Shown: piece by piece, positions 1 through 64,000 of the stretch
Position numbering within the stretch: position 1 is the first letter of the stretch
Layout of the letters: every line of letters starts with the position of its first letter
Source of the DNA: Microcella alkalica
GTDB taxonomy: Bacteria; Actinomycetota; Actinomycetes; Actinomycetales; Microbacteriaceae
DNA length: 64,000 nucleotides
Direction: 5' to 3'
Assembly: GCF_014595885.1 (NCBI RefSeq)
Contig: NZ_JABUKC010000001.1
Location: 434,001 to 498,000, forward strand
Made by a program: the position numbers and the translations under genes
Notes under the pieces: generated by a model
Databases searched by the model: none
What the model was told of the DNA's origin: nothing
What the model saw: the letters and a program-made list of their open reading frames with translations, nothing else

Positions 1-146
1 GCACGAGCTACGAGGAGTCGACGTTCCGCGAGCGGCTGTTCGGCTCGGGCGCTCGTCGCGTCAACGACCGCCACCCCGCCGCTCGGTACCGGGGCGGGGC
101 GAACCTGCAGGGTGTCGAGCGCGAGCGCGTCGAGGTGGCGTCGTGA
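1..146 (+). CDS. Flavin-dependent monooxygenase, C-terminal end (partial)
   Basis: This is the last 47 codons of a gene that enters from the left edge; the frame begins at base 3 and ends with TGA at 144-146. The visible residues include STFRERLFG and HPAARYR. That resembles the C-terminal tail of the NtaA/SnaA/DmoA-type luciferase-like FMN monooxygenases, which often end in a similar TLRE.LG...P..R block. The stop overlaps the next start as GTGA, so the two genes are translationally coupled. The partner is an acyl-CoA-dehydrogenase-like flavoprotein, a pairing typical of organosulfur or sulfonate oxidation clusters. The family call rests on a short tail plus context. Confidence 0.5.
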   Translation, partial: TSYEESTFRERLFGSGARRVNDRHPAARYRGGANLQGVERERVEVAS

Positions 147-1411
147 CCGATGTGCTGGTGGCGGATGCCCGGCGAGACGACGAGCTGAGCGATGAGCCGA
201 CGGCCGCCGAGCTCGACGCGCGCATCGAGCGCACGTTCGCGCCGGTGCTCGCCGAGATCGCCGCCGGGGCTGTCGAGCGCGAGCGCCGCCGCATCCTTCC
301 GCTGGACGAGGTGCGGGCGCTGCGCGACGCCGGCTTCGGCGCGCTGCGGGTGCCCCGCCGCTTCGGCGGCTGGGGTGCGAGCCTGCAGCAGCTCTTCCGG
401 CTGCTCATCGCGCTCGGTGAGGCCGACGCGAATCTGCCGCAGCTGCTGCGCGGCCACATCGCGTTCGTCGAGACCCAGCTGGCGCTGCCGCCGAGTGCGC
501 TGCGCACCGAGTGGCTGAGCCGCATCGCCGACGGCGAGGTGCTGTTCGGCAACGCGCAGGCGGAGCGCGGCGAGTCGTCGACGCCGACGACCGAGATCGT
601 CGAGGTCGAGGGCCGCCTGCTCCTGCGGGGCAGGAAGTTCTACAGCACCGGCACCCTCTACGCGGACTGGATCTGGACCGGCGGGCGGCACGGCGATCAC
701 CACGTCGCCGTCGCGGTGCCCGCCGACGCGCCCGGCGTGACGCGCGTCGACGACTGGGCGGGCTTCGGCCAGCGGCTCACCGGCAGCGGCACGACCGTCT
801 TCGACGACGTCGAGGTCGATCCGCGGCAGGTGCTCGCCTGGACCGACAACGACGAGCACCGCTCGCTCGCGTACGTCACCGGGCTGTATCAGCTCATCCT
901 GCTCGCGGCGCTCGCGGGCACCGCTCGGGCGATCGTGCGCGACGCCGTCGCGTTCGTGCGGCCCCGCACGCGCACCTTCGGGGTGCCCGGCCTCTCGTCG
1001 CCGCGGCACGACCCGCTCGTGCAGCAGGTCGTCGGTCGGCTCGGCGCCCAGGCCTTCGCCGCCGAAGCCGCGGTGCTCGAGGCGGTGCGCCGACTCGAGG
1101 CGGCCGACCTGGGTCGCCGTCACGACGCGAGCGACGAGCCGCGGTACTACGACGCTCTCGCCCGCGTGTTCGAGGCGCAGCAGGTCGTCATCGACCTCGT
1201 GCTCGACGCGGCTGGGCGCCTCTTCGAGGTGGGCGGGGCATCCGCCGTCGATGCCGACCGCGCGCTCGACCGGCACTGGCGCAATGCCCGCACGCTGGCC
1301 TCGCACAATCCGGCGATCCTGCGCGCGCAGCTGCTGGGCGACTACCGACTCAACGGCGTGCTGCCGAAGAGCCCGCTGCACCGCGTGCGCGACGAGGCGG
1401 CCGAGCGGTAG
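143..1411 (+). CDS. Acyl-CoA dehydrogenase family / SfnB-DszC-like flavin monooxygenase
   Basis: This 422-residue protein starts at GTG 143, inside the stop of the previous gene. The N-terminal helical part (LDEVRALRDAGFGALRVP, about residues 55-72) and the middle FYSTGTLYADWIW segment (about 170-182) match the acyl-CoA dehydrogenase fold used by DszC/SfnB-type flavin monooxygenases. The C-terminal helical domain keeps the ...DRHWRNARTLASHNP motif, which is characteristic of this subgroup rather than of true fatty-acid dehydrogenases. Beside a luciferase-like monooxygenase, a role in sulfur acquisition from organosulfur compounds is likely. The substrate cannot be told from the sequence. An alternative is another N- or S-hydroxylating flavoenzyme. 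Confidence 0.75.
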   Translation: MTDVLVADARRDDELSDEPTAAELDARIERTFAPVLAEIAAGAVERERRRILPLDEVRALRDAGFGALRVPRRFGGWGASLQQLFRLLIALGEADANLPQLLRGHIAFVETQLALPPSALRTEWLSRIADGEVLFGNAQAERGESSTPTTEIVEVEGRLLLRGRKFYSTGTLYADWIWTGGRHGDHHVAVAVPADAPGVTRVDDWAGFGQRLTGSGTTVFDDVEVDPRQVLAWTDNDEHRSLAYVTGLYQLILLAALAGTARAIVRDAVAFVRPRTRTFGVPGLSSPRHDPLVQQVVGRLGAQAFAAEAAVLEAVRRLEAADLGRRHDASDEPRYYDALARVFEAQQVVIDLVLDAAGRLFEVGGASAVDADRALDRHWRNARTLASHNPAILRAQLLGDYRLNGVLPKSPLHRVRDEAAER

Positions 1412-1432
1412 GCGGCGGATGCGCGGCGAGCG

Positions 1433-1987
1433 TCACGCGCGCTCGTACGTAACCTGCACCATGCCGTTGTCGAAGCGGCGCTCGCGCGTCAGCCGCAGGT
1501 CGAGCCGCACGTCGTCGGGCAGCGCGCGCGTGCTGCCGCCGACGATGGCGGGGCAGACGAGCAGCTGCACGACGTCGACGAGCCCGAGTCGGAATGCGGT
1601 CGCCGCGAGCGTCGGCCCCTCGATCGTGACGTCGCCCGCCGCCTCGGCGAGCGAGCGTTCGATCGACGCCCGCGTGAGCTCGCGCTCGAGGCGCGTGCGG
1701 GTGGTGACGACGCCGTCGAGCGTGCGCGAGAACACGACCTTCTCGGCGCGCTGCCACATCGCCGCGAAGCGCTCCATCTCGGGGGTGTCGGCCCACTCGG
1801 GCTCGGTCTCCCAGCCCGACATCGTCTCGTACATGCGCCGGCCGTAGAGGTAGGTGCTGACGGCCTCCATGTCGTCGTTGATCGCGGCGACGACCTGCTC
1901 GCTCGGGAAGGCCCAGTCGAAGCCTCCGCTCGCGTCGGAGTTGTACCCATCGAGCGAGCAGGCGACCGAGTAGACGAGGCGCGACAT
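1433..1987 (-). CDS. Dihydrofolate reductase family protein (RibD C-terminal domain-like)
   Basis: A 184-residue protein beginning MSRLVYSVACSLDGY, the typical opening of small RibD-C/DHFR-like reductases. YGRRMYETM (about residues 50-58) and a GPTLAATAFRLGLVD stretch near residue 130 match the NADPH-binding fold of this family. The in vivo substrate of such stand-alone proteins is generally unknown; this is neither canonical FolA nor full RibD. The ATG at 1987 is preceded by TAGCGT seven bases upstream, the leaderless signal seen throughout this window. An in-frame GTG at 1996 sits seven bases after GGAGGGG and is the alternative start. The gene is divergent from the UvrA-like gene. Confidence 0.8.
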   Translation of the reverse strand: MSRLVYSVACSLDGYNSDASGGFDWAFPSEQVVAAINDDMEAVSTYLYGRRMYETMSGWETEPEWADTPEMERFAAMWQRAEKVVFSRTLDGVVTTRTRLERELTRASIERSLAEAAGDVTIEGPTLAATAFRLGLVDVVQLLVCPAIVGGSTRALPDDVRLDLRLTRERRFDNGMVQVTYERA

Positions 1988-2027
1988 GGCGGCCACGCTA
2001 CGCCCCTCCAACGTCGGTGGGCAGGGC

Positions 2028-2033
2028 TAGCAT
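2028..2033 (+). promoter_or_regulatory. TAGCAT -10 element of a leaderless promoter
   Basis: TAGCAT ends six bases before the ATG at 2040, which places the expected transcription start on the A of the start codon. This is one of about two dozen identical arrangements in the window. No clear -35 is visible. Confidence 0.5.
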
Positions 2034-2039
2034 CGCGGC

Positions 2040-4397
<2,358 letters not shown>

Positions 4398-4430
4398 GGC
4401 GCGGCCGCGCGGGCGGCCAGCCGCCGCGCC
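4398..4430. terminator. Candidate bidirectional terminator between convergent genes
   Basis: A perfect 8-bp inverted repeat (GGCGCGGC at 4398-4405, GCCGCGCC at 4423-4430) fills the 34 bases between the stops of the UvrA-like gene and araA. An alternative nested stem uses 4407-4429. There is no T tract, so function is inferred from position only. Confidence 0.35.
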
Positions 4431-4431
4431 G

Positions 4432-5952
4432 CTACAGCCCCTGCGCGAGCCGGTGGTACGCCGCGTTCCAGCGCACCTCGTTCTCGAAGCCGGCGATCGT
4501 CGTCGACTCGTCGATGACGAGCAGCTCGATGCCGACCATCTTCGCGAAGTCGCGCACGACGTCGACGCCGATCTGGGTCGTCATGACCGTGTGGTGGGCG
4601 GCGCCCGCGGTGAGCCACGCGGTGGCCGAGGTGCGGAAGTCGGGGCGCGGCTTCCAGACCGCGTGCCCGACCGGCAGGTTCGGCATCTCGGCCGGCAGCT
4701 CCACGGTGTCGACGACGTTGGCGACGAGCCGGAAGCGGTCGCGCAGGTCGCTCAGCGCGACGACGAGCGCCGGGCCGGGGTCGGCCGTGAACACGAGCCG
4801 CACGGGGTCGTCCTTGCCGCCGATGCCGAGCGGCGCGATCGTGAGCCGCGCGCGCTGCGACGACAGCGAGGGCGAGACCTCGAGCATGTGCGCGCCGAGG
4901 ATGAGCTCGGCGCCGGGCTCGAGGTGGTACGTGTAGTCCTCCATGAGCGAGGCGCCGCCGGGTAGGCCCGCGCCCATGACGGCGGCGGCGCGCACGAGCA
5001 CGGCCGTCTTCCAGTCGCCCTCGGCGCCGAAGCCGTAGCCGTCGGCCATGAGGCGCTGCACGGCGAGGCCGGGCAGCTGGCGCAGCCCGCCGAGGTCTTC
5101 GAACGAGTCGGTGAAGGCCGTGAAACCGCCCTCCTCGAGGAAGCCCCGCAGGCCCGCCTCGATGCGGGCGCCCTCGCGCAGCGAGTCGTGCCGGGCGCCG
5201 CCGGGGCGCAGCTCTGCGTCGACGAGGTAGGTCTCGAGGTACTCGGCGACGAGCGCGTCGACGGCGGCGTCGTCGACGGCGTCGACGGCCGCGACGAGCT
5301 CGTTGACGCCCCACGTGTTGACCTGCACGCCGAGCGTGAGCTCGGCCTCGGTCTTGTCGCCCTCGGTGACGGCGACGTAGCGCATGTTGTCGCCGAAGCG
5401 CGCGAGGCGCATGCCGCGCAGGGCGGTGCGGCCGGCGGCGGCGCGCGACCAGACGCCGACGCGCTCGATCACGGCGGGGTCGCTCACGTGCCCGACCACG
5501 GTCGTCCGCGGCACCCCCAGGCGCGTCTCGATGTACCCGAACTCGCGGTCGCCGTGCGCGGCCTGGTTGAGGTTCATGAAGTCGAAGTCGATCTCGCCCC
5601 ACGGCAGCGCGAGGTTGGCCTGCGTGTGCAGGTGCAGCAGCGGCTTCTGCAGCGCGTCGAGCCCGCCGATCCACATCTTCGCCGGGCTGAAGGTGTGCAT
5701 CCACGCGATGACGCCGATGACGCGGTCGTCGGCGTTCGCCGCGAGCATGGTGCGGCGGATGGCGTCGCTGTCCGTCAGCACGGGCTTCCACTCGACGGTG
5801 ACGGGGATGCCCGCGGCCGACTGCAGTCCGCGCGCGACCTCCTGCGACTGCTCGGCGACCTGGCGCAGGGTCTCCTCGCCGTACAGCCCCTGGCTGCCGG
5901 TGAGGAACCAGACGGTGTACTCGGCGAGGTCGGGCACGACGGAGCGGCTCAT
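4432..5952 (-). CDS. araA: L-arabinose isomerase
   Basis: A 506-residue protein, close to the roughly 500 residues usual for AraA, which converts L-arabinose to L-ribulose in the cytoplasm. It shows the family's [11 protein letters not shown] start (residues 13-23), [16 protein letters not shown] (about 83-98), [33 protein letters not shown] in the middle, and [12 protein letters not shown] towards the C-terminus. The ATG at 5952 lies 14 bases after the stop of the FGGY kinase, in the same direction, so the two form an operon. No L-ribulose-5-phosphate 4-epimerase (araD) follows; the next gene is convergent. The identification is firm. Confidence 0.96.
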
Positions 5953-5966
5953 GGCGGTTCTTTCTC

Positions 5967-7595
5967 TCAGAGGGCGGTGATGGCGGCGCGCTCGACGGCG
6001 AGGCCGGCGCGGTAGCGGTCGAGGTAGGCGGCGAAGCCGGCGACGTCGTCGGCGACGGGATGCTCGGGGCGAGCATCCGCGCCGGTGAAGACGCGCTCGG
6101 TCAGGAAGTCGGCGATCGTCGCGCCCGCACCGGTCGCGGTGTGCGCGGCGAGCACGGCCATGCCCCACGCGCCGCCCTCGGAGGCGCTGTCGGCCACCTC
6201 GACGGGGGCGTCGAGCGCGGCGGCGAGGAAGCGCTGGGCGACGCCCGCGGTGCGGAACATGCCGCCGTGCGCGGCCATGCGGTCGACGGCGACGCCTTCG
6301 TCGGCGAGCGTGCGCATGCCGAGCGCGAGGGTCGCGAAGACGCCGTAGAGCTGGGCGCGCATCGTGTTGGCGAGCGTGAGGCTCGAGTCGGGGGTGCGCA
6401 CGAACAGCGGCCGGCCCTCGTCGAGCTCGGCGATCGGCTCGCCGGCGACGTGGTTGTAGGCGAGCAGTCCGCCGGCGTCGGGTGCGCCCGCGAGCGCCTC
6501 GCGGAAGAGCGTCTCGTAGACGGCGTCGGTGTCGAGCGGCGTGCCGGCGGCCTCGGCGAAGCGTGCGAACATACCCGCCCAGGCGGCGAGCTCGCTCGCG
6601 CCGTTGTTGCAGTGCACCATCGCGACGGGGGCGCCGGCCGGCGTGGTGACGACGTCGATCTCGGGGTGCGCGCGCTCGAGGGGGCGCTCGAGCACGACCA
6701 TGGCGAAGATGCTCGTGCCGGCGCTGACGTTGCCGGTGCGCGGCGCGACGGCGTTCGTGGCGACCATGCCGGTGCCGGCGTCGCCCTCGGGCGGGCAGAG
6801 CGCGGCGCCCGGCTGCAGGGCTCCGGTCGGGTCGAGCAGGGAGGCGCCCTCGGCGGTGAGCGTGCCGGCCTCCGCACCGGCGGGCAGCACGTCGGGCAGC
6901 AGCCCCCGCACGCCGCGGCCGAGCGGCGCGTCGGCGGGGTCGACGCCGTGCTGCTCGCGCAGCAGGCGGTCGTAGCGGGCGAGGAAGTCGGCGTCGTAGT
7001 CCGTGCCGGCGGAGTCGATCGGGAACATGCCCGAGGCGTCGCCGACGCCGAGCACGAAGCGCCCGGTGAGCCGCTCGTGCACGTAGCCGGCGAGCGTGGT
7101 GATGCGCGCGATGCTCGGCACGTGCGGCTCGCGGTCGAGCACGGCCTGGTGCAGGTGCGCGATCGACCAGCGCAGCGGGATCGTGAAGCCGAACAGGCCC
7201 GTGAGCTCGGCCGCGGCGCGCCCGGTGCTGGTGTTGCGCCAGGTGCGGAACGGCACGAGCAGCTCGCCCTCAGCGTCGAACGCGAGGTAGCCGTGCATCA
7301 TCGCCGAGACCCCGAGCGCCCGGTACGCCGTCGGCGCGACGCCGTGGCGCGCGTGCGCATCGGCGACGAGGGCGGCGTGCGCCGCCTGCAGGCCCGACCA
7401 GACGGCGTCGAGGTCGTACGTCCACACCCCGTCGACGAGCTGGTTCGCCCACTCGTGCGCACCCGTCGCAAGCACGGTCGTGGGGGAGTCGGGGTCGACG
7501 AGGCAGGCCTTGATGCGCGTCGAGCCGAGCTCGATGCCGAGCACGGCTCCGCCGCTCGCGAGCAGCTCGGCGGGGGTGGTCGCGCCAGCGGTCAT
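5967..7595 (-). CDS. FGGY-family carbohydrate kinase, probable L-ribulokinase
   Basis: A 542-residue FGGY kinase. The N-terminal phosphate loop [12 protein letters not shown] (about residues 19-30) and the [15 protein letters not shown] segment are typical. The C-terminal half has [21 protein letters not shown] and HGGMFRT. The start ATG at 7595 has a strong GAGGAGG ribosome site five bases upstream; in-frame starts further upstream would overlap the operator. It lies directly before araA, so phosphorylation of L-ribulose is the likely reaction, although FGGY kinases change substrate easily and a xylulokinase-type activity cannot be excluded. Regulation by the neighbouring LacI protein through the palindrome at 7612-7627 is inferred. 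Confidence 0.85.
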
Positions 7596-7611
7596 GGGAG
7601 CCTCCTCGGTC

Positions 7612-7627
7612 ATGTGAACGTTAACAT
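7612..7627. promoter_or_regulatory. LacI-type operator upstream of the arabinose kinase-isomerase operon
   Basis: ATGTGAACGTTAACAT is a 16-bp palindrome with one mismatch and a central CG, the usual design of LacI-family operators. It lies 16 bp before the kinase start and 41 bp beyond the 3' end of the LacI-type gene. A TAACGT hexamer inside it could be the -10, in which case repressor binding would block the promoter directly. Confidence 0.75.
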
Positions 7628-7668
7628 CTTCGCGCCTCGGCCGCATCCCCCCTGCTGCATCGCGGTCG

Positions 7669-8670
7669 TCAGACCGCCCGAACGGATGCTCGGCGCACGA
7701 GCACGGGAGCCACCGGCTCGATCGCCGCCGACGCCGACCGCCCGCCGTCGAGCACGCCGACGAGGTGCGCGACCGCGCGTCGCCCGACCTCCGCGAACTC
7801 CTGTCGCACGGTCGTCAAGGGCGGCAGGCTGTGCGCCGCCTCGGGGATGTCGTCGAAGCCGACGACGCTCACGTCGTCGGGCACGCGGCGACCCGACTCG
7901 ACGAGCGCGTGCAGCAGCCCGAGGGCCATCTGGTCGTTGCCGCAGATCACCGCCGTCGTGTCGGGGGCGATCGCGGCGCCCGCGCGGTAGCCCGACTCGA
8001 CCGTCCAGTCGCCGGGCACCGCCTCGCCCGGCTCGATCCCCGCGGCTCGCAGCTCGGCGTCGACCGCCTCGCGCCGGATGGCCGCCTCGAGGAAGCCGAC
8101 CGGCCCCGTGATCTGCTGGATGCGCCGGTGCCCGCGCTCGAGCAGGTGCCGAGCCGCCAGCGCGGCCCCCGCCCGCTGGTCGACCGAGGCGGCAACGCCG
8201 GGCCCGTCGCCGGACTGCAGCGTCACGACGGGCAGCGCGATGCCGGCGCGGTCGAGCGCGTCGAGCATCGGCTGGTAGGGCGCGATCACGACGAGGGCTT
8301 CGATCGCCTGGTCGAGCAGGAACTCCAGACTCGTGCGCATCGCCTCGGCGTCGGGCGGCGTGCTCGTGATGAGCGGCTGGTAGCCGGCGTCGCGCGTCGC
8401 GCGCTCGATCGCGTGCAGACTGCTCGTCGGCCCGAAGTCGGGCGTCGCGAGGGCGAGCACGCCGATTGCGCGCGTGCGGCTCGTGACGAGCGTGCGGGCG
8501 GCGAGGTTGCGCCGGTAGCCGAGGTGCGCGATGGCCTCGAGCACGCGATCGCGGGTCTCCGGCCGCACCGTCTCGTGCCCGTTGAGCACGCGCGAGACGG
8601 TCTGGTGCGAGACCCCGGCGCGCGCCGCGACGTCGTGCATCGTCGGAGCGCGGCGAGCGGCGGTGGCCAT
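7669..8670 (-). CDS. LacI-family transcriptional regulator, probable arabinose repressor
   Basis: A 333-residue LacI/GalR protein. Residues about 11-30 (MHDVAARAGVSHQTVSRVLN) form the N-terminal helix-turn-helix, followed by the hinge (LGYRRNLAARTLVTSRTRAIGVL) and a periplasmic-binding-protein-like sensor domain ending with VVGFDDIPEAAHSLPPLTTVRQ. The ATG at 8670 has TAGCGT seven bases upstream; a GTG at 8679 is the alternative. It lies immediately upstream of, and in the same direction as, the kinase and araA. A LacI-type palindrome sits between them, so it probably represses them when arabinose is absent. The ligand is inferred from context. Confidence 0.9.
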   Translation of the reverse strand: MATAARRAPTMHDVAARAGVSHQTVSRVLNGHETVRPETRDRVLEAIAHLGYRRNLAARTLVTSRTRAIGVLALATPDFGPTSSLHAIERATRDAGYQPLITSTPPDAEAMRTSLEFLLDQAIEALVVIAPYQPMLDALDRAGIALPVVTLQSGDGPGVAASVDQRAGAALAARHLLERGHRRIQQITGPVGFLEAAIRREAVDAELRAAGIEPGEAVPGDWTVESGYRAGAAIAPDTTAVICGNDQMALGLLHALVESGRRVPDDVSVVGFDDIPEAAHSLPPLTTVRQEFAEVGRRAVAHLVGVLDGGRSASAAIEPVAPVLVRRASVRAV

Positions 8671-8737
8671 GCGCGTCACGCTACCGCTCGGCGGTCTCCG
8701 TGCCGAGCGGTGCGGCGGATGCCCTGCCGGGGTCGCG

Positions 8738-8893
8738 CTACAGCGCCGGGTTGGCCGCGCGCGTGTTCGCGCCGACGCGTGCCTCCTCGGCGGCCGCGGT
8801 CGCGCGGCGCCGTGCCGTGCGGCGCTGGAGGCCGGTGACGAGCGAGCGGGCGACCCAGGCGAGCAGTGCTGCTCCGATGGCTTTCTTGATCAT
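8738..8893 (-). CDS. Small hypothetical protein with one hydrophobic segment
   Basis: A 51-codon ORF (MIKKAIGAALLAWVARSLVTG...) with a hydrophobic N-terminal stretch of about 15 residues followed by an Arg/Ala-rich tail. An AGGA ribosome site lies eight to nine bases before the ATG at 8893. No family is recognised. The N-terminus could be a membrane anchor. It is divergent from the transhydrogenase genes and stands alone. Codon usage is ordinary for the window, and the start context is the main support for it being a gene. Confidence 0.5.
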   Translation of the reverse strand: MIKKAIGAALLAWVARSLVTGLQRRTARRRATAAAEEARVGANTRAANPAL

Positions 8894-9022
8894 GCGGGCA
8901 TCCTGCGCCCTGCGCGGCGGCGCGCCCAGGGGCTTGCACCTCGCGCCCTCACGGGTGTTGAGGCGCGTTCGCGTTGCCCTGGCGTTAAGAATCTCCGTTC
9001 CTTCGCTTTGTTCAGCCAAGAT

Positions 9023-9056
9023 GAACGCTCGTTCTGCACGATCTCGCCACTACAGT
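9023..9056 (+). promoter_or_regulatory. Candidate pnt promoter region with a 12-bp palindrome
   Basis: GAACGctCGTTC (9023-9034) is a perfect palindrome, followed by a TACAGT hexamer at 9051-9056 that could be the -10 for a leader of about 27 bases before pntAA. No good -35 is visible. The arrangement would fit a regulator site upstream of the pnt operon, but no regulator is known. Confidence 0.3.
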
Positions 9057-9089
9057 CGCCTCACGTCCACCACACACCGAGGGAGCCGC

Positions 9090-10265
9090 ATGCACATCGC
9101 CGTGCGCCGCGAACCGATCGAGGGGGAGCAGCGGGTCGCCGCGACCCCCGCCTCGACGGCGCAGTATCTGAAGAACGGTCTGACCGTCACCATCGAACGC
9201 GGGGCCGGCGTCGCCGCCGGCTACCCCGACGCCGACTACGAGGCCGCGGGCGCCACGCTCATCGACGCGCTCGACCTCGCGAGCGTCGAGGTGCTCGCCC
9301 ACGTGCGCCCGCTCGACGCCGCGACGATCGCCGCGCTGCCGAGCGGTGCGATCACCGTCGGCTTCGCCTCGCCCGCCTCCGAGCTCGAGGGCGTCGCGGC
9401 CCTGGCCGCGAAGGGCGTCACGGCGTTCTCGCTCGAGCTGATCCCGCGCATCTCGCGCGCCCAGTCGATGGACGCGCTGACCTCGCAGTCGCTCGTCGCC
9501 GGCTACCGCTGCGTGCTCGAGGCCGGCATGCGGTTCCCGCGCTTCTTCCCGCTCTACATGACGGCCGCCGGCACCATTCCGCCCGCGCGCGTGCTCGTGC
9601 TCGGTGCGGGCGTCGCCGGCCTGCAGGCCATCGCGACGGCCAAGCGCCTCGGCGCGAAGGTCTCCGCGTACGACGTGCGCTCGGCCTCCGCCGACGAGGT
9701 GCGCTCGATGGGCGGCACCTTCATCCACCTCGACCTCGACGCCGCGGCCGACGCCGCCGGCGGCTACGCGAAAGAGCTCGCCGCCGACCGCGCCGACCGC
9801 CAGCGCGAGCTGCTCGCCCCGCACGTCGCCGACGCCGACGTCATCATCACGACCGCCGCGATCCCCGGCCGGCCCGCGCCGCGCCTCATCACGGCGTCGA
9901 TGCTGCAGGGCATGAAGCCCGGCTCGGTCATCGTCGACCTCGCCGCCGAGACCGGCGGCAACGTCGAGGGCGCCGTCGCGGGCCAGGATGTCCGCGTCGA
10001 GGTGCCCGGTGGTGCGATCACCATCGTCGGCATGAAGGATGCCCCCTCGACGATGCCCTTCGACGCGAGCCGTCTGCTCGCGCAGAACATCGCCAACCTC
10101 ATCGGCCTCATGACCGTCGAGGGTGCCGTCGCGCCCGACCTCGACGACGAGGTCGTCGCCGGCGCCTGCCTCACCCACGAGGGTCAGGTGCGCCACGAGC
10201 CCACCGCCGCCGCGATCGCGGCCGCGACCACCGCATCCACGACCGACCAGACGGGAGCTCGCTGA
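9090..10265 (+). CDS. pntAA: NAD(P) transhydrogenase subunit alpha part 1 (PntAA)
   Basis: A 391-residue soluble domain I of the proton-translocating transhydrogenase, which binds NAD(H) on the cytoplasmic side. It opens MHIAVRREPIEGEQRVAATP, the typical AlaDH/PNT N-terminus. The dinucleotide-binding loop GAGVAG lies at residues 172-177, and the RQRELLAPHVADADVIITTAAIPGRPAP segment follows. In enterobacteria PntA is one polypeptide; here alpha is split in two, as in many actinobacteria and Rhodospirillum. GGGAG precedes the ATG. The gene overlaps pntAB by one base (TGATG), so translation is coupled. Confidence 0.95.
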   Translation: MHIAVRREPIEGEQRVAATPASTAQYLKNGLTVTIERGAGVAAGYPDADYEAAGATLIDALDLASVEVLAHVRPLDAATIAALPSGAITVGFASPASELEGVAALAAKGVTAFSLELIPRISRAQSMDALTSQSLVAGYRCVLEAGMRFPRFFPLYMTAAGTIPPARVLVLGAGVAGLQAIATAKRLGAKVSAYDVRSASADEVRSMGGTFIHLDLDAAADAAGGYAKELAADRADRQRELLAPHVADADVIITTAAIPGRPAPRLITASMLQGMKPGSVIVDLAAETGGNVEGAVAGQDVRVEVPGGAITIVGMKDAPSTMPFDASRLLAQNIANLIGLMTVEGAVAPDLDDEVVAGACLTHEGQVRHEPTAAAIAAATTASTTDQTGAR

Positions 10266-10594
10266 TGGACGCCATCACCCTGCTGACCTTCTTCGTGCTC
10301 TCGGTCTTCGTCGGCTTCGAAGTCGTCTCGAAGGTCTCCAGCACCCTGCACACGCCCCTCATGTCGGGCGCCAACGCCATCCACGGCATCATCCTCATCG
10401 GCGCGATCATCGTCGCCGGGCAGGCGGAGGACGTCGGGCTGCTCGTCGTCGCCCTCATCGCCGTGCTGCTGGCCACCGTCAACCTCGTCGGCGGCTTTGT
10501 CGTCACCGACCGCATGCTCGAGATGTTCGGCGGGCGCAAGCCGGCCGCGGCGTCGGCGAGCACCGCTGCGACGGGCGAGGAGGGCCCGCGATGA
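10265..10594 (+). CDS. pntAB: NAD(P) transhydrogenase subunit alpha part 2 (PntAB)
   Basis: A 109-residue membrane protein with three predicted hydrophobic helices (about residues 4-22, 38-56 and 60-80). It is part of domain II that forms the proton channel together with PntB. The segment HTPLMSGANAIHGI is the conserved hallmark of this subunit. Its last codons overlap the start of pntB as ATGA, and its start overlaps the stop of pntAA. The C-terminal tail is a short Ala-rich extension. Confidence 0.95.
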   Translation: MDAITLLTFFVLSVFVGFEVVSKVSSTLHTPLMSGANAIHGIILIGAIIVAGQAEDVGLLVVALIAVLLATVNLVGGFVVTDRMLEMFGGRKPAAASASTAATGEEGPR

Positions 10595-11964
10595 GCATCC
10601 TCTCGATCGAGGCCACGGCGCTGCTGTACCTGCTCGCCGCCGTCTGCTTCATCCTCGCCCTCAAGGGCCTCAGCTCGCCGAAGACCGCGCGCCGCGGCAA
10701 CCTCATCGGCGCGTTCGGCGCGCTCGTCGCCGTCGTGACGGTCTTCCTGTCGACCGAGCTGGACAACATCGCGCTCATCATCATCACGATCGCGATCGGC
10801 TCGGCGATCGCGGCGCCCGTCTCGCGCCGCGTCGCGATGACGCAGATGCCGCAGCTCGTCGCGCTCTTCAACGGTGTCGGCGGCGGCGCCGCGGCGCTCG
10901 TGGCGATGCTCGAGCTCACGCACGTCGACGACCTCGGCTCGGTCATCGCGGTCGCGTTCACGGTGCTCGTCGGCGCGGTGTCGTTCTCCGGCTCGGTCAT
11001 CACGTTCGCGAAGCTGCAGGAGCTCATGCCGACGCGGCCGATCGTGTTCCCGGGCGGGCCGGTCGTCATGGCCGTCGTCGCCGTCGCGTCGCTCGCCTCG
11101 GCCGTCTGGCTCGTCGTGACCGGGGCGCCCCTCGCCGCCTACGTGCTGCTCGGCCTCGGCATCGTGCTCGGCGTGCTGTTTGTGCTGCCGGTCGGCGGCG
11201 CCGACGTGCCGATCGTCATCTCGCTGCTCAACGCCTTCACGGGACTCACGGTGGCGGCCTCGGGTCTCGTGCTCGGCAACACGCTGCTGCTCGTCGCCGG
11301 CACGCTCGTCGGCGCCTCGGGCACGATCCTCACGCGCGCCATGGCCTCCGCGATGGGGCGCAGCGTGGCGGGCATCCTGTTCGGCGCGTTCAAGGGCGGC
11401 TCGACGGCCGGCTCGACGGCGGCGAGCGACCGCCCGGTGCGCTCCTCGAGCGCGGAGGACGTCGCCATTCTGCTCGGCTACGCCCAGCGCGTGGTCGTCG
11501 TGCCCGGCTACGGCCTCGCCGTCGCCCAGGCGCAGCACACGATGGCCGAGCTCGCCTCCACCCTCGAGGCGAAGGGCATCGAGGTCGTCTTCGGCATCCA
11601 CCCCGTCGCCGGCCGCATGCCCGGGCACATGAACGTGCTGCTGGCCGAGGCGAACGTGCCCTACGAGGCGCTGCAGGAGATGGACGAGGTCAACCCGCAG
11701 TTCAAGACCGCCGATGTCGCCCTCGTGGTCGGCGCGAACGACGTCGTGAACCCCGCGGCGAAGACCACGCCCGGGTCGCCGATCTACGGGATGCCCATCC
11801 TCGACGTCGCCTCGGCGCGCCAGGTGGTCTTCCTCAAGCGGTCGATGCGCCCCGGCTTCGCCGGCATCGAGAACGACCTGCTGTTCGAGCCGCAGACGAC
11901 CCTGCTGTTCGGCGACGCGAAGGAGTCGCTCACGAAGGTGCTCGGGGCGGTCAAGGCGCTCTAG
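10591..11964 (+). CDS. pntB: NAD(P) transhydrogenase subunit beta (PntB)
   Basis: A 457-residue protein with about nine hydrophobic helices in the first 260 residues. These are followed by the NADP(H)-binding domain III, with VVVPGYGLAVAQAQH (about 303-317), FGIHPVAGRMPGHMNVLLAEANVPYE and the VGANDVVNPAA motif. It completes the proton-pumping transhydrogenase that exchanges hydride between NADH and NADP+ in the membrane, supplying NADPH. It is the last gene of a tightly overlapping three-gene operon; the next gene is convergent. Length and motifs agree with the family. Confidence 0.96.
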   Translation: MSILSIEATALLYLLAAVCFILALKGLSSPKTARRGNLIGAFGALVAVVTVFLSTELDNIALIIITIAIGSAIAAPVSRRVAMTQMPQLVALFNGVGGGAAALVAMLELTHVDDLGSVIAVAFTVLVGAVSFSGSVITFAKLQELMPTRPIVFPGGPVVMAVVAVASLASAVWLVVTGAPLAAYVLLGLGIVLGVLFVLPVGGADVPIVISLLNAFTGLTVAASGLVLGNTLLLVAGTLVGASGTILTRAMASAMGRSVAGILFGAFKGGSTAGSTAASDRPVRSSSAEDVAILLGYAQRVVVVPGYGLAVAQAQHTMAELASTLEAKGIEVVFGIHPVAGRMPGHMNVLLAEANVPYEALQEMDEVNPQFKTADVALVVGANDVVNPAAKTTPGSPIYGMPILDVASARQVVFLKRSMRPGFAGIENDLLFEPQTTLLFGDAKESLTKVLGAVKAL

Positions 11965-11996
11965 CCGACCGCGCCCTCTCGACGACGCGCGGGGCC

Positions 11997-12788
11997 TCAG
12001 GTGGTAGAGGCCTCGCGCGTTCCTTTGTCTGCGGCGGTCGGCGCGTCAAGCGGAGCCAGCAGACCCGCGCGCTCGGCGACCTCCACCGCCTCGGTGCGCG
12101 ACTCCACGCCGAGGGCGTCGAAGACCCGCATGAGGTCGTGGCCGATGGTCGAGGTGCCGAACTGCAGCGCCCGGGCGATCTGCGCGTTGGTGCGGCCGCG
12201 GCGCACCTGCTCCAGGATCTCCCGCTGCCGTGCGGTGAGCTCGCCCGGTCCTTGGCCTCCGGCGACCTTCGGGGCGGATGCTCCCGCCGAGGCCGATCTG
12301 GCCTCCGCGTCGAGCAGCGCGAGCGTGAGCATCCCGCCCACGGCCTCCCAGAACGCCGACCGCTCGGCGAGCTTCGAGGGCTGCTCCATGCCGAGGGAGA
12401 TCGCGCCGAGGGTGCGGTCGCCGCTGCGCAGCGGCAGGTACAGGGCGTGCGTGCCGCGCGGCTCGTACTCGGCGAGGGCCGGGTAGCGCTGCGTCATCTC
12501 GCGGTAGGTGCCGGCGAGCGGGCGGCCGGTGCGGGCGACATCGGAGAGCGGCAGCGCGTCGTCGAGGGGGAAGCGCGGCCCGCGCCGCAGCGTGCCGGCG
12601 GGGAACCCGTGCATCGTGCGGATCTCGAGCAGGCCGTGCTCGTCGATCGTGCCGAGCGCGGAGGCCTTCGCCTCGAAGGGCCGCAGGGCGCCCCGCACGA
12701 GCCCCTGCACGAGCGCCGAGAGCTCGGGTCGGCGGGCGCACTGCCGCGCGAGCTCGCCGAGGCAGCGCAGCAGGTCGGCGTCGTTCAC
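11997..12788 (-). CDS. GAF-like sensor with C-terminal LuxR helix-turn-helix (paralogue 1)
   Basis: A 263-residue protein with a GAF-like domain at about residues 5-165 (LRTMHGFPAGTLRRGPRFPLDDALPLSDVARTG is a typical GAF segment, here with LEI before it) and a LuxR-type helix-turn-helix near 190-250 (ELTARQREILEQVRRGRTNAQIARAL). The GTG at 12788 is supported by TACCGT seven bases upstream. It is a close paralogue of the gene just upstream, sharing domain order, length and motifs. No receiver domain or kinase is present. The ligand and targets are unknown. It is convergent with pntB and lies near the divergent suf genes. Confidence 0.8.
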   Translation of the reverse strand: MNDADLLRCLGELARQCARRPELSALVQGLVRGALRPFEAKASALGTIDEHGLLEIRTMHGFPAGTLRRGPRFPLDDALPLSDVARTGRPLAGTYREMTQRYPALAEYEPRGTHALYLPLRSGDRTLGAISLGMEQPSKLAERSAFWEAVGGMLTLALLDAEARSASAGASAPKVAGGQGPGELTARQREILEQVRRGRTNAQIARALQFGTSTIGHDLMRVFDALGVESRTEAVEVAERAGLLAPLDAPTAADKGTREASTT

Positions 12789-12795
12789 GATGTCA

Positions 12796-12801
12796 ACGGT
12801 A
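12796..12801 (-). promoter_or_regulatory. TACCGT -10 element that fixes the GTG start of LuxR paralogue 1
   Basis: TACCGT, then TGACATC (7 nt), then GTG: the same spacing as the other leaderless starts in the window. There is no Shine-Dalgarno sequence, and the frame stays open further upstream, so this motif is what decides the start. Confidence 0.5.
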
Positions 12802-12817
12802 CGAATTTTCCCGCGCG

Positions 12818-13651
12818 TCAGGAAGTCGGGTCGGGCTCGTGCGCCGCGAGGATGCCCGCGCGCATCGCCGCCTCGACGGCGTCTCGGCGCGACTCGACAC
12901 CGAGCACGTCGAAGATGCGCATGATGTCGTGACCGATCGTCGAGGTGCCGAAGTTCATGGTGCGGGCGATCTGACCGTTGGTGAGGCCCCGCTGCATGTG
13001 GGCGAGGATCTCGCGCTGCCGCGCGGTGAGGGGGCCCGCTCGCCGGCCGCGCTCGCGCGCCGTCGCGAGCTCGTCGATCGCGAGCGACGCGGAGACGAGA
13101 TCGCAGACGGCGCCCCAGAAGACGCGGTGGCGCTCGTGGTCGGGGCGGGCATCCATCTCGATCGCCAAGCCGCCGATCGTCGCCCCCCGGAGCTGCAGGG
13201 GCAGGAAGATCATGAAGCGCCCCTGCAGGCCGATCGGTGCGAGCCCCGGGTAGCGCTCGACGAGCGCCGGCACCTCGTCTTCGATGACCGTGCCGCGGCG
13301 CACCGACTCGGGCAGGGGGAAGGGGTCGCCGAGGGCGTAGCGCGGGCCGTCGCGAAGGGCGCCGACGGGGAAGCCGTACATCGTGCGCATGTCGAGGTAG
13401 CCCTGCGCGTCGAGCATGCCGACGCCGGCCGCCCGCGCCCCGAAGGGGCGCAGCGCCTGCAGCACGAGCGAGCTGGCGAACGAGGCGCGGTCGGGGCGGT
13501 TGGCGCAGATGCGCGCGAGCTCGGCGAGCGAGCCCAGCAGGTCGGCGTCGGCGAGCGGCGAGCGGCGCGCGGTGTGAGTGGTCGTGCTGATGGGGTGGTC
13601 CTGACTTCTCGGGCGCGCCCTCCGGCGGCCAAACGACCCCCATCCGACCAC
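12818..13651 (-). CDS. GAF-like sensor with C-terminal LuxR helix-turn-helix (paralogue 2)
   Basis: The domain layout matches the downstream gene: a GAF-like region (LDMRTMYGFPVGALRDGPRYALGDPFPL) and a LuxR helix-turn-helix (PLTARQREILAHMQRGLTNGQIARTMNFGTSTIGHDIMRIF). The stop at 12818 lies 30 bases from the start of paralogue 1. The start is uncertain. GTG at 13651 gives 277 residues, with an N-terminal stretch that has no match in the paralogue. Alignment with paralogue 1 puts the natural N-terminus near 13590, where only an ATC follows an AGGA site. Function is unknown; a duplicated regulator pair is clear. Confidence 0.75.
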   Translation of the reverse strand: MVGWGSFGRRRARPRSQDHPISTTTHTARRSPLADADLLGSLAELARICANRPDRASFASSLVLQALRPFGARAAGVGMLDAQGYLDMRTMYGFPVGALRDGPRYALGDPFPLPESVRRGTVIEDEVPALVERYPGLAPIGLQGRFMIFLPLQLRGATIGGLAIEMDARPDHERHRVFWGAVCDLVSASLAIDELATARERGRRAGPLTARQREILAHMQRGLTNGQIARTMNFGTSTIGHDIMRIFDVLGVESRRDAVEAAMRAGILAAHEPDPTS

Positions 13652-13674
13652 ACCGAGAATCCGGCCGAAAGGGA

Positions 13675-13756
13675 TTGACACGGCTTCGCCTGTCCGATAG
13701 GCGAAAGCCACTCGCGATCTCCTCCCCAGGTCGACGCGTCCGCGACCGCCTACCCT
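13675..13756 (+). promoter_or_regulatory. suf promoter region
   Basis: TACCCT at 13751-13756 stands six bases before the sufS GTG, matching the leaderless pattern, with GGAGGA in between. A consensus -35-like TTGACA at 13675-13680 lies too far upstream for this -10 but could pair with a second, upstream start. No IscR- or SufR-like site is recognised. Confidence 0.4.
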
Positions 13757-13762
13757 GGAGGA

Positions 13763-15070
13763 GTGACCGCCGCGCCCCTCACCTCCGCCGAGATCGAGGC
13801 GATCCGCGCGCAGTTCCCGATCCTGCGTCGCGAGGTCAACGGGCATCCGCTGACCTACCTCGATTCGGCGGCGACCGCGCAGAAGCCCGGCGTCGTGATC
13901 GACGCCGAGAGCGCCTTCCTGCGCACCGCGAACGCCGCCGTCAATCGCGGCGCGCACACCCTCGCCGGCGAGGCGACCGAGGCGTACGAGGATGCCCGCG
14001 GCACCGTCGCGCGCTTCCTCGGCGTCGCCGAGAACGAGGTGGTCTTCACGAGCCACGCCACCGAGGCGCTCAACCTCATCGCCTCCTCGCTCGGCACGGC
14101 GAGCCTCGGCCGCGGAGCCGGGTCGCACGCCGACGCCGCACCGCTCGCGCTGCGCGAGGGCGACGAGATCGTCGTCACCGAGCTCGAGCACCACGCCAAC
14201 CTCATCCCGTGGCAGGAGCTCGCCGCGCGCACCGGCGCCACGCTGCGGTACGTGCCCGTGCTCGACGACGGATCGCTCGACCTCGAGGCGGCCGCGCGCA
14301 TCATCGGCGAGCGCACGCGGCTGCTCGCCGTCACCCACGTCTCGAACGTCACCGGCGCCATCACGCCGCTCGACGCACTCGTGCCGCTCGCCCGCGCCGT
14401 CGGCGCCCTCGTCGTGCTCGACGCGTGCCAGTCCGCGCCGCACCTGCCGCTGAGGCCCCGCGAGCTCGACGTCGACCTCGCCGTGTTCAGCGGTCACAAG
14501 CTCTACGGCCCCACCGGCATCGGCGTGCTCTACGGCCGCGCCGAGCTGCTCGACGCGATGCCGCCTTTCCTCTACGGCGGGTCGATGATCACGACCGTGA
14601 CGATGGAGCGCGCCGAGTACCTGCCCGCACCGCAGCGTTTCGAGCCCGGCTCGCCCCGGCTGTCGCAGGCGGTCGGCCTCGCCGCGGCCATCCGCTTCCT
14701 CGAGGGCGTCGGCCTCGACCGCATCGCCGCGACCGAGCACGAGCTCGCCGCCCACCTGCTCGGCGGGCTCGCGAGCGTGCCGGGCGTGCGCGTGCTCGGC
14801 GGCGTCGACCCCGCGGGCCGCGTGGCGCTCGCCTCGATCGTCGTCGACGGCGTGCACGCGCACGACGCCGGCCAGGTGCTCGACGAGGTCGGCATCGCGG
14901 CGCGCGTCGGCCACCACTGCGCGCAGCCCCTGCACCGCCGACTCGGCGCGACGGCCAGCCTGCGGCTCAGCGCGGGCGTGCACACGACGGTCGCCGAGCT
15001 CGACCGGGCGATCGAGGCCGTGGCGAGCATCCGCCCGTTCTTCGGGCTCGACGGAGGGGCGGCATCGTGA
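13763..15070 (+). CDS. sufS: Cysteine desulfurase SufS
   Basis: A 435-residue class V aminotransferase-fold, PLP-dependent desulfurase that supplies sulfur for Fe-S clusters. The Schiff-base lysine is K246 in SGHKLYGPTG, and the catalytic cysteine is C386 in RVGHHCAQPLHRR. VNRGAHTLAGEATEAYEDAR near residue 60 and VTELEHHANLIPWQELA near 137 are typical of SufS. The GTG start at 13763 follows TACCCT by six bases. It overlaps sufU as GTGA. The other suf genes (B, C, D) are not here, so this is a separate sufSU unit. Confidence 0.94.
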   Translation: MTAAPLTSAEIEAIRAQFPILRREVNGHPLTYLDSAATAQKPGVVIDAESAFLRTANAAVNRGAHTLAGEATEAYEDARGTVARFLGVAENEVVFTSHATEALNLIASSLGTASLGRGAGSHADAAPLALREGDEIVVTELEHHANLIPWQELAARTGATLRYVPVLDDGSLDLEAAARIIGERTRLLAVTHVSNVTGAITPLDALVPLARAVGALVVLDACQSAPHLPLRPRELDVDLAVFSGHKLYGPTGIGVLYGRAELLDAMPPFLYGGSMITTVTMERAEYLPAPQRFEPGSPRLSQAVGLAAAIRFLEGVGLDRIAATEHELAAHLLGGLASVPGVRVLGGVDPAGRVALASIVVDGVHAHDAGQVLDEVGIAARVGHHCAQPLHRRLGATASLRLSAGVHTTVAELDRAIEAVASIRPFFGLDGGAAS

Positions 15071-15531
15071 GCGGGCTCGAGCAGCTGTACCAGCAGATCA
15101 TCCTCGACCACTCGAAGCACCCGCACGGCGTCGGGCTCGAGCCGGGCGAGGTCACGAGCCACCAGCGCAACCCCGTCTGCGGCGACGAGGTCACGCTCGC
15201 GCTGCGGTGGGATGCCGCGGGCGAGCGCGTGACGGAGGTCGCGTGGGAGGGCAGCGGCTGCTCGATCTCGCAGGCGAGCGCCTCGCTGCTGGCGACCCTC
15301 GCCGAGGAGAGCGCCGCCGAGGGCGAGGCGTGGCGGCCGGAGGAGCTGCGGGCGCTCATCGACGAGTTCCGCGAGGCGCTGCGCTCGCGCGGGTCGATCG
15401 CGCTCGACGAGGAGCGCTTCGGCGACGCGGCCGCGCTCAGCGGGGTGTCGAGGTTCGTCGCGCGCGTGAAGTGCGCGATGCTCGCGTGGGTCGCGGCGGA
15501 GGATCTGCTGTCGCGCCGCGCGGGGGTCTAA
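15067..15531 (+). CDS. sufU: Fe-S cluster assembly sulfur-transfer protein SufU
   Basis: A 154-residue SufU/NifU-like protein. The zinc ligands expected for SufU are present: C38 and D40 in NPVCGDEV, C65 in GSGCSIS, and C136 in RVKCAMLAW. The family accepts persulfide from SufS by zinc-ligand exchange, in keeping with the coupled upstream gene. The start GTG 15067 lies inside the sufS stop. The insertion between the second and third cysteines (EGEAWRPEELRALIDEF) is normal for SufU and absent from IscU. The stop TAA overlaps by three bases the stop codon of the convergent reductase gene. Confidence 0.93.
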   Translation: MSGLEQLYQQIILDHSKHPHGVGLEPGEVTSHQRNPVCGDEVTLALRWDAAGERVTEVAWEGSGCSISQASASLLATLAEESAAEGEAWRPEELRALIDEFREALRSRGSIALDEERFGDAAALSGVSRFVARVKCAMLAWVAAEDLLSRRAGV

Positions 15532-15998
15532 CCCTCGGCGCCTGCCGTCGCCTCAGCGCCCTCGACCGGCTCGAGCAGCCACAGCGGGATGAGCCGCTCC
15601 GTCTTCTGCTGGTAGTTCGCGTAGTCGGGCCAGACCTCGCACGCGCGCTGCCACCAGACCTCGCGCTCGGGACCCTCGGGCAGCTCGCGGGCGCGGTAGT
15701 CGCGCTTGTCGGCGAGGTCCTGCAGCTCGCACAGCGGGTGCGCGACGAGGTTGTGGTGCCACGCCGGATGCTCGGGGGCGCCGCCCTTCGAGGCGACGCA
15801 CACGTAGCGGCCCTCGTGCTCGACGCGCATGAGCGCGGTCTTGCGCAGCTTGCCGCTCGCCGCGCCGAGCGTCGTCAGCACGATGATGGGGCGGCCGCGC
15901 AGGTCGTTGCCCTCGGCGCCGTTCGTGCGCTCGTAGAGCTCGGCCTGCTCGCGGGCCCAGGCAGACGTGCTCGGTGCGTACTCTCCGGTCAGCGGCAT
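15528..15998 (-). CDS. Deazaflavin (F420)-dependent nitroreductase family protein
   Basis: A 156-residue protein of the DDN/F420H2-dependent reductase family (split beta-barrel). The segments RPIIVLTTLGAASGKLRKTALMRVEHEGRYVCVASKGGAPEHPAWHHNL (about 40-88) match the cofactor-binding region of that family, and AEL and PLWLLEPV flank it. Such enzymes use reduced F420 to reduce quinones or nitroaromatics. An F420-dependent glucose-6-phosphate dehydrogenase at the right end of the window is consistent with F420 use. TACCGT six bases before the ATG at 15998 gives a leaderless start. Its stop overlaps the sufU stop. Confidence 0.85.
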   Translation of the reverse strand: MPLTGEYAPSTSAWAREQAELYERTNGAEGNDLRGRPIIVLTTLGAASGKLRKTALMRVEHEGRYVCVASKGGAPEHPAWHHNLVAHPLCELQDLADKRDYRARELPEGPEREVWWQRACEVWPDYANYQQKTERLIPLWLLEPVEGAEATAGAEG

Positions 15999-16074
15999 GA
16001 GGCAACGGTAGCCCGCGCCGGCGACGTCGCAGCTGCGTTTGGCGTGTCGCGGTCGGGCGGCGTATCGTCAACGT

Positions 16075-16090
16075 TCGAACACACGTTCGA
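16075..16090. promoter_or_regulatory. LexA (SOS) box
   Basis: TCGAAC-ACAC-GTTCGA is a perfect match to the actinobacterial/Gram-positive LexA operator TCGAAC(N4)GTTCGA. It lies 52 bases before the GTG of the small gene at 16142 and 77 bases upstream of the divergent reductase start. The downstream gene is the more likely target because the reductase has its own -10 next to its ATG. Confidence 0.85.
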
Positions 16091-16141
16091 ATCCTGTCGA
16101 GTCGCGCGGGCCGGAGCGCACGAGCCGTTGAGGAGGCTGCC

Positions 16142-16492
16142 GTGCCGGCGCTCGCCCACTCCCTCTCCGCATCCGTCGCGACCCCGACGCCGACGCCCCC
16201 GGCTGACGCCTCGGCGGCGCCCGCGGTCGTCTGGGCCGATGCGGAGGGTCGCCCCATCCGCCTGGTCTGGCAGGGCGCGCGCTGGCGCGTCACCGACCGC
16301 CCGACCGTCATCACCGAGCCCGTCGCCTGGTGGCGTCGTCTCGACCCGGATGCCCTGGCCCTCGACCTGGCGCCGCGCCAGTGCACCGGCTGGCGCCTGC
16401 AGGCCACGAGTGACGACGGCCGCACGTGCGTGCTCGACCTGCGCGACGGGGGTGATGCGAGCCGGTGGTTCGTGGTGAAGGTCTACGAGTAG
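16142..16492 (+). CDS. Small SOS-controlled protein, DUF6504-like
   Basis: A 116-residue protein. After a disordered Ala/Thr/Pro-rich N-terminus (1-30) comes a compact domain with VVWADAEGRPIRLVWQGARWRV, WWRRL and the C-terminal WFVVKVYE. Alternating Trp and Arg residues and this layout resemble DUF6504 proteins, which often sit beside translesion polymerase genes. That match is from memory and moderate. GAGGAGG five bases before the GTG at 16142 is a strong ribosome site. A perfect LexA box 52 bases upstream makes DNA-damage induction likely. No imuA/imuB or dnaE2 gene is adjacent. The molecular function is unknown. Confidence 0.65.
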   Translation: MPALAHSLSASVATPTPTPPADASAAPAVVWADAEGRPIRLVWQGARWRVTDRPTVITEPVAWWRRLDPDALALDLAPRQCTGWRLQATSDDGRTCVLDLRDGGDASRWFVVKVYE

Positions 16493-16509
16493 GCGGCCAT
16501 AATCGGCAC

Positions 16510-17301
16510 ATGGTGCGATGGCGGCGACGGGATGCTCCGCTCCTGACCGTCACGCGCGACACCGGCACCGGCCCGACCGTCGTGATGATCCACGGCATCG
16601 CCTCGTCGTCGGTGACTTTCCACCACCTCGTGCCGCTGCTCGAGGCTGACCACCGGTGTATCACCCTCGACATCCTCGGCTTCGGCGCCTCGGTCGCGCC
16701 GGAGGGTGCGACCTACACCCTCGAGGAGCACGCCGAGGCGCTCGCCGCCACGCTCACGCACCTGCGCCTGCGCGGCCCCGTCACGCTCGTCGGTCACTCG
16801 CTCGGCGCCCTCATCGCGGCGCGCTACGCCGCGACGAGACCCCGTGGGCTCGAGCGCCTCGTGCTCGTCGGCTCGCCGATCTACCTGCCGCCGGCCACCA
16901 TCGGCGACCCCGTCGACCGCGCGAGCATGGGCGCCTACTTCACCGTTTACGAGTTCCTGCGGCAGAACCCGACCTTCACGCGCCGCACCGCGGCGGCGCT
17001 CGCCGCGATCGCGCCCATCCGCGGCGTGCTCGACCTCACCGAGACCAACTGGGTGCCGTTCATGCTCTCGCTGCAGAACGCGATCGAGTCGCAGACGACG
17101 CTCGCCGACCTCGCCCGCGTGCGCGTGCCGATCGACCTCGTCTACGGCGCGCTCGACCCCTTCCTCGCCCCGGGCGGCATCGCGATCGTCGAGCAGCTTC
17201 GGCACGTGCGCGCGCACCGCGTGCAGGGGGTCGCGCACATCATCCGGCCGCGGCTCGCGCAGGCGGTGGCGCGCGTCATCGCGGAGCCGCCGACCGACTG
17301 A
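16510..17301 (+). CDS. Alpha/beta hydrolase
   Basis: A 263-residue alpha/beta hydrolase-fold protein. It has the oxyanion-hole segment VVMIHGIASSS (about 21-31), the nucleophile elbow VGHSLG (about residues 94-99), an acid in YGALDPF (about 216-222), and the catalytic histidine in GVAHIIRP near 243. The N-terminus (MVRWRRRDAPL) is basic, with no signal peptide. The substrate is unknown; esterase, epoxide hydrolase or C-C hydrolase activities share this fold. CATAAT lies six bases before the ATG at 16510, so it probably has its own leaderless transcript besides readthrough from the SOS gene 17 bases upstream. Confidence 0.85.
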   Translation: MVRWRRRDAPLLTVTRDTGTGPTVVMIHGIASSSVTFHHLVPLLEADHRCITLDILGFGASVAPEGATYTLEEHAEALAATLTHLRLRGPVTLVGHSLGALIAARYAATRPRGLERLVLVGSPIYLPPATIGDPVDRASMGAYFTVYEFLRQNPTFTRRTAAALAAIAPIRGVLDLTETNWVPFMLSLQNAIESQTTLADLARVRVPIDLVYGALDPFLAPGGIAIVEQLRHVRAHRVQGVAHIIRPRLAQAVARVIAEPPTD

Positions 17302-17347
17302 GCGCCGCATCCTGCACGAGCGACCCTCCCAGGCTTAGAGTCGAGGG

Positions 17348-18802
17348 ATGATCGATGACGACGACGTCGCGGCGCGTGACGCAGAGTTCGCCGCCCTCTT
17401 CCGCCGCTTCCTCACCGACGTCGTGCATCGCGCCGACGCCGGCCCGTCCGCGCTGACGGCGCTCGGCGAACTCGTGTCCCAGCATCTGGGGGTGGATGCT
17501 CGCACGCTCGCCGTCGTCGAAGATAGCATCCCGGCTCACCGACTGGCCGACCTCGACGCGGCGTTCGACGCGATCGCGGGCCCCGACGATCGCATCGTCG
17601 GCGTCTCGGGCGGGCAGCAGAAGCGCTTCGCTTCGCTCGTGGAGATGATTGCCGGCGGGGGCATGCCGTTCGGGGAGGCTCCCGTCGACTACGTCAGCGT
17701 CGACGTCGGGCCCGGCGAGCAGCGCAGCGTCGTCGGCTTCGGGCTGCGCCTCATGACCGTCGACGGCGAGCCCGTCGTCGCCCTGCAGCGCGCGGCTGAT
17801 CCGCAACACGGCCGCGTGCTCGCGAGCGTCGAGCTGCTCGCTCGCGACCGCGGTCGCGCGGCGTCGCTGCTCGCCGCACTGCGCACCGCCATGAACGAGC
17901 ACAGCGTGCTCCGCGGCAAGGTGCTGACCTTCTCGCAGAGCGCGTTCGACTACGGCACCGGCGCGATCGGCTTCTTGCCCCGGCCGGAGGTGCCCGCTGA
18001 GAGCGTCGTGCTGCCCGAGGGCGCACTCGCGCGCGTGCGCGAGCACATCGTCGGCATCCGCGAGCACGCGCCGAGGCTCCGCGCGGCCGGAGCCCACCTC
18101 AAGCGGGGCGCGCTGCTGTACGGCCCGCCCGGCACCGGCAAGACCCTCACCGTCAACCACCTCGTCTCTCGCGCGGAGGGCGTCACCACGGTGCTGCTGA
18201 CGGGGGCGTCCATCCGATTCATCACGGAGGCCGCCCAGCTCGCTCGGGCGATGAGCCCGAGCCTCGTCGTGCTGGAGGACGTCGACCTCATCGCGCACGA
18301 GCGAGACCTGCACGGATCACCGCAGCCACTGCTGTTCTCCGTGCTCGACGCGCTCGACGGGCTCGACGGCGACGCGGACGTCGCCTTCGTGATGACCACG
18401 AACCGGGTCGAGCTGCTGGAACGCGCGCTCGTCGAGCGACCTGGCCGCGTCGATCTCGCCGTCGAGATCCCGCTGCCTGACGCGGATGCTCGTCGCCGGC
18501 TGTTCGCGATCTACGCCGGCGGTGCACCCTTCAGTGACGCCGCGGTGGCGGAGGCGGCCGACCGCTGTGAGGGCGTCACCGGCTCGTTTGCGAAGGAGCT
18601 CGTGCGGCGAGCACTGCTGCGAGCGGCGACGGCGGGCGAGGCCCCCAGCGACGAGCACCTTCGCCAGGCGACCGACGAGCTGCTCGACGATCGCGAGGTG
18701 CTCACCCGGCGGCTCGTCGGCGGCACGGACGGCGTCGAGGCGTCGCCGTGGGAGGACGACGGCCCGACGGGCTACGGCTCCACCGTCAGCTTCAGCGGCT
18801 GA
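17348..18802 (+). CDS. AAA+ ATPase of unknown role
   Basis: A 484-residue protein. Residues about 1-225 form an N-terminal region without a recognised family. It is followed by a classic AAA+ module with Walker A GPPGTGKT (259-266), Walker B LVVLEDVDLI (about 305-314), sensor 1 in MTTNR, arginine fingers in ERPGRVD, and a helical lid to residue about 450. There is no FtsH protease domain, second AAA module or transmembrane helix, so it is neither FtsH nor CDC48. An unfoldase or remodelling role is likely; the target is unknown. TAGAGT six bases before the ATG gives the start. It is monocistronic. Confidence 0.8.
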   Translation: MIDDDDVAARDAEFAALFRRFLTDVVHRADAGPSALTALGELVSQHLGVDARTLAVVEDSIPAHRLADLDAAFDAIAGPDDRIVGVSGGQQKRFASLVEMIAGGGMPFGEAPVDYVSVDVGPGEQRSVVGFGLRLMTVDGEPVVALQRAADPQHGRVLASVELLARDRGRAASLLAALRTAMNEHSVLRGKVLTFSQSAFDYGTGAIGFLPRPEVPAESVVLPEGALARVREHIVGIREHAPRLRAAGAHLKRGALLYGPPGTGKTLTVNHLVSRAEGVTTVLLTGASIRFITEAAQLARAMSPSLVVLEDVDLIAHERDLHGSPQPLLFSVLDALDGLDGDADVAFVMTTNRVELLERALVERPGRVDLAVEIPLPDADARRRLFAIYAGGAPFSDAAVAEAADRCEGVTGSFAKELVRRALLRAATAGEAPSDEHLRQATDELLDDREVLTRRLVGGTDGVEASPWEDDGPTGYGSTVSFSG

Positions 18803-19844
18803 CCTCAGGCGTCGGGACGGGCGTCGTGGGCGCGGCCCCGCCCGCGACCTCGGTCGCCGCGTCACGCGCCGCGCGCCGCCGGCGCCGCGCCCGCAGCACG
18901 AGCAGCACGACGAGGGCGAGCAGCCCGAGCGGCAGCAGCCACGGCAGCAGCACGCCGAGGGCGACGAGTGCGCCGCCGAGGAAGGCGAGCAGGGCATCCC
19001 ACCCCGTGGCGAGGCCGGTCAGGAAGGAGTTGGGCTCGTCGACGGGCGCGACCTCCTGCGATCCGAGCGTGAGGGTGATCGTCGAGAGCGAGACCTGGTC
19101 GGCGTAATAGCGCTGCTGCGCCTCGAGGCTCTCCAGCTCGGCCTGGCGGTCGCTGATCGCCGATTCGAGGGCGAGCAGGTCGTCGAGGTCGGCGGCCTGC
19201 GACTGAAGCGCGAGCAGTCGCTCGACCGAGGCGCGCAGCGCCGAGATGCGCGCCTCGAGGTCGCGCACGGCGACGGTGACGTCGTCGGTCGAGAGCACGA
19301 GCTCCTCCGGCTCGCCGAGTGCCTCGAGGTCGTCGATGACGCCCGAGAGGCGTTCGCTGGGGATGCGCAGCTCGAGTACGGCGCCACCGCCGGGGAAGCT
19401 GCCGAGGTACTGCCCGTTCTCGTCGTAGATCGCCGGAGCCCCGCTGTCTCCGTCGCCGCTGGCGCGGCCCGACGCGGCGTATTCGCGACGCCCGTCGACG
19501 CGCCCGCCCGCGCGCTCGACGATGCGGGTCGCCTCGTCGGCCGCGGCGAGCGGCTCGTCGACGGTCACGTAGAGGCTGCCGGTGACGATGCGCTCGCGGT
19601 CGCCGCCCTGCTCGCCGAGGTCGCCGTCGCCTCCGCTTCCGCCGCCCTCGCCGTCGGGCGCGCCTGGGTCGACGACGCTCGGCGCCTCGCCGCCGCCCGT
19701 GAACCAGCCGGAGTCGGTCGACTCGTTTCGCGCAGCGCCGCACCCGGCGAGCAGCGGCGCGGCCACGAGAAGGCCGACGACGAGCGCGAGGGCCGCCCGC
19801 GTCGGTCGCGCGGGGCGGTGCGGGGCGGGGCTTCGGCGCCTCAT
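18792..19844 (-). CDS. DUF4349 lipoprotein
   Basis: A 350-residue protein. The N-terminal signal ends in a lipobox (LLAGCG), so Cys about 34 should be lipidated. A Gly-rich linker is followed by the DUF4349 domain (SLYVTVDEPLAAADEATRIVERAGGRVD ... LELRIPSERLSGVIDDLEALG). Next come a coiled coil (about 205-255, heptads rich in Leu/Ala/Glu) and a C-terminal membrane helix before an Arg-rich end. This is the usual layout of these envelope proteins of unknown function. TACCGT seven bases before the ATG supports the start. The 3' end overlaps the AAA+ gene by 11 bases. Confidence 0.88.
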   Translation of the reverse strand: MRRRSPAPHRPARPTRAALALVVGLLVAAPLLAGCGAARNESTDSGWFTGGGEAPSVVDPGAPDGEGGGSGGDGDLGEQGGDRERIVTGSLYVTVDEPLAAADEATRIVERAGGRVDGRREYAASGRASGDGDSGAPAIYDENGQYLGSFPGGGAVLELRIPSERLSGVIDDLEALGEPEELVLSTDDVTVAVRDLEARISALRASVERLLALQSQAADLDDLLALESAISDRQAELESLEAQQRYYADQVSLSTITLTLGSQEVAPVDEPNSFLTGLATGWDALLAFLGGALVALGVLLPWLLPLGLLALVVLLVLRARRRRRAARDAATEVAGGAAPTTPVPTPEVSR

Positions 19845-20148
19845 GGGGCTCACGGTAGACCCGGGCGAACGAGCCTCACCAGGCTCGAGCGCACGGTGCA
19901 ATGCGATCGTGACCTGGGCATCCGCCGACAGGGCTCTGAGCGTCGACCTCGAAGCCCGCGGCCGTGCGGGAGGGCGGGCTACTGTCGCCACCACAGACCA
20001 GCGCGCTCAGGGGTGGACGCGAGGGTCGAGGGGGCCGAGCGATCGGCCCCCTCGCTGTTTCTGCGGCAGGCCCCACGGCGTCGGCCGGGCGGCCAGCGCA
20101 TGCGAGCAGCGGTCGTCGAGCATCCGTCGCCCTGCCTAGGCTGATGGC
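19845..20148. other. 304-base intergenic region between divergent genes
   Basis: It holds the upstream TACCGT signal of the DUF4349 gene, the TAGGCT signal of the aldo/keto reductase, and between them a strong plus-strand terminator hairpin (20027-20054) with no gene ending before it. No reading frame is convincing. The 19860-20055 stretch could encode a small RNA or an attenuated leader. Confidence 0.5.
20027..20060 (+). terminator. Strong intrinsic terminator hairpin without an upstream gene
   Basis: A perfect 12-bp stem (CGAGGGGGCCGA at 20027-20038, its complement at 20043-20054) with loop GCGA is followed by CTGTTTC. The T-rich side lies on the plus strand, yet the nearest plus-strand gene stops at 18802, about 1.2 kb upstream. 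Confidence 0.6.
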
Positions 20149-21135
20149 ATGCGTACGTCGATCCTGGGTCGCACCGGTGCGACCGTCTCCTCCCTCGGTC
20201 TCGGAACCTGGCAGCTCGGTGCCGACTGGGGTGACGTAAGCGAGACGGATGCCCGGGCCGTGCTCGACGCCGCCACCGAGAGCGGCGTCACGATCTTCGA
20301 CACCGCCGATGTGTACGGCGACGGTCGCAGCGAGCAGCTCATCGGTCGCTACCTGCGCGACCGCCCCGAGCTCGACGTGTTCGTCGCCACGAAGATGGGC
20401 CGACGCCTGCCGCAGAAGCCCGAGAACTACAGCGCCGAGAACTTCGAGGCGTGGACCACCCGCAGCCTGCAGAACCTCGGCGTCGACACCCTCGACCTCG
20501 TGCAGCTGCACTGCCCGCCGACCGCCGTGTACGGCATCGACCGCGTCTTCGACGACCTCGACGCGCTCGTCGAGCGGGGGCGGATGCGGCACTACGGCGT
20601 GAGCGTCGAGCGCGTCGACGAGGCCCTCGCCGCGATCGCGCGGCCGAACGTGGCGAGCGTGCAGATCATCGTCAACGCGTTCCGGCTCAAGCCGCTCGAC
20701 GAGGTGCTGCCCGCCGCGCAGGCTGCCGGCGTCGGCATCATCGCGCGCGTGCCGCTCGCCTCGGGCCTGCTGAGCGGTCGGTACACGCGCGAGACGACCT
20801 TCGCCGAGAACGACCACCGCACCTACAACCGGCACGGCGAGGCCTTCGACGTGGGCGAGACCTTCTCGGGCGTCGACTACGAGGCCGGCGTCGAGGCCGC
20901 GCAGCGCTTCGCCGCCCTCGCCGAGGCGCACGGGCTCGCGCCGTCGACGGCGGCGCTCGCGTGGCTCGCGCAGCTGCCCGGCGTCTCGACCGTCATCCCG
21001 GGCGCGCGCAGCCCCGAGCAGGCGCGCGCGAACGCCGCAGCCGGTGAGGTCGCCGACCTGCCGGCGAGCTTCCACGAGGGCGTCGTGGCGATCTACGACG
21101 AGTTCTTCCGCGCCGCCATCCACGAGCGCTGGTGA
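20149..21135 (+). CDS. Aldo/keto reductase
   Basis: A 328-residue AKR of the YajO/YghZ-like general group. The catalytic tetrad is visible as Asp and Tyr in DTADVYGDG (about 46-54), Lys in FVATKMG (near 80) and His in LVQLHCPP (near 121). The C-terminal cofactor part [19 protein letters not shown] fits NADPH binding. TAGGCT six bases before the ATG at 20149 marks a leaderless start. It overlaps the following MFS gene by GTGA. The substrate is unknown. The coupling with an MFS exporter and a siderophore-interacting protein may be accidental. Confidence 0.9.
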
Positions 21136-22481
21136 GCGGCGCCGCCGCGCCGGGCGCGGCCGGCACGGGCGGGGCTGGCGCGCGCCGCGGCCTCGGCCGC
21201 ACCTTCGGCACCGTCTTCACCGCGAACCTCGCCTCGAGCCTCGGCGACGGCATCGCCCGCACGGTCTCGCCGCTGCTGGCGGCGCGGCTCACCGACGACG
21301 CCGTGCTCATCGCCGGCATTGCGGCCGTCGCGATGCTGCCGTGGCTGTTCTTCGCGCTGCCGGCGGGCATCCTCGTCGATCGCATGGATCGGCGGCAGGC
21401 GCTCGCCCTCGCGGCCGGCGTGCGCACCGCCCTCGCCGTGGGGCTGGTCGTGCTCGTCGCGACCGACGCGCTCACGATCTGGTGGCTCTACCTCGTGATC
21501 TTCGTCTACGGCGCGTGCGAGACCCTCTACGACGGCGCGATCAGGGCCGTCGTGCCGAGCATCGTGCCGAAGTCGCGGCTGCCGCGCGCCAACGCCCGCA
21601 TCGAGGGCGCGGAGCTCGTGGTGCAGAACTTCGCCGCCGCGCCGCTCACCTCGGTGCTCTTCGCCGTCGCCGTGCTCATCCCGGTCGGCGGGCTCGTCGG
21701 CGCGTTCGGGCTCGCGGCGCTGCTCGCGGCGTTCCTGCCGGCGGCCGCGTCGGGGCGGCAGTTCCACGCACCCGAGGGCGAGCCGCGCGAGCCCTTCCGT
21801 CGCCAGCTGGCCGACGGCTGGCGCTTCATCATCGGCAACCGGATGCTCCGCACGCTGTGGTTCTTCTCCATCGGCACGGCCATCCTGTTCTCGGCGGCCT
21901 CGGCGACGCTCGTGCTGTTCGTGCTCGACGAGCTCGCCGTGCCGGAGGCCGCCTTCGGTGCCTTCCTGCTCTCCGGCGCCATCGGCGGGCTGCTCGGCTC
22001 GGTCGTCGCCGCGCGCCTGCAGGCGAGGTTCGGCCTCGGCCGGGTGATGGCGGCGGCGAACCTCGTGTGCGGCGTGACGACGGTGCTCATCGGGGTCTGG
22101 GCGCAGCCGATCTGGGCGGTCGTGATGTTCGCGCTCGGCTCGGGCGCCGTCACGATCTGGAACATTCTGATGATGTCGTTCCGTCAGGCGATCATCCCGG
22201 GCCGACTGCTCGGCCGCGTGCACGGCACGTGGCGCACGCTGCTGTGGGGCTCGATGCCGCTCGGGTCGCTGCTCGGCGGCGGCCTGGCCCTGTTCGGCCT
22301 CAGCGTGCCGTGGCTCGTCGGCGGTGCCGGCCTCACGGTGCTCGCCCTCGTGTTCTACAGATTCCTGACGACGCTGCCCGACCCGGAGACGATCGACAAC
22401 GGCGACGAGCCGCCCGCCGAGACCGGCGCGGTGAGCACGCTGCCACCGGGGGAGCCGCCGGGGGTGCCGGCCGTCGACTGA
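21132..22481 (+). CDS. MFS transporter, EntS-like
   Basis: A 449-residue major facilitator protein with about 12 hydrophobic helices. The loop between helices 2 and 3 has [15 protein letters not shown], the MFS signature of the EntS/MefA-like exporter group. The N-terminal 25 residues are Gly/Ala-rich and the C-terminal 40 are acidic and Pro-rich, both likely cytoplasmic. The GTG start lies inside the stop of the aldo/keto reductase. The next gene encodes a siderophore-interacting protein, so a role in siderophore export is possible, but no siderophore synthesis genes are nearby. Drug efflux is the alternative. Confidence 0.85.
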
Positions 22482-22552
22482 GCGCGGCGGTGGCGTGGCG
22501 GTGCCGTGGCACCGTGGCGTCGCCGCGTCGCGAGCGGTGCCAGCATGGGAGG

Positions 22553-23362
22553 GTGCCCTTCGACCTGACCCGTCACCCCTTCCCGCCCCGGTTCCGCAGC
22601 CTGCGCCTCGCCGCCCGCACCGAGCTCGTGCCCGGCTTCGTGCGCGTGCGCCTGCAGGCCGACGGCCCCCTCGACGGCTTCACCTCGCCGGGCGCGGGCG
22701 ACCACCTGCGGGTCTTCGTGCCTGAGGCCCCCGCGTGGGCGAGCGTCGCGGTCGACGAGGCCGGGCATCCGACCGGGGAGTCGCGTACCGAGACGATCGT
22801 CGCGTTCGACGCGGAGGCGGGCTGGGTCGATCTCGACATCCTCGTGCACCCGGCCGACGACGCCGGCGACGCGGGGCGCATCGGTCCGTGGGCCGCGAGC
22901 GCCCCGCTCGGGTCGCCCGTCGTGCTGGCCGACCCGAAGGGCTCGGTCGTGCTCACCGGCACCCCGGCCGCGTTCGTCATCGTCGGCGACGCCTCGGCGA
23001 TCCCCGCGATCCGTCGCTATCTGCGGATGCTCGCCGCGAGCCCCCGCGGACTCGTGGTGCTCGAGACCGCGTTCGACCCCGCGTCGCTCGACCTCGACCT
23101 GGGCCCGGGCATCGAGCTGCGCGTGCAAGCACCCGACCCCGCGCATCCGTCGTCGTCGCTCGTCGCCGAGCTCGCATCCCTCGCAGCGGAGCAGCCGCCC
23201 GCCGGCGCCGACCCCGCCCGCCCCGACCTCGGGCCCGACGTCTTCGTCTTCGCGTGCGCCGAGCAGTCGGTCGTCGCACCGGCGCGGGCGCTGCTCGCCG
23301 CGTGGGGCATCGCCCCCGAGCGCGCCGTCGCGAAGGGCTACTGGAAGCGCCGCGCGGCCTAG
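22553..23362 (+). CDS. Siderophore-interacting protein (FAD-dependent ferric reductase family)
   Basis: A 269-residue SIP/ViuB-family flavoprotein. GDHLRVFVPE (about 44-53) is the FAD-binding part. LVHPADDAGDAGRIGPWAASAPLGSPVVLADPKGS matches the family's H...GP.S.WA...G....V pattern. FVIVGDASAIPAI and KGYWKRRAA at the C-terminus are hallmarks. These enzymes reduce ferric siderophores in the cytoplasm. The GTG at 22553 directly follows GGGAGG with no spacer, which is poor for a ribosome site, but CAGCAT stands six bases upstream, so leaderless initiation is more likely. It follows the MFS gene by 71 bases. Confidence 0.9.
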   Translation: MPFDLTRHPFPPRFRSLRLAARTELVPGFVRVRLQADGPLDGFTSPGAGDHLRVFVPEAPAWASVAVDEAGHPTGESRTETIVAFDAEAGWVDLDILVHPADDAGDAGRIGPWAASAPLGSPVVLADPKGSVVLTGTPAAFVIVGDASAIPAIRRYLRMLAASPRGLVVLETAFDPASLDLDLGPGIELRVQAPDPAHPSSSLVAELASLAAEQPPAGADPARPDLGPDVFVFACAEQSVVAPARALLAAWGIAPERAVAKGYWKRRAA

Positions 23363-23400
23363 CCCGCGCGCGCCGCTCGCCGCGCGCGCCGAGCCAAGCC

Positions 23401-23472
23401 CGCACCCACTGCGGTTCGCGGCACACCGCACGCCCTGTTCCGTGGTGTGTGCCGCGAACGGTGGTGTGTGCG
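23401..23472. repeat. 72-bp dispersed palindromic element, copy 1
   Basis: An imperfect inverted repeat with arms at 23401-23426 and 23445-23472. The core GTTCGCGGCACAC (23414-23426) is perfectly matched by 23447-23459. It is the same length as the element at 39782-39853, with clear sequence similarity (CACTGCGGTTC[GA]CGGCA). It sits between the stops of two convergent genes and could also act as a terminator. Confidence 0.7.
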
Positions 23473-23487
23473 ACGCGGCGCCCCGCC

Positions 23488-24336
23488 TCAGTCGAGGTCG
23501 TCGGGGTGCTTCCCGGTGCGCTCGCCCGTCTCGAGCTCGTCGATCGCCGCGAGGTCGTCGGCGTCGAGCGCGAAGTCGAACAGCGCCGCGTTCTCCTCCA
23601 CCCGCGCGAGCGACGTCGACTTCGGAATCACGACGAGCCCCTGCTGCACGTGCCACCGCAGCACGATCTGCGCGGGCGTGCGGCCGTGCTTCTGCGCGAT
23701 GGCCGCGAGCACTGAGGCGTCGCGCGAGCCCGGCTCGAGCATCCGGCCGCGGGCGAGGGGGCTCCAGCTCTCGGTGACGATGCCGTGCTCGGCGTCGAAG
23801 GCCCGCACCGCGCGCTGCGGCAGGTGCGGGTGCAGCTCGACCTGGTTGACGACGGGCACGACCCCGGTCTCGTCGATGAGCCGCTGCACGTGGTGCGGCT
23901 CGAAGTTGCTGACGCCGATCGAGCGCACGCGCCCCTCGTCGCGCAGCGCGATCATGGCGCGCCACGCGTCGACGAAGCGGTTCTGCCGCGGCGCCGGCCA
24001 GTGGATGAGGTACAGGTCGAGCACGTCGAGCCCGAGCTCGCGCATCGTGTCGTCGAAGGCGCGGCGCGTCTCGTCGAGGCCGTGCGCGTCGTTCCACACC
24101 TTGCTCGTGACGAGCACCTCGTCGCGCGGCAGCCCGCTGCGCCGCAGGCCCTCGCCGACCTCGCGCTCGTTGCGGTACAGCGCGGCCGTGTCGACGTGCC
24201 GGTAGCCGAGCCGCAGGGCGCCGTCGACGAGGTCGACGGTCTGCGCGGCGGGCACCTTGTACACGCCGAGTCCCAGCTGGGGGATGCTCGTGCCGTCGTG
24301 CAGCGGAATGCGGGGGCCGATCGCGCCAGAGCTCAT
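23488..24336 (-). CDS. Aldo/keto reductase (2,5-diketo-D-gluconate reductase-like)
   Basis: A 282-residue AKR of the short, 2,5-DKG reductase-like group. The tetrad is in VDTAALYRNE (Asp, Tyr; about 48-57), TSKVWN (Lys) and YLIHWPAP (His, about 109-116). SIGVSNFEPHHVQRL and the C-terminal VVIPKSTSLARVEENAALFDF are standard NADPH-site motifs. The ATG at 24336 has GATACT six bases upstream. It is a paralogue of the gene at 38894, and both carry a copy of the same 72-bp palindrome just after the stop codon. The physiological substrate is unknown. Confidence 0.92.
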   Translation of the reverse strand: MSSGAIGPRIPLHDGTSIPQLGLGVYKVPAAQTVDLVDGALRLGYRHVDTAALYRNEREVGEGLRRSGLPRDEVLVTSKVWNDAHGLDETRRAFDDTMRELGLDVLDLYLIHWPAPRQNRFVDAWRAMIALRDEGRVRSIGVSNFEPHHVQRLIDETGVVPVVNQVELHPHLPQRAVRAFDAEHGIVTESWSPLARGRMLEPGSRDASVLAAIAQKHGRTPAQIVLRWHVQQGLVVIPKSTSLARVEENAALFDFALDADDLAAIDELETGERTGKHPDDLD

Positions 24337-24426
24337 CGCTCCAGTATCTCGACATCGCCGGTGGGCCCGGTGGCAGTTCCCTCCACGCCCGGAATGTCCC
24401 CAGCATCCATGCGGTTGCATCGACTC

Positions 24427-25014
24427 ATGACGCGAATCATGATCATCGTCGGCAGCACGCGCCCCGGCCGGGTCGGCCTCTCGGTCGCCGAGTGGGTGCG
24501 CGATCGCATGCACGAGACCCTGGAGCAGGACGCGACCGCGGAGGCGCCCGCCGCATCCCTCGACTTCGTCGACCTCGCCGAGCTCAACCTGCCGCTGCTC
24601 GACGAGCCGCATCACCCCGCCAAGAAGCAGTACACGAAGCCGCACACGGTCGCGTGGAGCGAGCGCGTCTCCGCCGCCGACGCCGTCGTGCTCGTGTCGC
24701 CGGAGTACAACCACTCGTATGCGCCGTCGCTGAAGAACGCCATCGACTTCCTCTTTACCGAGTGGGCGCACAAGCCCGTCGGCATCGTCAGCTACGGCGG
24801 CGGCTCGTCGGGCACGCGCGGCGCCGCTGCGCTCGCCCCGGTGCTCGGCAGCGTCGGCATGGTGAAGGTCGCTGCGAACCCGGAGATCGGCATGATTGGC
24901 TCGAAGATGGTCGACGGCGTCTTCCAGGGCGACGAGAAGCTCGCCGGCACGGTCGCGGCGATGACGCGCATGCTCGTGCAGACCGCGGAGGCGCTGCGTC
25001 CGCTGCGCGGCTGA
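24427..25014 (+). CDS. NADPH-dependent FMN reductase family protein
   Basis: A 195-residue flavodoxin-fold reductase. The FMN-phosphate loop GSTRPGRVG (about 9-17) and the PEYNHSYAPSLKNAIDFLFTEW segment (about 97-118) are characteristic of the family that includes azoreductases, chromate reductases and SsuE-type FMN reductases. GIVSYGGGSSGTRGAAAL contributes to cofactor binding. The ATG at 24427 fits the family start; TTGCAT lies six bases upstream. It is divergent from the aldo/keto reductase with 90 bases between starts and ends at a strong hairpin. The electron acceptor is unknown. Confidence 0.9.
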   Translation: MTRIMIIVGSTRPGRVGLSVAEWVRDRMHETLEQDATAEAPAASLDFVDLAELNLPLLDEPHHPAKKQYTKPHTVAWSERVSAADAVVLVSPEYNHSYAPSLKNAIDFLFTEWAHKPVGIVSYGGGSSGTRGAAALAPVLGSVGMVKVAANPEIGMIGSKMVDGVFQGDEKLAGTVAAMTRMLVQTAEALRPLRG

Positions 25015-25020
25015 CCACGA

Positions 25021-25062
25021 CGGATGCCCGGGGCGCGTCGCCGACGCCGCCCCGGGCATCCG
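25021..25062. terminator. Bidirectional terminator between FMN reductase and MFS genes
   Basis: A perfect 15-bp stem (CGGATGCCCGGGGCG at 25021-25035, complement at 25048-25062) with a 12-base loop lies seven bases after the FMN reductase stop and 50 bases past the stop of the convergent MFS gene. No T tract follows, as is common in actinobacteria. Confidence 0.65.
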
Positions 25063-25112
25063 CGTGATCGGCCCGCGATCGCGGCGCACGCTCGCGCGCG
25101 GCACCGCACCCC

Positions 25113-26321
25113 TCAGCTCACGGGCAGACGCACCGGCTCGGTGTCGGGCAGCGGGCTCGCGTCGCGGCCGCGCAGGTCGGGGTGCGCGCGCTTGAAGGCG
25201 ACGGCGATGAGCGTGCCGGCGAGGGCGAAGCCGGCGCCCGCTGCGAAGCCGCCGGTCGCGCCGAAGCCGTCGATGAGGAACCCGGCGACGGCCGAACCGA
25301 GCGCGGCGCCGATGAGCTGGCCCGTGCCGACCCAGCCGTACGCCTCCGCGGTGTCGCTGAACTTCACGCTCGCCGAGACGATCGCGAACATCACGGCCAG
25401 GGCGGGGGCGATGCCCGCGCCAGCGATGAGCAGCGTGATCGCGAGGCCCCAGAAGTCGAGGAAGAACATCGCCGCCGCACCGCCGACGAACACGACGGCC
25501 ATGCGCCGAGCGAGCGCCCAGGGCCCGATCGGCACGTGGCCGAAGGCGAGCCCGCCGATGAGCGAGCCGACGGCCCAGATGGCGAGCACGACGCCGGCCT
25601 CGGCGCCCTCCTCGCCGAAGTTCGCCACGACGCTCGCCTCGATCGCGGCGCACGAGGCGACGAGCAGGAACCCGACGACGGTCGACAGCAGCACGGGCGG
25701 GCGCTTGAGCACGACGCCGAAGGCGCGCTTCGAGCGGGGGATGCGCACCCGACCGAGCTCGGGCGAGGCAAGGAACCACAGGCCGCCGCCGACGAGGAAG
25801 GCGCCCGCGAGCACGATCGCCGCGATGGTCGAGACCTGCGTGGCGACGAAGGTCGTGATGACGGGGCCGGCGATCCAGATGATCTCCTGCGCGGAGGCGT
25901 CGACCGCGAACAGAGGCGTCAGCTGCTTCGAGGTGACCATCTTCGGGTAGATGGTGCGCACCGCCGGCTGGATTGGCGGGTAGGCGAGACCGCCGACGAG
26001 CCCCACGAGCATGTACGCCCACAGCGGCAGCGTCACGAAAGCGATCGTCGCCATGCTCGCGGCGCACACCGCCATCGTCAGGGCGATGACCGGGCGCATG
26101 CCCCACACGCCCATCCAGCGGCTCGTGAGCGGGCCGGCGACGGCCTGCCCGACACTCGTCGCGGCGAGCACGAGACCGGCGGCGCCGTAGGAGTCGAAGA
26201 CGCCCTCGATGTGCAGCAGGTAGGCGAGCGAGAGCATGCCGCTGGGGAACCGCGCGGTGAGCTGCGCGGCGATGATGCGGGCGACCCCCCGGGTTCTCAA
26301 CAGGTCGCCGTAGCCGCTCAC
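25113..26321 (-). CDS. MFS transporter
   Basis: A 402-residue major facilitator with about 12 hydrophobic helices. SRWMGVWGMRPVIAL between helices 2 and 3 is the MFS loop motif. The GTG at 26321 is chosen because TAGAGT lies eight bases upstream and because upstream in-frame residues are Arg/Pro-rich and not membrane-like. It is similar in type to hypothetical drug or sugar efflux MFS proteins of actinobacteria. No neighbouring regulator or enzyme suggests a substrate. It is divergent from the nrd operon with about 340 bases between starts. Confidence 0.85.
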   Translation of the reverse strand: MSGYGDLLRTRGVARIIAAQLTARFPSGMLSLAYLLHIEGVFDSYGAAGLVLAATSVGQAVAGPLTSRWMGVWGMRPVIALTMAVCAASMATIAFVTLPLWAYMLVGLVGGLAYPPIQPAVRTIYPKMVTSKQLTPLFAVDASAQEIIWIAGPVITTFVATQVSTIAAIVLAGAFLVGGGLWFLASPELGRVRIPRSKRAFGVVLKRPPVLLSTVVGFLLVASCAAIEASVVANFGEEGAEAGVVLAIWAVGSLIGGLAFGHVPIGPWALARRMAVVFVGGAAAMFFLDFWGLAITLLIAGAGIAPALAVMFAIVSASVKFSDTAEAYGWVGTGQLIGAALGSAVAGFLIDGFGATGGFAAGAGFALAGTLIAVAFKRAHPDLRGRDASPLPDTEPVRLPVS

Positions 26322-26448
26322 GAGAGCCCACTCTAGGGGAGGCCTCCGACGCCGCGCGAAGGGGCCGCGAGGGCCGGAATTCCGGGCCGCGGGCATCCGT
26401 CATCGGGGTGTCGGAGGTGGCCTGCAGACTGTGGAGAAGACCGCGAAC

Positions 26449-26468
26449 TTATACACAGCTGTGGATGA
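26449..26468. promoter_or_regulatory. DnaA boxes upstream of nrdE
   Basis: TTATACACA at 26449-26457 is a perfect TTATNCACA box. TGTGGATGA at 26460-26468 is an inverted copy with one mismatch to TGTGNATAA. DnaA is known to regulate nrd genes in E. coli, so a link of dNTP supply to replication initiation is plausible. Confidence 0.5.
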
Positions 26469-26473
26469 CACGC

Positions 26474-26521
26474 CCACTAGATGTGGTGGGTACTGAATGT
26501 CAGTGCCCCGATATATAGTGG
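26474..26521. promoter_or_regulatory. Pair of NrdR boxes overlapping the nrd promoter
   Basis: Compared with the NrdR consensus acaCwAtATaTwGtgt, CCACTAGATGTGGTGG (26474-26489) and CCCCGATATATAGTGG (26506-26521) match at the conserved positions. They are 32 bp apart start to start, three helical turns, as known for NrdR pairs. TATAGT inside the second box (26514-26519) is a likely -10, so NrdR bound here would block transcription. Confidence 0.8.
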
Positions 26522-26663
26522 CCAAGCCGCCGCACCGGAGCCACCGGAGACGACCCCCGAATGAGGGTCGCGGCCCTCCTGGGGGGCCTGGTACAGCGGC
26601 CAGGCAGCACAGCCATCGACCACCGCGAGCCGCGCCGATGAGGGCGCGAAGAGGAGAGAGCAC

Positions 26664-29141
26664 GTGAGCAGCATCACGGTCGTCAAGCGCGACGGAACCC
26701 GCGAGCCCTACGACGCCAACAAGATCAACCTGGCGATCGAGCACGCGGCCGAGGGCCTCGACCCGAACATCACGTGGGTCACCCAGATCGCGAGCGAGCT
26801 CGAGCTCACGCTCTTCGACGGCATCACCACCCAGCAGCTCGACGAGGCCGTCATCCAGGTCGCGCTGCAGAACATCAAGGATGACCCGGCGTTCGACACC
26901 GTCGCCGCTCGTCTGCTGCTCAAGACCATCTACAAGCGCGTGCTCGGCGACTACTCCTCGGCCGACGAGCTCAAACGCCTGCACCGCGAGCACTTCGCGG
27001 CGTACATCCACCGCGGCGTCAACGAGGTGCTGCTCGACTCGCGGTTCCCGCAGCTGTTCGACCTCGACCGCCTCGCCGCCGCCCTCGAGCCCGCCAACGA
27101 CGAGCTGCTGAAGTACATCGGCGTCGTCACGCTCAACAACCGCTACGGCATCAAGGCCCGCAACGGCGAGCCGCTGGAGGTTCCGCAGTACTTCTGGATG
27201 CGCGTGGCCATGGGCCTGTCGCTCAACGAGGCCGACCCCACCACGCACGCGATCGCCTTCTACGAGAAGATGTCGCGCCTGGAGTACCTCGCCGCCGGCT
27301 CGACGCTCGTCAACGCCGGCACGAGCTACCCGCAGCTGTCGAACTGCTTCGTCATGGAGATGCAGGACGACATCGAGCACATCGCCAAGAGCGTGCGCGA
27401 CGTCATGTGGCTCACGAAGGGCACCGGCGGCATCGGCCTCTCGGTCACGAAGCTGCGCGCCCAGGGCTCGCCCATCCGCTCGAACAACACGACCTCGACC
27501 GGGCCGATCCCGTTCATGCACACGATCGACTCGGTGCTGCGCGCGGTCAGCCGCGGCGGCAAGAAGTTCGGCGCCCTGTGCTTCTACATGGAGAACTGGC
27601 ACATGGACTTCCCGGAGTTCCTGGACCTGCGCCAGAACTCGGGCGACCCGTACCGCCGCACCCGCACCGCCAACACCGCCGTGTGGATCAGCGACGAGTT
27701 CATGAAGCGCGTGCAGAACGACGACGACTGGTACCTCTTCGACCCGCTCGAGGTGAGCGACCTCAACGAGCTCTACGGCAAGGAATTCTCGAAGCGCTAC
27801 GCCGAGTACATTCAGATGGCCGAGCGCGGCGAGATCCGCATGTTCAAGAAGATCGGCGCGCGCGAGCAGTTCAAGCAGATCCTCATCTCGCTGCAGTCCA
27901 CCAGCCACCCGTGGCTGACGTGGAAGGACACGATCAACAACCGCGCCATCAACAACAACACCGGCACGATCCACCTCTCGAACCTCTGCACCGAGATCTG
28001 CCTGCCGCAGGACCGCGACAACATCTCCGTCTGCAACCTGGCCTCGATCAACCTCTCGCGCCACATCGAGAACGGCGTCGTCGACTTCGCGAAGATCGAG
28101 CAGAGCGCCCGCCTGGCGGTTCGCCAGCTCGACAACCTCATCGACATCACCGTCTCGAGCGTCGACGAGGCTGACTTCGCCAACCAGCAGAACCGCGCCA
28201 TCGGCCTCGGCGTCATGGGCTTCACCGACATCGTCGAGAAGCTCGGCTTCTCGTACGACTCGGAGGAGGCCTTCGCGCTCATCGACGAGATCATGGAGCA
28301 CGTCTCGTACGCGGCGATCGACGAGTCGACCGAGCTCGCGAAGGAGCGCGGCTCGTACGCGAACTTCGCCGGCAGCCGCTGGTCGCAGGGCCTCGTGCCG
28401 CTCGACACCATCGACCTCACCGAGGCCGACCGCGGCGTCGAGGTGCAGGTCAACCGCACGAGCCGCCTCGACTGGGATGCCCTGCGCGAGAAGGTCAAGG
28501 GCGGCATGCGCAACGCCACCCTCATGGCGATCGCGCCGACCGCCTCGATCGGCCTCGTCGCGGGCACGACCCCGGGTCTCGACCCGCAGTTCTCGCAGAT
28601 CTTCAGCCGGTCGACGAGCTCGGGCAAGTTCCTCGAGGTGAACCGCAACCTCGTCGCGATCCTGCAGGAGCGCGGCCTGTGGGAGCGCGTGCGCGAGGAC
28701 ATCCTGCGCAGCCAGGGCGACATCCAGGGCATCGCGGCGATCCCGGACGAGATCAAGGCCACCTACAAGACGAGCTTCCAGCTCTCGCCCTACGCCTTCC
28801 TCGAGGTCGCGGCCCGCGCCCAGAAGTGGATCGACCAGGCCATCAGCCGCAACATGTACCTCGAGACGCGCGACGTCGACGAGATGGTCGACATCTACTC
28901 GTCGGCCTGGAAGAAGGGCGTCAAGACGACCTACTACCTGCACATGAAGCCGCGCCACACGGCCGAGCAGTCGACGGTCAAGGTCAACAAGGCCGAGACG
29001 ATCGCCGCCGGTTCGGGTGCGCCCAAGAAGGGCTTCGGCGCTGCCGGCGGCGCCTCGGCCCCCGCGGCCGAGCCCGCCGCGGCCGCCGCTCCCGCGCGGA
29101 AGGGCTTCGGCTTCGGCGGCGTCGCGAAGGCGGGTGAGTAA
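26664..29141 (+). CDS. nrdE: Ribonucleoside-diphosphate reductase large subunit (lacks its C-terminal CxxC tail)
   Basis: An 825-residue class I catalytic subunit. It has an N-terminal ATP-cone (about 1-90), active-site cysteines C228 (SNCF), C442 with E444 (NLCTEI) and C457 (SVCN), and the radical-relay tyrosines Y757-Y758 (TTYYLH). The protein ends in a Gly/Ala-rich linker (KGFGFGGVAKAGE) at TAA 29139-29141, without the redox-active CxxC needed to re-reduce the active site. That motif is found in frame just after the stop, in the 30-codon ORF at 29145-29237. Readthrough, re-initiation, a recent mutation or a sequencing error are possible. NrdR and DnaA-like boxes precede it. Confidence 0.95.
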   Translation: MSSITVVKRDGTREPYDANKINLAIEHAAEGLDPNITWVTQIASELELTLFDGITTQQLDEAVIQVALQNIKDDPAFDTVAARLLLKTIYKRVLGDYSSADELKRLHREHFAAYIHRGVNEVLLDSRFPQLFDLDRLAAALEPANDELLKYIGVVTLNNRYGIKARNGEPLEVPQYFWMRVAMGLSLNEADPTTHAIAFYEKMSRLEYLAAGSTLVNAGTSYPQLSNCFVMEMQDDIEHIAKSVRDVMWLTKGTGGIGLSVTKLRAQGSPIRSNNTTSTGPIPFMHTIDSVLRAVSRGGKKFGALCFYMENWHMDFPEFLDLRQNSGDPYRRTRTANTAVWISDEFMKRVQNDDDWYLFDPLEVSDLNELYGKEFSKRYAEYIQMAERGEIRMFKKIGAREQFKQILISLQSTSHPWLTWKDTINNRAINNNTGTIHLSNLCTEICLPQDRDNISVCNLASINLSRHIENGVVDFAKIEQSARLAVRQLDNLIDITVSSVDEADFANQQNRAIGLGVMGFTDIVEKLGFSYDSEEAFALIDEIMEHVSYAAIDESTELAKERGSYANFAGSRWSQGLVPLDTIDLTEADRGVEVQVNRTSRLDWDALREKVKGGMRNATLMAIAPTASIGLVAGTTPGLDPQFSQIFSRSTSSGKFLEVNRNLVAILQERGLWERVREDILRSQGDIQGIAAIPDEIKATYKTSFQLSPYAFLEVAARAQKWIDQAISRNMYLETRDVDEMVDIYSSAWKKGVKTTYYLHMKPRHTAEQSTVKVNKAETIAAGSGAPKKGFGAAGGASAPAAEPAAAAAPARKGFGFGGVAKAGE

Positions 29142-29144
29142 GCG

Positions 29145-29237
29145 ATGGACCCCTTCGAGACGACGACCGAGACGGTCGGCGGCTACGTCGTGCCGACCGA
29201 CCCGATGGACGACCTGCACTGCGAGAGCTGCCAGTAG
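29145..29237 (+). CDS. 30-residue peptide carrying the NrdE redox-active C-terminal tail
   Basis: ATG 29145 is in the same frame as nrdE and is separated from its TAA only by one GCG codon. The peptide runs MDPFETTTETVGGYVV... and ends MDDLHCESCQ. The H-C-E-S-C-Q ending is the CxxC tail that in class I reductases transfers electrons from thioredoxin to the active-site disulfide. GGGTGAG at about six bases upstream could serve as a ribosome site, and the TAA-GCG-ATG spacing would suit terminational re-initiation. It may be a true separate peptide, the readthrough part of NrdE, or the result of a premature stop. Confidence 0.7.
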   Translation: MDPFETTTETVGGYVVPTDPMDDLHCESCQ

Positions 29238-29309
29238 CCCCGGCTGCGATCCGCGCTCGACACTCCACCCCGAACCTTTCCCGCCTCAGAACAGAAAGAC
29301 ACGACAGCA

Positions 29310-30293
29310 ATGGGAATTCTCGGCACCGGCATCCAGGAGGGCCTGCTCCTCAAGCCCGTCACCTACAAGTGGGCGATGGATCTCTACGACCAGGCCGTGG
29401 CGAACACCTGGTTCCCCAACGAGGTGCAGCTCGGTGAGGACATCGCCGACTTCAAGAAGATGACCGACGAGGAGCGCCACGCGATCACGTTCCTCATGAG
29501 CTACTTCAACCCGAACGAGCTGCTCGTCAACAAGGCGCTCGCGTTCGGCGTCTACCCCTACGTCAAGGCCCCCGAGGCGCACCTCTACCTCGCGAAGCAG
29601 ATGTGGGAGGAGGCCAACCACTGCATGAGCTTCGAGTACGTGCTCGAGACCTTCCCGATCGACCGCGCGGCCGCGTACGACAGCCACGTCGACGTGCCGT
29701 CGATGGCGCGCAAGGAGGAGTTCGAGGTGAAGTTCATCCGCCGCATGACGGAAGACACCCTCGACATCACCACGACCGAGGGCAAGCAGGACTTCATCCG
29801 CAACCTCGTGGCGTACAACGTCATCCTCGAGGGCATCTGGTTCTACTCGGGCTTCATGGTCGCGCTGTCGTTCCGCCAGCGGAACCTGCTGCGCAACTTC
29901 GGCTCGCTCGTCGACTGGATCGTGCGCGACGAGTCGCTACACCTGAAGTTCGGCATCAACCTGATCCTCACGGTGCTGGAGGAGAACCCGGACCTGCAGA
30001 CGCCGGAGTTCGCCGCCGAGATCAAGCAGATGATCCTCGACGCCGTCGAGATGGAGGAGCAGTACAACCGCGACCTCCTGCCCAACGGCATCCTCGGCCT
30101 CAACGCCAACTACATCAACCAGTACGTCAAGTACCTGGCCGACCGTCGCCTGGAGGAGCTCGGCTTCGAGCCCGAGTACAACGTGACCAACCCGGCGAAG
30201 TGGATGGCGACGGCCAACGACACCCTGCAGCTCGTCAACTTCTTCGAGTCGACGAACACCTCCTACGAGGTCAACGCGAAGACCTCGGCGTAG
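29310..30293 (+). CDS. nrdF: Ribonucleoside-diphosphate reductase small subunit, subclass Ic-like
   Basis: A 327-residue R2 protein. Metal ligands by spacing are E70, E101, H104, E174, E208 and H211. The spacings between ligands (31, 3; 34, 3) equal those of E. coli NrdB. The residue four after H104 is F108 where E. coli has the radical tyrosine (Y122), and the first ligand is Glu rather than Asp. Both changes are those of the Chlamydia Mn/Fe subclass Ic enzyme, and WEEANHCMSFEY resembles its EEAVHTHTFLY. The final residues (ESTNTSYEVNAKTSA) include a Tyr suited to radical transfer. It follows nrdE in one operon. Confidence 0.93.
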   Translation: MGILGTGIQEGLLLKPVTYKWAMDLYDQAVANTWFPNEVQLGEDIADFKKMTDEERHAITFLMSYFNPNELLVNKALAFGVYPYVKAPEAHLYLAKQMWEEANHCMSFEYVLETFPIDRAAAYDSHVDVPSMARKEEFEVKFIRRMTEDTLDITTTEGKQDFIRNLVAYNVILEGIWFYSGFMVALSFRQRNLLRNFGSLVDWIVRDESLHLKFGINLILTVLEENPDLQTPEFAAEIKQMILDAVEMEEQYNRDLLPNGILGLNANYINQYVKYLADRRLEELGFEPEYNVTNPAKWMATANDTLQLVNFFESTNTSYEVNAKTSA

Positions 30294-30306
30294 TCCTCCG
30301 CTTCAC

Positions 30307-30360
30307 AGCACCTCGCGGGCTGAGCGGACCCTTCCGGGTCTCGCTCAGCCCGCGAGTGCT
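30307..30360. terminator. Long bidirectional terminator overlapping the hrpA stop codon
   Basis: The perfect 14-bp arms CTCGCGGGCTGAGC (30312-30325) and complement (30343-30356) extend by AGCAC/TGCT to about 18 bp with one bulge. A nested GACCC/GGGTC hairpin lies in the loop. The TGA of the convergent hrpA (30345-30347) is inside the right arm. It ends both the nrd and hrpA transcripts. Confidence 0.8.
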
Positions 30361-33300
30361 TTGCGGATGCGCTGTACCGAGATCGGCCCGTGCGCGCCGA
30401 GCGGCTGGGCGAAGAGCGAGATGCGCAGCTCCTCGAGCATCCAGCGGGCGGTGACGAGGTCGGGGCGGGCCTCGGGCGGCAGGGGCAGCGAGCCGCCGGC
30501 GCGCGTGAAGAGGGTCACCGCCTCCTGCAGCTCGGTTATGCGCTGGCGGTCGCGGCCGACGTCGTCGGCGAGCCGCTCGACGCGGTGCGTGATGCCGCGC
30601 ACGTAGACGACGAGGCGCGGCAGCCGCTCGAGCCCGGTGCGCGAGAGGAAGCCGTCGAAGACGAGCTGGTTGAGATGCTCGCGCGCGTCGGCGAGCGGCG
30701 CCATGAGCGACAGCGACGACGCACGACCGATCGCGACGTCGGCCTCGCGGGCGGCGGCGAGCACGGATGCGCAGGTCGCCACGATCCGGAACAGCCGGTC
30801 GGGCAGGCCGGCGTTGACGCGATCGCGGAGGGCCTCGAACGAGGTGCGATCCCAGGGGATGCCGGCCCCGGCATCCAGCTCGCTCTCGACGACGGCGCGC
30901 AGCGCGTCGTCGATGAGCGCCGCCGTCGACCGGTACGGCGAGGCGGCGAGGGTGAGCTTCTCGGTGTGCGTCAGGTGCTCCTGCACGTACGACAGCGGTG
31001 ACGGCACCCCGAGCTGCACGAGCCGGCGCACGCCCCCGCGGTGCGCGCGACGCTGGTCGTCGGCGGTCGCGAAGAGCTTCAGGGCGACGCTCGACCCCTC
31101 GTCGACGAGCGCCGGGTAGGCGCGGATCGTCGTCTCGCCGCGACGCGAGTCGAGCGACTGCGGCAGGGTGCCGCCCTGCCCGATCGTGTCGTCCCACGCG
31201 GTGATGCCGCCGCGCTCGAGCGGGCTGCGCGTGGCGGCCGTCGCGACGCGGGCGACGGAGTCGCGCGTGCGCTCGCGCAGCTTCGCCTGCAGCTCGCCGA
31301 GGTCGGTGCCGCGGGCGAGGCGCGAGCCGCGCTCGTCGACGACCGCGTAGCCCATGCGCAGGTGCGGCGGCAGGCGGTCGAGATCGAAGTCGCTCGGCTC
31401 GACGGGCGTGAACGTCTGCCGTCGGATCTCGCGGGCGAGGAACTCGGTGATCGACAGCTCGCGCAGGTCGGCGCCCTCGGGCACCGCGGCGAGCAGCTTC
31501 GCCGCCCAGTCGCCGGCCGGCACGACGTTGCGCCGGATCGCCTTCGGCAGCGTCTTGAGCAGCGCCGTCACAAGCTCGAGGCGCAGCCCCGGCACGAGCC
31601 AGTCGAAGCCCGCGGTGTCGAGGCGCGGCAGCAGCGGCAGGGGCACGGTGACGGTCACCCCGTCGTCGGGGGCTCCGGGCTCGAAGCGGTAGCCGACGCT
31701 CAGGGTCTGCTCGCCGAGCGTGAGCCTCGTCGGGTAGGCGTCGTCGTCGACCGCGACCTCGTCGGCCTCGACGAGGTCGTCGCGCGTGAAGGTGAGCAGA
31801 TTGGGATGCTCGCGCCGGGCATCCCGCCACCACCGCTCGAAGCGGCGCACGTCGGTGACCTCGGCGGGGATCACAGCATCGAAGAAGTCGACGATGCGCT
31901 CATCGTCGAGCAGGATGTCGCGGCGGCGCGTACGCTCTTCCAGCTGCTCGAGCTCGCGGCGGGTGCGCTGGTTGTCGCGCACGAAGGCGGTGAGGCGCTT
32001 GTCGATGCGGCTCGTGTCCCACTCGCCCTGCACGAGCGCGTGCCGGATGAACAGCTCGCGCGCCTGCGCGGGGTCGATGCGGGCGAGCTGAGCACGGCGG
32101 CGCGGGATGATCGGCACCCCGTACAGCGTCACCTTCTCGTCGACGACCGCGGCGCCCTGCCGCTTCTCCCACCGCGGCGCGCTGTACTGGCGCTTGGCGA
32201 GGTCGCCCGCGATCGGCTCGGCCCACGCGGGGTCAATCGCGGCGACCGTGCGGGCGAAGAGGCGGCTGGTCTCGACGAGCTCGGCGGCCATGACGGCGGC
32301 CGGCTGTTTCTTCGCTAGGCCCGAGCCCGGGAACAGCATGAACCGTCGCTGCCGTGCACCGAGATAGTCGCGCTTCTCAACGTCGCGCAGGCCCAGATGG
32401 CTGAGAAGGCCCGCGAGCAGCGAGCGGTGGATGGCGTCGCCGTCGGCGCCGCTCTCGGCCGGGCGGCGCGCCTCCTCCTTGGTGAGCAGCTTCAGCCGCT
32501 GGCCCTCGCGCACGAGCTGCCGGTAGACGTCCTGCCACTCGCGAATGCGCAGGTAGTTGAGGAACTCGGCCCGCACCTCCTTGCGGAACTGGTTGCCGCT
32601 GAGCTCAGCCTGGCGCTGCTGGAGGTGGTTCCACAGGTTGAGCAGGCTGAGGAAGTCGCTGCCGGGGTCGCGGAAGCGGTTGTGCAACGCATCGGCCTGC
32701 TCGCGCTTCTCGGCCGGCCGCTCCCGCGGATCCTGGATGCTGAGCCCGGCGACGATCGCCATGACCTCGCGCACGACGCCGTGCCGCTTCGCCTCGAGCA
32801 CCATGCGGCCGTAGCGGGGGTCGAGCGGCAGCTGGGCGAGGTCGCGGCCGATCCTGGTGATGCGGTGCTCGCCGCCGGCGAGCACGACCGCGCCGAGCTC
32901 GAGCAGCAGGTCGAGGCCGTCTTTGACGCCGCGCTTGTCGGGCGGCTGCAGGAACGGGAAGCGCTCGATGTCGCCGAGCCCGAGCGAGATCATCTGCAGG
33001 ATGACCGCGGCGAGGTTGGTGCGCAGGATCTCGGGGTCGGTGTACTCGGGTCGTTTCGTGTAGTCGAGCTCCGAGTAGAGGCGAATGGCGATGCCGTCGC
33101 TCGTGCGGCCGGAGCGCCCCGACCGCTGATTGGCGCTCGCCTGCGAGATCGGCTCGATCGGCAGGCGCTGCACCTTCGCTCGCGCCGAGTAGCGCGAAAT
33201 GCGCGCCGTGCCGGTGTCGACGACGTAGCGGATGCCCGGCACGGTGAGGCTCGTCTCGGCGACGTTGGTCGCCAGCACGATGCGGCGACGGATGCCCGCG

Positions 33301-34283
33301 GGGGCCCGCTCGAATACCCGGTGCTGCTCGGCCGCACTGAGCCGACCGTAGAGCGGCAGCACCTCTGTCGCGGAGCCGCGGGCGCCCTGCCGCTGGAGGT
33401 GGCCGCGCAGGGCATCCGCCGCGTCGCGGATCTCGTTCTCGCCGCTGAAGAACACGAGCACGTCGCCGTCGCCCTCGCGGGCGAGCTCGTCGACCGCGGC
33501 GATGACGCCGTCGATCATGTCGATGGCCTCGCCGGGGGTGCTGGGGCCGTCGTCGTCGCTGTCGGGATCGGTGAGGTTGTCGGTGTCAGCGTCGTCGGGA
33601 ACCAGCGGCCGGTAGCGGATCTCGACCGGGTAGGTGCGCCCGCTGACCTCGATGATCGGCGCCGGGGTGCCGTCGGCTGCGGCGAAGTGCGCGGCGAAGC
33701 TCTCGGGGTCGATCGTCGCGCTCGTGATGATGACTTTGAGGTCGGGGCGGCGGGGGAGGAGCTGCTTGAGGTAGCCGAGCAGGAAGTCGATGGTGAGGCT
33801 GCGCTCGTGGGCCTCGTCGATGATGATCGCGTCGTAGGCGTCGAGCTCGCGATCGCCGCGGAGGGCGGCGAGCAGGATGCCGTCGGTCATGAGGGTGACG
33901 CGGGTCGCCGCGCCGACCTGGTCGGTGAAGCGCACCTTGTAGCCGACGAGCCCGCCCAGCTCGGTGCCGAGCTCGTCGGCGACGCGCTCGGCGATCGTGC
34001 GGGCGGCGATGCGGCGCGGCTGCGTGTGGGCGATGCGCTCTCGGCCCAGCTCGAGCAGGATCTTCGGCAGCTGCGTCGTCTTGCCCGACCCGGTCTCGCC
34101 CGCGACGATGACGACCTGGTTCTCGCGGATGGCCGTGGCGATGTCGTCGCGCCGCTGGCTGACCGGCAGGTCCTCCGGGTAGGTGATGCGCAGGGGAGCG
34201 GCGCTCGCCGAGGTCGTGCCCGGGCGAGCCGTCGCCCACGCCGCCGACGAGTCGGCCGGCGGGGTCTCGGGCTGCGCAGTCAT
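30345..34283 (-). CDS. hrpA: ATP-dependent RNA helicase HrpA (DEAH box)
   Basis: A 1312-residue protein, the usual length for HrpA. Walker A GETGSGKTTQLPK (about 60-72), the DEAH motif IIIDEAHERS (near 152), SATIDPESFAAHF, and the motif VI region QRSGRSGRTSDG are intact. The HA2/OB part and the long C-terminal DUF3418-type region follow. It unwinds RNA, probably acting on mRNA or ribosomes. The ATG at 34283 is preceded by GGAGGGCTC and by TAGACT nine bases upstream. It is monocistronic, convergent with the nrd operon, and divergent from the propionate operon. Confidence 0.96.
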   Translation of the reverse strand: MTAQPETPPADSSAAWATARPGTTSASAAPLRITYPEDLPVSQRRDDIATAIRENQVVIVAGETGSGKTTQLPKILLELGRERIAHTQPRRIAARTIAERVADELGTELGGLVGYKVRFTDQVGAATRVTLMTDGILLAALRGDRELDAYDAIIIDEAHERSLTIDFLLGYLKQLLPRRPDLKVIITSATIDPESFAAHFAAADGTPAPIIEVSGRTYPVEIRYRPLVPDDADTDNLTDPDSDDDGPSTPGEAIDMIDGVIAAVDELAREGDGDVLVFFSGENEIRDAADALRGHLQRQGARGSATEVLPLYGRLSAAEQHRVFERAPAGIRRRIVLATNVAETSLTVPGIRYVVDTGTARISRYSARAKVQRLPIEPISQASANQRSGRSGRTSDGIAIRLYSELDYTKRPEYTDPEILRTNLAAVILQMISLGLGDIERFPFLQPPDKRGVKDGLDLLLELGAVVLAGGEHRITRIGRDLAQLPLDPRYGRMVLEAKRHGVVREVMAIVAGLSIQDPRERPAEKREQADALHNRFRDPGSDFLSLLNLWNHLQQRQAELSGNQFRKEVRAEFLNYLRIREWQDVYRQLVREGQRLKLLTKEEARRPAESGADGDAIHRSLLAGLLSHLGLRDVEKRDYLGARQRRFMLFPGSGLAKKQPAAVMAAELVETSRLFARTVAAIDPAWAEPIAGDLAKRQYSAPRWEKRQGAAVVDEKVTLYGVPIIPRRRAQLARIDPAQARELFIRHALVQGEWDTSRIDKRLTAFVRDNQRTRRELEQLEERTRRRDILLDDERIVDFFDAVIPAEVTDVRRFERWWRDARREHPNLLTFTRDDLVEADEVAVDDDAYPTRLTLGEQTLSVGYRFEPGAPDDGVTVTVPLPLLPRLDTAGFDWLVPGLRLELVTALLKTLPKAIRRNVVPAGDWAAKLLAAVPEGADLRELSITEFLAREIRRQTFTPVEPSDFDLDRLPPHLRMGYAVVDERGSRLARGTDLGELQAKLRERTRDSVARVATAATRSPLERGGITAWDDTIGQGGTLPQSLDSRRGETTIRAYPALVDEGSSVALKLFATADDQRRAHRGGVRRLVQLGVPSPLSYVQEHLTHTEKLTLAASPYRSTAALIDDALRAVVESELDAGAGIPWDRTSFEALRDRVNAGLPDRLFRIVATCASVLAAAREADVAIGRASSLSLMAPLADAREHLNQLVFDGFLSRTGLERLPRLVVYVRGITHRVERLADDVGRDRQRITELQEAVTLFTRAGGSLPLPPEARPDLVTARWMLEELRISLFAQPLGAHGPISVQRIRKALAG

Positions 34284-34403
34284 GAGCCCTCCAGTCTACG
34301 TTTCAGCGCCGGGGCTCGGCGCTCGCGTGACGGGCCCTGGCCGTCTGAGCCGGCTCGTGCCGGACGAGCCTGCGCACCACATCGTGCGTCGCCGATCTGG
34401 CGC

Positions 34404-34458
34404 CTTGTAGAACTCCGGAGGGGGCGAGCCGAGTTCGCCCCATCCGGACTTCTGCAAG
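34404..34458. repeat. 55-bp imperfect palindrome between hrpA and the prp operon
   Basis: Arms CTTGTAGAACTCCGG (34404-34418) and CCGGACTTCTGCAAG (34444-34458) pair with two mismatches. Inside them GGGGCGA (34421-34427) pairs with TCGCCCC (34435-34441). The stem totals about 22 bp. It lies upstream of both divergent genes, so it is not a simple terminator of either. Confidence 0.6.
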
Positions 34459-34495
34459 TCGCGCGACTGGCAGGCGGCACTCCAGACTCGTGATC

Positions 34496-34557
34496 TGTAT
34501 ACGCTCCATCCAGACAAGACCGAGAATCTGGCGCTCCAAGCGCTGAATGTATACATT
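34496..34557. promoter_or_regulatory. Two GntR-type operator half-repeats controlling the prp operon
   Basis: AATGTATACATT (34546-34557) is a perfect 12-bp palindrome. A second TGTATACG is at 34496-34503. The two GTATAC cores are 52 bp apart, about five helical turns. The downstream site contains TACATT, which stands six bases before the ATG at 34564 and is the likely -10, so binding of the encoded GntR protein would shut off its own operon. Confidence 0.65.
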
Positions 34558-34563
34558 GAGACC

Positions 34564-35289
34564 ATGGCGGCGGATGCGGCGGTGCAGCGGGCGACCGCCC
34601 TCACCTCCGCCGACCGCGCCTTCGAGACGCTGCGCACGCAGATCGTCGAGGGCGAGCTCGCACCCGGCGCTCCGCTCGCCGAAGTCGAGCAGGCGACGCG
34701 CCTCGGCGTGAGCCGCACTCCCGTGCGCGAAGCGTTCGCGCGACTCATCGCGGCGGGGCTCGCGACCGAGCGCGGCCCGCGCACCCTCGTCGTCTCCGAC
34801 ATCGACGCCGACGACGTCACCGCCCTGTTCGACCTGCGCCGCGCCCTCGACGAGCAGGCAGCGCGCCTCGCCGCCGCCCGCGCCGCGAGCGACGCCCCGA
34901 CCGCGGCCGCCTTCACGACCCTCGCCGACCGCTTCCGCGCCGTCACCTCGGCAACCCTGCAGGCCGACGACGCCCAGCGCCACGGCTACTACGCGCTCGT
35001 GGCCGAGTTCGACGCGGCCCTCGACGCCGCCCTGACGAGCAGCCCCTACCTGGCGAGCGCGATCGCGAGCACGCGCGTCCACCTCGCCCGCGTGCGGCGA
35101 CTCGCGCGCGACGACGACGCCCGCCTCGCGGCCAGCGCCGCCGAGCACGGCGCCATCGCCCGAGCGATCGCCGACGGAGACGGCGAGCGCGCCGCCGCCG
35201 CGACCCGGCTGCACCTGCACGAAGCCCTCACGAGCATCCACGCCCACCTGCCGCGCAGCGGCGCGAACCGACCGAAAGAGCGAGCATGA
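34564..35289 (+). CDS. GntR-family (FCD) regulator of the methylcitrate operon
   Basis: A 241-residue protein. It has an N-terminal winged helix ([43 protein letters not shown], about 19-61) and a C-terminal all-helical FCD ligand domain ([19 protein letters not shown] ...; TRLHLHEAL at the end). FCD metal-binding histidines appear in EHGAIARAI and LHLHEAL. It is the first gene of the prp operon, overlapping prpD as ATGA. It probably represses that operon and itself through the palindromes just upstream, with a propionate-pathway intermediate as ligand. Effector identity is inference. Confidence 0.88.
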
Positions 35290-36797
35290 CCACGACGCAC
35301 ACCGTCCGCACCTACAAGAGCAGCGAGCCCCTCGCCGCAGCCGACCAGCTCGCCGGCAGGCTCGCCGCGCTCGCCGCCGAGCAGGACCGCCCGCTCGACG
35401 ACGCCGCCGTCGACATGGTCATCAACCGCATCATCGACAACGCCGCCGTCGCCACCGCGAGTCTCGGCCGCGCCCCCGTCGTCAGCGCCCGCGGGCAGGC
35501 CGAAGCCCACCCCTACAGCCCCGGCGCGACTGTCTTCGGCCTGCCGGCCGCGCAGAAGTACAGCCCCGAGTGGGCCGCCTGGGCCAACGGCGTCGCCGTG
35601 CGCGAGCTCGACTACCACGACACCTTCCTCGCCGCCGACTACTCGCACCCCGGCGACAACATCCCACCGATCCTCGCCGTCGCGCAGCACACCGGGCAGA
35701 ACGGCGCGCAGCTGCTCAAGGGCCTGCTGACCGGCTACGAGATCCAGATCGATCTCGTGCGCGCCATCTGCCTGCACGAGCACAAGATCGACCACGTCGC
35801 CCACCTCGGCCCGAGCGCCGCCGCCGGCATCGGCACGCTGCTCGGTCTGCCGCAGGAGACGATCTTCCAGGCCATCGGCCAGGCCCTCCACACGACGACC
35901 GCCACGCGCCAGTCGCGCAAGGGCGAGATCTCGACCTGGAAGGCGCACGCCCCCGCCTTCGCCGGCAAGATGGCGGTCGAGGCTGTCGACCGGGCGATGC
36001 GGGGCCAGACCAGCCCGAGCCCCATCTACGAGGGCGAGGACGGGTTCATCGCGTGGCTGCTGAGCGGCCCGGATGCCCGCTACGAGGTTCCGCTGCCCGA
36101 CAGCGGCGAGCCGCTCACGGGCATCCTCGACAGCTACACGAAAGAGCACTCGGCCGAGTACCAGGCGCAGGCGTGGATCGACCTCGCCCGCCGCCTCGGC
36201 ACCGAGCGCCCCGAGCTGCGCGACCCCGCCAACATCGCGAGCATCGTGCTGCACACGAGCCACCACACGCACTACGTCATCGGCTCGGGCGCGAACGACC
36301 CGCAGAAGTACGACCCGACCGCGAGCCGCGAGACGCTCGACCACTCGATCCCGTACATCGTCGCCGTCGCGCTGCAGGACGGCGGCTGGCACCACGTCGA
36401 CTCGTACGCTCCCGAGCGCGCCGCCCGCCCCGACACCGTCGCGCTGTGGCACAAGATCACGACGACCGAGGACGCGGAGTGGACCCGCCGCTACCACTCG
36501 CTCGACATCAGCGAGAAGGCGTTCGGCGGCCGCATCGAGATCGAGCTCACGAACGGCGAGCGGGTCGTCGACGAGATCGCCGTCGCCGACGCGCACCCGC
36601 TCGGCGCGCGGCCCTTCGGTCGCGCCGAGTATGAGCACAAGCTGCGCATCCTCGCGGACGGGGTCCTCGCCGACGAGGAGGTCGACCGCTTCCTCGCCCT
36701 CGCGGCCCGCCTGCCCGAGCTGAGCGCCGACGAGCTCGGCGGCCTCACCGTCACGCCGATCCACCCCGTGCCCGCCGCCCCGAAGGGACTCTTCTGA
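35286..36797 (+). CDS. prpD: 2-methylcitrate dehydratase PrpD
   Basis: A 503-residue MmgE/PrpD-family protein. [15 protein letters not shown] (near 101-115), the SHPGDNIPP segment (about 121-129), [26 protein letters not shown] and [15 protein letters not shown] are the family's conserved active-site regions. It dehydrates 2-methylcitrate to 2-methylaconitate, the second step of propionyl-CoA breakdown. The ATG overlaps the regulator stop, and its stop overlaps the prpB start as TGATG. The full length and the operon with prpB and prpC make the assignment firm. Confidence 0.95.
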
Positions 36798-37693
36798 TGC
36801 TGTCGACCACCACGACGCCGTCGCAGCGTCGCCAGGCCTTTCGGGCGGGCCTGCAGAGCGACCGCCTGCAGGTCTTCCCTGGCGCGTTCACGCCGCTGAG
36901 CATCCGCCTCATTCAGGAGAAGGGCTTCGACGGCGCCTACATCTCCGGCGCCGTCATGGCCGCCGAGCTCGGCCTGCCCGACATCGGCCTCACCACGCTC
37001 ACCGAGGTCGCCCAGCGCGCGCACCAGATCAGCCGCATGAGCGACCTGCCGACCCTCGTCGACGCCGACACCGGCTTCGGCGAGCCGATGAACGTCGCCC
37101 GCACCGTGCACGAGCTCGAAGACGCGGGCGTCGCGGGCCTGCACCTGGAGGATCAGGTCAACCCGAAGCGCTGCGGCCACCTCGACGGCAAGGCGGTCGT
37201 GGATGCCGACACGGCGATCAAGCGCATCCGCGCCGCCGTCGACGCCCGCCGCGATCGCGACCTCGTGATCATGGCCCGCACCGACATCCGCGGGGTCGAG
37301 GGCATGGACGCCGCGATCGACCGCGCGAAGGCGCTGCAGGACGCCGGCGCCGACGCGATCTTCCCCGAGGCGATGGGCACGCTCGAGGAGTTCGCGGCGA
37401 TGCGCGCCGCCGTCGAGGTGCCGATCCTCGCCAACATGACCGAGTTCGGCAAGAGCCAGCTCTTCACGCACCAGCAGCTCGCCGACGTCGGCGTGAACAT
37501 GGTCATCCACCCCGTGTCGCTGCTGCGCATCGCGTTCGGCGCCATCGAGCGCGGCCTCGACACGCTGCTCGCCACCGGCACCCTCGACGGCGAGGTCGCG
37601 GGCATGCAGACTCGGGGCAGGCTCTACGAGCTGCTCGACTACGAGGCGTACAACGCCTTCGACGACGGCATCTTCACCTACACCGGCCGCTGA
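36797..37693 (+). CDS. prpB: Methylisocitrate lyase PrpB
   Basis: A 298-residue member of the isocitrate lyase/PEP mutase superfamily. The catalytic loop KRCGH (near residue 117) and the metal-binding DADTGFG (about 90-96) and HLEDQ segments are intact. It cleaves 2-methylisocitrate to pyruvate and succinate. VFPGAFTPLSIRLIQEKGFDGAYISGA at the N-terminus is typical for PrpB rather than isocitrate lyase, which is longer. It overlaps prpD by one base and is followed after 58 bases by prpC. Confidence 0.95.
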   Translation: MLSTTTTPSQRRQAFRAGLQSDRLQVFPGAFTPLSIRLIQEKGFDGAYISGAVMAAELGLPDIGLTTLTEVAQRAHQISRMSDLPTLVDADTGFGEPMNVARTVHELEDAGVAGLHLEDQVNPKRCGHLDGKAVVDADTAIKRIRAAVDARRDRDLVIMARTDIRGVEGMDAAIDRAKALQDAGADAIFPEAMGTLEEFAAMRAAVEVPILANMTEFGKSQLFTHQQLADVGVNMVIHPVSLLRIAFGAIERGLDTLLATGTLDGEVAGMQTRGRLYELLDYEAYNAFDDGIFTYTGR

Positions 37694-37751
37694 TCGCGGC
37701 CCGGCCGTCCACCGGCCGCTGACCCCGCCCCGCCACAGCAAGGAGCGCACC

Positions 37752-38879
37752 ATGACCGAAGACATCCGCAAGGGCCTCGCCGGCGTCGTCGTCGACCACA
37801 CGGCGATCAGCAAGGTGAACCCGGAGACGAACTCGCTGCTCTACCGTGGCTACCCCGTGCAGGAGCTCGCCGCGCGGTGCACCTTCGAGGAGGTCGCCTA
37901 CCTGCTCTGGCACGGCGAGCTGCCGACGGATGCCCAGCTCGCCGAGTTCGAGACGCTCGAGCGGGCGCACCGACGCCTGAACCCGACCGTGAAGGACGCG
38001 ATCGACGCGCTGCCGCTCGCCGCCCACCCCATGGACGTCGTGCGGACCGCCGTGAGCGTGCTCGGAGCCCTCGACGAGTCGCTCACGACCGACCGCACGT
38101 GGATCGACGGCGACCTCACCCTCGAGCGCAGCATCCGTCTCTTCGCACAGCTGCCCGCGATCGTCGCCTACGCGCAGCGCCGCCTGCGCGACGAGCGGCT
38201 CGTCGAGCCCCGCGACGACCTCGGCTACTCGGCGAACTTCCTGCACATGACCTTCGGCGAGGTACCCGAGAAGGTCGTCGTCGACGCGTTCGACGTGTCG
38301 ATGATCCTGTACGCCGAGCACTCGTTCAACGCCTCGACGTTCACGGCGCGCGTCATCGCCTCGACGCTCAGCGACGTCTACTCGGCCGTCGTCGGCGCGA
38401 TCGGCGCGCTCAAGGGGCCGCTGCACGGCGGTGCCAACGAGGCCGTCATGCACACCTTCGACGAGATCGGCTCGGCCGACCGCGCGCAGGCGTGGCTCGA
38501 GACGGCGCTCTCCGAGAAGCGCAAGATCATGGGCTTCGGCCACCGCGTCTACAAGAACGGCGACTCGCGCGTGCCGACCATGAAGGCCGCGCTCGAGACC
38601 CTCGTCGCGCACTACGACCGGCCCGAGGTTCTCGACCTGTACGACACGCTCGAGGCGGCGATGGTCGGCGCGAAGGGCATCAAGCCCAACCTCGACTACC
38701 CGTCGGGCCCCGCCTACAACCTCATGGGCTTCGACACGACCATCTTCACGCCGCTGTTCATCGCCTCGCGCGTCACCGGGTGGACGGCGCACGTCATCGA
38801 GCAGCTCGGAGCGAACGCGCTCATCCGTCCGCTGAGCGCGTACAACGGGCCCGACGAGCGGCACCTCTCGGGTTCGTGA
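37752..38879 (+). CDS. prpC: 2-methylcitrate synthase PrpC
   Basis: A 375-residue short citrate-synthase family protein. Catalytic residues lie in ILYAEHSFNASTF (His), the MGFGHRVYK segment (second His) and KPNLDYPSGPAYNLMG (Asp). It condenses propionyl-CoA with oxaloacetate; short bacterial forms in prp operons often also make some citrate. AAGGAG lies seven bases before the ATG at 37752. As the last gene of the prp operon, the 2-methylcitrate synthase assignment is favoured over housekeeping GltA, which is usually longer and elsewhere. Confidence 0.93.
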   Translation: MTEDIRKGLAGVVVDHTAISKVNPETNSLLYRGYPVQELAARCTFEEVAYLLWHGELPTDAQLAEFETLERAHRRLNPTVKDAIDALPLAAHPMDVVRTAVSVLGALDESLTTDRTWIDGDLTLERSIRLFAQLPAIVAYAQRRLRDERLVEPRDDLGYSANFLHMTFGEVPEKVVVDAFDVSMILYAEHSFNASTFTARVIASTLSDVYSAVVGAIGALKGPLHGGANEAVMHTFDEIGSADRAQAWLETALSEKRKIMGFGHRVYKNGDSRVPTMKAALETLVAHYDRPEVLDLYDTLEAAMVGAKGIKPNLDYPSGPAYNLMGFDTTIFTPLFIASRVTGWTAHVIEQLGANALIRPLSAYNGPDERHLSGS

Positions 38880-38893
38880 GCGAGAGTGGGGGC

Positions 38894-39736
38894 ATGACTG
38901 CTGCGATTCAGACCCCCCACCTCACGCTCAACGACGGCCGGAGCATCCCGCAGCTGGGCCTGGGCGTCTTCCTCGTCGACCCCGCCGAGGCGGAGCGCAT
39001 CGTCAGCGACGCCCTCGAGGTCGGCTACCGCCACATCGACACGGCCATGATCTACAAGAACGAGGAGGGCGTCGGGCGCGCGATCGCGAAGTCGGGCATC
39101 ACGCGCGACGAACTCTTCATCACGACCAAGCTCTGGAACAGCGACCAGGGCACCGACTCGGCGCGCGCGGCGCTCGACACGTCGCTGTCGAAGCTGGGGC
39201 TCGACTACGTCGACCTGTACCTGATCCACTGGCCGGCGCCGAAGTACGGCAGGCACGTCGAGTCGTGGCAGACGCTCGTCGAGCTGCGCGAGACCGGGAA
39301 GGCCCGCTCGATCGGCGTCTCGAACTTCATGCAGACCCACCTCGACGACCTCGCGCAGGCCTCCGACGTCGTGCCGGTCGTCAACCAGGTCGAGCTGCAC
39401 CCGGCCTTCCAGCAGCGGGAGCTGCGCGCCTTCCAGGAGCCCCGCGGCATCCTCACCGAGGCGTGGGGCCCGCTCGGGCAGGGCAAGTACGAGCTCGCCG
39501 AGCTGCCGGGTCTCGCCGAGATCGCCGAGCGGCACGGCAAGACGGTGCAGCAGGTCGCGATCCGCTGGCACCTGCAGGAGGGCATCATCGTCTTCCCGAA
39601 GACCACCAAGCGCGAGCGCATGGTCGAGAACGCCGACGTGTTCGACTTCGAGCTCAGCGCCGACGAGATGGCGACGATCGCGGCGGCCGACCGCGACCAG
39701 CGCGTGGGTGCGCACCCGCTCAACACCGACTTCTGA
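38894..39736 (+). CDS. Aldo/keto reductase (2,5-diketo-D-gluconate reductase-like)
   Basis: A 280-residue AKR with the tetrad in IDTAMIYKNE, TTKLWN and LIHWPAP, and with SIGVSNFMQTHL and the NADPH loop IIVFPKTTKRERM. It is a paralogue of the gene at 23488-24336. The ATG at 38894 follows GAGAGTGGGGGC, which serves as ribosome site and perhaps as a weak -10. It lies only 14 bases after prpC, so it may be cotranscribed with the propionate operon. A copy of the 72-bp palindrome follows its stop by 45 bases. The substrate is unknown. Confidence 0.92.
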   Translation: MTAAIQTPHLTLNDGRSIPQLGLGVFLVDPAEAERIVSDALEVGYRHIDTAMIYKNEEGVGRAIAKSGITRDELFITTKLWNSDQGTDSARAALDTSLSKLGLDYVDLYLIHWPAPKYGRHVESWQTLVELRETGKARSIGVSNFMQTHLDDLAQASDVVPVVNQVELHPAFQQRELRAFQEPRGILTEAWGPLGQGKYELAELPGLAEIAERHGKTVQQVAIRWHLQEGIIVFPKTTKRERMVENADVFDFELSADEMATIAAADRDQRVGAHPLNTDF

Positions 39737-39781
39737 GCGGCGGGGCGGATGCTCGGCTCGCACCGGGCGTCCACCCGCTGC

Positions 39782-39853
39782 CGCACACACTGCGGTTCAC
39801 GGCATGCACCGCGCTTCAAGGCGTAGTGCATGCCGTGAACGGCAGTGCGTGCG
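39782..39853. repeat. 72-bp dispersed palindromic element, copy 2
   Basis: Two 28-nt arms (39782-39809 and 39826-39853) pair with only two mismatches around a 16-base loop. The left arm begins CGCACACACTGCGGTTCACG. Length and arm sequence match the element at 23401-23472. It lies between convergent genes, next to the paralogous aldo/keto reductase. Confidence 0.75.
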
Positions 39854-39899
39854 CGAGCGAACGCGGCACGGGGCGGGCCGGCGCGACCCGCGGCCGCGC

Positions 39900-40784
39900 C
39901 TACAGCGCGAGCTCGACGCGCTCGCCGAGCGGCGTCGCCGCGAGCAGCGCGCCGCCCGCGGGCGAGGTGAGCCCGGCGAACTCGCGCTCGAGGGCGTCGC
40001 GGCCCTCGCTGAAGTGCGTCCACTGGTCGACGTGCACCCCGACGACGCGGCGGGCGGCGAGCGCGAGGGCGGCGGCGCGCGCGTCCGCCGCGGTGAGGGT
40101 GAGGGGCGCATCGATCGCGGGAACGCGCGCAGCGCCCGCGAACAGCACCGCAGCATCCACCGCGCCGTGACGGGCCGCGATCGCCCGAACGACGTCGACT
40201 GACGAGTTGTCGCCCGACACGTAGACGGTCGGCTCGCCCGGCGCGGTGAGCAGGAACCCGATCACGGGGCCGAGTCGCTCGGCGAACTCCTCCGGCCCGT
40301 GCTGGGCGGCGACCGCGGTGACGCGGGCTCCGCGCGGGGCGTGCCCGGCGACGGCGTCGCCGACGAGCGGGGCGCTGTCGAGGGCGAGCGACTCATCGAC
40401 CTCGAGACCGATGACGGTCGCGGTTCCGTGACCGGCCGCGCACTCGGCGGCGAGCTCGCGCGCCCCGAGCGACGTCGTCACGACGAGCGGCAGCCCGAGC
40501 GAGTAGGCGCGGCCCGCGCGGTCGAGGTTGTCCTCGTGGTGGTGGTGCGACACGAGCGCGACGTCGACTCGGCCCAGGGCATCCGCCGCCACCGCCGGGC
40601 CGGCGACCTTCTGCAGGTCGTTCGGTCCGTCGCCGTAGACGGTCGGGGGGTCGAAGGTCGGGTCGAGCAGCAGGCGCAGCCCCGCCCACTCGAGCAGGGC
40701 GGTGGGGCCGCCGATGACGGTGACGGCGACGGGCGAACCCGTGCGCGGGCTGGCAGTCGCGGAGGATGCGGAGGAGGCGCTCAT
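39900..40784 (-). CDS. MBL-fold metal-dependent hydrolase (UlaG-like)
   Basis: A 294-residue metallo-beta-lactamase fold protein. The metal site SHHHHEDN (about residues 80-87) reads as H-x-H-x-D with Asn where a final His is usual. [10 protein letters not shown] supplies the later Asp, and the C-terminal [15 protein letters not shown] supplies a His. The N-terminal [24 protein letters not shown] is typical of the UlaG-like branch. The substrate is unknown. Its start ATG (40784-40782) is only 12 bases from the divergent DUF255 gene, and TAGGTT seven bases upstream overlaps that gene's start codon. Confidence 0.85.
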
Positions 40785-40799
40785 AGGCTGAAACCTATG
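40782..40799. promoter_or_regulatory. Overlapping divergent leaderless promoters forming an inverted repeat
   Basis: CATAGG-CTGAAA-CCTATG holds both start codons (CAT = minus-strand ATG at 40784; ATG at 40797) and both -10 elements (TAGGCT on plus, TAGGTT on minus). Each -10 overlaps the opposite start codon, so the two genes cannot be transcribed from here simultaneously. Confidence 0.6.
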
Positions 40800-42674
40800 G
40801 CAGCCAGGCTCGAGAACGCCGTCAGCCCGTACCTGCAGTCGCACGCCGGCAACCCGGTCGACTGGTGGCCGTGGGGTGCGGATGCCCTGGCCGAGGCCGC
40901 CCGCCGCGACGTTCCCGTCATGATCTCGATCGGCTACGCCACGTGCCACTGGTGCCACGTCATGGCGCGCGAGACCTTCGCCAACCCCGAGGTCGGGGCG
41001 TGGCTCAACGAGCGAGTCGTCGCCATCAAGGTCGACCGCGAGGAGCATCCGGAGGTCGACGCCGCCTACATGACCGCGGCGAGCGCGTTCAGCGACCAGC
41101 TCGGCTGGCCGCTCACCGTCTTCGCGACGCCCGAGGGCCGCACCTTCTACGCCGCGACCTACCTGCCGCCGCAGCCGATCTCGGGCGTGCCGTCGTTCCG
41201 GCAGGTGGTCGAGGCAGTGCTCGAGGCGTGGCAGTCGCGCCGCGACGAGGTGCTGCAGAGCGCCGAGGGTTTGCGCGACGCGATCGCCGCCGCGAGCCGC
41301 CGCGAGCCGGGGGCCCTGCCGACGCGCGACGACCTCGCCGCGATCGTCGCCGAGCTTGCGGGCTTCGAAGACACGCTGCACGGCGGGTTCGGCGGCGCGC
41401 CGAAGTTCCCCGTCGCGCCGACGCTGCTCTTCCTCCAGGGCCGCGGCGCGGCCGGCGACACGGATGCTGCCGCCCTCGCCGCGCGCACCCTCCAGCGTCT
41501 CGCCGCGAGCGACCTGCGCGACCCCGTCGAGGGCGGCTTCTTCCGCTACGCCACCCGGCGCGACTGGACGGAGCCCCACTACGAGCGCATGCTCAACGAC
41601 AACGCCCTGCTGCTCGAGGCCGCGGCGCGCGCCGGGGCGCACGAGACGGCCGCCGGCGTCGTCGCCTTCCTGCGCGAGATCATGCGCGTGCCCGGCGGGC
41701 TCGCCTCCGGGCAGGACAGCGAGAGCGAGCTCGACGGCGAGCGCAGCGAGGGTGGGTACTACGCCCTCACCGCCGACGAGCGGGCGAGGCAGCCGCGCCC
41801 GGCCCTCGACGCGAAGGTGCTCACCAGCTGGAACGGGCTCGCGATCGGTGCGCTCGCCGTCGCCGCGCGACTGCTCGACGAGCCGTCGTGGGCGGCGTTC
41901 GCGCGCGAGCTCGCCGACGAGCTGCTCGCCGGGCACCTCTCGCGCGACGAGTCGGGGGCGCCCCGGCTGCTGCGGGCGAGTCGCGAGGGCCGGGCATCCG
42001 CCGCCGCGTCGACGCTGGAGGACTGGGGCGACCTTGCCGTCGGCCTGCTCGAGCTCGCGATCACGACCGGCGAGCACGCGCACGCGGCCCTCGCGCGCGA
42101 GCTCGTCGACGCGTGCCTCGCGGCGGGCGACCACGAGGCGGTCGCGACGGGCCGGCCCCTCGCGGCCGCGGTGCCCGGCGGCGGCGACCCGGTGCTCAGC
42201 AGCCGCGGCCTCGCGGCGGGGGAGGACGTCAACGAGGGCTCCGCGCCGAGCGGCGAGGCGGCGGTCGCCCGCGCGGCCCTCCTGCTGCATCAGCTCACCG
42301 CGCAGCCGCGCTACCGCTTCGCCGCGGAGGCGATCGTCGCACCACTCGCCCCGCTCGCACGGCAGCGGCCGATCGCGTTCGGGGCGACGCTCGGCGTCGC
42401 GTCGGCGCTCGCCGAGCCGTCGCGGCAGCTCGTCGTCGTGCGGCCCGACGACGCCGAGCCGGGTGAGCTGGAGGCGGCGGCGCTCACGCGCCAGCGGGAA
42501 GGGGAGCTCGCCATCGCGCTCACGGCGTCCGCGGCGTCGGCGTGGGCCGAGGCGGGCTTCGAGCTGCTCGCGGGCCGCGCGCCGCAGGGGTCGACGAGCA
42601 CCGCGTTCGCGTGCACCGACTTCGTGTGCCGGCTGCCGGTCACGACGGTCGACGAGCTCGACGCGGCGGGGTGA
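40797..42674 (+). CDS. DUF255 thioredoxin-domain protein (YyaL family)
   Basis: A 625-residue protein of the YyaL/SSP411 family. It has an N-terminal thioredoxin-like domain with CHWCHVM near residue 51 in the NPVDWWPWG ... [19 protein letters not shown] block, and a C-terminal alpha/alpha-barrel region ([42 protein letters not shown]). The family has a proposed link to redox or sugar-epimerase-like chemistry, but the true function is not established. TAGGCT seven bases before the ATG marks a leaderless start. It is divergent from the MBL-fold gene with 12 bases between start codons. Confidence 0.88.
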
Positions 42675-42696
42675 GCGCGGGCGGGCATCCGAGCTA

Positions 42697-42725
42697 TTGT
42701 CACCCGGGCGCGCGAGGTCTAGCAT
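42697..42725 (+). promoter_or_regulatory. Complete sigma-70-type promoter with leaderless start
   Basis: TTGTCA (42697-42702), a 17-base spacer, TAGCAT (42720-42725), then seven bases to the GTG at 42733. It is the only promoter in the window where a good -35, ideal spacing and the TAnnnT -10 are all present. Confidence 0.7.
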
Positions 42726-42732
42726 CGCGCTC

Positions 42733-44484
42733 GTGCGCACCCTCGCGGCGTCCCTCGCGGCAGTGCTCGTCGGCGCCCTCGTGGCGTGCACGCCGTCGGG
42801 GCCCATCGGGGCGGTCGAGGTCATCGAGCTCGACGTGACTCCGGTCGCCGTGCCCGACGCGCCGCCGCCCCTGCCCGACGATCAGGGCGGCATCCCGTTC
42901 GCCACGGTCGAGATGCTCGACGACTACATCGCCCTGACCGGAGAGACGGTCGACGTCGCCGGACTGCTCGAGGCCGAGCGCCTCGCCGGCGAGCAGCTGC
43001 GCGCCGCCCTCGACGAACCCGACCCGGCTGCGCCTCCCGAGGCGAGCGCCGGAGCGGGGTCGCCGGTCGGCGCGGCGACCGTCGGTGCCGTCGCGGCGGC
43101 CGCGGATGCCCGCCCCGCCGCCACCGCCCAGCTCGCCCTCGCGACGCCCCTGCTGCGATCGCCCACCGAGTCCGGCGGGGCGGGAGAGTCGCTCGTGGTG
43201 GGCATGCTCACCACGGGGCTGCTCGTGCCCGCCATGCAGGGCGCGTGGTGGGCGAGAGATCTGAAGATCGGCCAGTCGAGCGGTCGCATCGGCGACGCGC
43301 AGACCGCTGCCGCGCGCAGCAGCGGTGAGACGGAGGTGCGGCGCACGGGTGCGAACGAGCTCTCCGTCGCGATCCAGCAGGAGTCGACCTCGGCTGACGG
43401 CGTCACGACGCGCAACCGCCTGACGCAGGAGGGGAAGGTCTGCCCGGGCGATGACGGCGAGTTCGACTTCACGGTGAAGCTCGAACGGGAGGTCACCGGC
43501 CCCGGCGGTACAGTGCGCGAGGAGCTCACCGTGCGCGTCACGGGGCGACTCGGCGAGAACGGCTACCCCGAGTCGATGGCGATCGACGCTGCGCAGGCCA
43601 CCCGCGAGGTCCCCGCAGGCAAGCAGGCCATCTACGTGGAGACGCGGCAGACGCTGCCGGACGCGAACGTGCTCAACGTCATCCTGGTCAGCCAGCAGCC
43701 GGCGCAGCTCGTGCGCTCCTCGAGCGGAGCGACGAGCGCCGACGTGCGGCGGCTCGCCGCCCGTGCCTCGGCGCGCCTCGGCGCACTGTCGTGGGGGTCG
43801 GCGCTGGGTTCCGTGACGGGGATGTGGAACAACGGCTGCGTCGGCATCGAGGCGACGGCGCCGACGACGGTGCCGCCCCGGTCGGGCCTCGAGATTCCCG
43901 TCACGGTGCGCTCGAAGCTCTCGGCCGAGGAGTTCGGCTCCGCCGTCACGGCCGCGCTCACCGGCAGCGATACGGTGGCACCCGAGTCGTTCCGGTCGAC
44001 GAGCACGATCACCTTCGTTGCCGGCGAGGCGGGCACGCAGGGCACGATCCTGCTGAAGGCGGCGTCACGGCGCGGCACCGCAACGAAGGAGCTCACGATC
44101 TCGACCGGGGGTCGTGCGTATCTGGTCGAGGGCACGAACGGCGACGTCTACGCCTCCGGGGTGATCTGCGACCTCTCCAGCCGTCGCTCGTTCGAGCTCG
44201 TCGGCACCGGCACCGTCACGACCTTCTCGCCGAACGACGACCGCACCGGAGACTTCCGGTACGTCGACGACGGTACCTACGGCCAGGGCCTCATCGAGCT
44301 GGATGCCCGCGGCTCGTACACGATCGCCCTCGAGCCCGACGGGCTCACGGGCCGCATCACGACGAACGGCACCGGCACGACGGCCTACGAGACGCCGCTC
44401 GGCCGGCAGGAGTTCCAGTTCCCCGCCAACTTCACCTACACGATGACCGCGATCGAGGGCACGCCCGACGAGTGCGTCGGGTGA
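42733..44484 (+). CDS. Large lipoprotein of unknown function
   Basis: A 583-residue protein with a signal peptide ending in a lipobox (LVACTPS, Cys about 19), so it should be anchored on the outside of the membrane. A Pro/Asp-rich linker is followed by a long region rich in beta-strand patterns, with repeated Thr/Ser/Gly. Cysteines near residues 237, 373, 481 and at the C-terminal DECVG could form disulfides. No domain family is recognised. The GTG start is set by the promoter at 42697-42725. It is monocistronic, with the GH18-like gene convergent. Base composition matches its neighbours. Confidence 0.75.
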   Translation: MRTLAASLAAVLVGALVACTPSGPIGAVEVIELDVTPVAVPDAPPPLPDDQGGIPFATVEMLDDYIALTGETVDVAGLLEAERLAGEQLRAALDEPDPAAPPEASAGAGSPVGAATVGAVAAAADARPAATAQLALATPLLRSPTESGGAGESLVVGMLTTGLLVPAMQGAWWARDLKIGQSSGRIGDAQTAAARSSGETEVRRTGANELSVAIQQESTSADGVTTRNRLTQEGKVCPGDDGEFDFTVKLEREVTGPGGTVREELTVRVTGRLGENGYPESMAIDAAQATREVPAGKQAIYVETRQTLPDANVLNVILVSQQPAQLVRSSSGATSADVRRLAARASARLGALSWGSALGSVTGMWNNGCVGIEATAPTTVPPRSGLEIPVTVRSKLSAEEFGSAVTAALTGSDTVAPESFRSTSTITFVAGEAGTQGTILLKAASRRGTATKELTISTGGRAYLVEGTNGDVYASGVICDLSSRRSFELVGTGTVTTFSPNDDRTGDFRYVDDGTYGQGLIELDARGSYTIALEPDGLTGRITTNGTGTTAYETPLGRQEFQFPANFTYTMTAIEGTPDECVG

Positions 44485-44500
44485 GCCCTCGATCGCGCGG

Positions 44501-46126
44501 TCAGGGTTCCGGCGTCGGCGAGCGCTCGATCGTCGGCGGTGCGTCGCTCGACTCGAGCTCGAGCAGGATCTCCTCGATCTCGTCCAGCCGCACCGGTGTC
44601 CATGGCGAGCTGTCGGGGTCGGCGGCGTAGGCCTCGGGGCTGTCGCCCTGGTTCCACCACTTGGCCTCGTACGGCGCGCCCTCGAAGAGGATCCGCTCGC
44701 CCTTGTCGTAGATCTGGGTGCCCTCCCATTCCGGGTACGCGCCGTAGGGCAGCGTCGGGATCTCGCGGGGCTTCTCGCCGTCGAGCACGGGGCCGACGAG
44801 CGTCCACGGCGTCTCCCACTCGTTGAGCACCGGGTTGTCCGGGATCTCGCCGCGCGTCCACCACTTCGCCTCGTAAACGTTGCGGTACCAGACGACCTTG
44901 CTGCCGGCGAGGTAGGCGGCCTCCTCGTTCCAGATCGGGTAGGGGCTCGTCTCCGGGTCGTCGATGAAGTCGGCGGGGTCGCGCGGCTCGGGTGTCGTGA
45001 CGACGCCGGCGCTCGCGTCGAGGCGCCCGGGGAAGCCCGCCGCCAGGACGTCCGCGAAGCGGGTCTCGCCCTGCGGCACGCCCGAGCACGCGTCGGAGAC
45101 ACGGCTGAGGTCGACGTAGTTCGGTCCGCACGGCACGTCACGGTTGAGCGACCACATCGACATGCGGCCGAGCCCGCGCTCGACGGCCCACGCGTTGAGG
45201 GTGCGTGCGTCAGCCACGCTGAAGACGTCCTCGACGACGTCGTTCTGCCCGATCATCGGCGTCGCACCGATCTTGCGCCACAGCGTCGCGTCACCGAGCT
45301 CGATCTCGGCGAGGCGGTAGATGACGCCGAGCTGACGGTGCGTCGACTGCAGAGCTCGGATCGATGCCTCGGCCATCGATTCACCCTCCTCGCGCGACGC
45401 GCCGTAGTTCATCGTCATGACGTTGACTCCCGCGACGTCGACGCCGGCCTCCAGCATCTGCTGCACGAGGGTCGTGCCCTCCTCGGTGAGGCCGCCCGGT
45501 GTGACGGGCAGCGTCAGCCAGACCGCGAGGTCGTCGCCCGCGGCGCGGCGGCGTTCTTGCAGCGTGGCGATCGCCTCGGCGCGCCGCTGACCGGCAACCG
45601 TGTTCGACAGGTTCTCGCCCTCGATGTCGAGGTCGATGGTCGACACGTCATAGCGCTCGATGACGCGGTCGTAGGCGCGCACCAGCTCGGCCGGGTTCGT
45701 GCATACCGTTGCGAGCTCGTCGTTCAGGAGCCCTCCGAAGGAGATGGATAGGTCGGCGCCGAGCTGCTCGAGCCTCGCCAGTCGGCGGTCGAGGTCGAGC
45801 TCGACCGCCGCTTCGTCGAGGTCGTACGCCGTGCCCCAGGTCGGTTCGCACGGCGCCTCCGGGTCGGCGACGATGAACGACAGCACGATGTCGCGCGCTG
45901 CGGTCGCCTCGACGTCCTCGAAGGCGAACGCGGGGGTCGCGGTCGCGTCGACGTAGCCGGCGAACCACGGTTGCTGATCGGCGATCGAAGATGCTCCCAC
46001 CCAGGCCTGCGCCGAGACGACACCCCACGTGCCGAGGCCTCCAGCGAGCACCGCGGCGAGCACGGTGCGGAAGGGCGAAAGACGGCGGCCGTCGCGCCAG
46101 AGCACGCGTTGCGCGAGGGCGCTCAT
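44501..46126 (-). CDS. Secreted GH18-like glycosidase with two chitin-binding (CBM5/12) modules
   Basis: A 541-residue protein. An N-terminal hydrophobic segment (about 20-42) acts as signal or anchor. A TIM-barrel GH18-like domain (about 50-345) follows, with STIDLDIEG carrying the catalytic Glu; the first residues of the usual DGxDxDxE are replaced by Ser-Thr. Two CBM5/12 repeats follow (IWNEEAAYLAGSKVVWYRNVYEAKWWTRG near 400; PEWEGTQIYDKGERILFEGAPYEAKWWNQG near 475). It overlaps the upstream glycosyltransferase as ATGA, so the two are coupled. A role in processing the exported glycan is inferred; classical chitin degradation is the alternative. Confidence 0.85.
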   Translation of the reverse strand: MSALAQRVLWRDGRRLSPFRTVLAAVLAGGLGTWGVVSAQAWVGASSIADQQPWFAGYVDATATPAFAFEDVEATAARDIVLSFIVADPEAPCEPTWGTAYDLDEAAVELDLDRRLARLEQLGADLSISFGGLLNDELATVCTNPAELVRAYDRVIERYDVSTIDLDIEGENLSNTVAGQRRAEAIATLQERRRAAGDDLAVWLTLPVTPGGLTEEGTTLVQQMLEAGVDVAGVNVMTMNYGASREEGESMAEASIRALQSTHRQLGVIYRLAEIELGDATLWRKIGATPMIGQNDVVEDVFSVADARTLNAWAVERGLGRMSMWSLNRDVPCGPNYVDLSRVSDACSGVPQGETRFADVLAAGFPGRLDASAGVVTTPEPRDPADFIDDPETSPYPIWNEEAAYLAGSKVVWYRNVYEAKWWTRGEIPDNPVLNEWETPWTLVGPVLDGEKPREIPTLPYGAYPEWEGTQIYDKGERILFEGAPYEAKWWNQGDSPEAYAADPDSSPWTPVRLDEIEEILLELESSDAPPTIERSPTPEP

Positions 46127-48423
46127 CGCTGGCCTCCGCTCGTCGGGGTACCGAGGAGCGCCGGCGCGGGATGCTCGAGCGCGTGGTCGTGGATCGCGCC
46201 GTGGTACAGCACGGTCCGCCAGTCGGCGGTCGCGTCGTCGGCGGAGCGCTCGGTCTCGGTCGCCGTGCGACGGGGCGTCACGTAGAGCCAGTTGGTCGCG
46301 CCGAACCACAGGTCGACGAGCGACGTGCCGACGCCGATGTACGCGATCACCGCCGCGAGCGCGAGCACCGCGTTGAACGCGGCGAACGCCGCGTTGCCCC
46401 AGTTGCCGGCCTGCACGTCGCGCCAGAGCGTGAAGAGTGAGAAGCCGATGATGAGGTACGGCGCCGCGACGTAGAGCAGCGGCGTCGTGGTGCGGTTGCG
46501 CACCTTCGGCGTGCGGGCGAACGGGATCTTCTTCGAGGTGATGGCCTGCTCGATCGACTTCGCGACGCCCGCGAGGTTGACGGGCAGCAGAATCAGGTTG
46601 AAGCCGTAGATGCGGAAGACGTCGGAGCGCTTGTAGCCGCTGTAGCGCAGATCGCTCGCCATGGCGAGGAAGTACGGCAGCGCCGCGAACAGCACCACGG
46701 GGCTCAGCAGTCGGCTGTCGTACGGGTAGGCCAGCAGGAACACCAGGCCGAAGCTCGCCCACGCGATCGAGGTCATGTAGTTGATGCGCAGCATGATCTC
46801 GGTCGCCGTGACGCGCTCGCCGCGGGCGCGGCGCTCGCGCACCTGTCGAAGGTACTTGGGCAGGATCAGCAGTCCGCCGTTCGCCCAGCGGCGGCGCTGG
46901 ATCACGAGCGACCCGAAGTCGGGCGGCGTCGCGGAGTAGCTGAGGCGCTCGGGGTAGTTGACGAGCGTCCAGCCGTGCATCCCCAGGTCGACGCTCGACT
47001 CGGTGTCCTCGATGACGGTGCGGTCCTGCACGAAGCGCTTGATCGTGAACCCGCCGCTGGTCTCGGTCTCGACGATGTCGTCGAGGGCGCGCTTGCGGAT
47101 GACGGCGTTCGCGCCGACCCAGAAGGTCGCGTCGTGGTGCGAGAACCCCTGGTGGAGGATGTGCTGAATGTCGGTGGTGGCCGCCGCGAGCCTCTCGATG
47201 CGGGTGCTCGCGCCCCGGTACGACGAATACGGGGTCTGCGTGACGGCGACGCGCGAGGTCTCCGGCTGCTCCATCGAATGCACGAGCCGCAGGCAGTAGT
47301 CGCGCAGCAGCATCGAGTCCGCGTCGAGCGTCAGCAGGTAGTCGCTGTCGGGCACGACGAGGTCGGCGCCCTCCGCATGGGGCACGGGCCGCAGCACGAT
47401 GCCGTCGGGTGTCGGGTCGAACACGTAGGCGCCGCCCATGAGGCCGATGTACGAGTTGAGGTTCATGGCCTTGTTCGCCTCGTGCGAGAGCGAGGCGTAG
47501 CGCTTGCGCTCGAAGGTCGAGACGGAGGCCGTGAACGTCCAGGCGAGACGGCGCAGCAGGTGCACGGCGTGGGCCGCCGTCAGGCGGTAGCCCTCGCGAT
47601 GCGCGCTCTGCAGGGCCTCGGCGGTGATGTCGAACTCGTGACGGATGCCCCCCAGCACCTGCTCGGTGAAGAAGACGTCGACGTGGTCGGCGATCGGGTG
47701 ATCGGCGATGCGAGCATCGAGCCACGCCACCGCCCAGCGGAAGTGCTCGACCACCTCGGCGACCTCGTCGTCGTCGAGCTCGTCGACGTCGGCGACCTCG
47801 CGGCTGAGGAGGGCGTCGCGGAAGCGGCTTCCGGGCTCGACGAGCGCCTCCTCGATGGCGCCGGCGAGGGCGCGCGTGGCGTCGAGGCGGGCGAGCGCGA
47901 TCGGGTCCTTCGGGGTCGGCGGGTCGTCGACGAGCAGCACGACTCTGATCTCGGGGTACTCCTGGAGTGCCGCCGACCAGAGCGTCGTGGCCACGACATC
48001 GGGCTCCTCGGCGTACGAGGGCACGAGCACCGTGATCGAGGTGGAGCGGTCGGCGAAGTGCCGATCGAGCTCAGCACGCGGCACGCGCACGTGCGCCCGG
48101 AAGCGCTGGAGGGCGCCGTGTCGGGCGACGAGGTACATGAGCGCCGAGAAGGTCAGGAAGGTCACGACGACCACGTAGGAGATCGCCTCGGTCGTGAACT
48201 GGAAGCTCTGGGTTCCGTTGTTGAGGAACTCGGCGATGACCGTGTAGACGACGTACACGATCCAGAAAAGGATCGTCGCGACGATCGCGAGCCGGGCGAG
48301 CGCTATCCGTCGATCGCTCGGGCGGGGGTGGACGATCGGGAGCGGCGTGGTGCGCTTCTCAGCGCCCCACTGCCGCCGCCGACCCGTATCGGGCATGGGC
48401 GTGCCCAGGGTGGTGGTAGGCAT
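46123..48423 (-). CDS. Membrane family 2 glycosyltransferase (cellulose/chitin synthase-like)
   Basis: A 766-residue inner-membrane processive GT2. Two N-terminal helices (about 44-66, 80-103) precede the catalytic domain, with VLLVDDP (first Asp), LTLDADSML (DxD), VIEDTES (catalytic Asp) and QRRRW, and about five C-terminal helices. An insertion of about 160 residues between the first Asp and DxD is helical and acidic (DELDDDEVAEVVEHF). The D,D,D,QxxRW set shows it polymerises and exports a beta-glycan; the sugar is not evident. It is translationally coupled to a GH18-like secreted protein with chitin-binding modules, which favours an N-acetylglucosamine or glucose polymer. Confidence 0.9.
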   Translation of the reverse strand: MPTTTLGTPMPDTGRRRQWGAEKRTTPLPIVHPRPSDRRIALARLAIVATILFWIVYVVYTVIAEFLNNGTQSFQFTTEAISYVVVVTFLTFSALMYLVARHGALQRFRAHVRVPRAELDRHFADRSTSITVLVPSYAEEPDVVATTLWSAALQEYPEIRVVLLVDDPPTPKDPIALARLDATRALAGAIEEALVEPGSRFRDALLSREVADVDELDDDEVAEVVEHFRWAVAWLDARIADHPIADHVDVFFTEQVLGGIRHEFDITAEALQSAHREGYRLTAAHAVHLLRRLAWTFTASVSTFERKRYASLSHEANKAMNLNSYIGLMGGAYVFDPTPDGIVLRPVPHAEGADLVVPDSDYLLTLDADSMLLRDYCLRLVHSMEQPETSRVAVTQTPYSSYRGASTRIERLAAATTDIQHILHQGFSHHDATFWVGANAVIRKRALDDIVETETSGGFTIKRFVQDRTVIEDTESSVDLGMHGWTLVNYPERLSYSATPPDFGSLVIQRRRWANGGLLILPKYLRQVRERRARGERVTATEIMLRINYMTSIAWASFGLVFLLAYPYDSRLLSPVVLFAALPYFLAMASDLRYSGYKRSDVFRIYGFNLILLPVNLAGVAKSIEQAITSKKIPFARTPKVRNRTTTPLLYVAAPYLIIGFSLFTLWRDVQAGNWGNAAFAAFNAVLALAAVIAYIGVGTSLVDLWFGATNWLYVTPRRTATETERSADDATADWRTVLYHGAIHDHALEHPAPALLGTPTSGGQR

Positions 48424-48519
48424 GTTCGGGTGACCTCGAGCGGCCTCACCGGTTTCGGGTCCCGGTGATTCGGGTGGTGACCGCGTGCACGACCCTAGTT
48501 TTCGTCAGGTAGCGCCGCG

Positions 48520-48535
48520 ACCCCCAAACGGGGGT
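48520..48535. promoter_or_regulatory. GC-rich palindrome upstream of the glycosyltransferase operon
   Basis: ACCCCC-AAAC-GGGGGT, a 6-bp perfect stem around AAAC, lies 97 bases upstream of the glycosyltransferase start and 62 bases past the stop of the CoA-binding gene. It may be an operator for the polysaccharide operon or a short terminator; neither is proven. Confidence 0.35.
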
Positions 48536-48596
48536 GATTTGTCCTCCGAAAGGCGGACACGGATGAACGTTCGGTGAACAGGCCGACGAGCTCCGC

Positions 48597-49205
48597 TCAG
48601 CGCACCTGCTTCTTCGCGCTGATGACGCCTGTGTCGAAGCCCATGAGGTGCAGCCCGCCGTGGAAGCGCGCGTGCTCGACCTTGATGCAGCGGTCCATGA
48701 CGACCGTGAGGCCCTTCGACTCGCCGTAGTAGGCGGCCTCCTCGTTCCAGATGCCGAGCTGCACCCAGACGGTCTTCGCGCCGACGGCGAGCACATCGTC
48801 GATCACCGAGGGGATGTCGCTGGCCTTGCGGAACACGTCGACGATGTCCGGAACCTCCGGCAGCGAGGCGAGGTCGGGGTAGGCCGGTGCCCCAAGGATC
48901 TCGGTCGCGTTCGGATTGACGAAGTACACGCGGTAGTCGCTCGACTGCTGCAGGTAGGTGCCGACGAAGTACGAGCTGCGGGCAGGGTTCGGCGAGGCCC
49001 CGACGATCGCGACCGACTTCGCGCGGCGCAGGATGCCCAGCCGCTCCTTCGCGGAGGGCCCCACCCAGGTGCGCTGCGACTTCAGCAGCTTCGCCAGCGG
49101 CGAGCTCGCTGGGATCGAGCAGGTCAGCCCGTTGGCGAGCGTGACGGTGGCGGTGTCGGCGCCGGTCGCATCCGCCGTCGTCTCGGGTGCCGTCGTCTCA
49201 GCCAT
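48597..49205 (-). CDS. CoA-binding domain protein (YccU-like)
   Basis: A 202-residue protein with a Rossmann CoA-binding domain at about 60-195. The motifs RAKSVAIVGASPNPARSSYFVGTYLQQ, YRVYFVNPNATEILG and KTVWVQLGIWNEEAAYYGESKGLTVVMDRCIKVEH match the YccU/succinyl-CoA-ligase-like family. The N-terminal 30 residues are a Thr/Ala-rich extension. It follows metY with two bases between stop and start, so it is cotranscribed. This pairing with O-acetylhomoserine sulfhydrylase occurs in several actinobacteria; its function there is not known. Confidence 0.85.
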   Translation of the reverse strand: MAETTAPETTADATGADTATVTLANGLTCSIPASSPLAKLLKSQRTWVGPSAKERLGILRRAKSVAIVGASPNPARSSYFVGTYLQQSSDYRVYFVNPNATEILGAPAYPDLASLPEVPDIVDVFRKASDIPSVIDDVLAVGAKTVWVQLGIWNEEAAYYGESKGLTVVMDRCIKVEHARFHGGLHLMGFDTGVISAKKQVR

Positions 49206-49207
49206 GG

Positions 49208-50503
49208 TCACACCGCCTTCTGCGCCGCGTCGAGCGCCTGGTCGAGGTCGAAGATGATGTCGTCGACATCCTCGATGCCGACCGATAGGCGCACGAGGCC
49301 GGGGCCGATGCCCGAGTCGAGCAGCTGCTGCTCGGTGAGCTGGGCGTGCGTCGTCGATCCCGGATGGATGATGAGCGTCTTCGCGTCGCCGATGTTCGCC
49401 AGGTGGCTGGCGAGCTGCACGTTCTCGATGAGCGCCTCTCCGGCGGCACGGCCGCCCTTCACGTCGAAGCTGAACACCGAGCTCGGGCCGAGGGGCAGGT
49501 ACTGCTGCGCGCGAGCGTGGTGGCGGTGCGAGGGCAGGCCCGCCCAGCGCACGCGCTCGACGCGCGGGTCGGCCTCGAGCCACTCGGCGACGGTGCGCGC
49601 GTTGTCGACGTGCGCTTGCATGCGGTACGGCAGCGTCTCGATGCCCTGCGCGAGCAGGAACGCCGAGTGCGGCGCGAGGGCGGGGCCGATGTCGCGCAGC
49701 TGCTCGGCCCGCAGGCGGGTGAGGAACGCGTACTCGCCGAAGTTGCCGTACCAGGTGAGGCCGCCGTAGTGCGGCACCGTCTCCTCGAACAGGGGGAAGT
49801 TGTGGTTCGACCAGTCGAAGCGGCCCGACTCGACGACGACGCCGCCGAGGGTCGTGCCGTGTCCGCCGAGAAACTTCGTCGCCGAGTGCACGACGACGTC
49901 GGCGCCCCACTCGATCGGGCGGCACAGGTAGGGCGTCGCGACCGTCGAGTCGATGATGAGCGGGATCTCGGCGGCGTGCGCGACCTCGGCGAGGCCGGCG
50001 ATGTCGGCGATGTCGCCGGAGGGGTTCGCGATGGTCTCGGCGAAGACGAGCTTCGTGCGGCCCGGGATGATCGCGGCGGCGTAGTCGGCCGGGTCATCGC
50101 TCGCGACGAAGGTCGTGTCGACCCCGAACCGGCGCAGCGTCACGTCGAGCTGCGTGATCGAGCCACCGTACAGGTTCGCCGAGGCGACGATGTGGTCACC
50201 GGCGCCGGCGAGCGAGGCGAAGGTCACGAACTGCGCGGAGAGCCCGCTCGAGGTCGCGACGGCGCCGAGGCCGCCCTCGAGGCTCGCGACGCGCTCCTCG
50301 AAGCTCGCCACGGTGGGGTTCGCCAGTCGGCTGTAGATGTTGCCGTACTTCTGCAGGGCGAACCGCGCGGCGGCGTCCTGCGCGTCGTCGAAGACGAACG
50401 CGCTCGACTGGTAGATCGGCAGGGCGCGAGCGCCCGTCGCCGAGTCGGGGACGTTGCCCGCGTGCAGGGCGCGCGTGCGGAAGCCATAGTCGCGGTCGGC
50501 CAT
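49208..50503 (-). CDS. metY: O-acetylhomoserine sulfhydrylase / aminocarboxypropyltransferase
   Basis: A 431-residue PLP enzyme of the Cys/Met metabolism family. GFRTRALHAGNVPDSATGARALPIYQSSAFVF at the N-terminus and VVVHSATKFLGGHGTTLGGVVVESG (Schiff-base Lys near residue 212) identify the MetY branch. It makes homocysteine from O-acetylhomoserine and sulfide. TAGCCT lies six bases before the ATG (50510-50515), so transcription starts at the ATG. No SAM-type riboswitch can be recognised in the 410-base upstream region, and with a leaderless start there would be none in the transcript. Confidence 0.94.
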   Translation of the reverse strand: MADRDYGFRTRALHAGNVPDSATGARALPIYQSSAFVFDDAQDAAARFALQKYGNIYSRLANPTVASFEERVASLEGGLGAVATSSGLSAQFVTFASLAGAGDHIVASANLYGGSITQLDVTLRRFGVDTTFVASDDPADYAAAIIPGRTKLVFAETIANPSGDIADIAGLAEVAHAAEIPLIIDSTVATPYLCRPIEWGADVVVHSATKFLGGHGTTLGGVVVESGRFDWSNHNFPLFEETVPHYGGLTWYGNFGEYAFLTRLRAEQLRDIGPALAPHSAFLLAQGIETLPYRMQAHVDNARTVAEWLEADPRVERVRWAGLPSHRHHARAQQYLPLGPSSVFSFDVKGGRAAGEALIENVQLASHLANIGDAKTLIIHPGSTTHAQLTEQQLLDSGIGPGLVRLSVGIEDVDDIIFDLDQALDAAQKAV

Positions 50504-50913
50504 CCCGCCAGGCTAGGCGAGCGACGGATGCTCGGCCGACGCGCGCGTCATAGTGCGTAGCACTCGCCGGCGGGCGCCGGCCGCACCTGCCGACGGTACG
50601 GCGGTGCCCGATCGACGATCCCCACCGTCGACCGAGCACCGCCCGGACGGCTCGACGCCGCCCGCCCCCGAACGCGGCATCCCGTGTCGCTCCGCACCCT
50701 CGGAGTCGACGGGACCTCGCCGCGTTGCACCGAAGCAGGCGCGCGGGCGCGTCTGCGTGGTCGAATGGGCCCCGGGTCAGGGCCTGATGCGCCGATCGCG
50801 AGGGTGCGCGATCGGCTCGATGTTCGGGTTGAGTGATGACACCGTATCCCCCCGGACGGGTCACACGGAAGGACGCGCCGCATCGGGTTGCGCGCCCCGA
50901 GTGTCGAAATGTG
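50504..50913. other. 410-base intergenic region with two hairpins
   Basis: It holds the TAGCCT signal of metY (50510-50515), a 16-nt-arm hairpin at 50601-50642 (14 of 16 paired) and a perfect 10-bp hairpin at 50791-50816 (GCCGATCGCG, loop AGGGTG). The latter probably ends the PMT transcript coming from the right. No convincing ORF or riboswitch motif is seen. Confidence 0.5.
50791..50816 (-). terminator. Candidate terminator of the PMT gene
   Basis: A perfect 10-bp stem, GCCGATCGCG at 50791-50800 and complement at 50807-50816, lies about 100 bases after the PMT stop codon. It has no T tract. Confidence 0.4.
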
Positions 50914-52548
50914 TCAGATCCACCCCGGCAGCCAGTAGTGCAGGCGGATGAACTCGATCGGCACCGGCAGACCCGTCCACAGAGGCAGGAAGAACGCGCT
51001 CAGCGCGAGCGACACCACCACGAGCACCGCCACCACCGCGAGGCCGAGCCGGCGTCGGGGCGCCGGATCGGCGGGCCCACCCAGCACCGACCGCAGCACG
51101 AGCACCAGACCCAGCACGAGGAACGGCGTCAGCACCACCGTGTAGAAGAAGAACATCGTGCGCTCCGGGTAGAGCAGCCATGGCAGCCAGCCCGCCGCCA
51201 CCCCGGTCAGCACCACCGCCACCGGCCAGGCGCCGCCGAAGGGCGCGATCGCCGCCGCCCCGTCGCGACCGCGCGCCGCCGCGACGGCGGCCACGACGCA
51301 TCCGGCCACCAGCACCAGCACCGCCGCCACCGCAGCCCACCAGATCAGCGGGTTCGGAATGCCCGTGATCGCGCTCGCCGTGCCGTCACCGCGATCGGCG
51401 TAGTGCATGTACGTCGGCCGCAGCAGCAGCGGCCAGCCGATCGCCGGCGCCTCGTAGGCGTGCGGGCTCGACTCGCCCACGTGGTACTCGTACACGTCGA
51501 CCTGATACCGCCACAGCGCCTGCACCCCCGGGGGCACCCAGGCGAGGATGCCCGACCAGCGCTCGCCGCCCTCCGCCACCCACAGCCGGCCCCAGCCGCC
51601 GCTCGTCGTGAACCAGCCCGTCCAGGTCAGCAGGTGCGCCGCGAGCGCCGTCGGCAGCAGCAGCACCGCGCTCACCGGGGCCTGCTTCAGCAGCGTGCCC
51701 GACGCCCACAGCGCCACGCCCGCGCGCCGGCGCTCGACCGCGTCGGCCACCACCGTCAGCACCGCGAACGCCGCCAGCAGGTACAGCGCGCTCCACTTCA
51801 CCGACGCGGCGAGCCCGAACGCAACGCCCGCCGCGAGCAGCCACGGCCGGCCCCACAGCGCCGGGCCCCAGTCGGTCGCCCGCCCCTCGTGCCGCCGTCG
51901 ATCCAGCCACACCGCGACCCGTCGCCGGGCGTGCTCGCGGTCGAGCACCACGAACAGCACCGCCAGCAGCACGAACAGCGTCAGGATGCCGTCGAGCAGC
52001 GCCACCCGGCTCATCACGATCGCGTTGCCGTCGATCGCCACCAGCCCACCGGCGAGCGTCGCAAGCGCGAGCGACCGGGTCAGCCGGTGCGCGAGCAGCA
52101 TCACGAGCGCCACCACGACGATCCCGGCGAGCGCCGTGCCGAGCCGCCAGCCCACCGGTGACTGCGGGCCCACCGTCGCGAGCCCCAGCGCGATCACCCA
52201 CTTCCCGAGCGGCGGATGCGCGACGAACGCCGCCTCCTCGCTCGGCGACGGCGGCATGCCCGCCGCGAAGCCCTCGTTGGCGCCCTCCGGCCACGCGCCC
52301 TCGTAGCCCAGCTGCAGCAGGCTCAGCGCATCCTTCACGTAGTAGGTCTCGTCGAACACGAGCGAGCGCGGCTCGTCGAGCCCGATCAGGCGCAAGGCTG
52401 CCGCGGCCCCGAGCACGAGCGCCGGTGCGGCGATCCGCGCGGCCCGGCGGGCGGCGGGGGATGCCTCGGCCCAGCGCTCGTCGAGGCGCGAGCCGAGCAT
52501 CCGGGCGCCGACCGGCGCAGGCGCGGAGGTCGGCTCAGCTCGCGTCAC
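50914..52548 (-). CDS. Dolichyl-phosphate-mannose-protein mannosyltransferase (PMT)
   Basis: A 544-residue GT39 membrane enzyme with about 11 hydrophobic helices. The first extracytoplasmic loop has LVFDETYYVKDALSL with the essential Asp-Glu pair (about 64-65), followed by HPPLGKWVIALG and the conserved AIDGNAIVMSRVALLDGILTLF. It transfers mannose from polyprenyl-phosphate-mannose to secreted proteins, as in Mycobacterium and Corynebacterium. The start is GTG 52548, set by TAGCAT six bases upstream (52555-52560). It is divergent from rsmI, the arrangement seen in most actinobacteria. Confidence 0.92.
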   Translation of the reverse strand: MTRAEPTSAPAPVGARMLGSRLDERWAEASPAARRAARIAAPALVLGAAAALRLIGLDEPRSLVFDETYYVKDALSLLQLGYEGAWPEGANEGFAAGMPPSPSEEAAFVAHPPLGKWVIALGLATVGPQSPVGWRLGTALAGIVVVALVMLLAHRLTRSLALATLAGGLVAIDGNAIVMSRVALLDGILTLFVLLAVLFVVLDREHARRRVAVWLDRRRHEGRATDWGPALWGRPWLLAAGVAFGLAASVKWSALYLLAAFAVLTVVADAVERRRAGVALWASGTLLKQAPVSAVLLLPTALAAHLLTWTGWFTTSGGWGRLWVAEGGERWSGILAWVPPGVQALWRYQVDVYEYHVGESSPHAYEAPAIGWPLLLRPTYMHYADRGDGTASAITGIPNPLIWWAAVAAVLVLVAGCVVAAVAAARGRDGAAAIAPFGGAWPVAVVLTGVAAGWLPWLLYPERTMFFFYTVVLTPFLVLGLVLVLRSVLGGPADPAPRRRLGLAVVAVLVVVSLALSAFFLPLWTGLPVPIEFIRLHYWLPGWI

Positions 52549-52634
52549 GCGCTCATGCTAGTCGCGCGCGCTCGGGCCGCCCGGTTCCTCAGGCCCGCCC
52601 GCGCGCCCGCCCCCGCGCCGCCCGCGGTGGGAGG

Positions 52635-53459
52635 ATGGCCGACGTGATCGTGCTCGCCGCCACCCCCATCGGCAACCTCGGCGACGCCTCGCGCCGACTC
52701 GTCGACACCCTCGAGGCCGCCGAGCTCGTCGTCGCGGAGGACACCCGCACGACGGCCCACCTGCTGCGTGCGCTCGGCGTCGAGAACCGCCCGCAGCTGC
52801 TCGCCCTGCACGAGCACAACGAGCGCGCTCGCGCCGCCGAGATCGTCGAGCTCGCCCGCGACACCGACGTCGTCGTGCTCACCGACGCCGGCATGCCCGG
52901 CATCAGCGACCCCGGCTACGTGCTCGTCGAGGCCGCCATCGCCGCCGACGTCGGCGTCACCGCGCTGCCCGGCCCGAGCGCCGTGCTCACCGCGCTCGTG
53001 CTGAGCGGGCTGCCCACCGACCGGTTCGCGTTCGAAGGGTTCCTGCCGCGCAAGGGCCGCGCCGGAGCGCTCGCCGCCCTCGCCGGCGAGCAGCGCACCC
53101 TCGTGTTCTTCGAGGCGCCGCACCGCATAGCCGCGGCGCTCGCCGACCTGCGCGACGCCTTCGGGCCCGACCGCCGCGCCGCCGTCTGCCGCGAACTCAC
53201 CAAGAAGTTCGAGGAGGTCGCCCGCGGCACCCTCGCCGAGCTCGCCGACCGCTACGCCGACGGAGCCCGCGGCGAGATCGTGCTCGTCGTCGAAGGCGCC
53301 CCCGCCCGCTCGGCCGACCTGCCGGGCGCCGTCGCCGAGGTCGTCGCGCGCGCCGCCGCCGGCGAGCGCCTCAAGGATGCGGCGTCGGCGGTCGCCGCCG
53401 CCACCGGGCTCGGCACGCGCGAGCTCTACGAGGCCGCGCTGCAGGCCCGCCGCGGGTAG
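52635..53459 (+). CDS. rsmI: 16S rRNA (cytidine-1402-2'-O)-methyltransferase RsmI
   Basis: A 274-residue tetrapyrrole-methylase-fold enzyme that methylates C1402 of 16S rRNA. VLAATPIGNLGDAS, VVAEDTRTTAHLL, VLTDAGMPGISDPG and LPGPSAVLTAL in the first 120 residues are diagnostic. The ATG at 52635 directly abuts GGGAGG, with no spacer. A GTG three codons later (52644) has ideal spacing to GGGAGG and gives the usual family N-terminus (MIVLAATPIGN), so it may be the true start. It is divergent from the PMT gene. A repeat-rich non-coding stretch follows the stop. Confidence 0.93.
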   Translation: MADVIVLAATPIGNLGDASRRLVDTLEAAELVVAEDTRTTAHLLRALGVENRPQLLALHEHNERARAAEIVELARDTDVVVLTDAGMPGISDPGYVLVEAAIAADVGVTALPGPSAVLTALVLSGLPTDRFAFEGFLPRKGRAGALAALAGEQRTLVFFEAPHRIAAALADLRDAFGPDRRAAVCRELTKKFEEVARGTLAELADRYADGARGEIVLVVEGAPARSADLPGAVAEVVARAAAGERLKDAASAVAAATGLGTRELYEAALQARRG

Positions 53460-53470
53460 CGCCGCTGCGC

Positions 53471-53624
53471 CGCTGTGCCGCCGCCCCGCTGCGCGGCTGC
53501 GCCGCCGCCCCACCGCGCCGCCGCCCCGCTGCGCCGCTGTGCCGCCGCCCCGCTGCGCGGCTGTGCCGCCGCCCCACCGCGCCGCCGCCCCGCTGCGCCG
53601 CTGTGCCACCGCCCCGCCGCCACC
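53471..53624. repeat. 64-bp tandem repeat, about 2.4 units
   Basis: Unit 1 is 53471-53534 and unit 2 is 53535-53598, differing at one base; a partial third runs from 53599. Units begin CGCTGTGCCGCCGCCCCGCT. The composition is almost entirely G and C with few A or T, and it starts right after the rsmI stop. Confidence 0.85.
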
Positions 53625-53687
53625 CCGCACCCCGTGCCCGCCCCGCGCCTCGCGCGGGCCGCGCCCCTGCCGACTGCGCTGAGACGC

Positions 53688-53747
53688 GTCTATCGGTCAC
53701 TCGTTGTGGTCAGTCCGCTCTGCGGCCGCAAAAACTGACCGATAGAC
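53688..53747. repeat. Nested inverted repeats around a GCGGCCGC palindrome
   Basis: Outer arms GTCTATCGGTCA (53688-53699) and complement (53736-53747) are perfect. Inner arms GGTCAGT (53708-53714) and ACTGACC (53734-53740) overlap the outer right arm, so two mutually exclusive hairpins can form. Confidence 0.7.
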
Positions 53748-53834
53748 CCAGCGCCGTACGCACCTCGTCGGCGAGCCCGAGGCCGGCGCCGTCCAGGCGC
53801 CGCATCCGCTCCACCGCGCCCGCGTGATCCGGGC

Positions 53835-53870
53835 GTGTGCCTGGCAGTGTGCCTGGCCGTGTGCCTGGCA
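53835..53870. repeat. 12-bp tandem repeat, three units
   Basis: GTGTGCCTGGC[A/C] occurs three times in a row at 53835-53846, 53847-53858 and 53859-53870, with one base difference. Confidence 0.85.
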
Positions 53871-53952
53871 CGGCATGTGCCGCACGCGGCACACTCCGCG
53901 CACCGAAGCGCCGCAAGCAGCCGAGCGCCCTCCGCTAATGCGGTGTTGCTTC

Positions 53953-53990
53953 GCGCAAGAGGTGCCGGTTCACACCGGCACCTCTTGCGC
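53953..53990. repeat. Perfect 17-bp hairpin
   Basis: GCGCAAGAGGTGCCGGT (53953-53969) and its exact complement (53974-53990) flank the loop TCAC. It is the most stable hairpin in the window and is not next to any gene end: rsmI stops 494 bases upstream. Confidence 0.85.
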
Positions 53991-54068
53991 AGACCGGCGC
54001 CCCGTCGGCAGGCGCGGCCTCCGCACCCCGAGCGCGCAGCAGCGCCTGCGGAGCGCGCAGCAGCGCCC

Positions 54069-54144
54069 GCTGACGCCGCAGCACTTCAGTGACCGCGCAG
54101 CAGTTCGAACTGGCGCGACCTCACCGAAGTGCGGCGTTGTCAGC
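54069..54144. repeat. 76-bp imperfect palindrome centred on AGTTCGAACT
   Basis: Arms 54069-54092 and 54121-54144 match at about 20 of 24 positions (GCTGAC ... CACTTCnGTGA). The centre is the perfect 10-bp palindrome AGTTCGAACT at 54102-54111. It lies 58 bases past the 3' end of the lipoprotein gene that runs leftward. Confidence 0.65.
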
Positions 54145-54202
54145 AGACGTGGCGCCGCCCCGCGACGCGGGCCCGGCCGCGGGCGCGACCGAGGGCCCAG
54201 GC

Positions 54203-54688
54203 CTACGCGCAGGAGTCGCGCAACTCGAGCACGACGGGCGCTGTCGTCGTCCGCGACTCAGTCTCGACGGTCACGCCGTCGACGAGGCCCTCGCCCGCCC
54301 CGGTGCGCCGCACCTCGATGCCGACGAACGCGGCCGCGTCGGGCTCGATCGCCTCCGCGTCGAGGTCCACCCCGTCGAACGAGTCGCGCCCGCCGTCGTC
54401 GAAGAGCACCGCGGTCGAGCGCGCCTCCTCGTCCGCAGCGATGAAGCGGTCGACGATGTCGACGCCCTCGCTGGCGGCGAGCTCGACGTCCACGATCTCG
54501 AGCGGGTCGCCCGCCGAGTTGGTCACCCCGAGCACGATCGTGCCGCGCTCGCCCTCGACGCAGCCGCTCAGCGCGGCCTGCTGCTCCGCGGGGGTCGGGT
54601 TCGAGCATCCGGTCACCGCGATCGCGACCGCGACGACGGCGATGACGGATGCTGTGGCCCGGGCGGGGCGGGCGGGCGGTCGGCTCAC
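54203..54688 (-). CDS. Small lipoprotein, hypothetical
   Basis: A 161-residue protein. The start GTG 54688 is set by TAGCGT seven bases upstream (54696-54701) and gives a compact signal peptide (MSRPPARPARATASVIAVVAVAIAVTGCS) with a lipobox ending at Cys about 28. The mature part has a predicted beta-rich domain (GTIVLGVTNSAGDPLEIVDVELAASEG). Two further cysteines, in SGCVEGE and at the C-terminal DSCA, could form a disulfide. No family is recognised. It is divergent from metG with 80 bases between starts and runs towards the repeat island. Confidence 0.7.
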   Translation of the reverse strand: MSRPPARPARATASVIAVVAVAIAVTGCSNPTPAEQQAALSGCVEGERGTIVLGVTNSAGDPLEIVDVELAASEGVDIVDRFIAADEEARSTAVLFDDGGRDSFDGVDLDAEAIEPDAAAFVGIEVRRTGAGEGLVDGVTVETESRTTTAPVVLELRDSCA

Positions 54689-54768
54689 ACACAGAACGCT
54701 ACGCGACGCGGCCATCGCCCTCCGCCGCGCGCGAGCCGCGCATCCGCCCGCCCGTAGACTGGGGGGTT

Positions 54769-56358
54769 ATGGCCGCAGGCTCCTCCTTCTCCGTCACGAC
54801 GCCGATCTTCTACGTCAACGACGCGCCCCACATCGGTCACGCGTACACCGAGGTCGCGGCCGACGTGCTCGCGCGGTGGCACCGGCAGAGCGGCGTGCCG
54901 ACGTGGTCGCTGACGGGCACCGACGAGCACGGTCAGAAGATCCTGCGCACGGCGGTCGCGAACGGCGTCACCCCGAAGGAGTGGGCCGACAAGCTCGTCG
55001 CCGATGCGTGGGTGCCGCTGCTGAAGACGATCGACATCGCCAACGACGACTTCATCCGCACGACGGAGGAGCGGCACGAGAGCGTCGTGCAGCAGTTCCT
55101 GCAGAAGCTGTACGACGACGGCCTCATCTACGACGGCGAGTACGAGGGCTACTACTGCGTCGGCTGCGAGGAGTACAAGCAGCAGTCGGACCTCGTCGAC
55201 GGCTCGGGCGAGTTCGAGGGCCAGTACGTGTGCCCGATCCACGGCCGGCCGGTGGAGGTGCTGAAGGAGAAGAACTACTTCTTCCGCATGAGCGACTTCC
55301 AGCAGCGCCTGCTCGACCTGTACGAGGCGCAGCCCGACTTCATCCAGCCGGACAGCCTGCGCAACGAGATCGTGTCATTCGTGCGCCGCGGCCTCGACGA
55401 CCTGTCGATCTCGCGGCAGAGCTTCGACTGGGGCGTGCGCGTGCCGTGGGACGACAAGCACGTCGTCTACGTCTGGTTCGACGCGCTCATCAACTACATC
55501 TCGGCCCTCGGCTGGAACCCGGAGACGCCGGGCGAGCTGTTCGACCGCTTCTGGCCGTCGAACCACATCGTCGGCAAAGACATCGCGCGGTTCCACGCCG
55601 TCATCTGGCCGGCCATGCTCATGGCGGCCGACCTGCCGGTGCCGGCGCGCGTCTTCGGCCACGGCTGGCTGCTGGTGGGCGGCGAGAAGATGTCGAAGTC
55701 GAAGCTCACGGGCATCGCGCCGTCGCAGATCACCGACGTGTTCGGCTCTGACGCGTTCCGCTACTACTTCCTGCGCGCGATCGCGTTCGGCCAGGACGGC
55801 TCGTTCTCGTGGGAGGACCTCGCCGCCCGCTACCAGGCCGAGCTCGCGAACGGCTTCGGCAACCTCGCCTCGCGCGTGGTCGCGATGATCGGCCGCTACT
55901 GCGACGGCGCCGTGCCCGCCGCGGGCGAGCTCACCGCCGCCGAATCGAGCATCCAGAAGACCGTGGCGGATGCCGTGGCCGCCGCCGACGCCGCGATCGG
56001 CCGCTTCGCGATCCACGAGGCGATCGCGGCGATCTGGTCGGTGGTCGACGAGCTCAACGGCTACCTGACGGAGCAGGAGCCGTGGAAGGTCGCGAAGGAC
56101 GACTCGCAGTCCGAGCGCCTGCACACGATCCTCGCGACGGCCGCCGAGGGCCTGCGCGCGCTCGCCGTGCTGCTGAGCCCGGTGCTGCCGCAGGCGACGG
56201 CGAAGCTGTGGCGGGCGCTCGGCGCCGAGGCCGCCCTGGGGGCGCTCACCGACCAGCGCATCCCCGATGCGGGAGCATGGGGGCAGCTGCCCGCGGGCTC
56301 GCAGACCGAGCCTCTCGAGGCGCTCTTCCCGCGCATCGAGCACGAGGCGAGCGCCTAG
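54769..56358 (+). CDS. metG: Methionyl-tRNA synthetase
   Basis: A 529-residue class I aminoacyl-tRNA synthetase. HIGH is at residues 21-24 in NDAPHIGHAYTEVAAD, and KMSKS at 307-311. DEHGQKI, the YYCVGCEEY zinc knuckle part and VWFDALINYISALGW are typical MetG segments. There is no C-terminal EMAP/Trbp111 domain, as usual for actinobacteria. The ATG at 54769 has GGGGGG two bases and TAGACT eight bases upstream. It heads the operon metG-tatD-rsmA, with spacings of 12 and 0 bases. Confidence 0.96.
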   Translation: MAAGSSFSVTTPIFYVNDAPHIGHAYTEVAADVLARWHRQSGVPTWSLTGTDEHGQKILRTAVANGVTPKEWADKLVADAWVPLLKTIDIANDDFIRTTEERHESVVQQFLQKLYDDGLIYDGEYEGYYCVGCEEYKQQSDLVDGSGEFEGQYVCPIHGRPVEVLKEKNYFFRMSDFQQRLLDLYEAQPDFIQPDSLRNEIVSFVRRGLDDLSISRQSFDWGVRVPWDDKHVVYVWFDALINYISALGWNPETPGELFDRFWPSNHIVGKDIARFHAVIWPAMLMAADLPVPARVFGHGWLLVGGEKMSKSKLTGIAPSQITDVFGSDAFRYYFLRAIAFGQDGSFSWEDLAARYQAELANGFGNLASRVVAMIGRYCDGAVPAAGELTAAESSIQKTVADAVAAADAAIGRFAIHEAIAAIWSVVDELNGYLTEQEPWKVAKDDSQSERLHTILATAAEGLRALAVLLSPVLPQATAKLWRALGAEAALGALTDQRIPDAGAWGQLPAGSQTEPLEALFPRIEHEASA

Positions 56359-56370
56359 GAGGCATCCCGC

Positions 56371-57354
56371 ATGACCGACGAGCTGCACCCGCACGTGCGC
56401 AGCCGCGCCGCGATGGAGGACTCGTCGCGCGACCTCAGCTACCCGCCGAGCCCCGAAGCGCTCGTGGTGCCCGTGTACGACAACCACACACACCTGGAGA
56501 TCGCCGACGGCGAGAACCCGATGCACTACCGCGAGCACCTCGACCGCGCGTCGGCGGTCGGCGTGCGCGGGGTCGTGCAGGTGGGCACCGACGTGCCGAC
56601 GAGCCGCTGGTCGGCGGCGATCGCGGCACGTGAGCCGCGCGTGCTCGCCGCGGTCGCGATCCACCCGAACGAGGCCGCGACGCTCGAGGAGACCGGTGGG
56701 CTGGATGCCGCGCTCGCGGTGATCGACGAGCTGGCCGCGCAGCCCCGCGTGGTCGCCGTGGGCGAGACGGGCCTCGACTTCTTCCGCACCACCTCCGAGA
56801 GCGGACGCGCCGCCCAGCTGCGCGCCTTCGAGGAGCACATCCGCATCGCGAAGCGCCACGACCTGGCCCTGCAGATCCACGACCGCGACGCGCACGACGA
56901 GGTCGTGGCGACGCTGCGCCGGGTGGGCGCCCCGGAGCGCACGGTGTTCCACTGCTTCTCGGGCGACGTCGAGCTCGCGTCGATCTGCGCCGAGAACGGG
57001 TGGTACGCCTCGTTCGCGGGCACGCTGACGTTCAAGAACGCCCGCAACCTGCGCGACGCGCTCGACGTGCTGCCGCGCTCGCTGCTGCTGGTCGAGACGG
57101 ATGCGCCGTTCCTCACGCCGCACCCGTTCCGCGGCCGCCCGAACTCGCCGTACCTGCTGCCGTGGACGCTGCGGGCCATGGCCGAGCACCTCGGCACCGA
57201 CGCGTCGATGCTCGCGGCGCAGCTCAGCTCGAACACCGAGGCGGTGTACGGCACGTGGGATGCTGAGCCCGTGACGGCTCCCGGCGACCCGTGGGCAGAT
57301 CGCCCCGACGACTTCGACAGCGGCGTGCACGCTCCTGACCCCGGCAGGGCCTGA
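56371..57354 (+). CDS. tatD: TatD-family metal-dependent DNase/hydrolase
   Basis: A 327-residue TatD protein. Metal-binding motifs NHTHLE (about 38-43), AIHPNE, GETGLDFF with the family Glu, LQIHDRDAH, VFHCFSG and VETDAPFLTPHP follow each other in the expected order. The N-terminus carries an extra 30 residues and the C-terminus an acidic, Pro-rich tail beyond the usual 265 residues. Such enzymes are 3'-5' exonucleases or D-aminoacyl-tRNA-related hydrolases. It is cotranscribed with metG (AGGAGG before the ATG) and directly abuts rsmA. No rpf gene lies between it and rsmA, unlike in many actinobacteria. Confidence 0.93.
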   Translation: MTDELHPHVRSRAAMEDSSRDLSYPPSPEALVVPVYDNHTHLEIADGENPMHYREHLDRASAVGVRGVVQVGTDVPTSRWSAAIAAREPRVLAAVAIHPNEAATLEETGGLDAALAVIDELAAQPRVVAVGETGLDFFRTTSESGRAAQLRAFEEHIRIAKRHDLALQIHDRDAHDEVVATLRRVGAPERTVFHCFSGDVELASICAENGWYASFAGTLTFKNARNLRDALDVLPRSLLLVETDAPFLTPHPFRGRPNSPYLLPWTLRAMAEHLGTDASMLAAQLSSNTEAVYGTWDAEPVTAPGDPWADRPDDFDSGVHAPDPGRA

Positions 57355-58203
57355 GTGGCGCGGCTGCTGGGCCCGGCGGAGGTGCGCGACCTCGCCGAGC
57401 TGCTCGACGTCACGCCGACGAAGAAGCTCGGCCAGAACTTCGTGCACGACGCCAACACGGTGCGCCGCATCGTCGCGACGGCGGCCCTGCCCGCCGGGTC
57501 GACGGTGCTGGAGGTGGGGCCCGGGCTGGGCAGCCTGACGCTCGGCCTGCTGGAGGCCGGGCATCCGGTCGTCGCCGTCGAGGTGGATGCTCGACTCGCC
57601 GCCCAGCTGCCCCTCACAGTCGCCGACCTGCAGCCGCAGGCGCGCCTGGAGGTGGTGCACGCGGATGCCCTGCGCGTCACGTCGCTGCCCGACGCGCTCG
57701 GCGAGCCGACCGCGCTCGTGGCGAACCTGCCGTACAACATCTCGGTGCCGGTGCTGCTGCACCTGCTGGCGACGTTCCCGTCGATCACGCGCACGCTCGT
57801 GATGGTGCAGGCTGAGGTCGGGCAGCGGCTCGCGGCGACGCCGGGGTCGAAGATCTACGGCAGCCCGAGCGTGAAGGCCGCCTGGTACGGCGACTGGGCG
57901 CTCGAGGGCACGGTGAGCCGGCAGGTGTTCTGGCCGGTGCCGAACGTCGACAGCGTGCTCGTCGGCATGAAGGCGCGGCGCTCCGCCCTGCCCGGGTCGG
58001 AGGCCGAGCGCGCCCGCACGTTCGCGCTCGTCGACGCGGCGTTCGGTCAGCGGCGCAAGATGCTGCGGCAGGCGCTCGCCGAGGTGTTCGGCTCGTCGGC
58101 CGCGGCGACGGCGGCGCTCGAGGCGGCCGGGCTCGACCCGACGGCGCGCGGCGAGCAGCTCGTCATGGCCGACTTCCTCGCCCTCGCGCGCGTGCCCGCC
58201 TGA
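57355..58203 (+). CDS. rsmA: 16S rRNA (A1518/A1519) dimethyltransferase RsmA
   Basis: A 282-residue KsgA/RsmA methyltransferase. [18 protein letters not shown] (about 22-39), the SAM loop [13 protein letters not shown] (near 58-70), [10 protein letters not shown] and the catalytic [13 protein letters not shown] (about 120-132) are present. It dimethylates two adenines near the 3' end of 16S rRNA. The GTG start follows the tatD stop without a gap, so translation is coupled. In most relatives ispE follows directly; here a convergent rlmC gene is interposed. Confidence 0.95.
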
Positions 58204-58223
58204 CTGGCGTCGCACCTTCCCGC

Positions 58224-59357
58224 TCAGGCTGCGGGCGCCCGCTCGAGCAGCACCATCACCTCGGAGTGCGTCGACTGCGGGAACATGTCGAACAGTCGCG
58301 CCTGAGTGACCCGGTACGACGGCATGCCCTCGAGGTCGCGGGCGAGCGACGCTGCGTTGCAGCTCGAGTAGACGACGGTCGGGATGCGCGACCGCTCGAT
58401 CCAGTCGGCGAGGTCGGCTCCGAGGCCGCGGCGCGGCGGGTTCACGACGAGCAGCTCGGGCGCGGCGCCCGCGACCCGCACCGCGGTCGTCGCATCGCCG
58501 ACCTCGAAGGCCACGTCGGGCATCCCGAGCGCGCCGGCGGCGGTGCGCGCGCTCTCGACCGCGTCCGGCGACACCTCGATGCCGAGCACGCGTCGACCCG
58601 GCGCGGCGGCGTGCAGCGCGAACCCGCCGACGCCGCAGTACAGATCCCAGACGGTCGAGGGGGCGACGGCGTCGATCCACGCCCGACCCTGCCGGTAGAG
58701 CGCCCCCGCGATCGCGGTGTTGGTCTGCACGAAGCTCTGCGGCCGCACCTGCAGCGTCACGTCGCCGACCCGCATCGGCAGCGTGGACCGCGACGTCAGC
58801 ACGACCTCCTCGGCGCCCTCGACGACGGCCTTGTGCTCGGGCAGCAGGTTCGCGGTGACGACGGCGACCTGCGGCAGCGCCTCCTGCAGGGCCGACACGA
58901 TCGAGGCCACCGCCGCGACCGACGCGCGCGATCGCACGACGAACCGCACCATGAGCTCGCCGTCGGCCGACTCGGTCACGATGACGTTCTTGAGCTCGCC
59001 CCGCCGGGCCGGAACGTCGTAGGGCTCGAGCCCCGACGCCGTGATCGCCTCGGCGAGCGCGTCGAAGGCGGCGCGGATGCCCGGCGCGACGATGCCGCAG
59101 CGCCGCAGGTCGACGCCCCGTCCCTGCCCGTCGAGGATGCCCAGGGTGGGGGCTGCGCTCGAGCCGCCGACGACCATCTTCGCCTTCGCGCGGAAACCGG
59201 ATTCGGCGCTCGCGACGGCCGGCAGCCAGACGGCGGAGTCGTGCGCGGCGAGCAGCGTGCGCGCCGTCGCCTCCTTCGTCGCCAGCTGCTCGGCGTACGG
59301 CACGCCCATGAGCGTGCACGAGTGGCACAGTCCGGCGTCGAAGTACGAGCACTGCAT
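58224..59357 (-). CDS. rlmC: 23S rRNA (uracil-747-C5)-methyltransferase RlmC-like
   Basis: A 377-residue TrmA/RumA-family RNA m5U methyltransferase. The start MQCSYFDAGLCHSC carries the first cysteines of the [4Fe-4S] site, as in RlmC; a further Cys lies in LRRCG. The SAM region LYCGVGGFALHAA, NPPRRGLG and the catalytic YSSCNAASLARDL are present. The ATG at 59357 is preferred because family members begin at MQC and TACCCT lies nine bases upstream. GTG 59423 would add 22 residues. It is inserted between rsmA and ispE on the opposite strand. Confidence 0.88.
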   Translation of the reverse strand: MQCSYFDAGLCHSCTLMGVPYAEQLATKEATARTLLAAHDSAVWLPAVASAESGFRAKAKMVVGGSSAAPTLGILDGQGRGVDLRRCGIVAPGIRAAFDALAEAITASGLEPYDVPARRGELKNVIVTESADGELMVRFVVRSRASVAAVASIVSALQEALPQVAVVTANLLPEHKAVVEGAEEVVLTSRSTLPMRVGDVTLQVRPQSFVQTNTAIAGALYRQGRAWIDAVAPSTVWDLYCGVGGFALHAAAPGRRVLGIEVSPDAVESARTAAGALGMPDVAFEVGDATTAVRVAGAAPELLVVNPPRRGLGADLADWIERSRIPTVVYSSCNAASLARDLEGMPSYRVTQARLFDMFPQSTHSEVMVLLERAPAA

Positions 59358-59442
59358 AGCCTGCCCAGGGTAGTCGTCGAGCCCGCGACCGCCCGTGCAG
59401 GGAGCGAGCGAGGCCCCGGTCACGCTCCCCTAGTGTGGAGGC

Positions 59443-60378
59443 ATGGTCGCAACCGGAGCCTCCCGCGTCGTGCACGTGCGGGCGCCCGGCAAGATCAATG
59501 TCTTCATGAAGGTCGGTGCGCTGCTCGACGACGGGTACCACGAGGTCGCGACCGCCTACCAGGCGATCTCGCTCTACGAAGAGGTGCACGCGCGCCCCGC
59601 CGATGACTTCTCGGTGCGGTTCTCGGGCCCGATCGACTGCAGCGGCCTCGCGACCGACGGCTCGAACCTCGCCATCCGCGCCGCCCGCCTGCTGGCCCGC
59701 GTCGCCGACTACCGCGGCGGCGTCGCCCTCGAGATCGAGAAGCACGTGCCCATCGCGGGCGGCATGGGCGGCGGCTCGGCCGACGCGGCCGCGACGCTGC
59801 TCGCCTGCGATCACCTGTGGGGCACGGGCCTCGGCCGCGACGAGCTGCACTCGCTCGCCGCCGAGCTGGGGGCCGACGTGCCGTTCGCGCTCATGGGCGG
59901 CACCGCCGTCGGCACGGGCCGCGGCGACCAGTTGTCGCCGGCGCTCGCGCAGGGCACCTTCCACTGGGTGCTCGTGCTCGCCGACCTCGGCCTGTCGACG
60001 CCCGACGTCTACGCCGAGCTCGACCGCCACCGCGAGCGTCACGTGCACGACATCGCCCCGGCGCCCATCCAGCCGACGGTCGACGTCGAGGTGCTGCAGG
60101 CCCTGCGCGCCGGTGACCCGCATCAGCTGGCCGAGTACCTGCACAACGACCTGCAGGCTCCCGCGCTGCACCTGGCCCCCGAGCTCGCCCGCACCCTCGA
60201 GGCAGGCGAGCGGGCGGGTGCCCTGGCGAGCCTCGTCTCAGGCTCCGGCCCGACCGTGGCCTTCCTCGTCGCCGACGCCGACGCGGCGCTCGAGCTGCAG
60301 GTCGAGCTCAGCGCCGGCGGCCATCAGGTCATTCGGGCGACGGGCCCAGTTCACGGGGCTCGGGTCGTCGCGGGCTGA
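59443..60378 (+). CDS. ispE: 4-diphosphocytidyl-2-C-methyl-D-erythritol kinase
   Basis: A 311-residue GHMP kinase of the MEP isoprenoid pathway. The N-terminal [22 protein letters not shown] (about 14-35), the ATP loop [19 protein letters not shown] (about 102-120) and the late [14 protein letters not shown] (near 262-275) are diagnostic. TAGTGT six bases before the ATG marks a leaderless start, with GGAGG in the gap. The last 50 bases overlap the 3' end of the convergent lspA gene. It belongs to the metG-tatD-rsmA-ispE-ABC-F neighbourhood. Confidence 0.95.
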
Positions 60379-60919
60379 CCCCGGCGAGGCTCAGCACGAC
60401 GATGCCGATCGCGCCGAGCACGAGGGCGATGTCGGCGACGTTGCCGATGAAGAATCCCGCGTAGTCGATGAAGTCGACGATCTCGCCCTTCGCGAAGCCG
60501 GGCTCGCGGAAGAGCCGGTCACCGAGGTGGCTGATGGCGCCGCCGAACAGCGCTCCCGCCGCGATCGCCCAGCGGATGCTCGACAGTCGCGTCACGAACA
60601 CCGCGAGCCCGACGACCGCGAGCGCGGCGACCACCGTGAGGATCCAGGTGTAGTCGCCCCCGATGCCGAAGGCCGCGCCCGGGTTGTAGACCAGGCGCCA
60701 CTGGATGAGCTCGCCCAGCACCGGCACGCCGACGCCGGGCTCGAGCGTCGCCTCGGCCCAGAACTTCGAGCCCTGGTCGAGCAGGATGATGCCGGCCGCG
60801 AGCAGCAGCGTGTACGGCAGCACGCGACGGATGCGCGCCCGCACGCTCGGGTTGTCGAGGCTCGTGGCGCTCTCGTCGTCGAGCGGGGCGGGCGCGGCGG
60901 TGCCGTCGGCAGCAGACAT
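60329..60919 (-). CDS. lspA: Signal peptidase II (prolipoprotein peptidase)
   Basis: A 196-residue membrane aspartic protease with four hydrophobic helices. [10 protein letters not shown] (about 46-55) and [10 protein letters not shown] precede the catalytic segments: the first Asp in [12 protein letters not shown] and the second in [13 protein letters not shown]. It removes signal peptides from lipoproteins, several of which are encoded in this window. The ATG at 60919 has CAGAAT seven bases upstream; a second ATG at 60928 is possible. It is convergent with ispE, with a 50-base coding overlap, and divergent from the ABC-F gene. Confidence 0.94.
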
Positions 60920-60994
60920 GGCTCCCATTCTGCCGGGTCGCGCTGGCGCCGCCGACCGTCGGGCCGGGCATCCGCCGCGCCGTAGGCTCGAAGG

Positions 60995-62860
<1,866 letters not shown>

Positions 62861-62870
62861 GGCGGGCGTG

Positions 62871-63302
62871 CTACTTCGTGCGGCCGATCAGCAGGTCGAC
62901 GCGCCAGCCCTGCTTCGTCTGCACGACCGCCAGGGGGATGCGCGGCTTGTCGCCCCGGCCGTCCAACCGGCGCACAGCCTCGTCGTAGATGCTCTCGAGT
63001 CCGCGCGGCACGACGCCGACGACGCCCGAGACGCGGCGACCCGAGAAGACGCGCACCTCGATGGGAGCATCCACCCGCTCCTGCTCGAGGGTGCGCGCCG
63101 GGGTCGCCGTCGCGAGCGCCTCGGGGTCTTCGCCGGCGAGCGCGGCGATCTCGTCCTGGTGCGGGGTCGCGTCGGCGAGCCGCAGCGTGATGTCGCGGTT
63201 CTTCGGGATCAGGTCGTACAGGTAGTCGTCGAACGAGCCCTTGCCGCGGTCGTCCTTGGGCAGGTTCGGGTCGCCGAACTCCTGCTTGCGCCAGAACGGC
63301 AC
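62871..63302 (-). CDS. Hypothetical protein
   Basis: A 143-residue soluble protein with no signal peptide or membrane segment. N-terminal MPFWRKQEF... is charged, followed by a region with alternating hydrophobic residues (YLYDLIPKNRDITLRLAD) and a C-terminal part with IEVRVFSGRRVSGVVGVVPRGLE and IPLAVVQTKQGWRVDLLIG, suggestive of a small beta-rich fold. The GTG at 63302 lies one base after the fgd stop, so it is cotranscribed with fgd. No family is recognised. A link to F420 metabolism is possible only by context. Confidence 0.65.
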   Translation of the reverse strand: MPFWRKQEFGDPNLPKDDRGKGSFDDYLYDLIPKNRDITLRLADATPHQDEIAALAGEDPEALATATPARTLEQERVDAPIEVRVFSGRRVSGVVGVVPRGLESIYDEAVRRLDGRGDKPRIPLAVVQTKQGWRVDLLIGRTK

Positions 63303-63303
63303 G

Positions 63304-64000
63304 TCAGGCCTCCGCGCCCGCGGCTGCCTCGGTGCCCGCCGTCGCGGCGTCGTGCTCGGCGACCGCGGCCCGCAGCCGCGGCATGACCTCGGCGCCGTAC
63401 AGCTCGAGGAATCGCGCCTGGTCGGGGCCGGGCGCGTGGAAGACCAGGTGACGGAAGCCCATGCGCACGTAGTCCATGACGCGCTCCACGTGCTCGTCGG
63501 GGTCGGTCGAGACGATCCAGCGCGAGGCGGCTCGCTCGATCGGCAGGGCGTCGGCGAGCTTCTCCATCTCTCGCGGATCCTCCACGCCCATCTTCTCCTC
63601 GCCGCTGAGCGCGAGGGCGGCCCAGTGGCGGGTGTCTTCGAGGGCGCGCTGGTAGTCGGTGTCGAACGACACCTTCATCTCGATGAGGGTGTCGACCGTG
63701 CCCGGCTCGCGCTCGCCCTTCTCGAGGCCTTCGCGGAAGGCGGGCAGCAGGTTCTCGGTGTAGAGCTCGCGCGGCTTGCCGGAGGTCGTGATGTAGCCGT
63801 CGGCGATGCGGCCGGCGAGGCGCGTCGCCGCGGGGCCGGAGGCGCCGATGTAGATCGGCACGCGCACCTCGGGCCGGTCGTAGATGGTGACGTTGTCGGT
63901 GCGGTAGTGCTCGCCCTCGTGGGTGACGCGCTCTTCGGCCCAGAGGCGCTCGATGAGCTGCACGGCCTCCTTGAGGCGGGCGAAGCGCTCCTTGATGTCG
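63304..64000 (-). CDS. fgd: F420-dependent glucose-6-phosphate dehydrogenase, C-terminal part
   Basis: This is the last 231 codons; the gene continues beyond the right edge. Segments DIKERFARLKEAVQLIERLW, GASGPAATRLAGRIADGYITTSGKPRELYTENLLPAFREG and DALPIERAASRWIVSTDPDEHVERV, ending HLVFHAPGPDQARFLELY, match FGD closely, more than the general luciferase-like family. The enzyme oxidises glucose-6-phosphate with F420 and supplies F420H2. A small gene follows with one base between. The deazaflavin-type reductase at 15528-15998 may use the product. Confidence 0.9.
   Translation of the reverse strand, partial: DIKERFARLKEAVQLIERLWAEERVTHEGEHYRTDNVTIYDRPEVRVPIYIGASGPAATRLAGRIADGYITTSGKPRELYTENLLPAFREGLEKGEREPGTVDTLIEMKVSFDTDYQRALEDTRHWAALALSGEEKMGVEDPREMEKLADALPIERAASRWIVSTDPDEHVERVMDYVRMGFRHLVFHAPGPDQARFLELYGAEVMPRLRAAVAEHDAATAGTEAAAGAEA

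Follow-up and report, generated by a model that had tools for sequence, protein, structure and literature searches.

Class I RNRs are generally regarded as recharging in one common way, through a Cys pair borne by the tail of the enzyme itself, and a passage of PMC9669993 states that they "almost exclusively" have this double-Cys motif. The RNR locus in the stretch of DNA analysed here, 64,000 nucleotides of Microcella alkalica (hereafter the window; RefSeq assembly GCF_014595885.1, contig NZ_JABUKC010000001.1, positions 434,001 to 498,000), raises the question of how a class I enzyme is recharged when that pair is missing from its large subunit, because no C-terminal redox Cys pair was present on the NrdA chain in the window or in the split relatives examined. 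Our answer, which sequence comparison makes quite probable, is a three-piece class Ic RNR consisting of NrdA, NrdB and a trans-acting redox mini-protein of ~30 aa that is the former NrdA tail. The features of the locus are collected in Table 1.

Table 1. Features of the RNR locus, in window coordinates.
Feature	Position	Strand	Basis
NrdR-box-like site 1 upstream of nrdA, CCACTAGATGTGGTGG	26474..26489	+	match to NrdR box consensus
NrdR-box-like site 2 upstream of nrdA, CCCCGATATATAGTGG	26506..26521	+	match to NrdR box consensus; begins 32 nt downstream of the start of site 1
nrdA, class I large subunit, 825 aa, GTG start, N-terminal ATP-cone; end ..RKGFGFGGVAKAGE	26664..29141	+	profiles, translation
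C228 codon, catalytic Cys	27345..27347	+	invariant in NrdA alignment
C442 codon, catalytic Cys, thiyl radical Cys	27987..27989	+	invariant in NrdA alignment
C457 codon, catalytic Cys	28032..28034	+	invariant in NrdA alignment
Y757-Y758 codons, radical-transfer dyad	28932..28937	+	invariant in NrdA alignment
GGTGAG, Shine-Dalgarno-like, last two nrdA sense codons, before mini-ORF	29133..29138	+	read from sequence
mini-ORF, 30 aa, MDPFETTTETVGGYVVPTDPMDDLHCESCQ, putative detached NrdA redox tail	29145..29237	+	ORF between nrdA and nrdB
nrdB, R2 subunit, 327 aa, subclass Ic-like	29310..30293	+	translation, alignment, profiles, fold
E70 codon, first metal ligand, Glu not Asp	29517..29519	+	alignment; coordinate computed from residue number
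E101-H104 codons, ligands E101 and H104	29610..29621	+	alignment
F108 codon, replaces radical Tyr	29631..29633	+	invariant in 41/41 NrdB
E174 codon, ligand	29829..29831	+	alignment
W203 codon, Tyr in Chlamydia R2c	29916..29918	+	alignment; at least 90% conserved
E208-H211 codons, ligands E208 and H211	29931..29942	+	alignment

The reading frame of the R2 subunit contained zero internal stops on translation, and its product matched Pfam PF00268 (E 3.3e-76) and the NCBIfam model NF007186 (406 bits, cut-off 237). From residue spacing, the initial annotation had named six metal ligands (E70, E101, H104, E174, E208 and H211), placed Phe108 at the position of the radical Tyr and noted the same Phe and the same Glu as first ligand in Chlamydia R2. 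In an alignment of 41 NrdB sequences, which included the window protein and extended down to 35% identity to it, the six ligands and Phe108 were invariant (41/41), as was Y110, and the seven window residues paired with the AESLV, EEAVHTHTF, MEG and RDETIH stretches of Chlamydia R2, at positions that we take to be E89, E120, H123, F127, E193, E227 and H230 in its numbering. Structure prediction, a check that the initial annotation had proposed, agreed: for the AlphaFold model of NrdB (pLDDT 85.1, pTM 0.84), Foldseek ranks 1–13 were all Chlamydia R2c chains (TM ~0.86, 38% identity), and 6y2n followed at rank 14. A sequence search likewise gave Chlamydia R2c (E 9e-74) and 6y2n (E 1e-68) as the nearest solved proteins, with the next only at E 9e-37. 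Judged solely by the alignment to Chlamydia R2c, no Tyr would be expected within 5 Å of the NrdB metals.

According to a passage of PMC8463856, the pairing of Phe with Glu is the mark of subclass Ic, Tyr/Asp that of Ia and Ib, and Tyr/Glu that of Id. In the window genome (G000, completeness 99.99), searches gave a single R2, a single RNR large subunit and 0 matches to NrdI (PF07972). The Phe/Glu pair, the full set of six ligands, Chlamydia R2c as the nearest among solved structures and the lack of a detected NrdI support the subclass Ic-like reading that had been put forward, so that NrdB is supported as class Ic by sequence and, among solved structures, by fold. Such an R2 is in itself of an ordinary, already known kind: Tropheryma whipplei appears in print as class Ic, in a listing within PMC4009431.

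From the Phe/Glu pair only, a Mn/Fe metal-centred oxidant is predicted in NrdB. Residue 203 is Trp in at least 90% of the 41 aligned NrdB, and at this place, five residues before a ligand Glu, Chlamydia R2c has a Tyr, presumably Y222. Tyr222 of Chlamydia R2c is a relay in cofactor activation, and given W203 the electron relay to the NrdB cofactor may differ from that in Chlamydia. The R2c of Chlamydia trachomatis thus resembles the window protein in its six ligands, in Phe at the radical position, in Glu as first ligand and in fold, but differs in sequence, in the Tyr facing Trp203 and in its partner, as the window NrdA is without a redox tail. These differences, together with the fact that sequence does not dictate metal identity, would also suit a distinct actinobacterial subclass in which the Phe/Glu scaffold holds Fe/Fe or Mn/Mn instead of Mn/Fe, and a section of PMC8463856 names as unexplored an environmental actinobacterial cluster, among class Ia-like clusters, to which the window NrdB might belong. 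We consider another metal content unlikely, because the first-shell ligands and the Phe/Glu pair are the same as in Ic and Chlamydia R2c is the closest of the solved proteins; Mn/Fe is kept below as the predicted cofactor.

The large subunit has retained its catalytic core. NrdA matched PF02867 (E 6e-166), best fitted class I models (NF005101, 1639 bits, NCBIfam) and is adjoined by the R2 gene. C228, C442, C457, Y757 and Y758 were invariant in the 26 NrdA rows of the alignment, and we take their E. coli equivalents to be C225, C439, C462, Y730 and Y731, respectively. The last ~50 residues (28992-29138) form a low-complexity linker with RKGFG/RRGFG motifs. Despite the lost tail, an RGFG-type motif near the NrdA end was found in 79/79 named loci (the best 80 of 563 and hence close relatives, less L096, which lacks nrdA), and this linker may act as a dock for the mini-protein.

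The Cys pair that NrdA is without is carried by the C-terminus, DPMDDLHCESCQ, of the mini-ORF, which in the window begins 3 nt beyond the TAA of nrdA (the gap being GCG) and lies in the same frame as nrdA. Among the 79 named loci that hold the nrdA end, a mini-ORF of 21–47 aa (median 27) precedes nrdB in 77, the exceptions being L051 and L102. Its start lies within the stop region of nrdA (offset −4 or −1) in 57/77 and has a Shine-Dalgarno-like sequence in 70/77, where starts were picked by a loose rule favouring ATG and such a sequence. Outside the positions fixed by the search motif, the Y, V and P preceding DPM and the S of CxSC were invariant in 77/77 mini-ORFs; a deviant copy with CEGCQ occurs in G067. 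NCBIfam and Pfam scans of two of the mini-proteins gave no match. Across 18 codons of the conserved end, raw pN/pS came to 0.34 among linked copies (68 distinct), 0.14 among unlinked ones (22) and 0.25 among viral ones (111), against 1.4–3.0 in the other two frames; the motif used to gather the sequences itself fixes some of the residues concerned, which lowers pN somewhat. By this measure the mini-ORF copies are under purifying selection. Sequencing error or a pseudogene as the source of the split was rejected, since the split is kept in 77/79 named loci and the copies appear to be under such selection.

The window locus, with a mini-ORF in the nrdA frame and one stop codon away, would also fit a tail that is rejoined to NrdA by stop-codon readthrough or programmed frameshifting, leaving NrdA functionally unsplit. 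Among the relatives, however, the mini-ORF occupies all three frames relative to nrdA (frame 2/0/1 in 68/6/3 of 77), the nrdA stop codon varies (TGA/TAA/TAG in 53/20/6 of 79) and the mini-ORF mostly has its own start with a Shine-Dalgarno-like sequence, at the 70/77 given by the loose rule above. Moreover, in four genomes every copy detected is elsewhere: G123, G978 (L102, Gryllotalpicola ginsengisoli), G979 (L051) and G015 carry an unlinked but no adjacent copy, and within 400 nt after their nrdA no CxxC was found in any frame. The frames seen among the relatives and these unlinked copies led us to reject a fusion by readthrough or frameshifting, to which we give hardly any credence.

Unlinked copies are not confined to these four genomes. 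The window genome itself has one of 27 aa, MDNDNETVGGYAVPVDPMDLLQCESCQ, at C3:278817-278900 (far end computed from length). In G015, a 0.93 Mb genome of the same family, presumably Tropheryma-like to judge from its size and family, with the NrdB motif of the window and a tail-less NrdA, the tail copy stands beside a murB-like gene (name read from sequence) and behind NrdR-like boxes. Of 29 unlinked occurrences, six of which repeat the same place and one of which (L194) appears to duplicate L154, 21 have a MaoC-like dehydratase gene (name likewise read from sequence) no more than 1.5 kb away. Around the unlinked gene, a promoter/terminator scan found a single promoter-like site on the same strand as the gene, where it overlaps box 2, and a sole terminator-like site on the opposite strand; a long GC hairpin without a T run lies downstream (fold z −4.8). 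A further copy with a longer N-terminus lies on a second contig of G123 (C2:9255-9293, L160); it is unlinked and without NrdR-like boxes, and is possibly on a mobile element.

An NrdR gene is present in the window genome, and paired sites were scored against what we take to be the NrdR box consensus, with single-base shuffles as control and nrdA starts located by motif. Before nrdA (24 loci), the pairs scored a mean of 23.4 of 32 against 15.6 for shuffled sequence (median z 7.0), with a spacing of 32 in the 14 rows listed. Before the unlinked gene (31 entries, repeats included), the score was 22.2 against 16.2 (median z 5.7), with a spacing of mostly 33 among the rows listed. No NrdR-like boxes were seen before the adjacent tail (14.6 against 15.0 shuffled, 16 regions), before viral copies (16.5 against 16.6, 113 regions) or before nrdA outside the family (13.2 against 14.2, ten loci).

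Comparison with other Actinomycetes points to where the tail came from. In NrdAB loci of the same clade outside Microbacteriaceae (L113-L130), NrdB is 82–88% identical, the tail motif is the same and most linkers are of the RGFG type, but the tail is fused to NrdA in 18/18, ending for example in ..CPVDPMERLQCESCQ or ..ACPVDPMERLQCESCQ, where the split-off tail of Microbacteriaceae ends in ..YxVPVDPMDDLQCESCQ. A quick tree of the NrdA core, with tail columns removed, was built from 52 rows (35 split, 14 of the 18 fused and 3 far fused) and has long end branches for L133, L124 and L145; in it, a single branch with SH-aLRT 100 set all 35 split rows apart, which requires 1 change. By this tree, the tail split had one origin, in Microbacteriaceae. 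In 20 fused-clade genomes, a relaxed tail pattern matched a single time in 17, always no further than 200 nt from nrdB, and not at all in G329, G288 and G623, whose fused tails escape the pattern; no second tail copy was seen in the 20, although a diverged stand-alone copy could escape the pattern too.

Within Microbacteriaceae, the tail follows the type of R2. The 199 genomes comprised 91 with a close NrdB (at least 82% identity), 101 with a distant R2 only and 7 with neither, and because the close NrdB recurs in those 91, it is not a product of chance or sequencing error. The distant R2s, for which "NrdF-like" is our own label, had a best E of 8.9e-16 and 23–27% identity among the matches listed. 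The tail pattern was found in 91/91 close-NrdB genomes, with at least two matches in 81 of them, against 0/101 with a distant R2 only and 2/7 without either (G113 and G172); the association with R2 type (Fisher p 4e-57) is only indicative, as species are not independent. The reversed pattern, used as a control, gave 0 matches in every genome listed, and among 346 genomes across the phylum the tail pattern matched only in the window's own. This distribution suggests that an RNR was replaced during the history of the family, leaving either the Ic-like NrdB or the distant NrdF-like R2.

These observations allow us to propose how the three pieces would work together. The oxidised cofactor of NrdB, predicted to be Mn/Fe, would generate a thiyl radical at NrdA C442, and substrate reduction would leave a disulfide between C228 and C457 in NrdA. 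The free mini-protein would then deliver its CxxC to the C228/C457 site and take over the disulfide, and a cellular redoxin would recharge it. For this system, the metal, the translation of the mini-protein, its docking and the redox exchange in trans are what we infer. When NrdA was modelled with AlphaFold as read through into the tail, the tail was disordered (pLDDT ~30) and no docking was seen.

Action between chains is normal chemistry for such a tail. As a section of PMC3618301 describes, in class I RNR the tail of a neighbouring R1 takes over the active-site disulfide, and in the yeast enzyme an R1 tail reaches into the active site of the subunit next to it; the yeast C-terminus is covalently part of R1, however, and the window tail is separate. 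A closer parallel in architecture is NrdJa/NrdJb of Pseudomonas aeruginosa, where, according to a part of PMC4520616, thiol-disulfide exchange is carried out in trans by a polypeptide of its own. Both systems have the dithiol-exchange part on its own polypeptide, in the window as known from genes alone, but NrdJa/NrdJb is a class II (cobalamin) enzyme with an NrdJb of 229 residues encoded in the same operon, whereas the window RNR is of class I and its exchange part has ~30 residues and is also found unlinked and on phages and plasmids. The NrdJ work bears on a different account as well, in which a redoxin re-reduces the NrdA of this clade directly and the mini-protein would be either a leftover or a regulator, not a shuttle: DTT drives NrdJa alone in vitro, and small thiols can reduce RNR active sites (PMC4520616, in part). 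We regard direct reduction as quite improbable, because all 91 sampled close-NrdB genomes have at least one copy and 81 at least two, the CxxC end is conserved at positions that the motif left free, and a leftover would show neither purifying selection nor NrdR-like boxes.

Copies of the putative shuttle also occur on phages and plasmids. In IMG/VR, at least 120 stretches carry a tail copy; 119 of the 120 hold a mini-ORF of 20–45 aa (101 distinct peptides), and in the remaining one the mini-ORF is cut by the contig end. Some viral copies have an extra third Cys (ACP..). The clade NrdB is also present in four IMG/VR stretches (L255, L259, L277 and L311) and NrdA in one (L259). In that stretch (L259:9665-13979), the mini-gene is followed by a tail-less nrdA and then nrdB, and around its catalytic region the nrdA carries several hundred inserted bases, perhaps an intein. 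A viral stretch of different character is L251:2200-2401, in which the tail motif ends a 66-aa protein, perhaps by coincidence or perhaps as another carrier. Among named phages, Clavibacter CN1A and CMP1, Pontimonas phiPsal1 and Pan2 (cyanobacterial host as recorded) have a copy, with weak tblastn matches (E 0.01–0.2, short query) and the ends DPMDELICEGCQ, DPMDEFQCDSCQ, DPMDLLQCTSCQ and DPADLVSCESCQ, respectively. The copies in phiPsal1 (CTSCQ) and Pan2 (DPADLV) are deviant, and by sequence that of Pan2 is the least certain of the four. In CN1A, phiPsal1 and CMP1 (L316, L317 and L318, near position 4001), the mini-gene stands directly after the holin/endolysin region. As a check for lysis cassettes, the ORF upstream of the viral copy was scanned and had at least one predicted membrane segment in 56/111.

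Nineteen plasmid records have a copy (15 Clavibacter, 3 Leifsonia and 1 Gryllotalpicola; E 1e-4 to 0.2), and in pCM2 the tail copy ends a 53-aa hypothetical protein. Genes as short as the mini-gene are readily missed in annotation, and in three of the four named phages no gene is annotated at the match. On a Leifsonia plasmid (L321:3983-4084), a 33-aa mini-protein is misannotated as 'ribonucleotide-diphosphate reductase subunit beta'.

The detached tail is the new and unusual part of this RNR, well supported at the level of sequence, with a function that we infer. No report of a detached class I RNR tail was found in the open-licence PMC literature, which is not proof of absence, and the available portions of PMC9669993 and PMC9531940 make no mention of one. 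If our proposal is true, tethering of the tail would be dispensable in class I RNR, and the Microbacteriaceae enzyme would provide a natural system in which the shuttle step can be studied alone. The phage and plasmid copies suggest that the supply of shuttle is worth controlling. We lean slightly towards a picture in which the Microbacteriaceae tail is a free, diffusible shuttle of ~25–30 residues with its own NrdR-controlled gene, whose supply can limit RNR turnover, so that phages and plasmids would carry it as a tiny auxiliary metabolic gene, which would raise the dNTP output of the host's enzyme through the shuttle alone.
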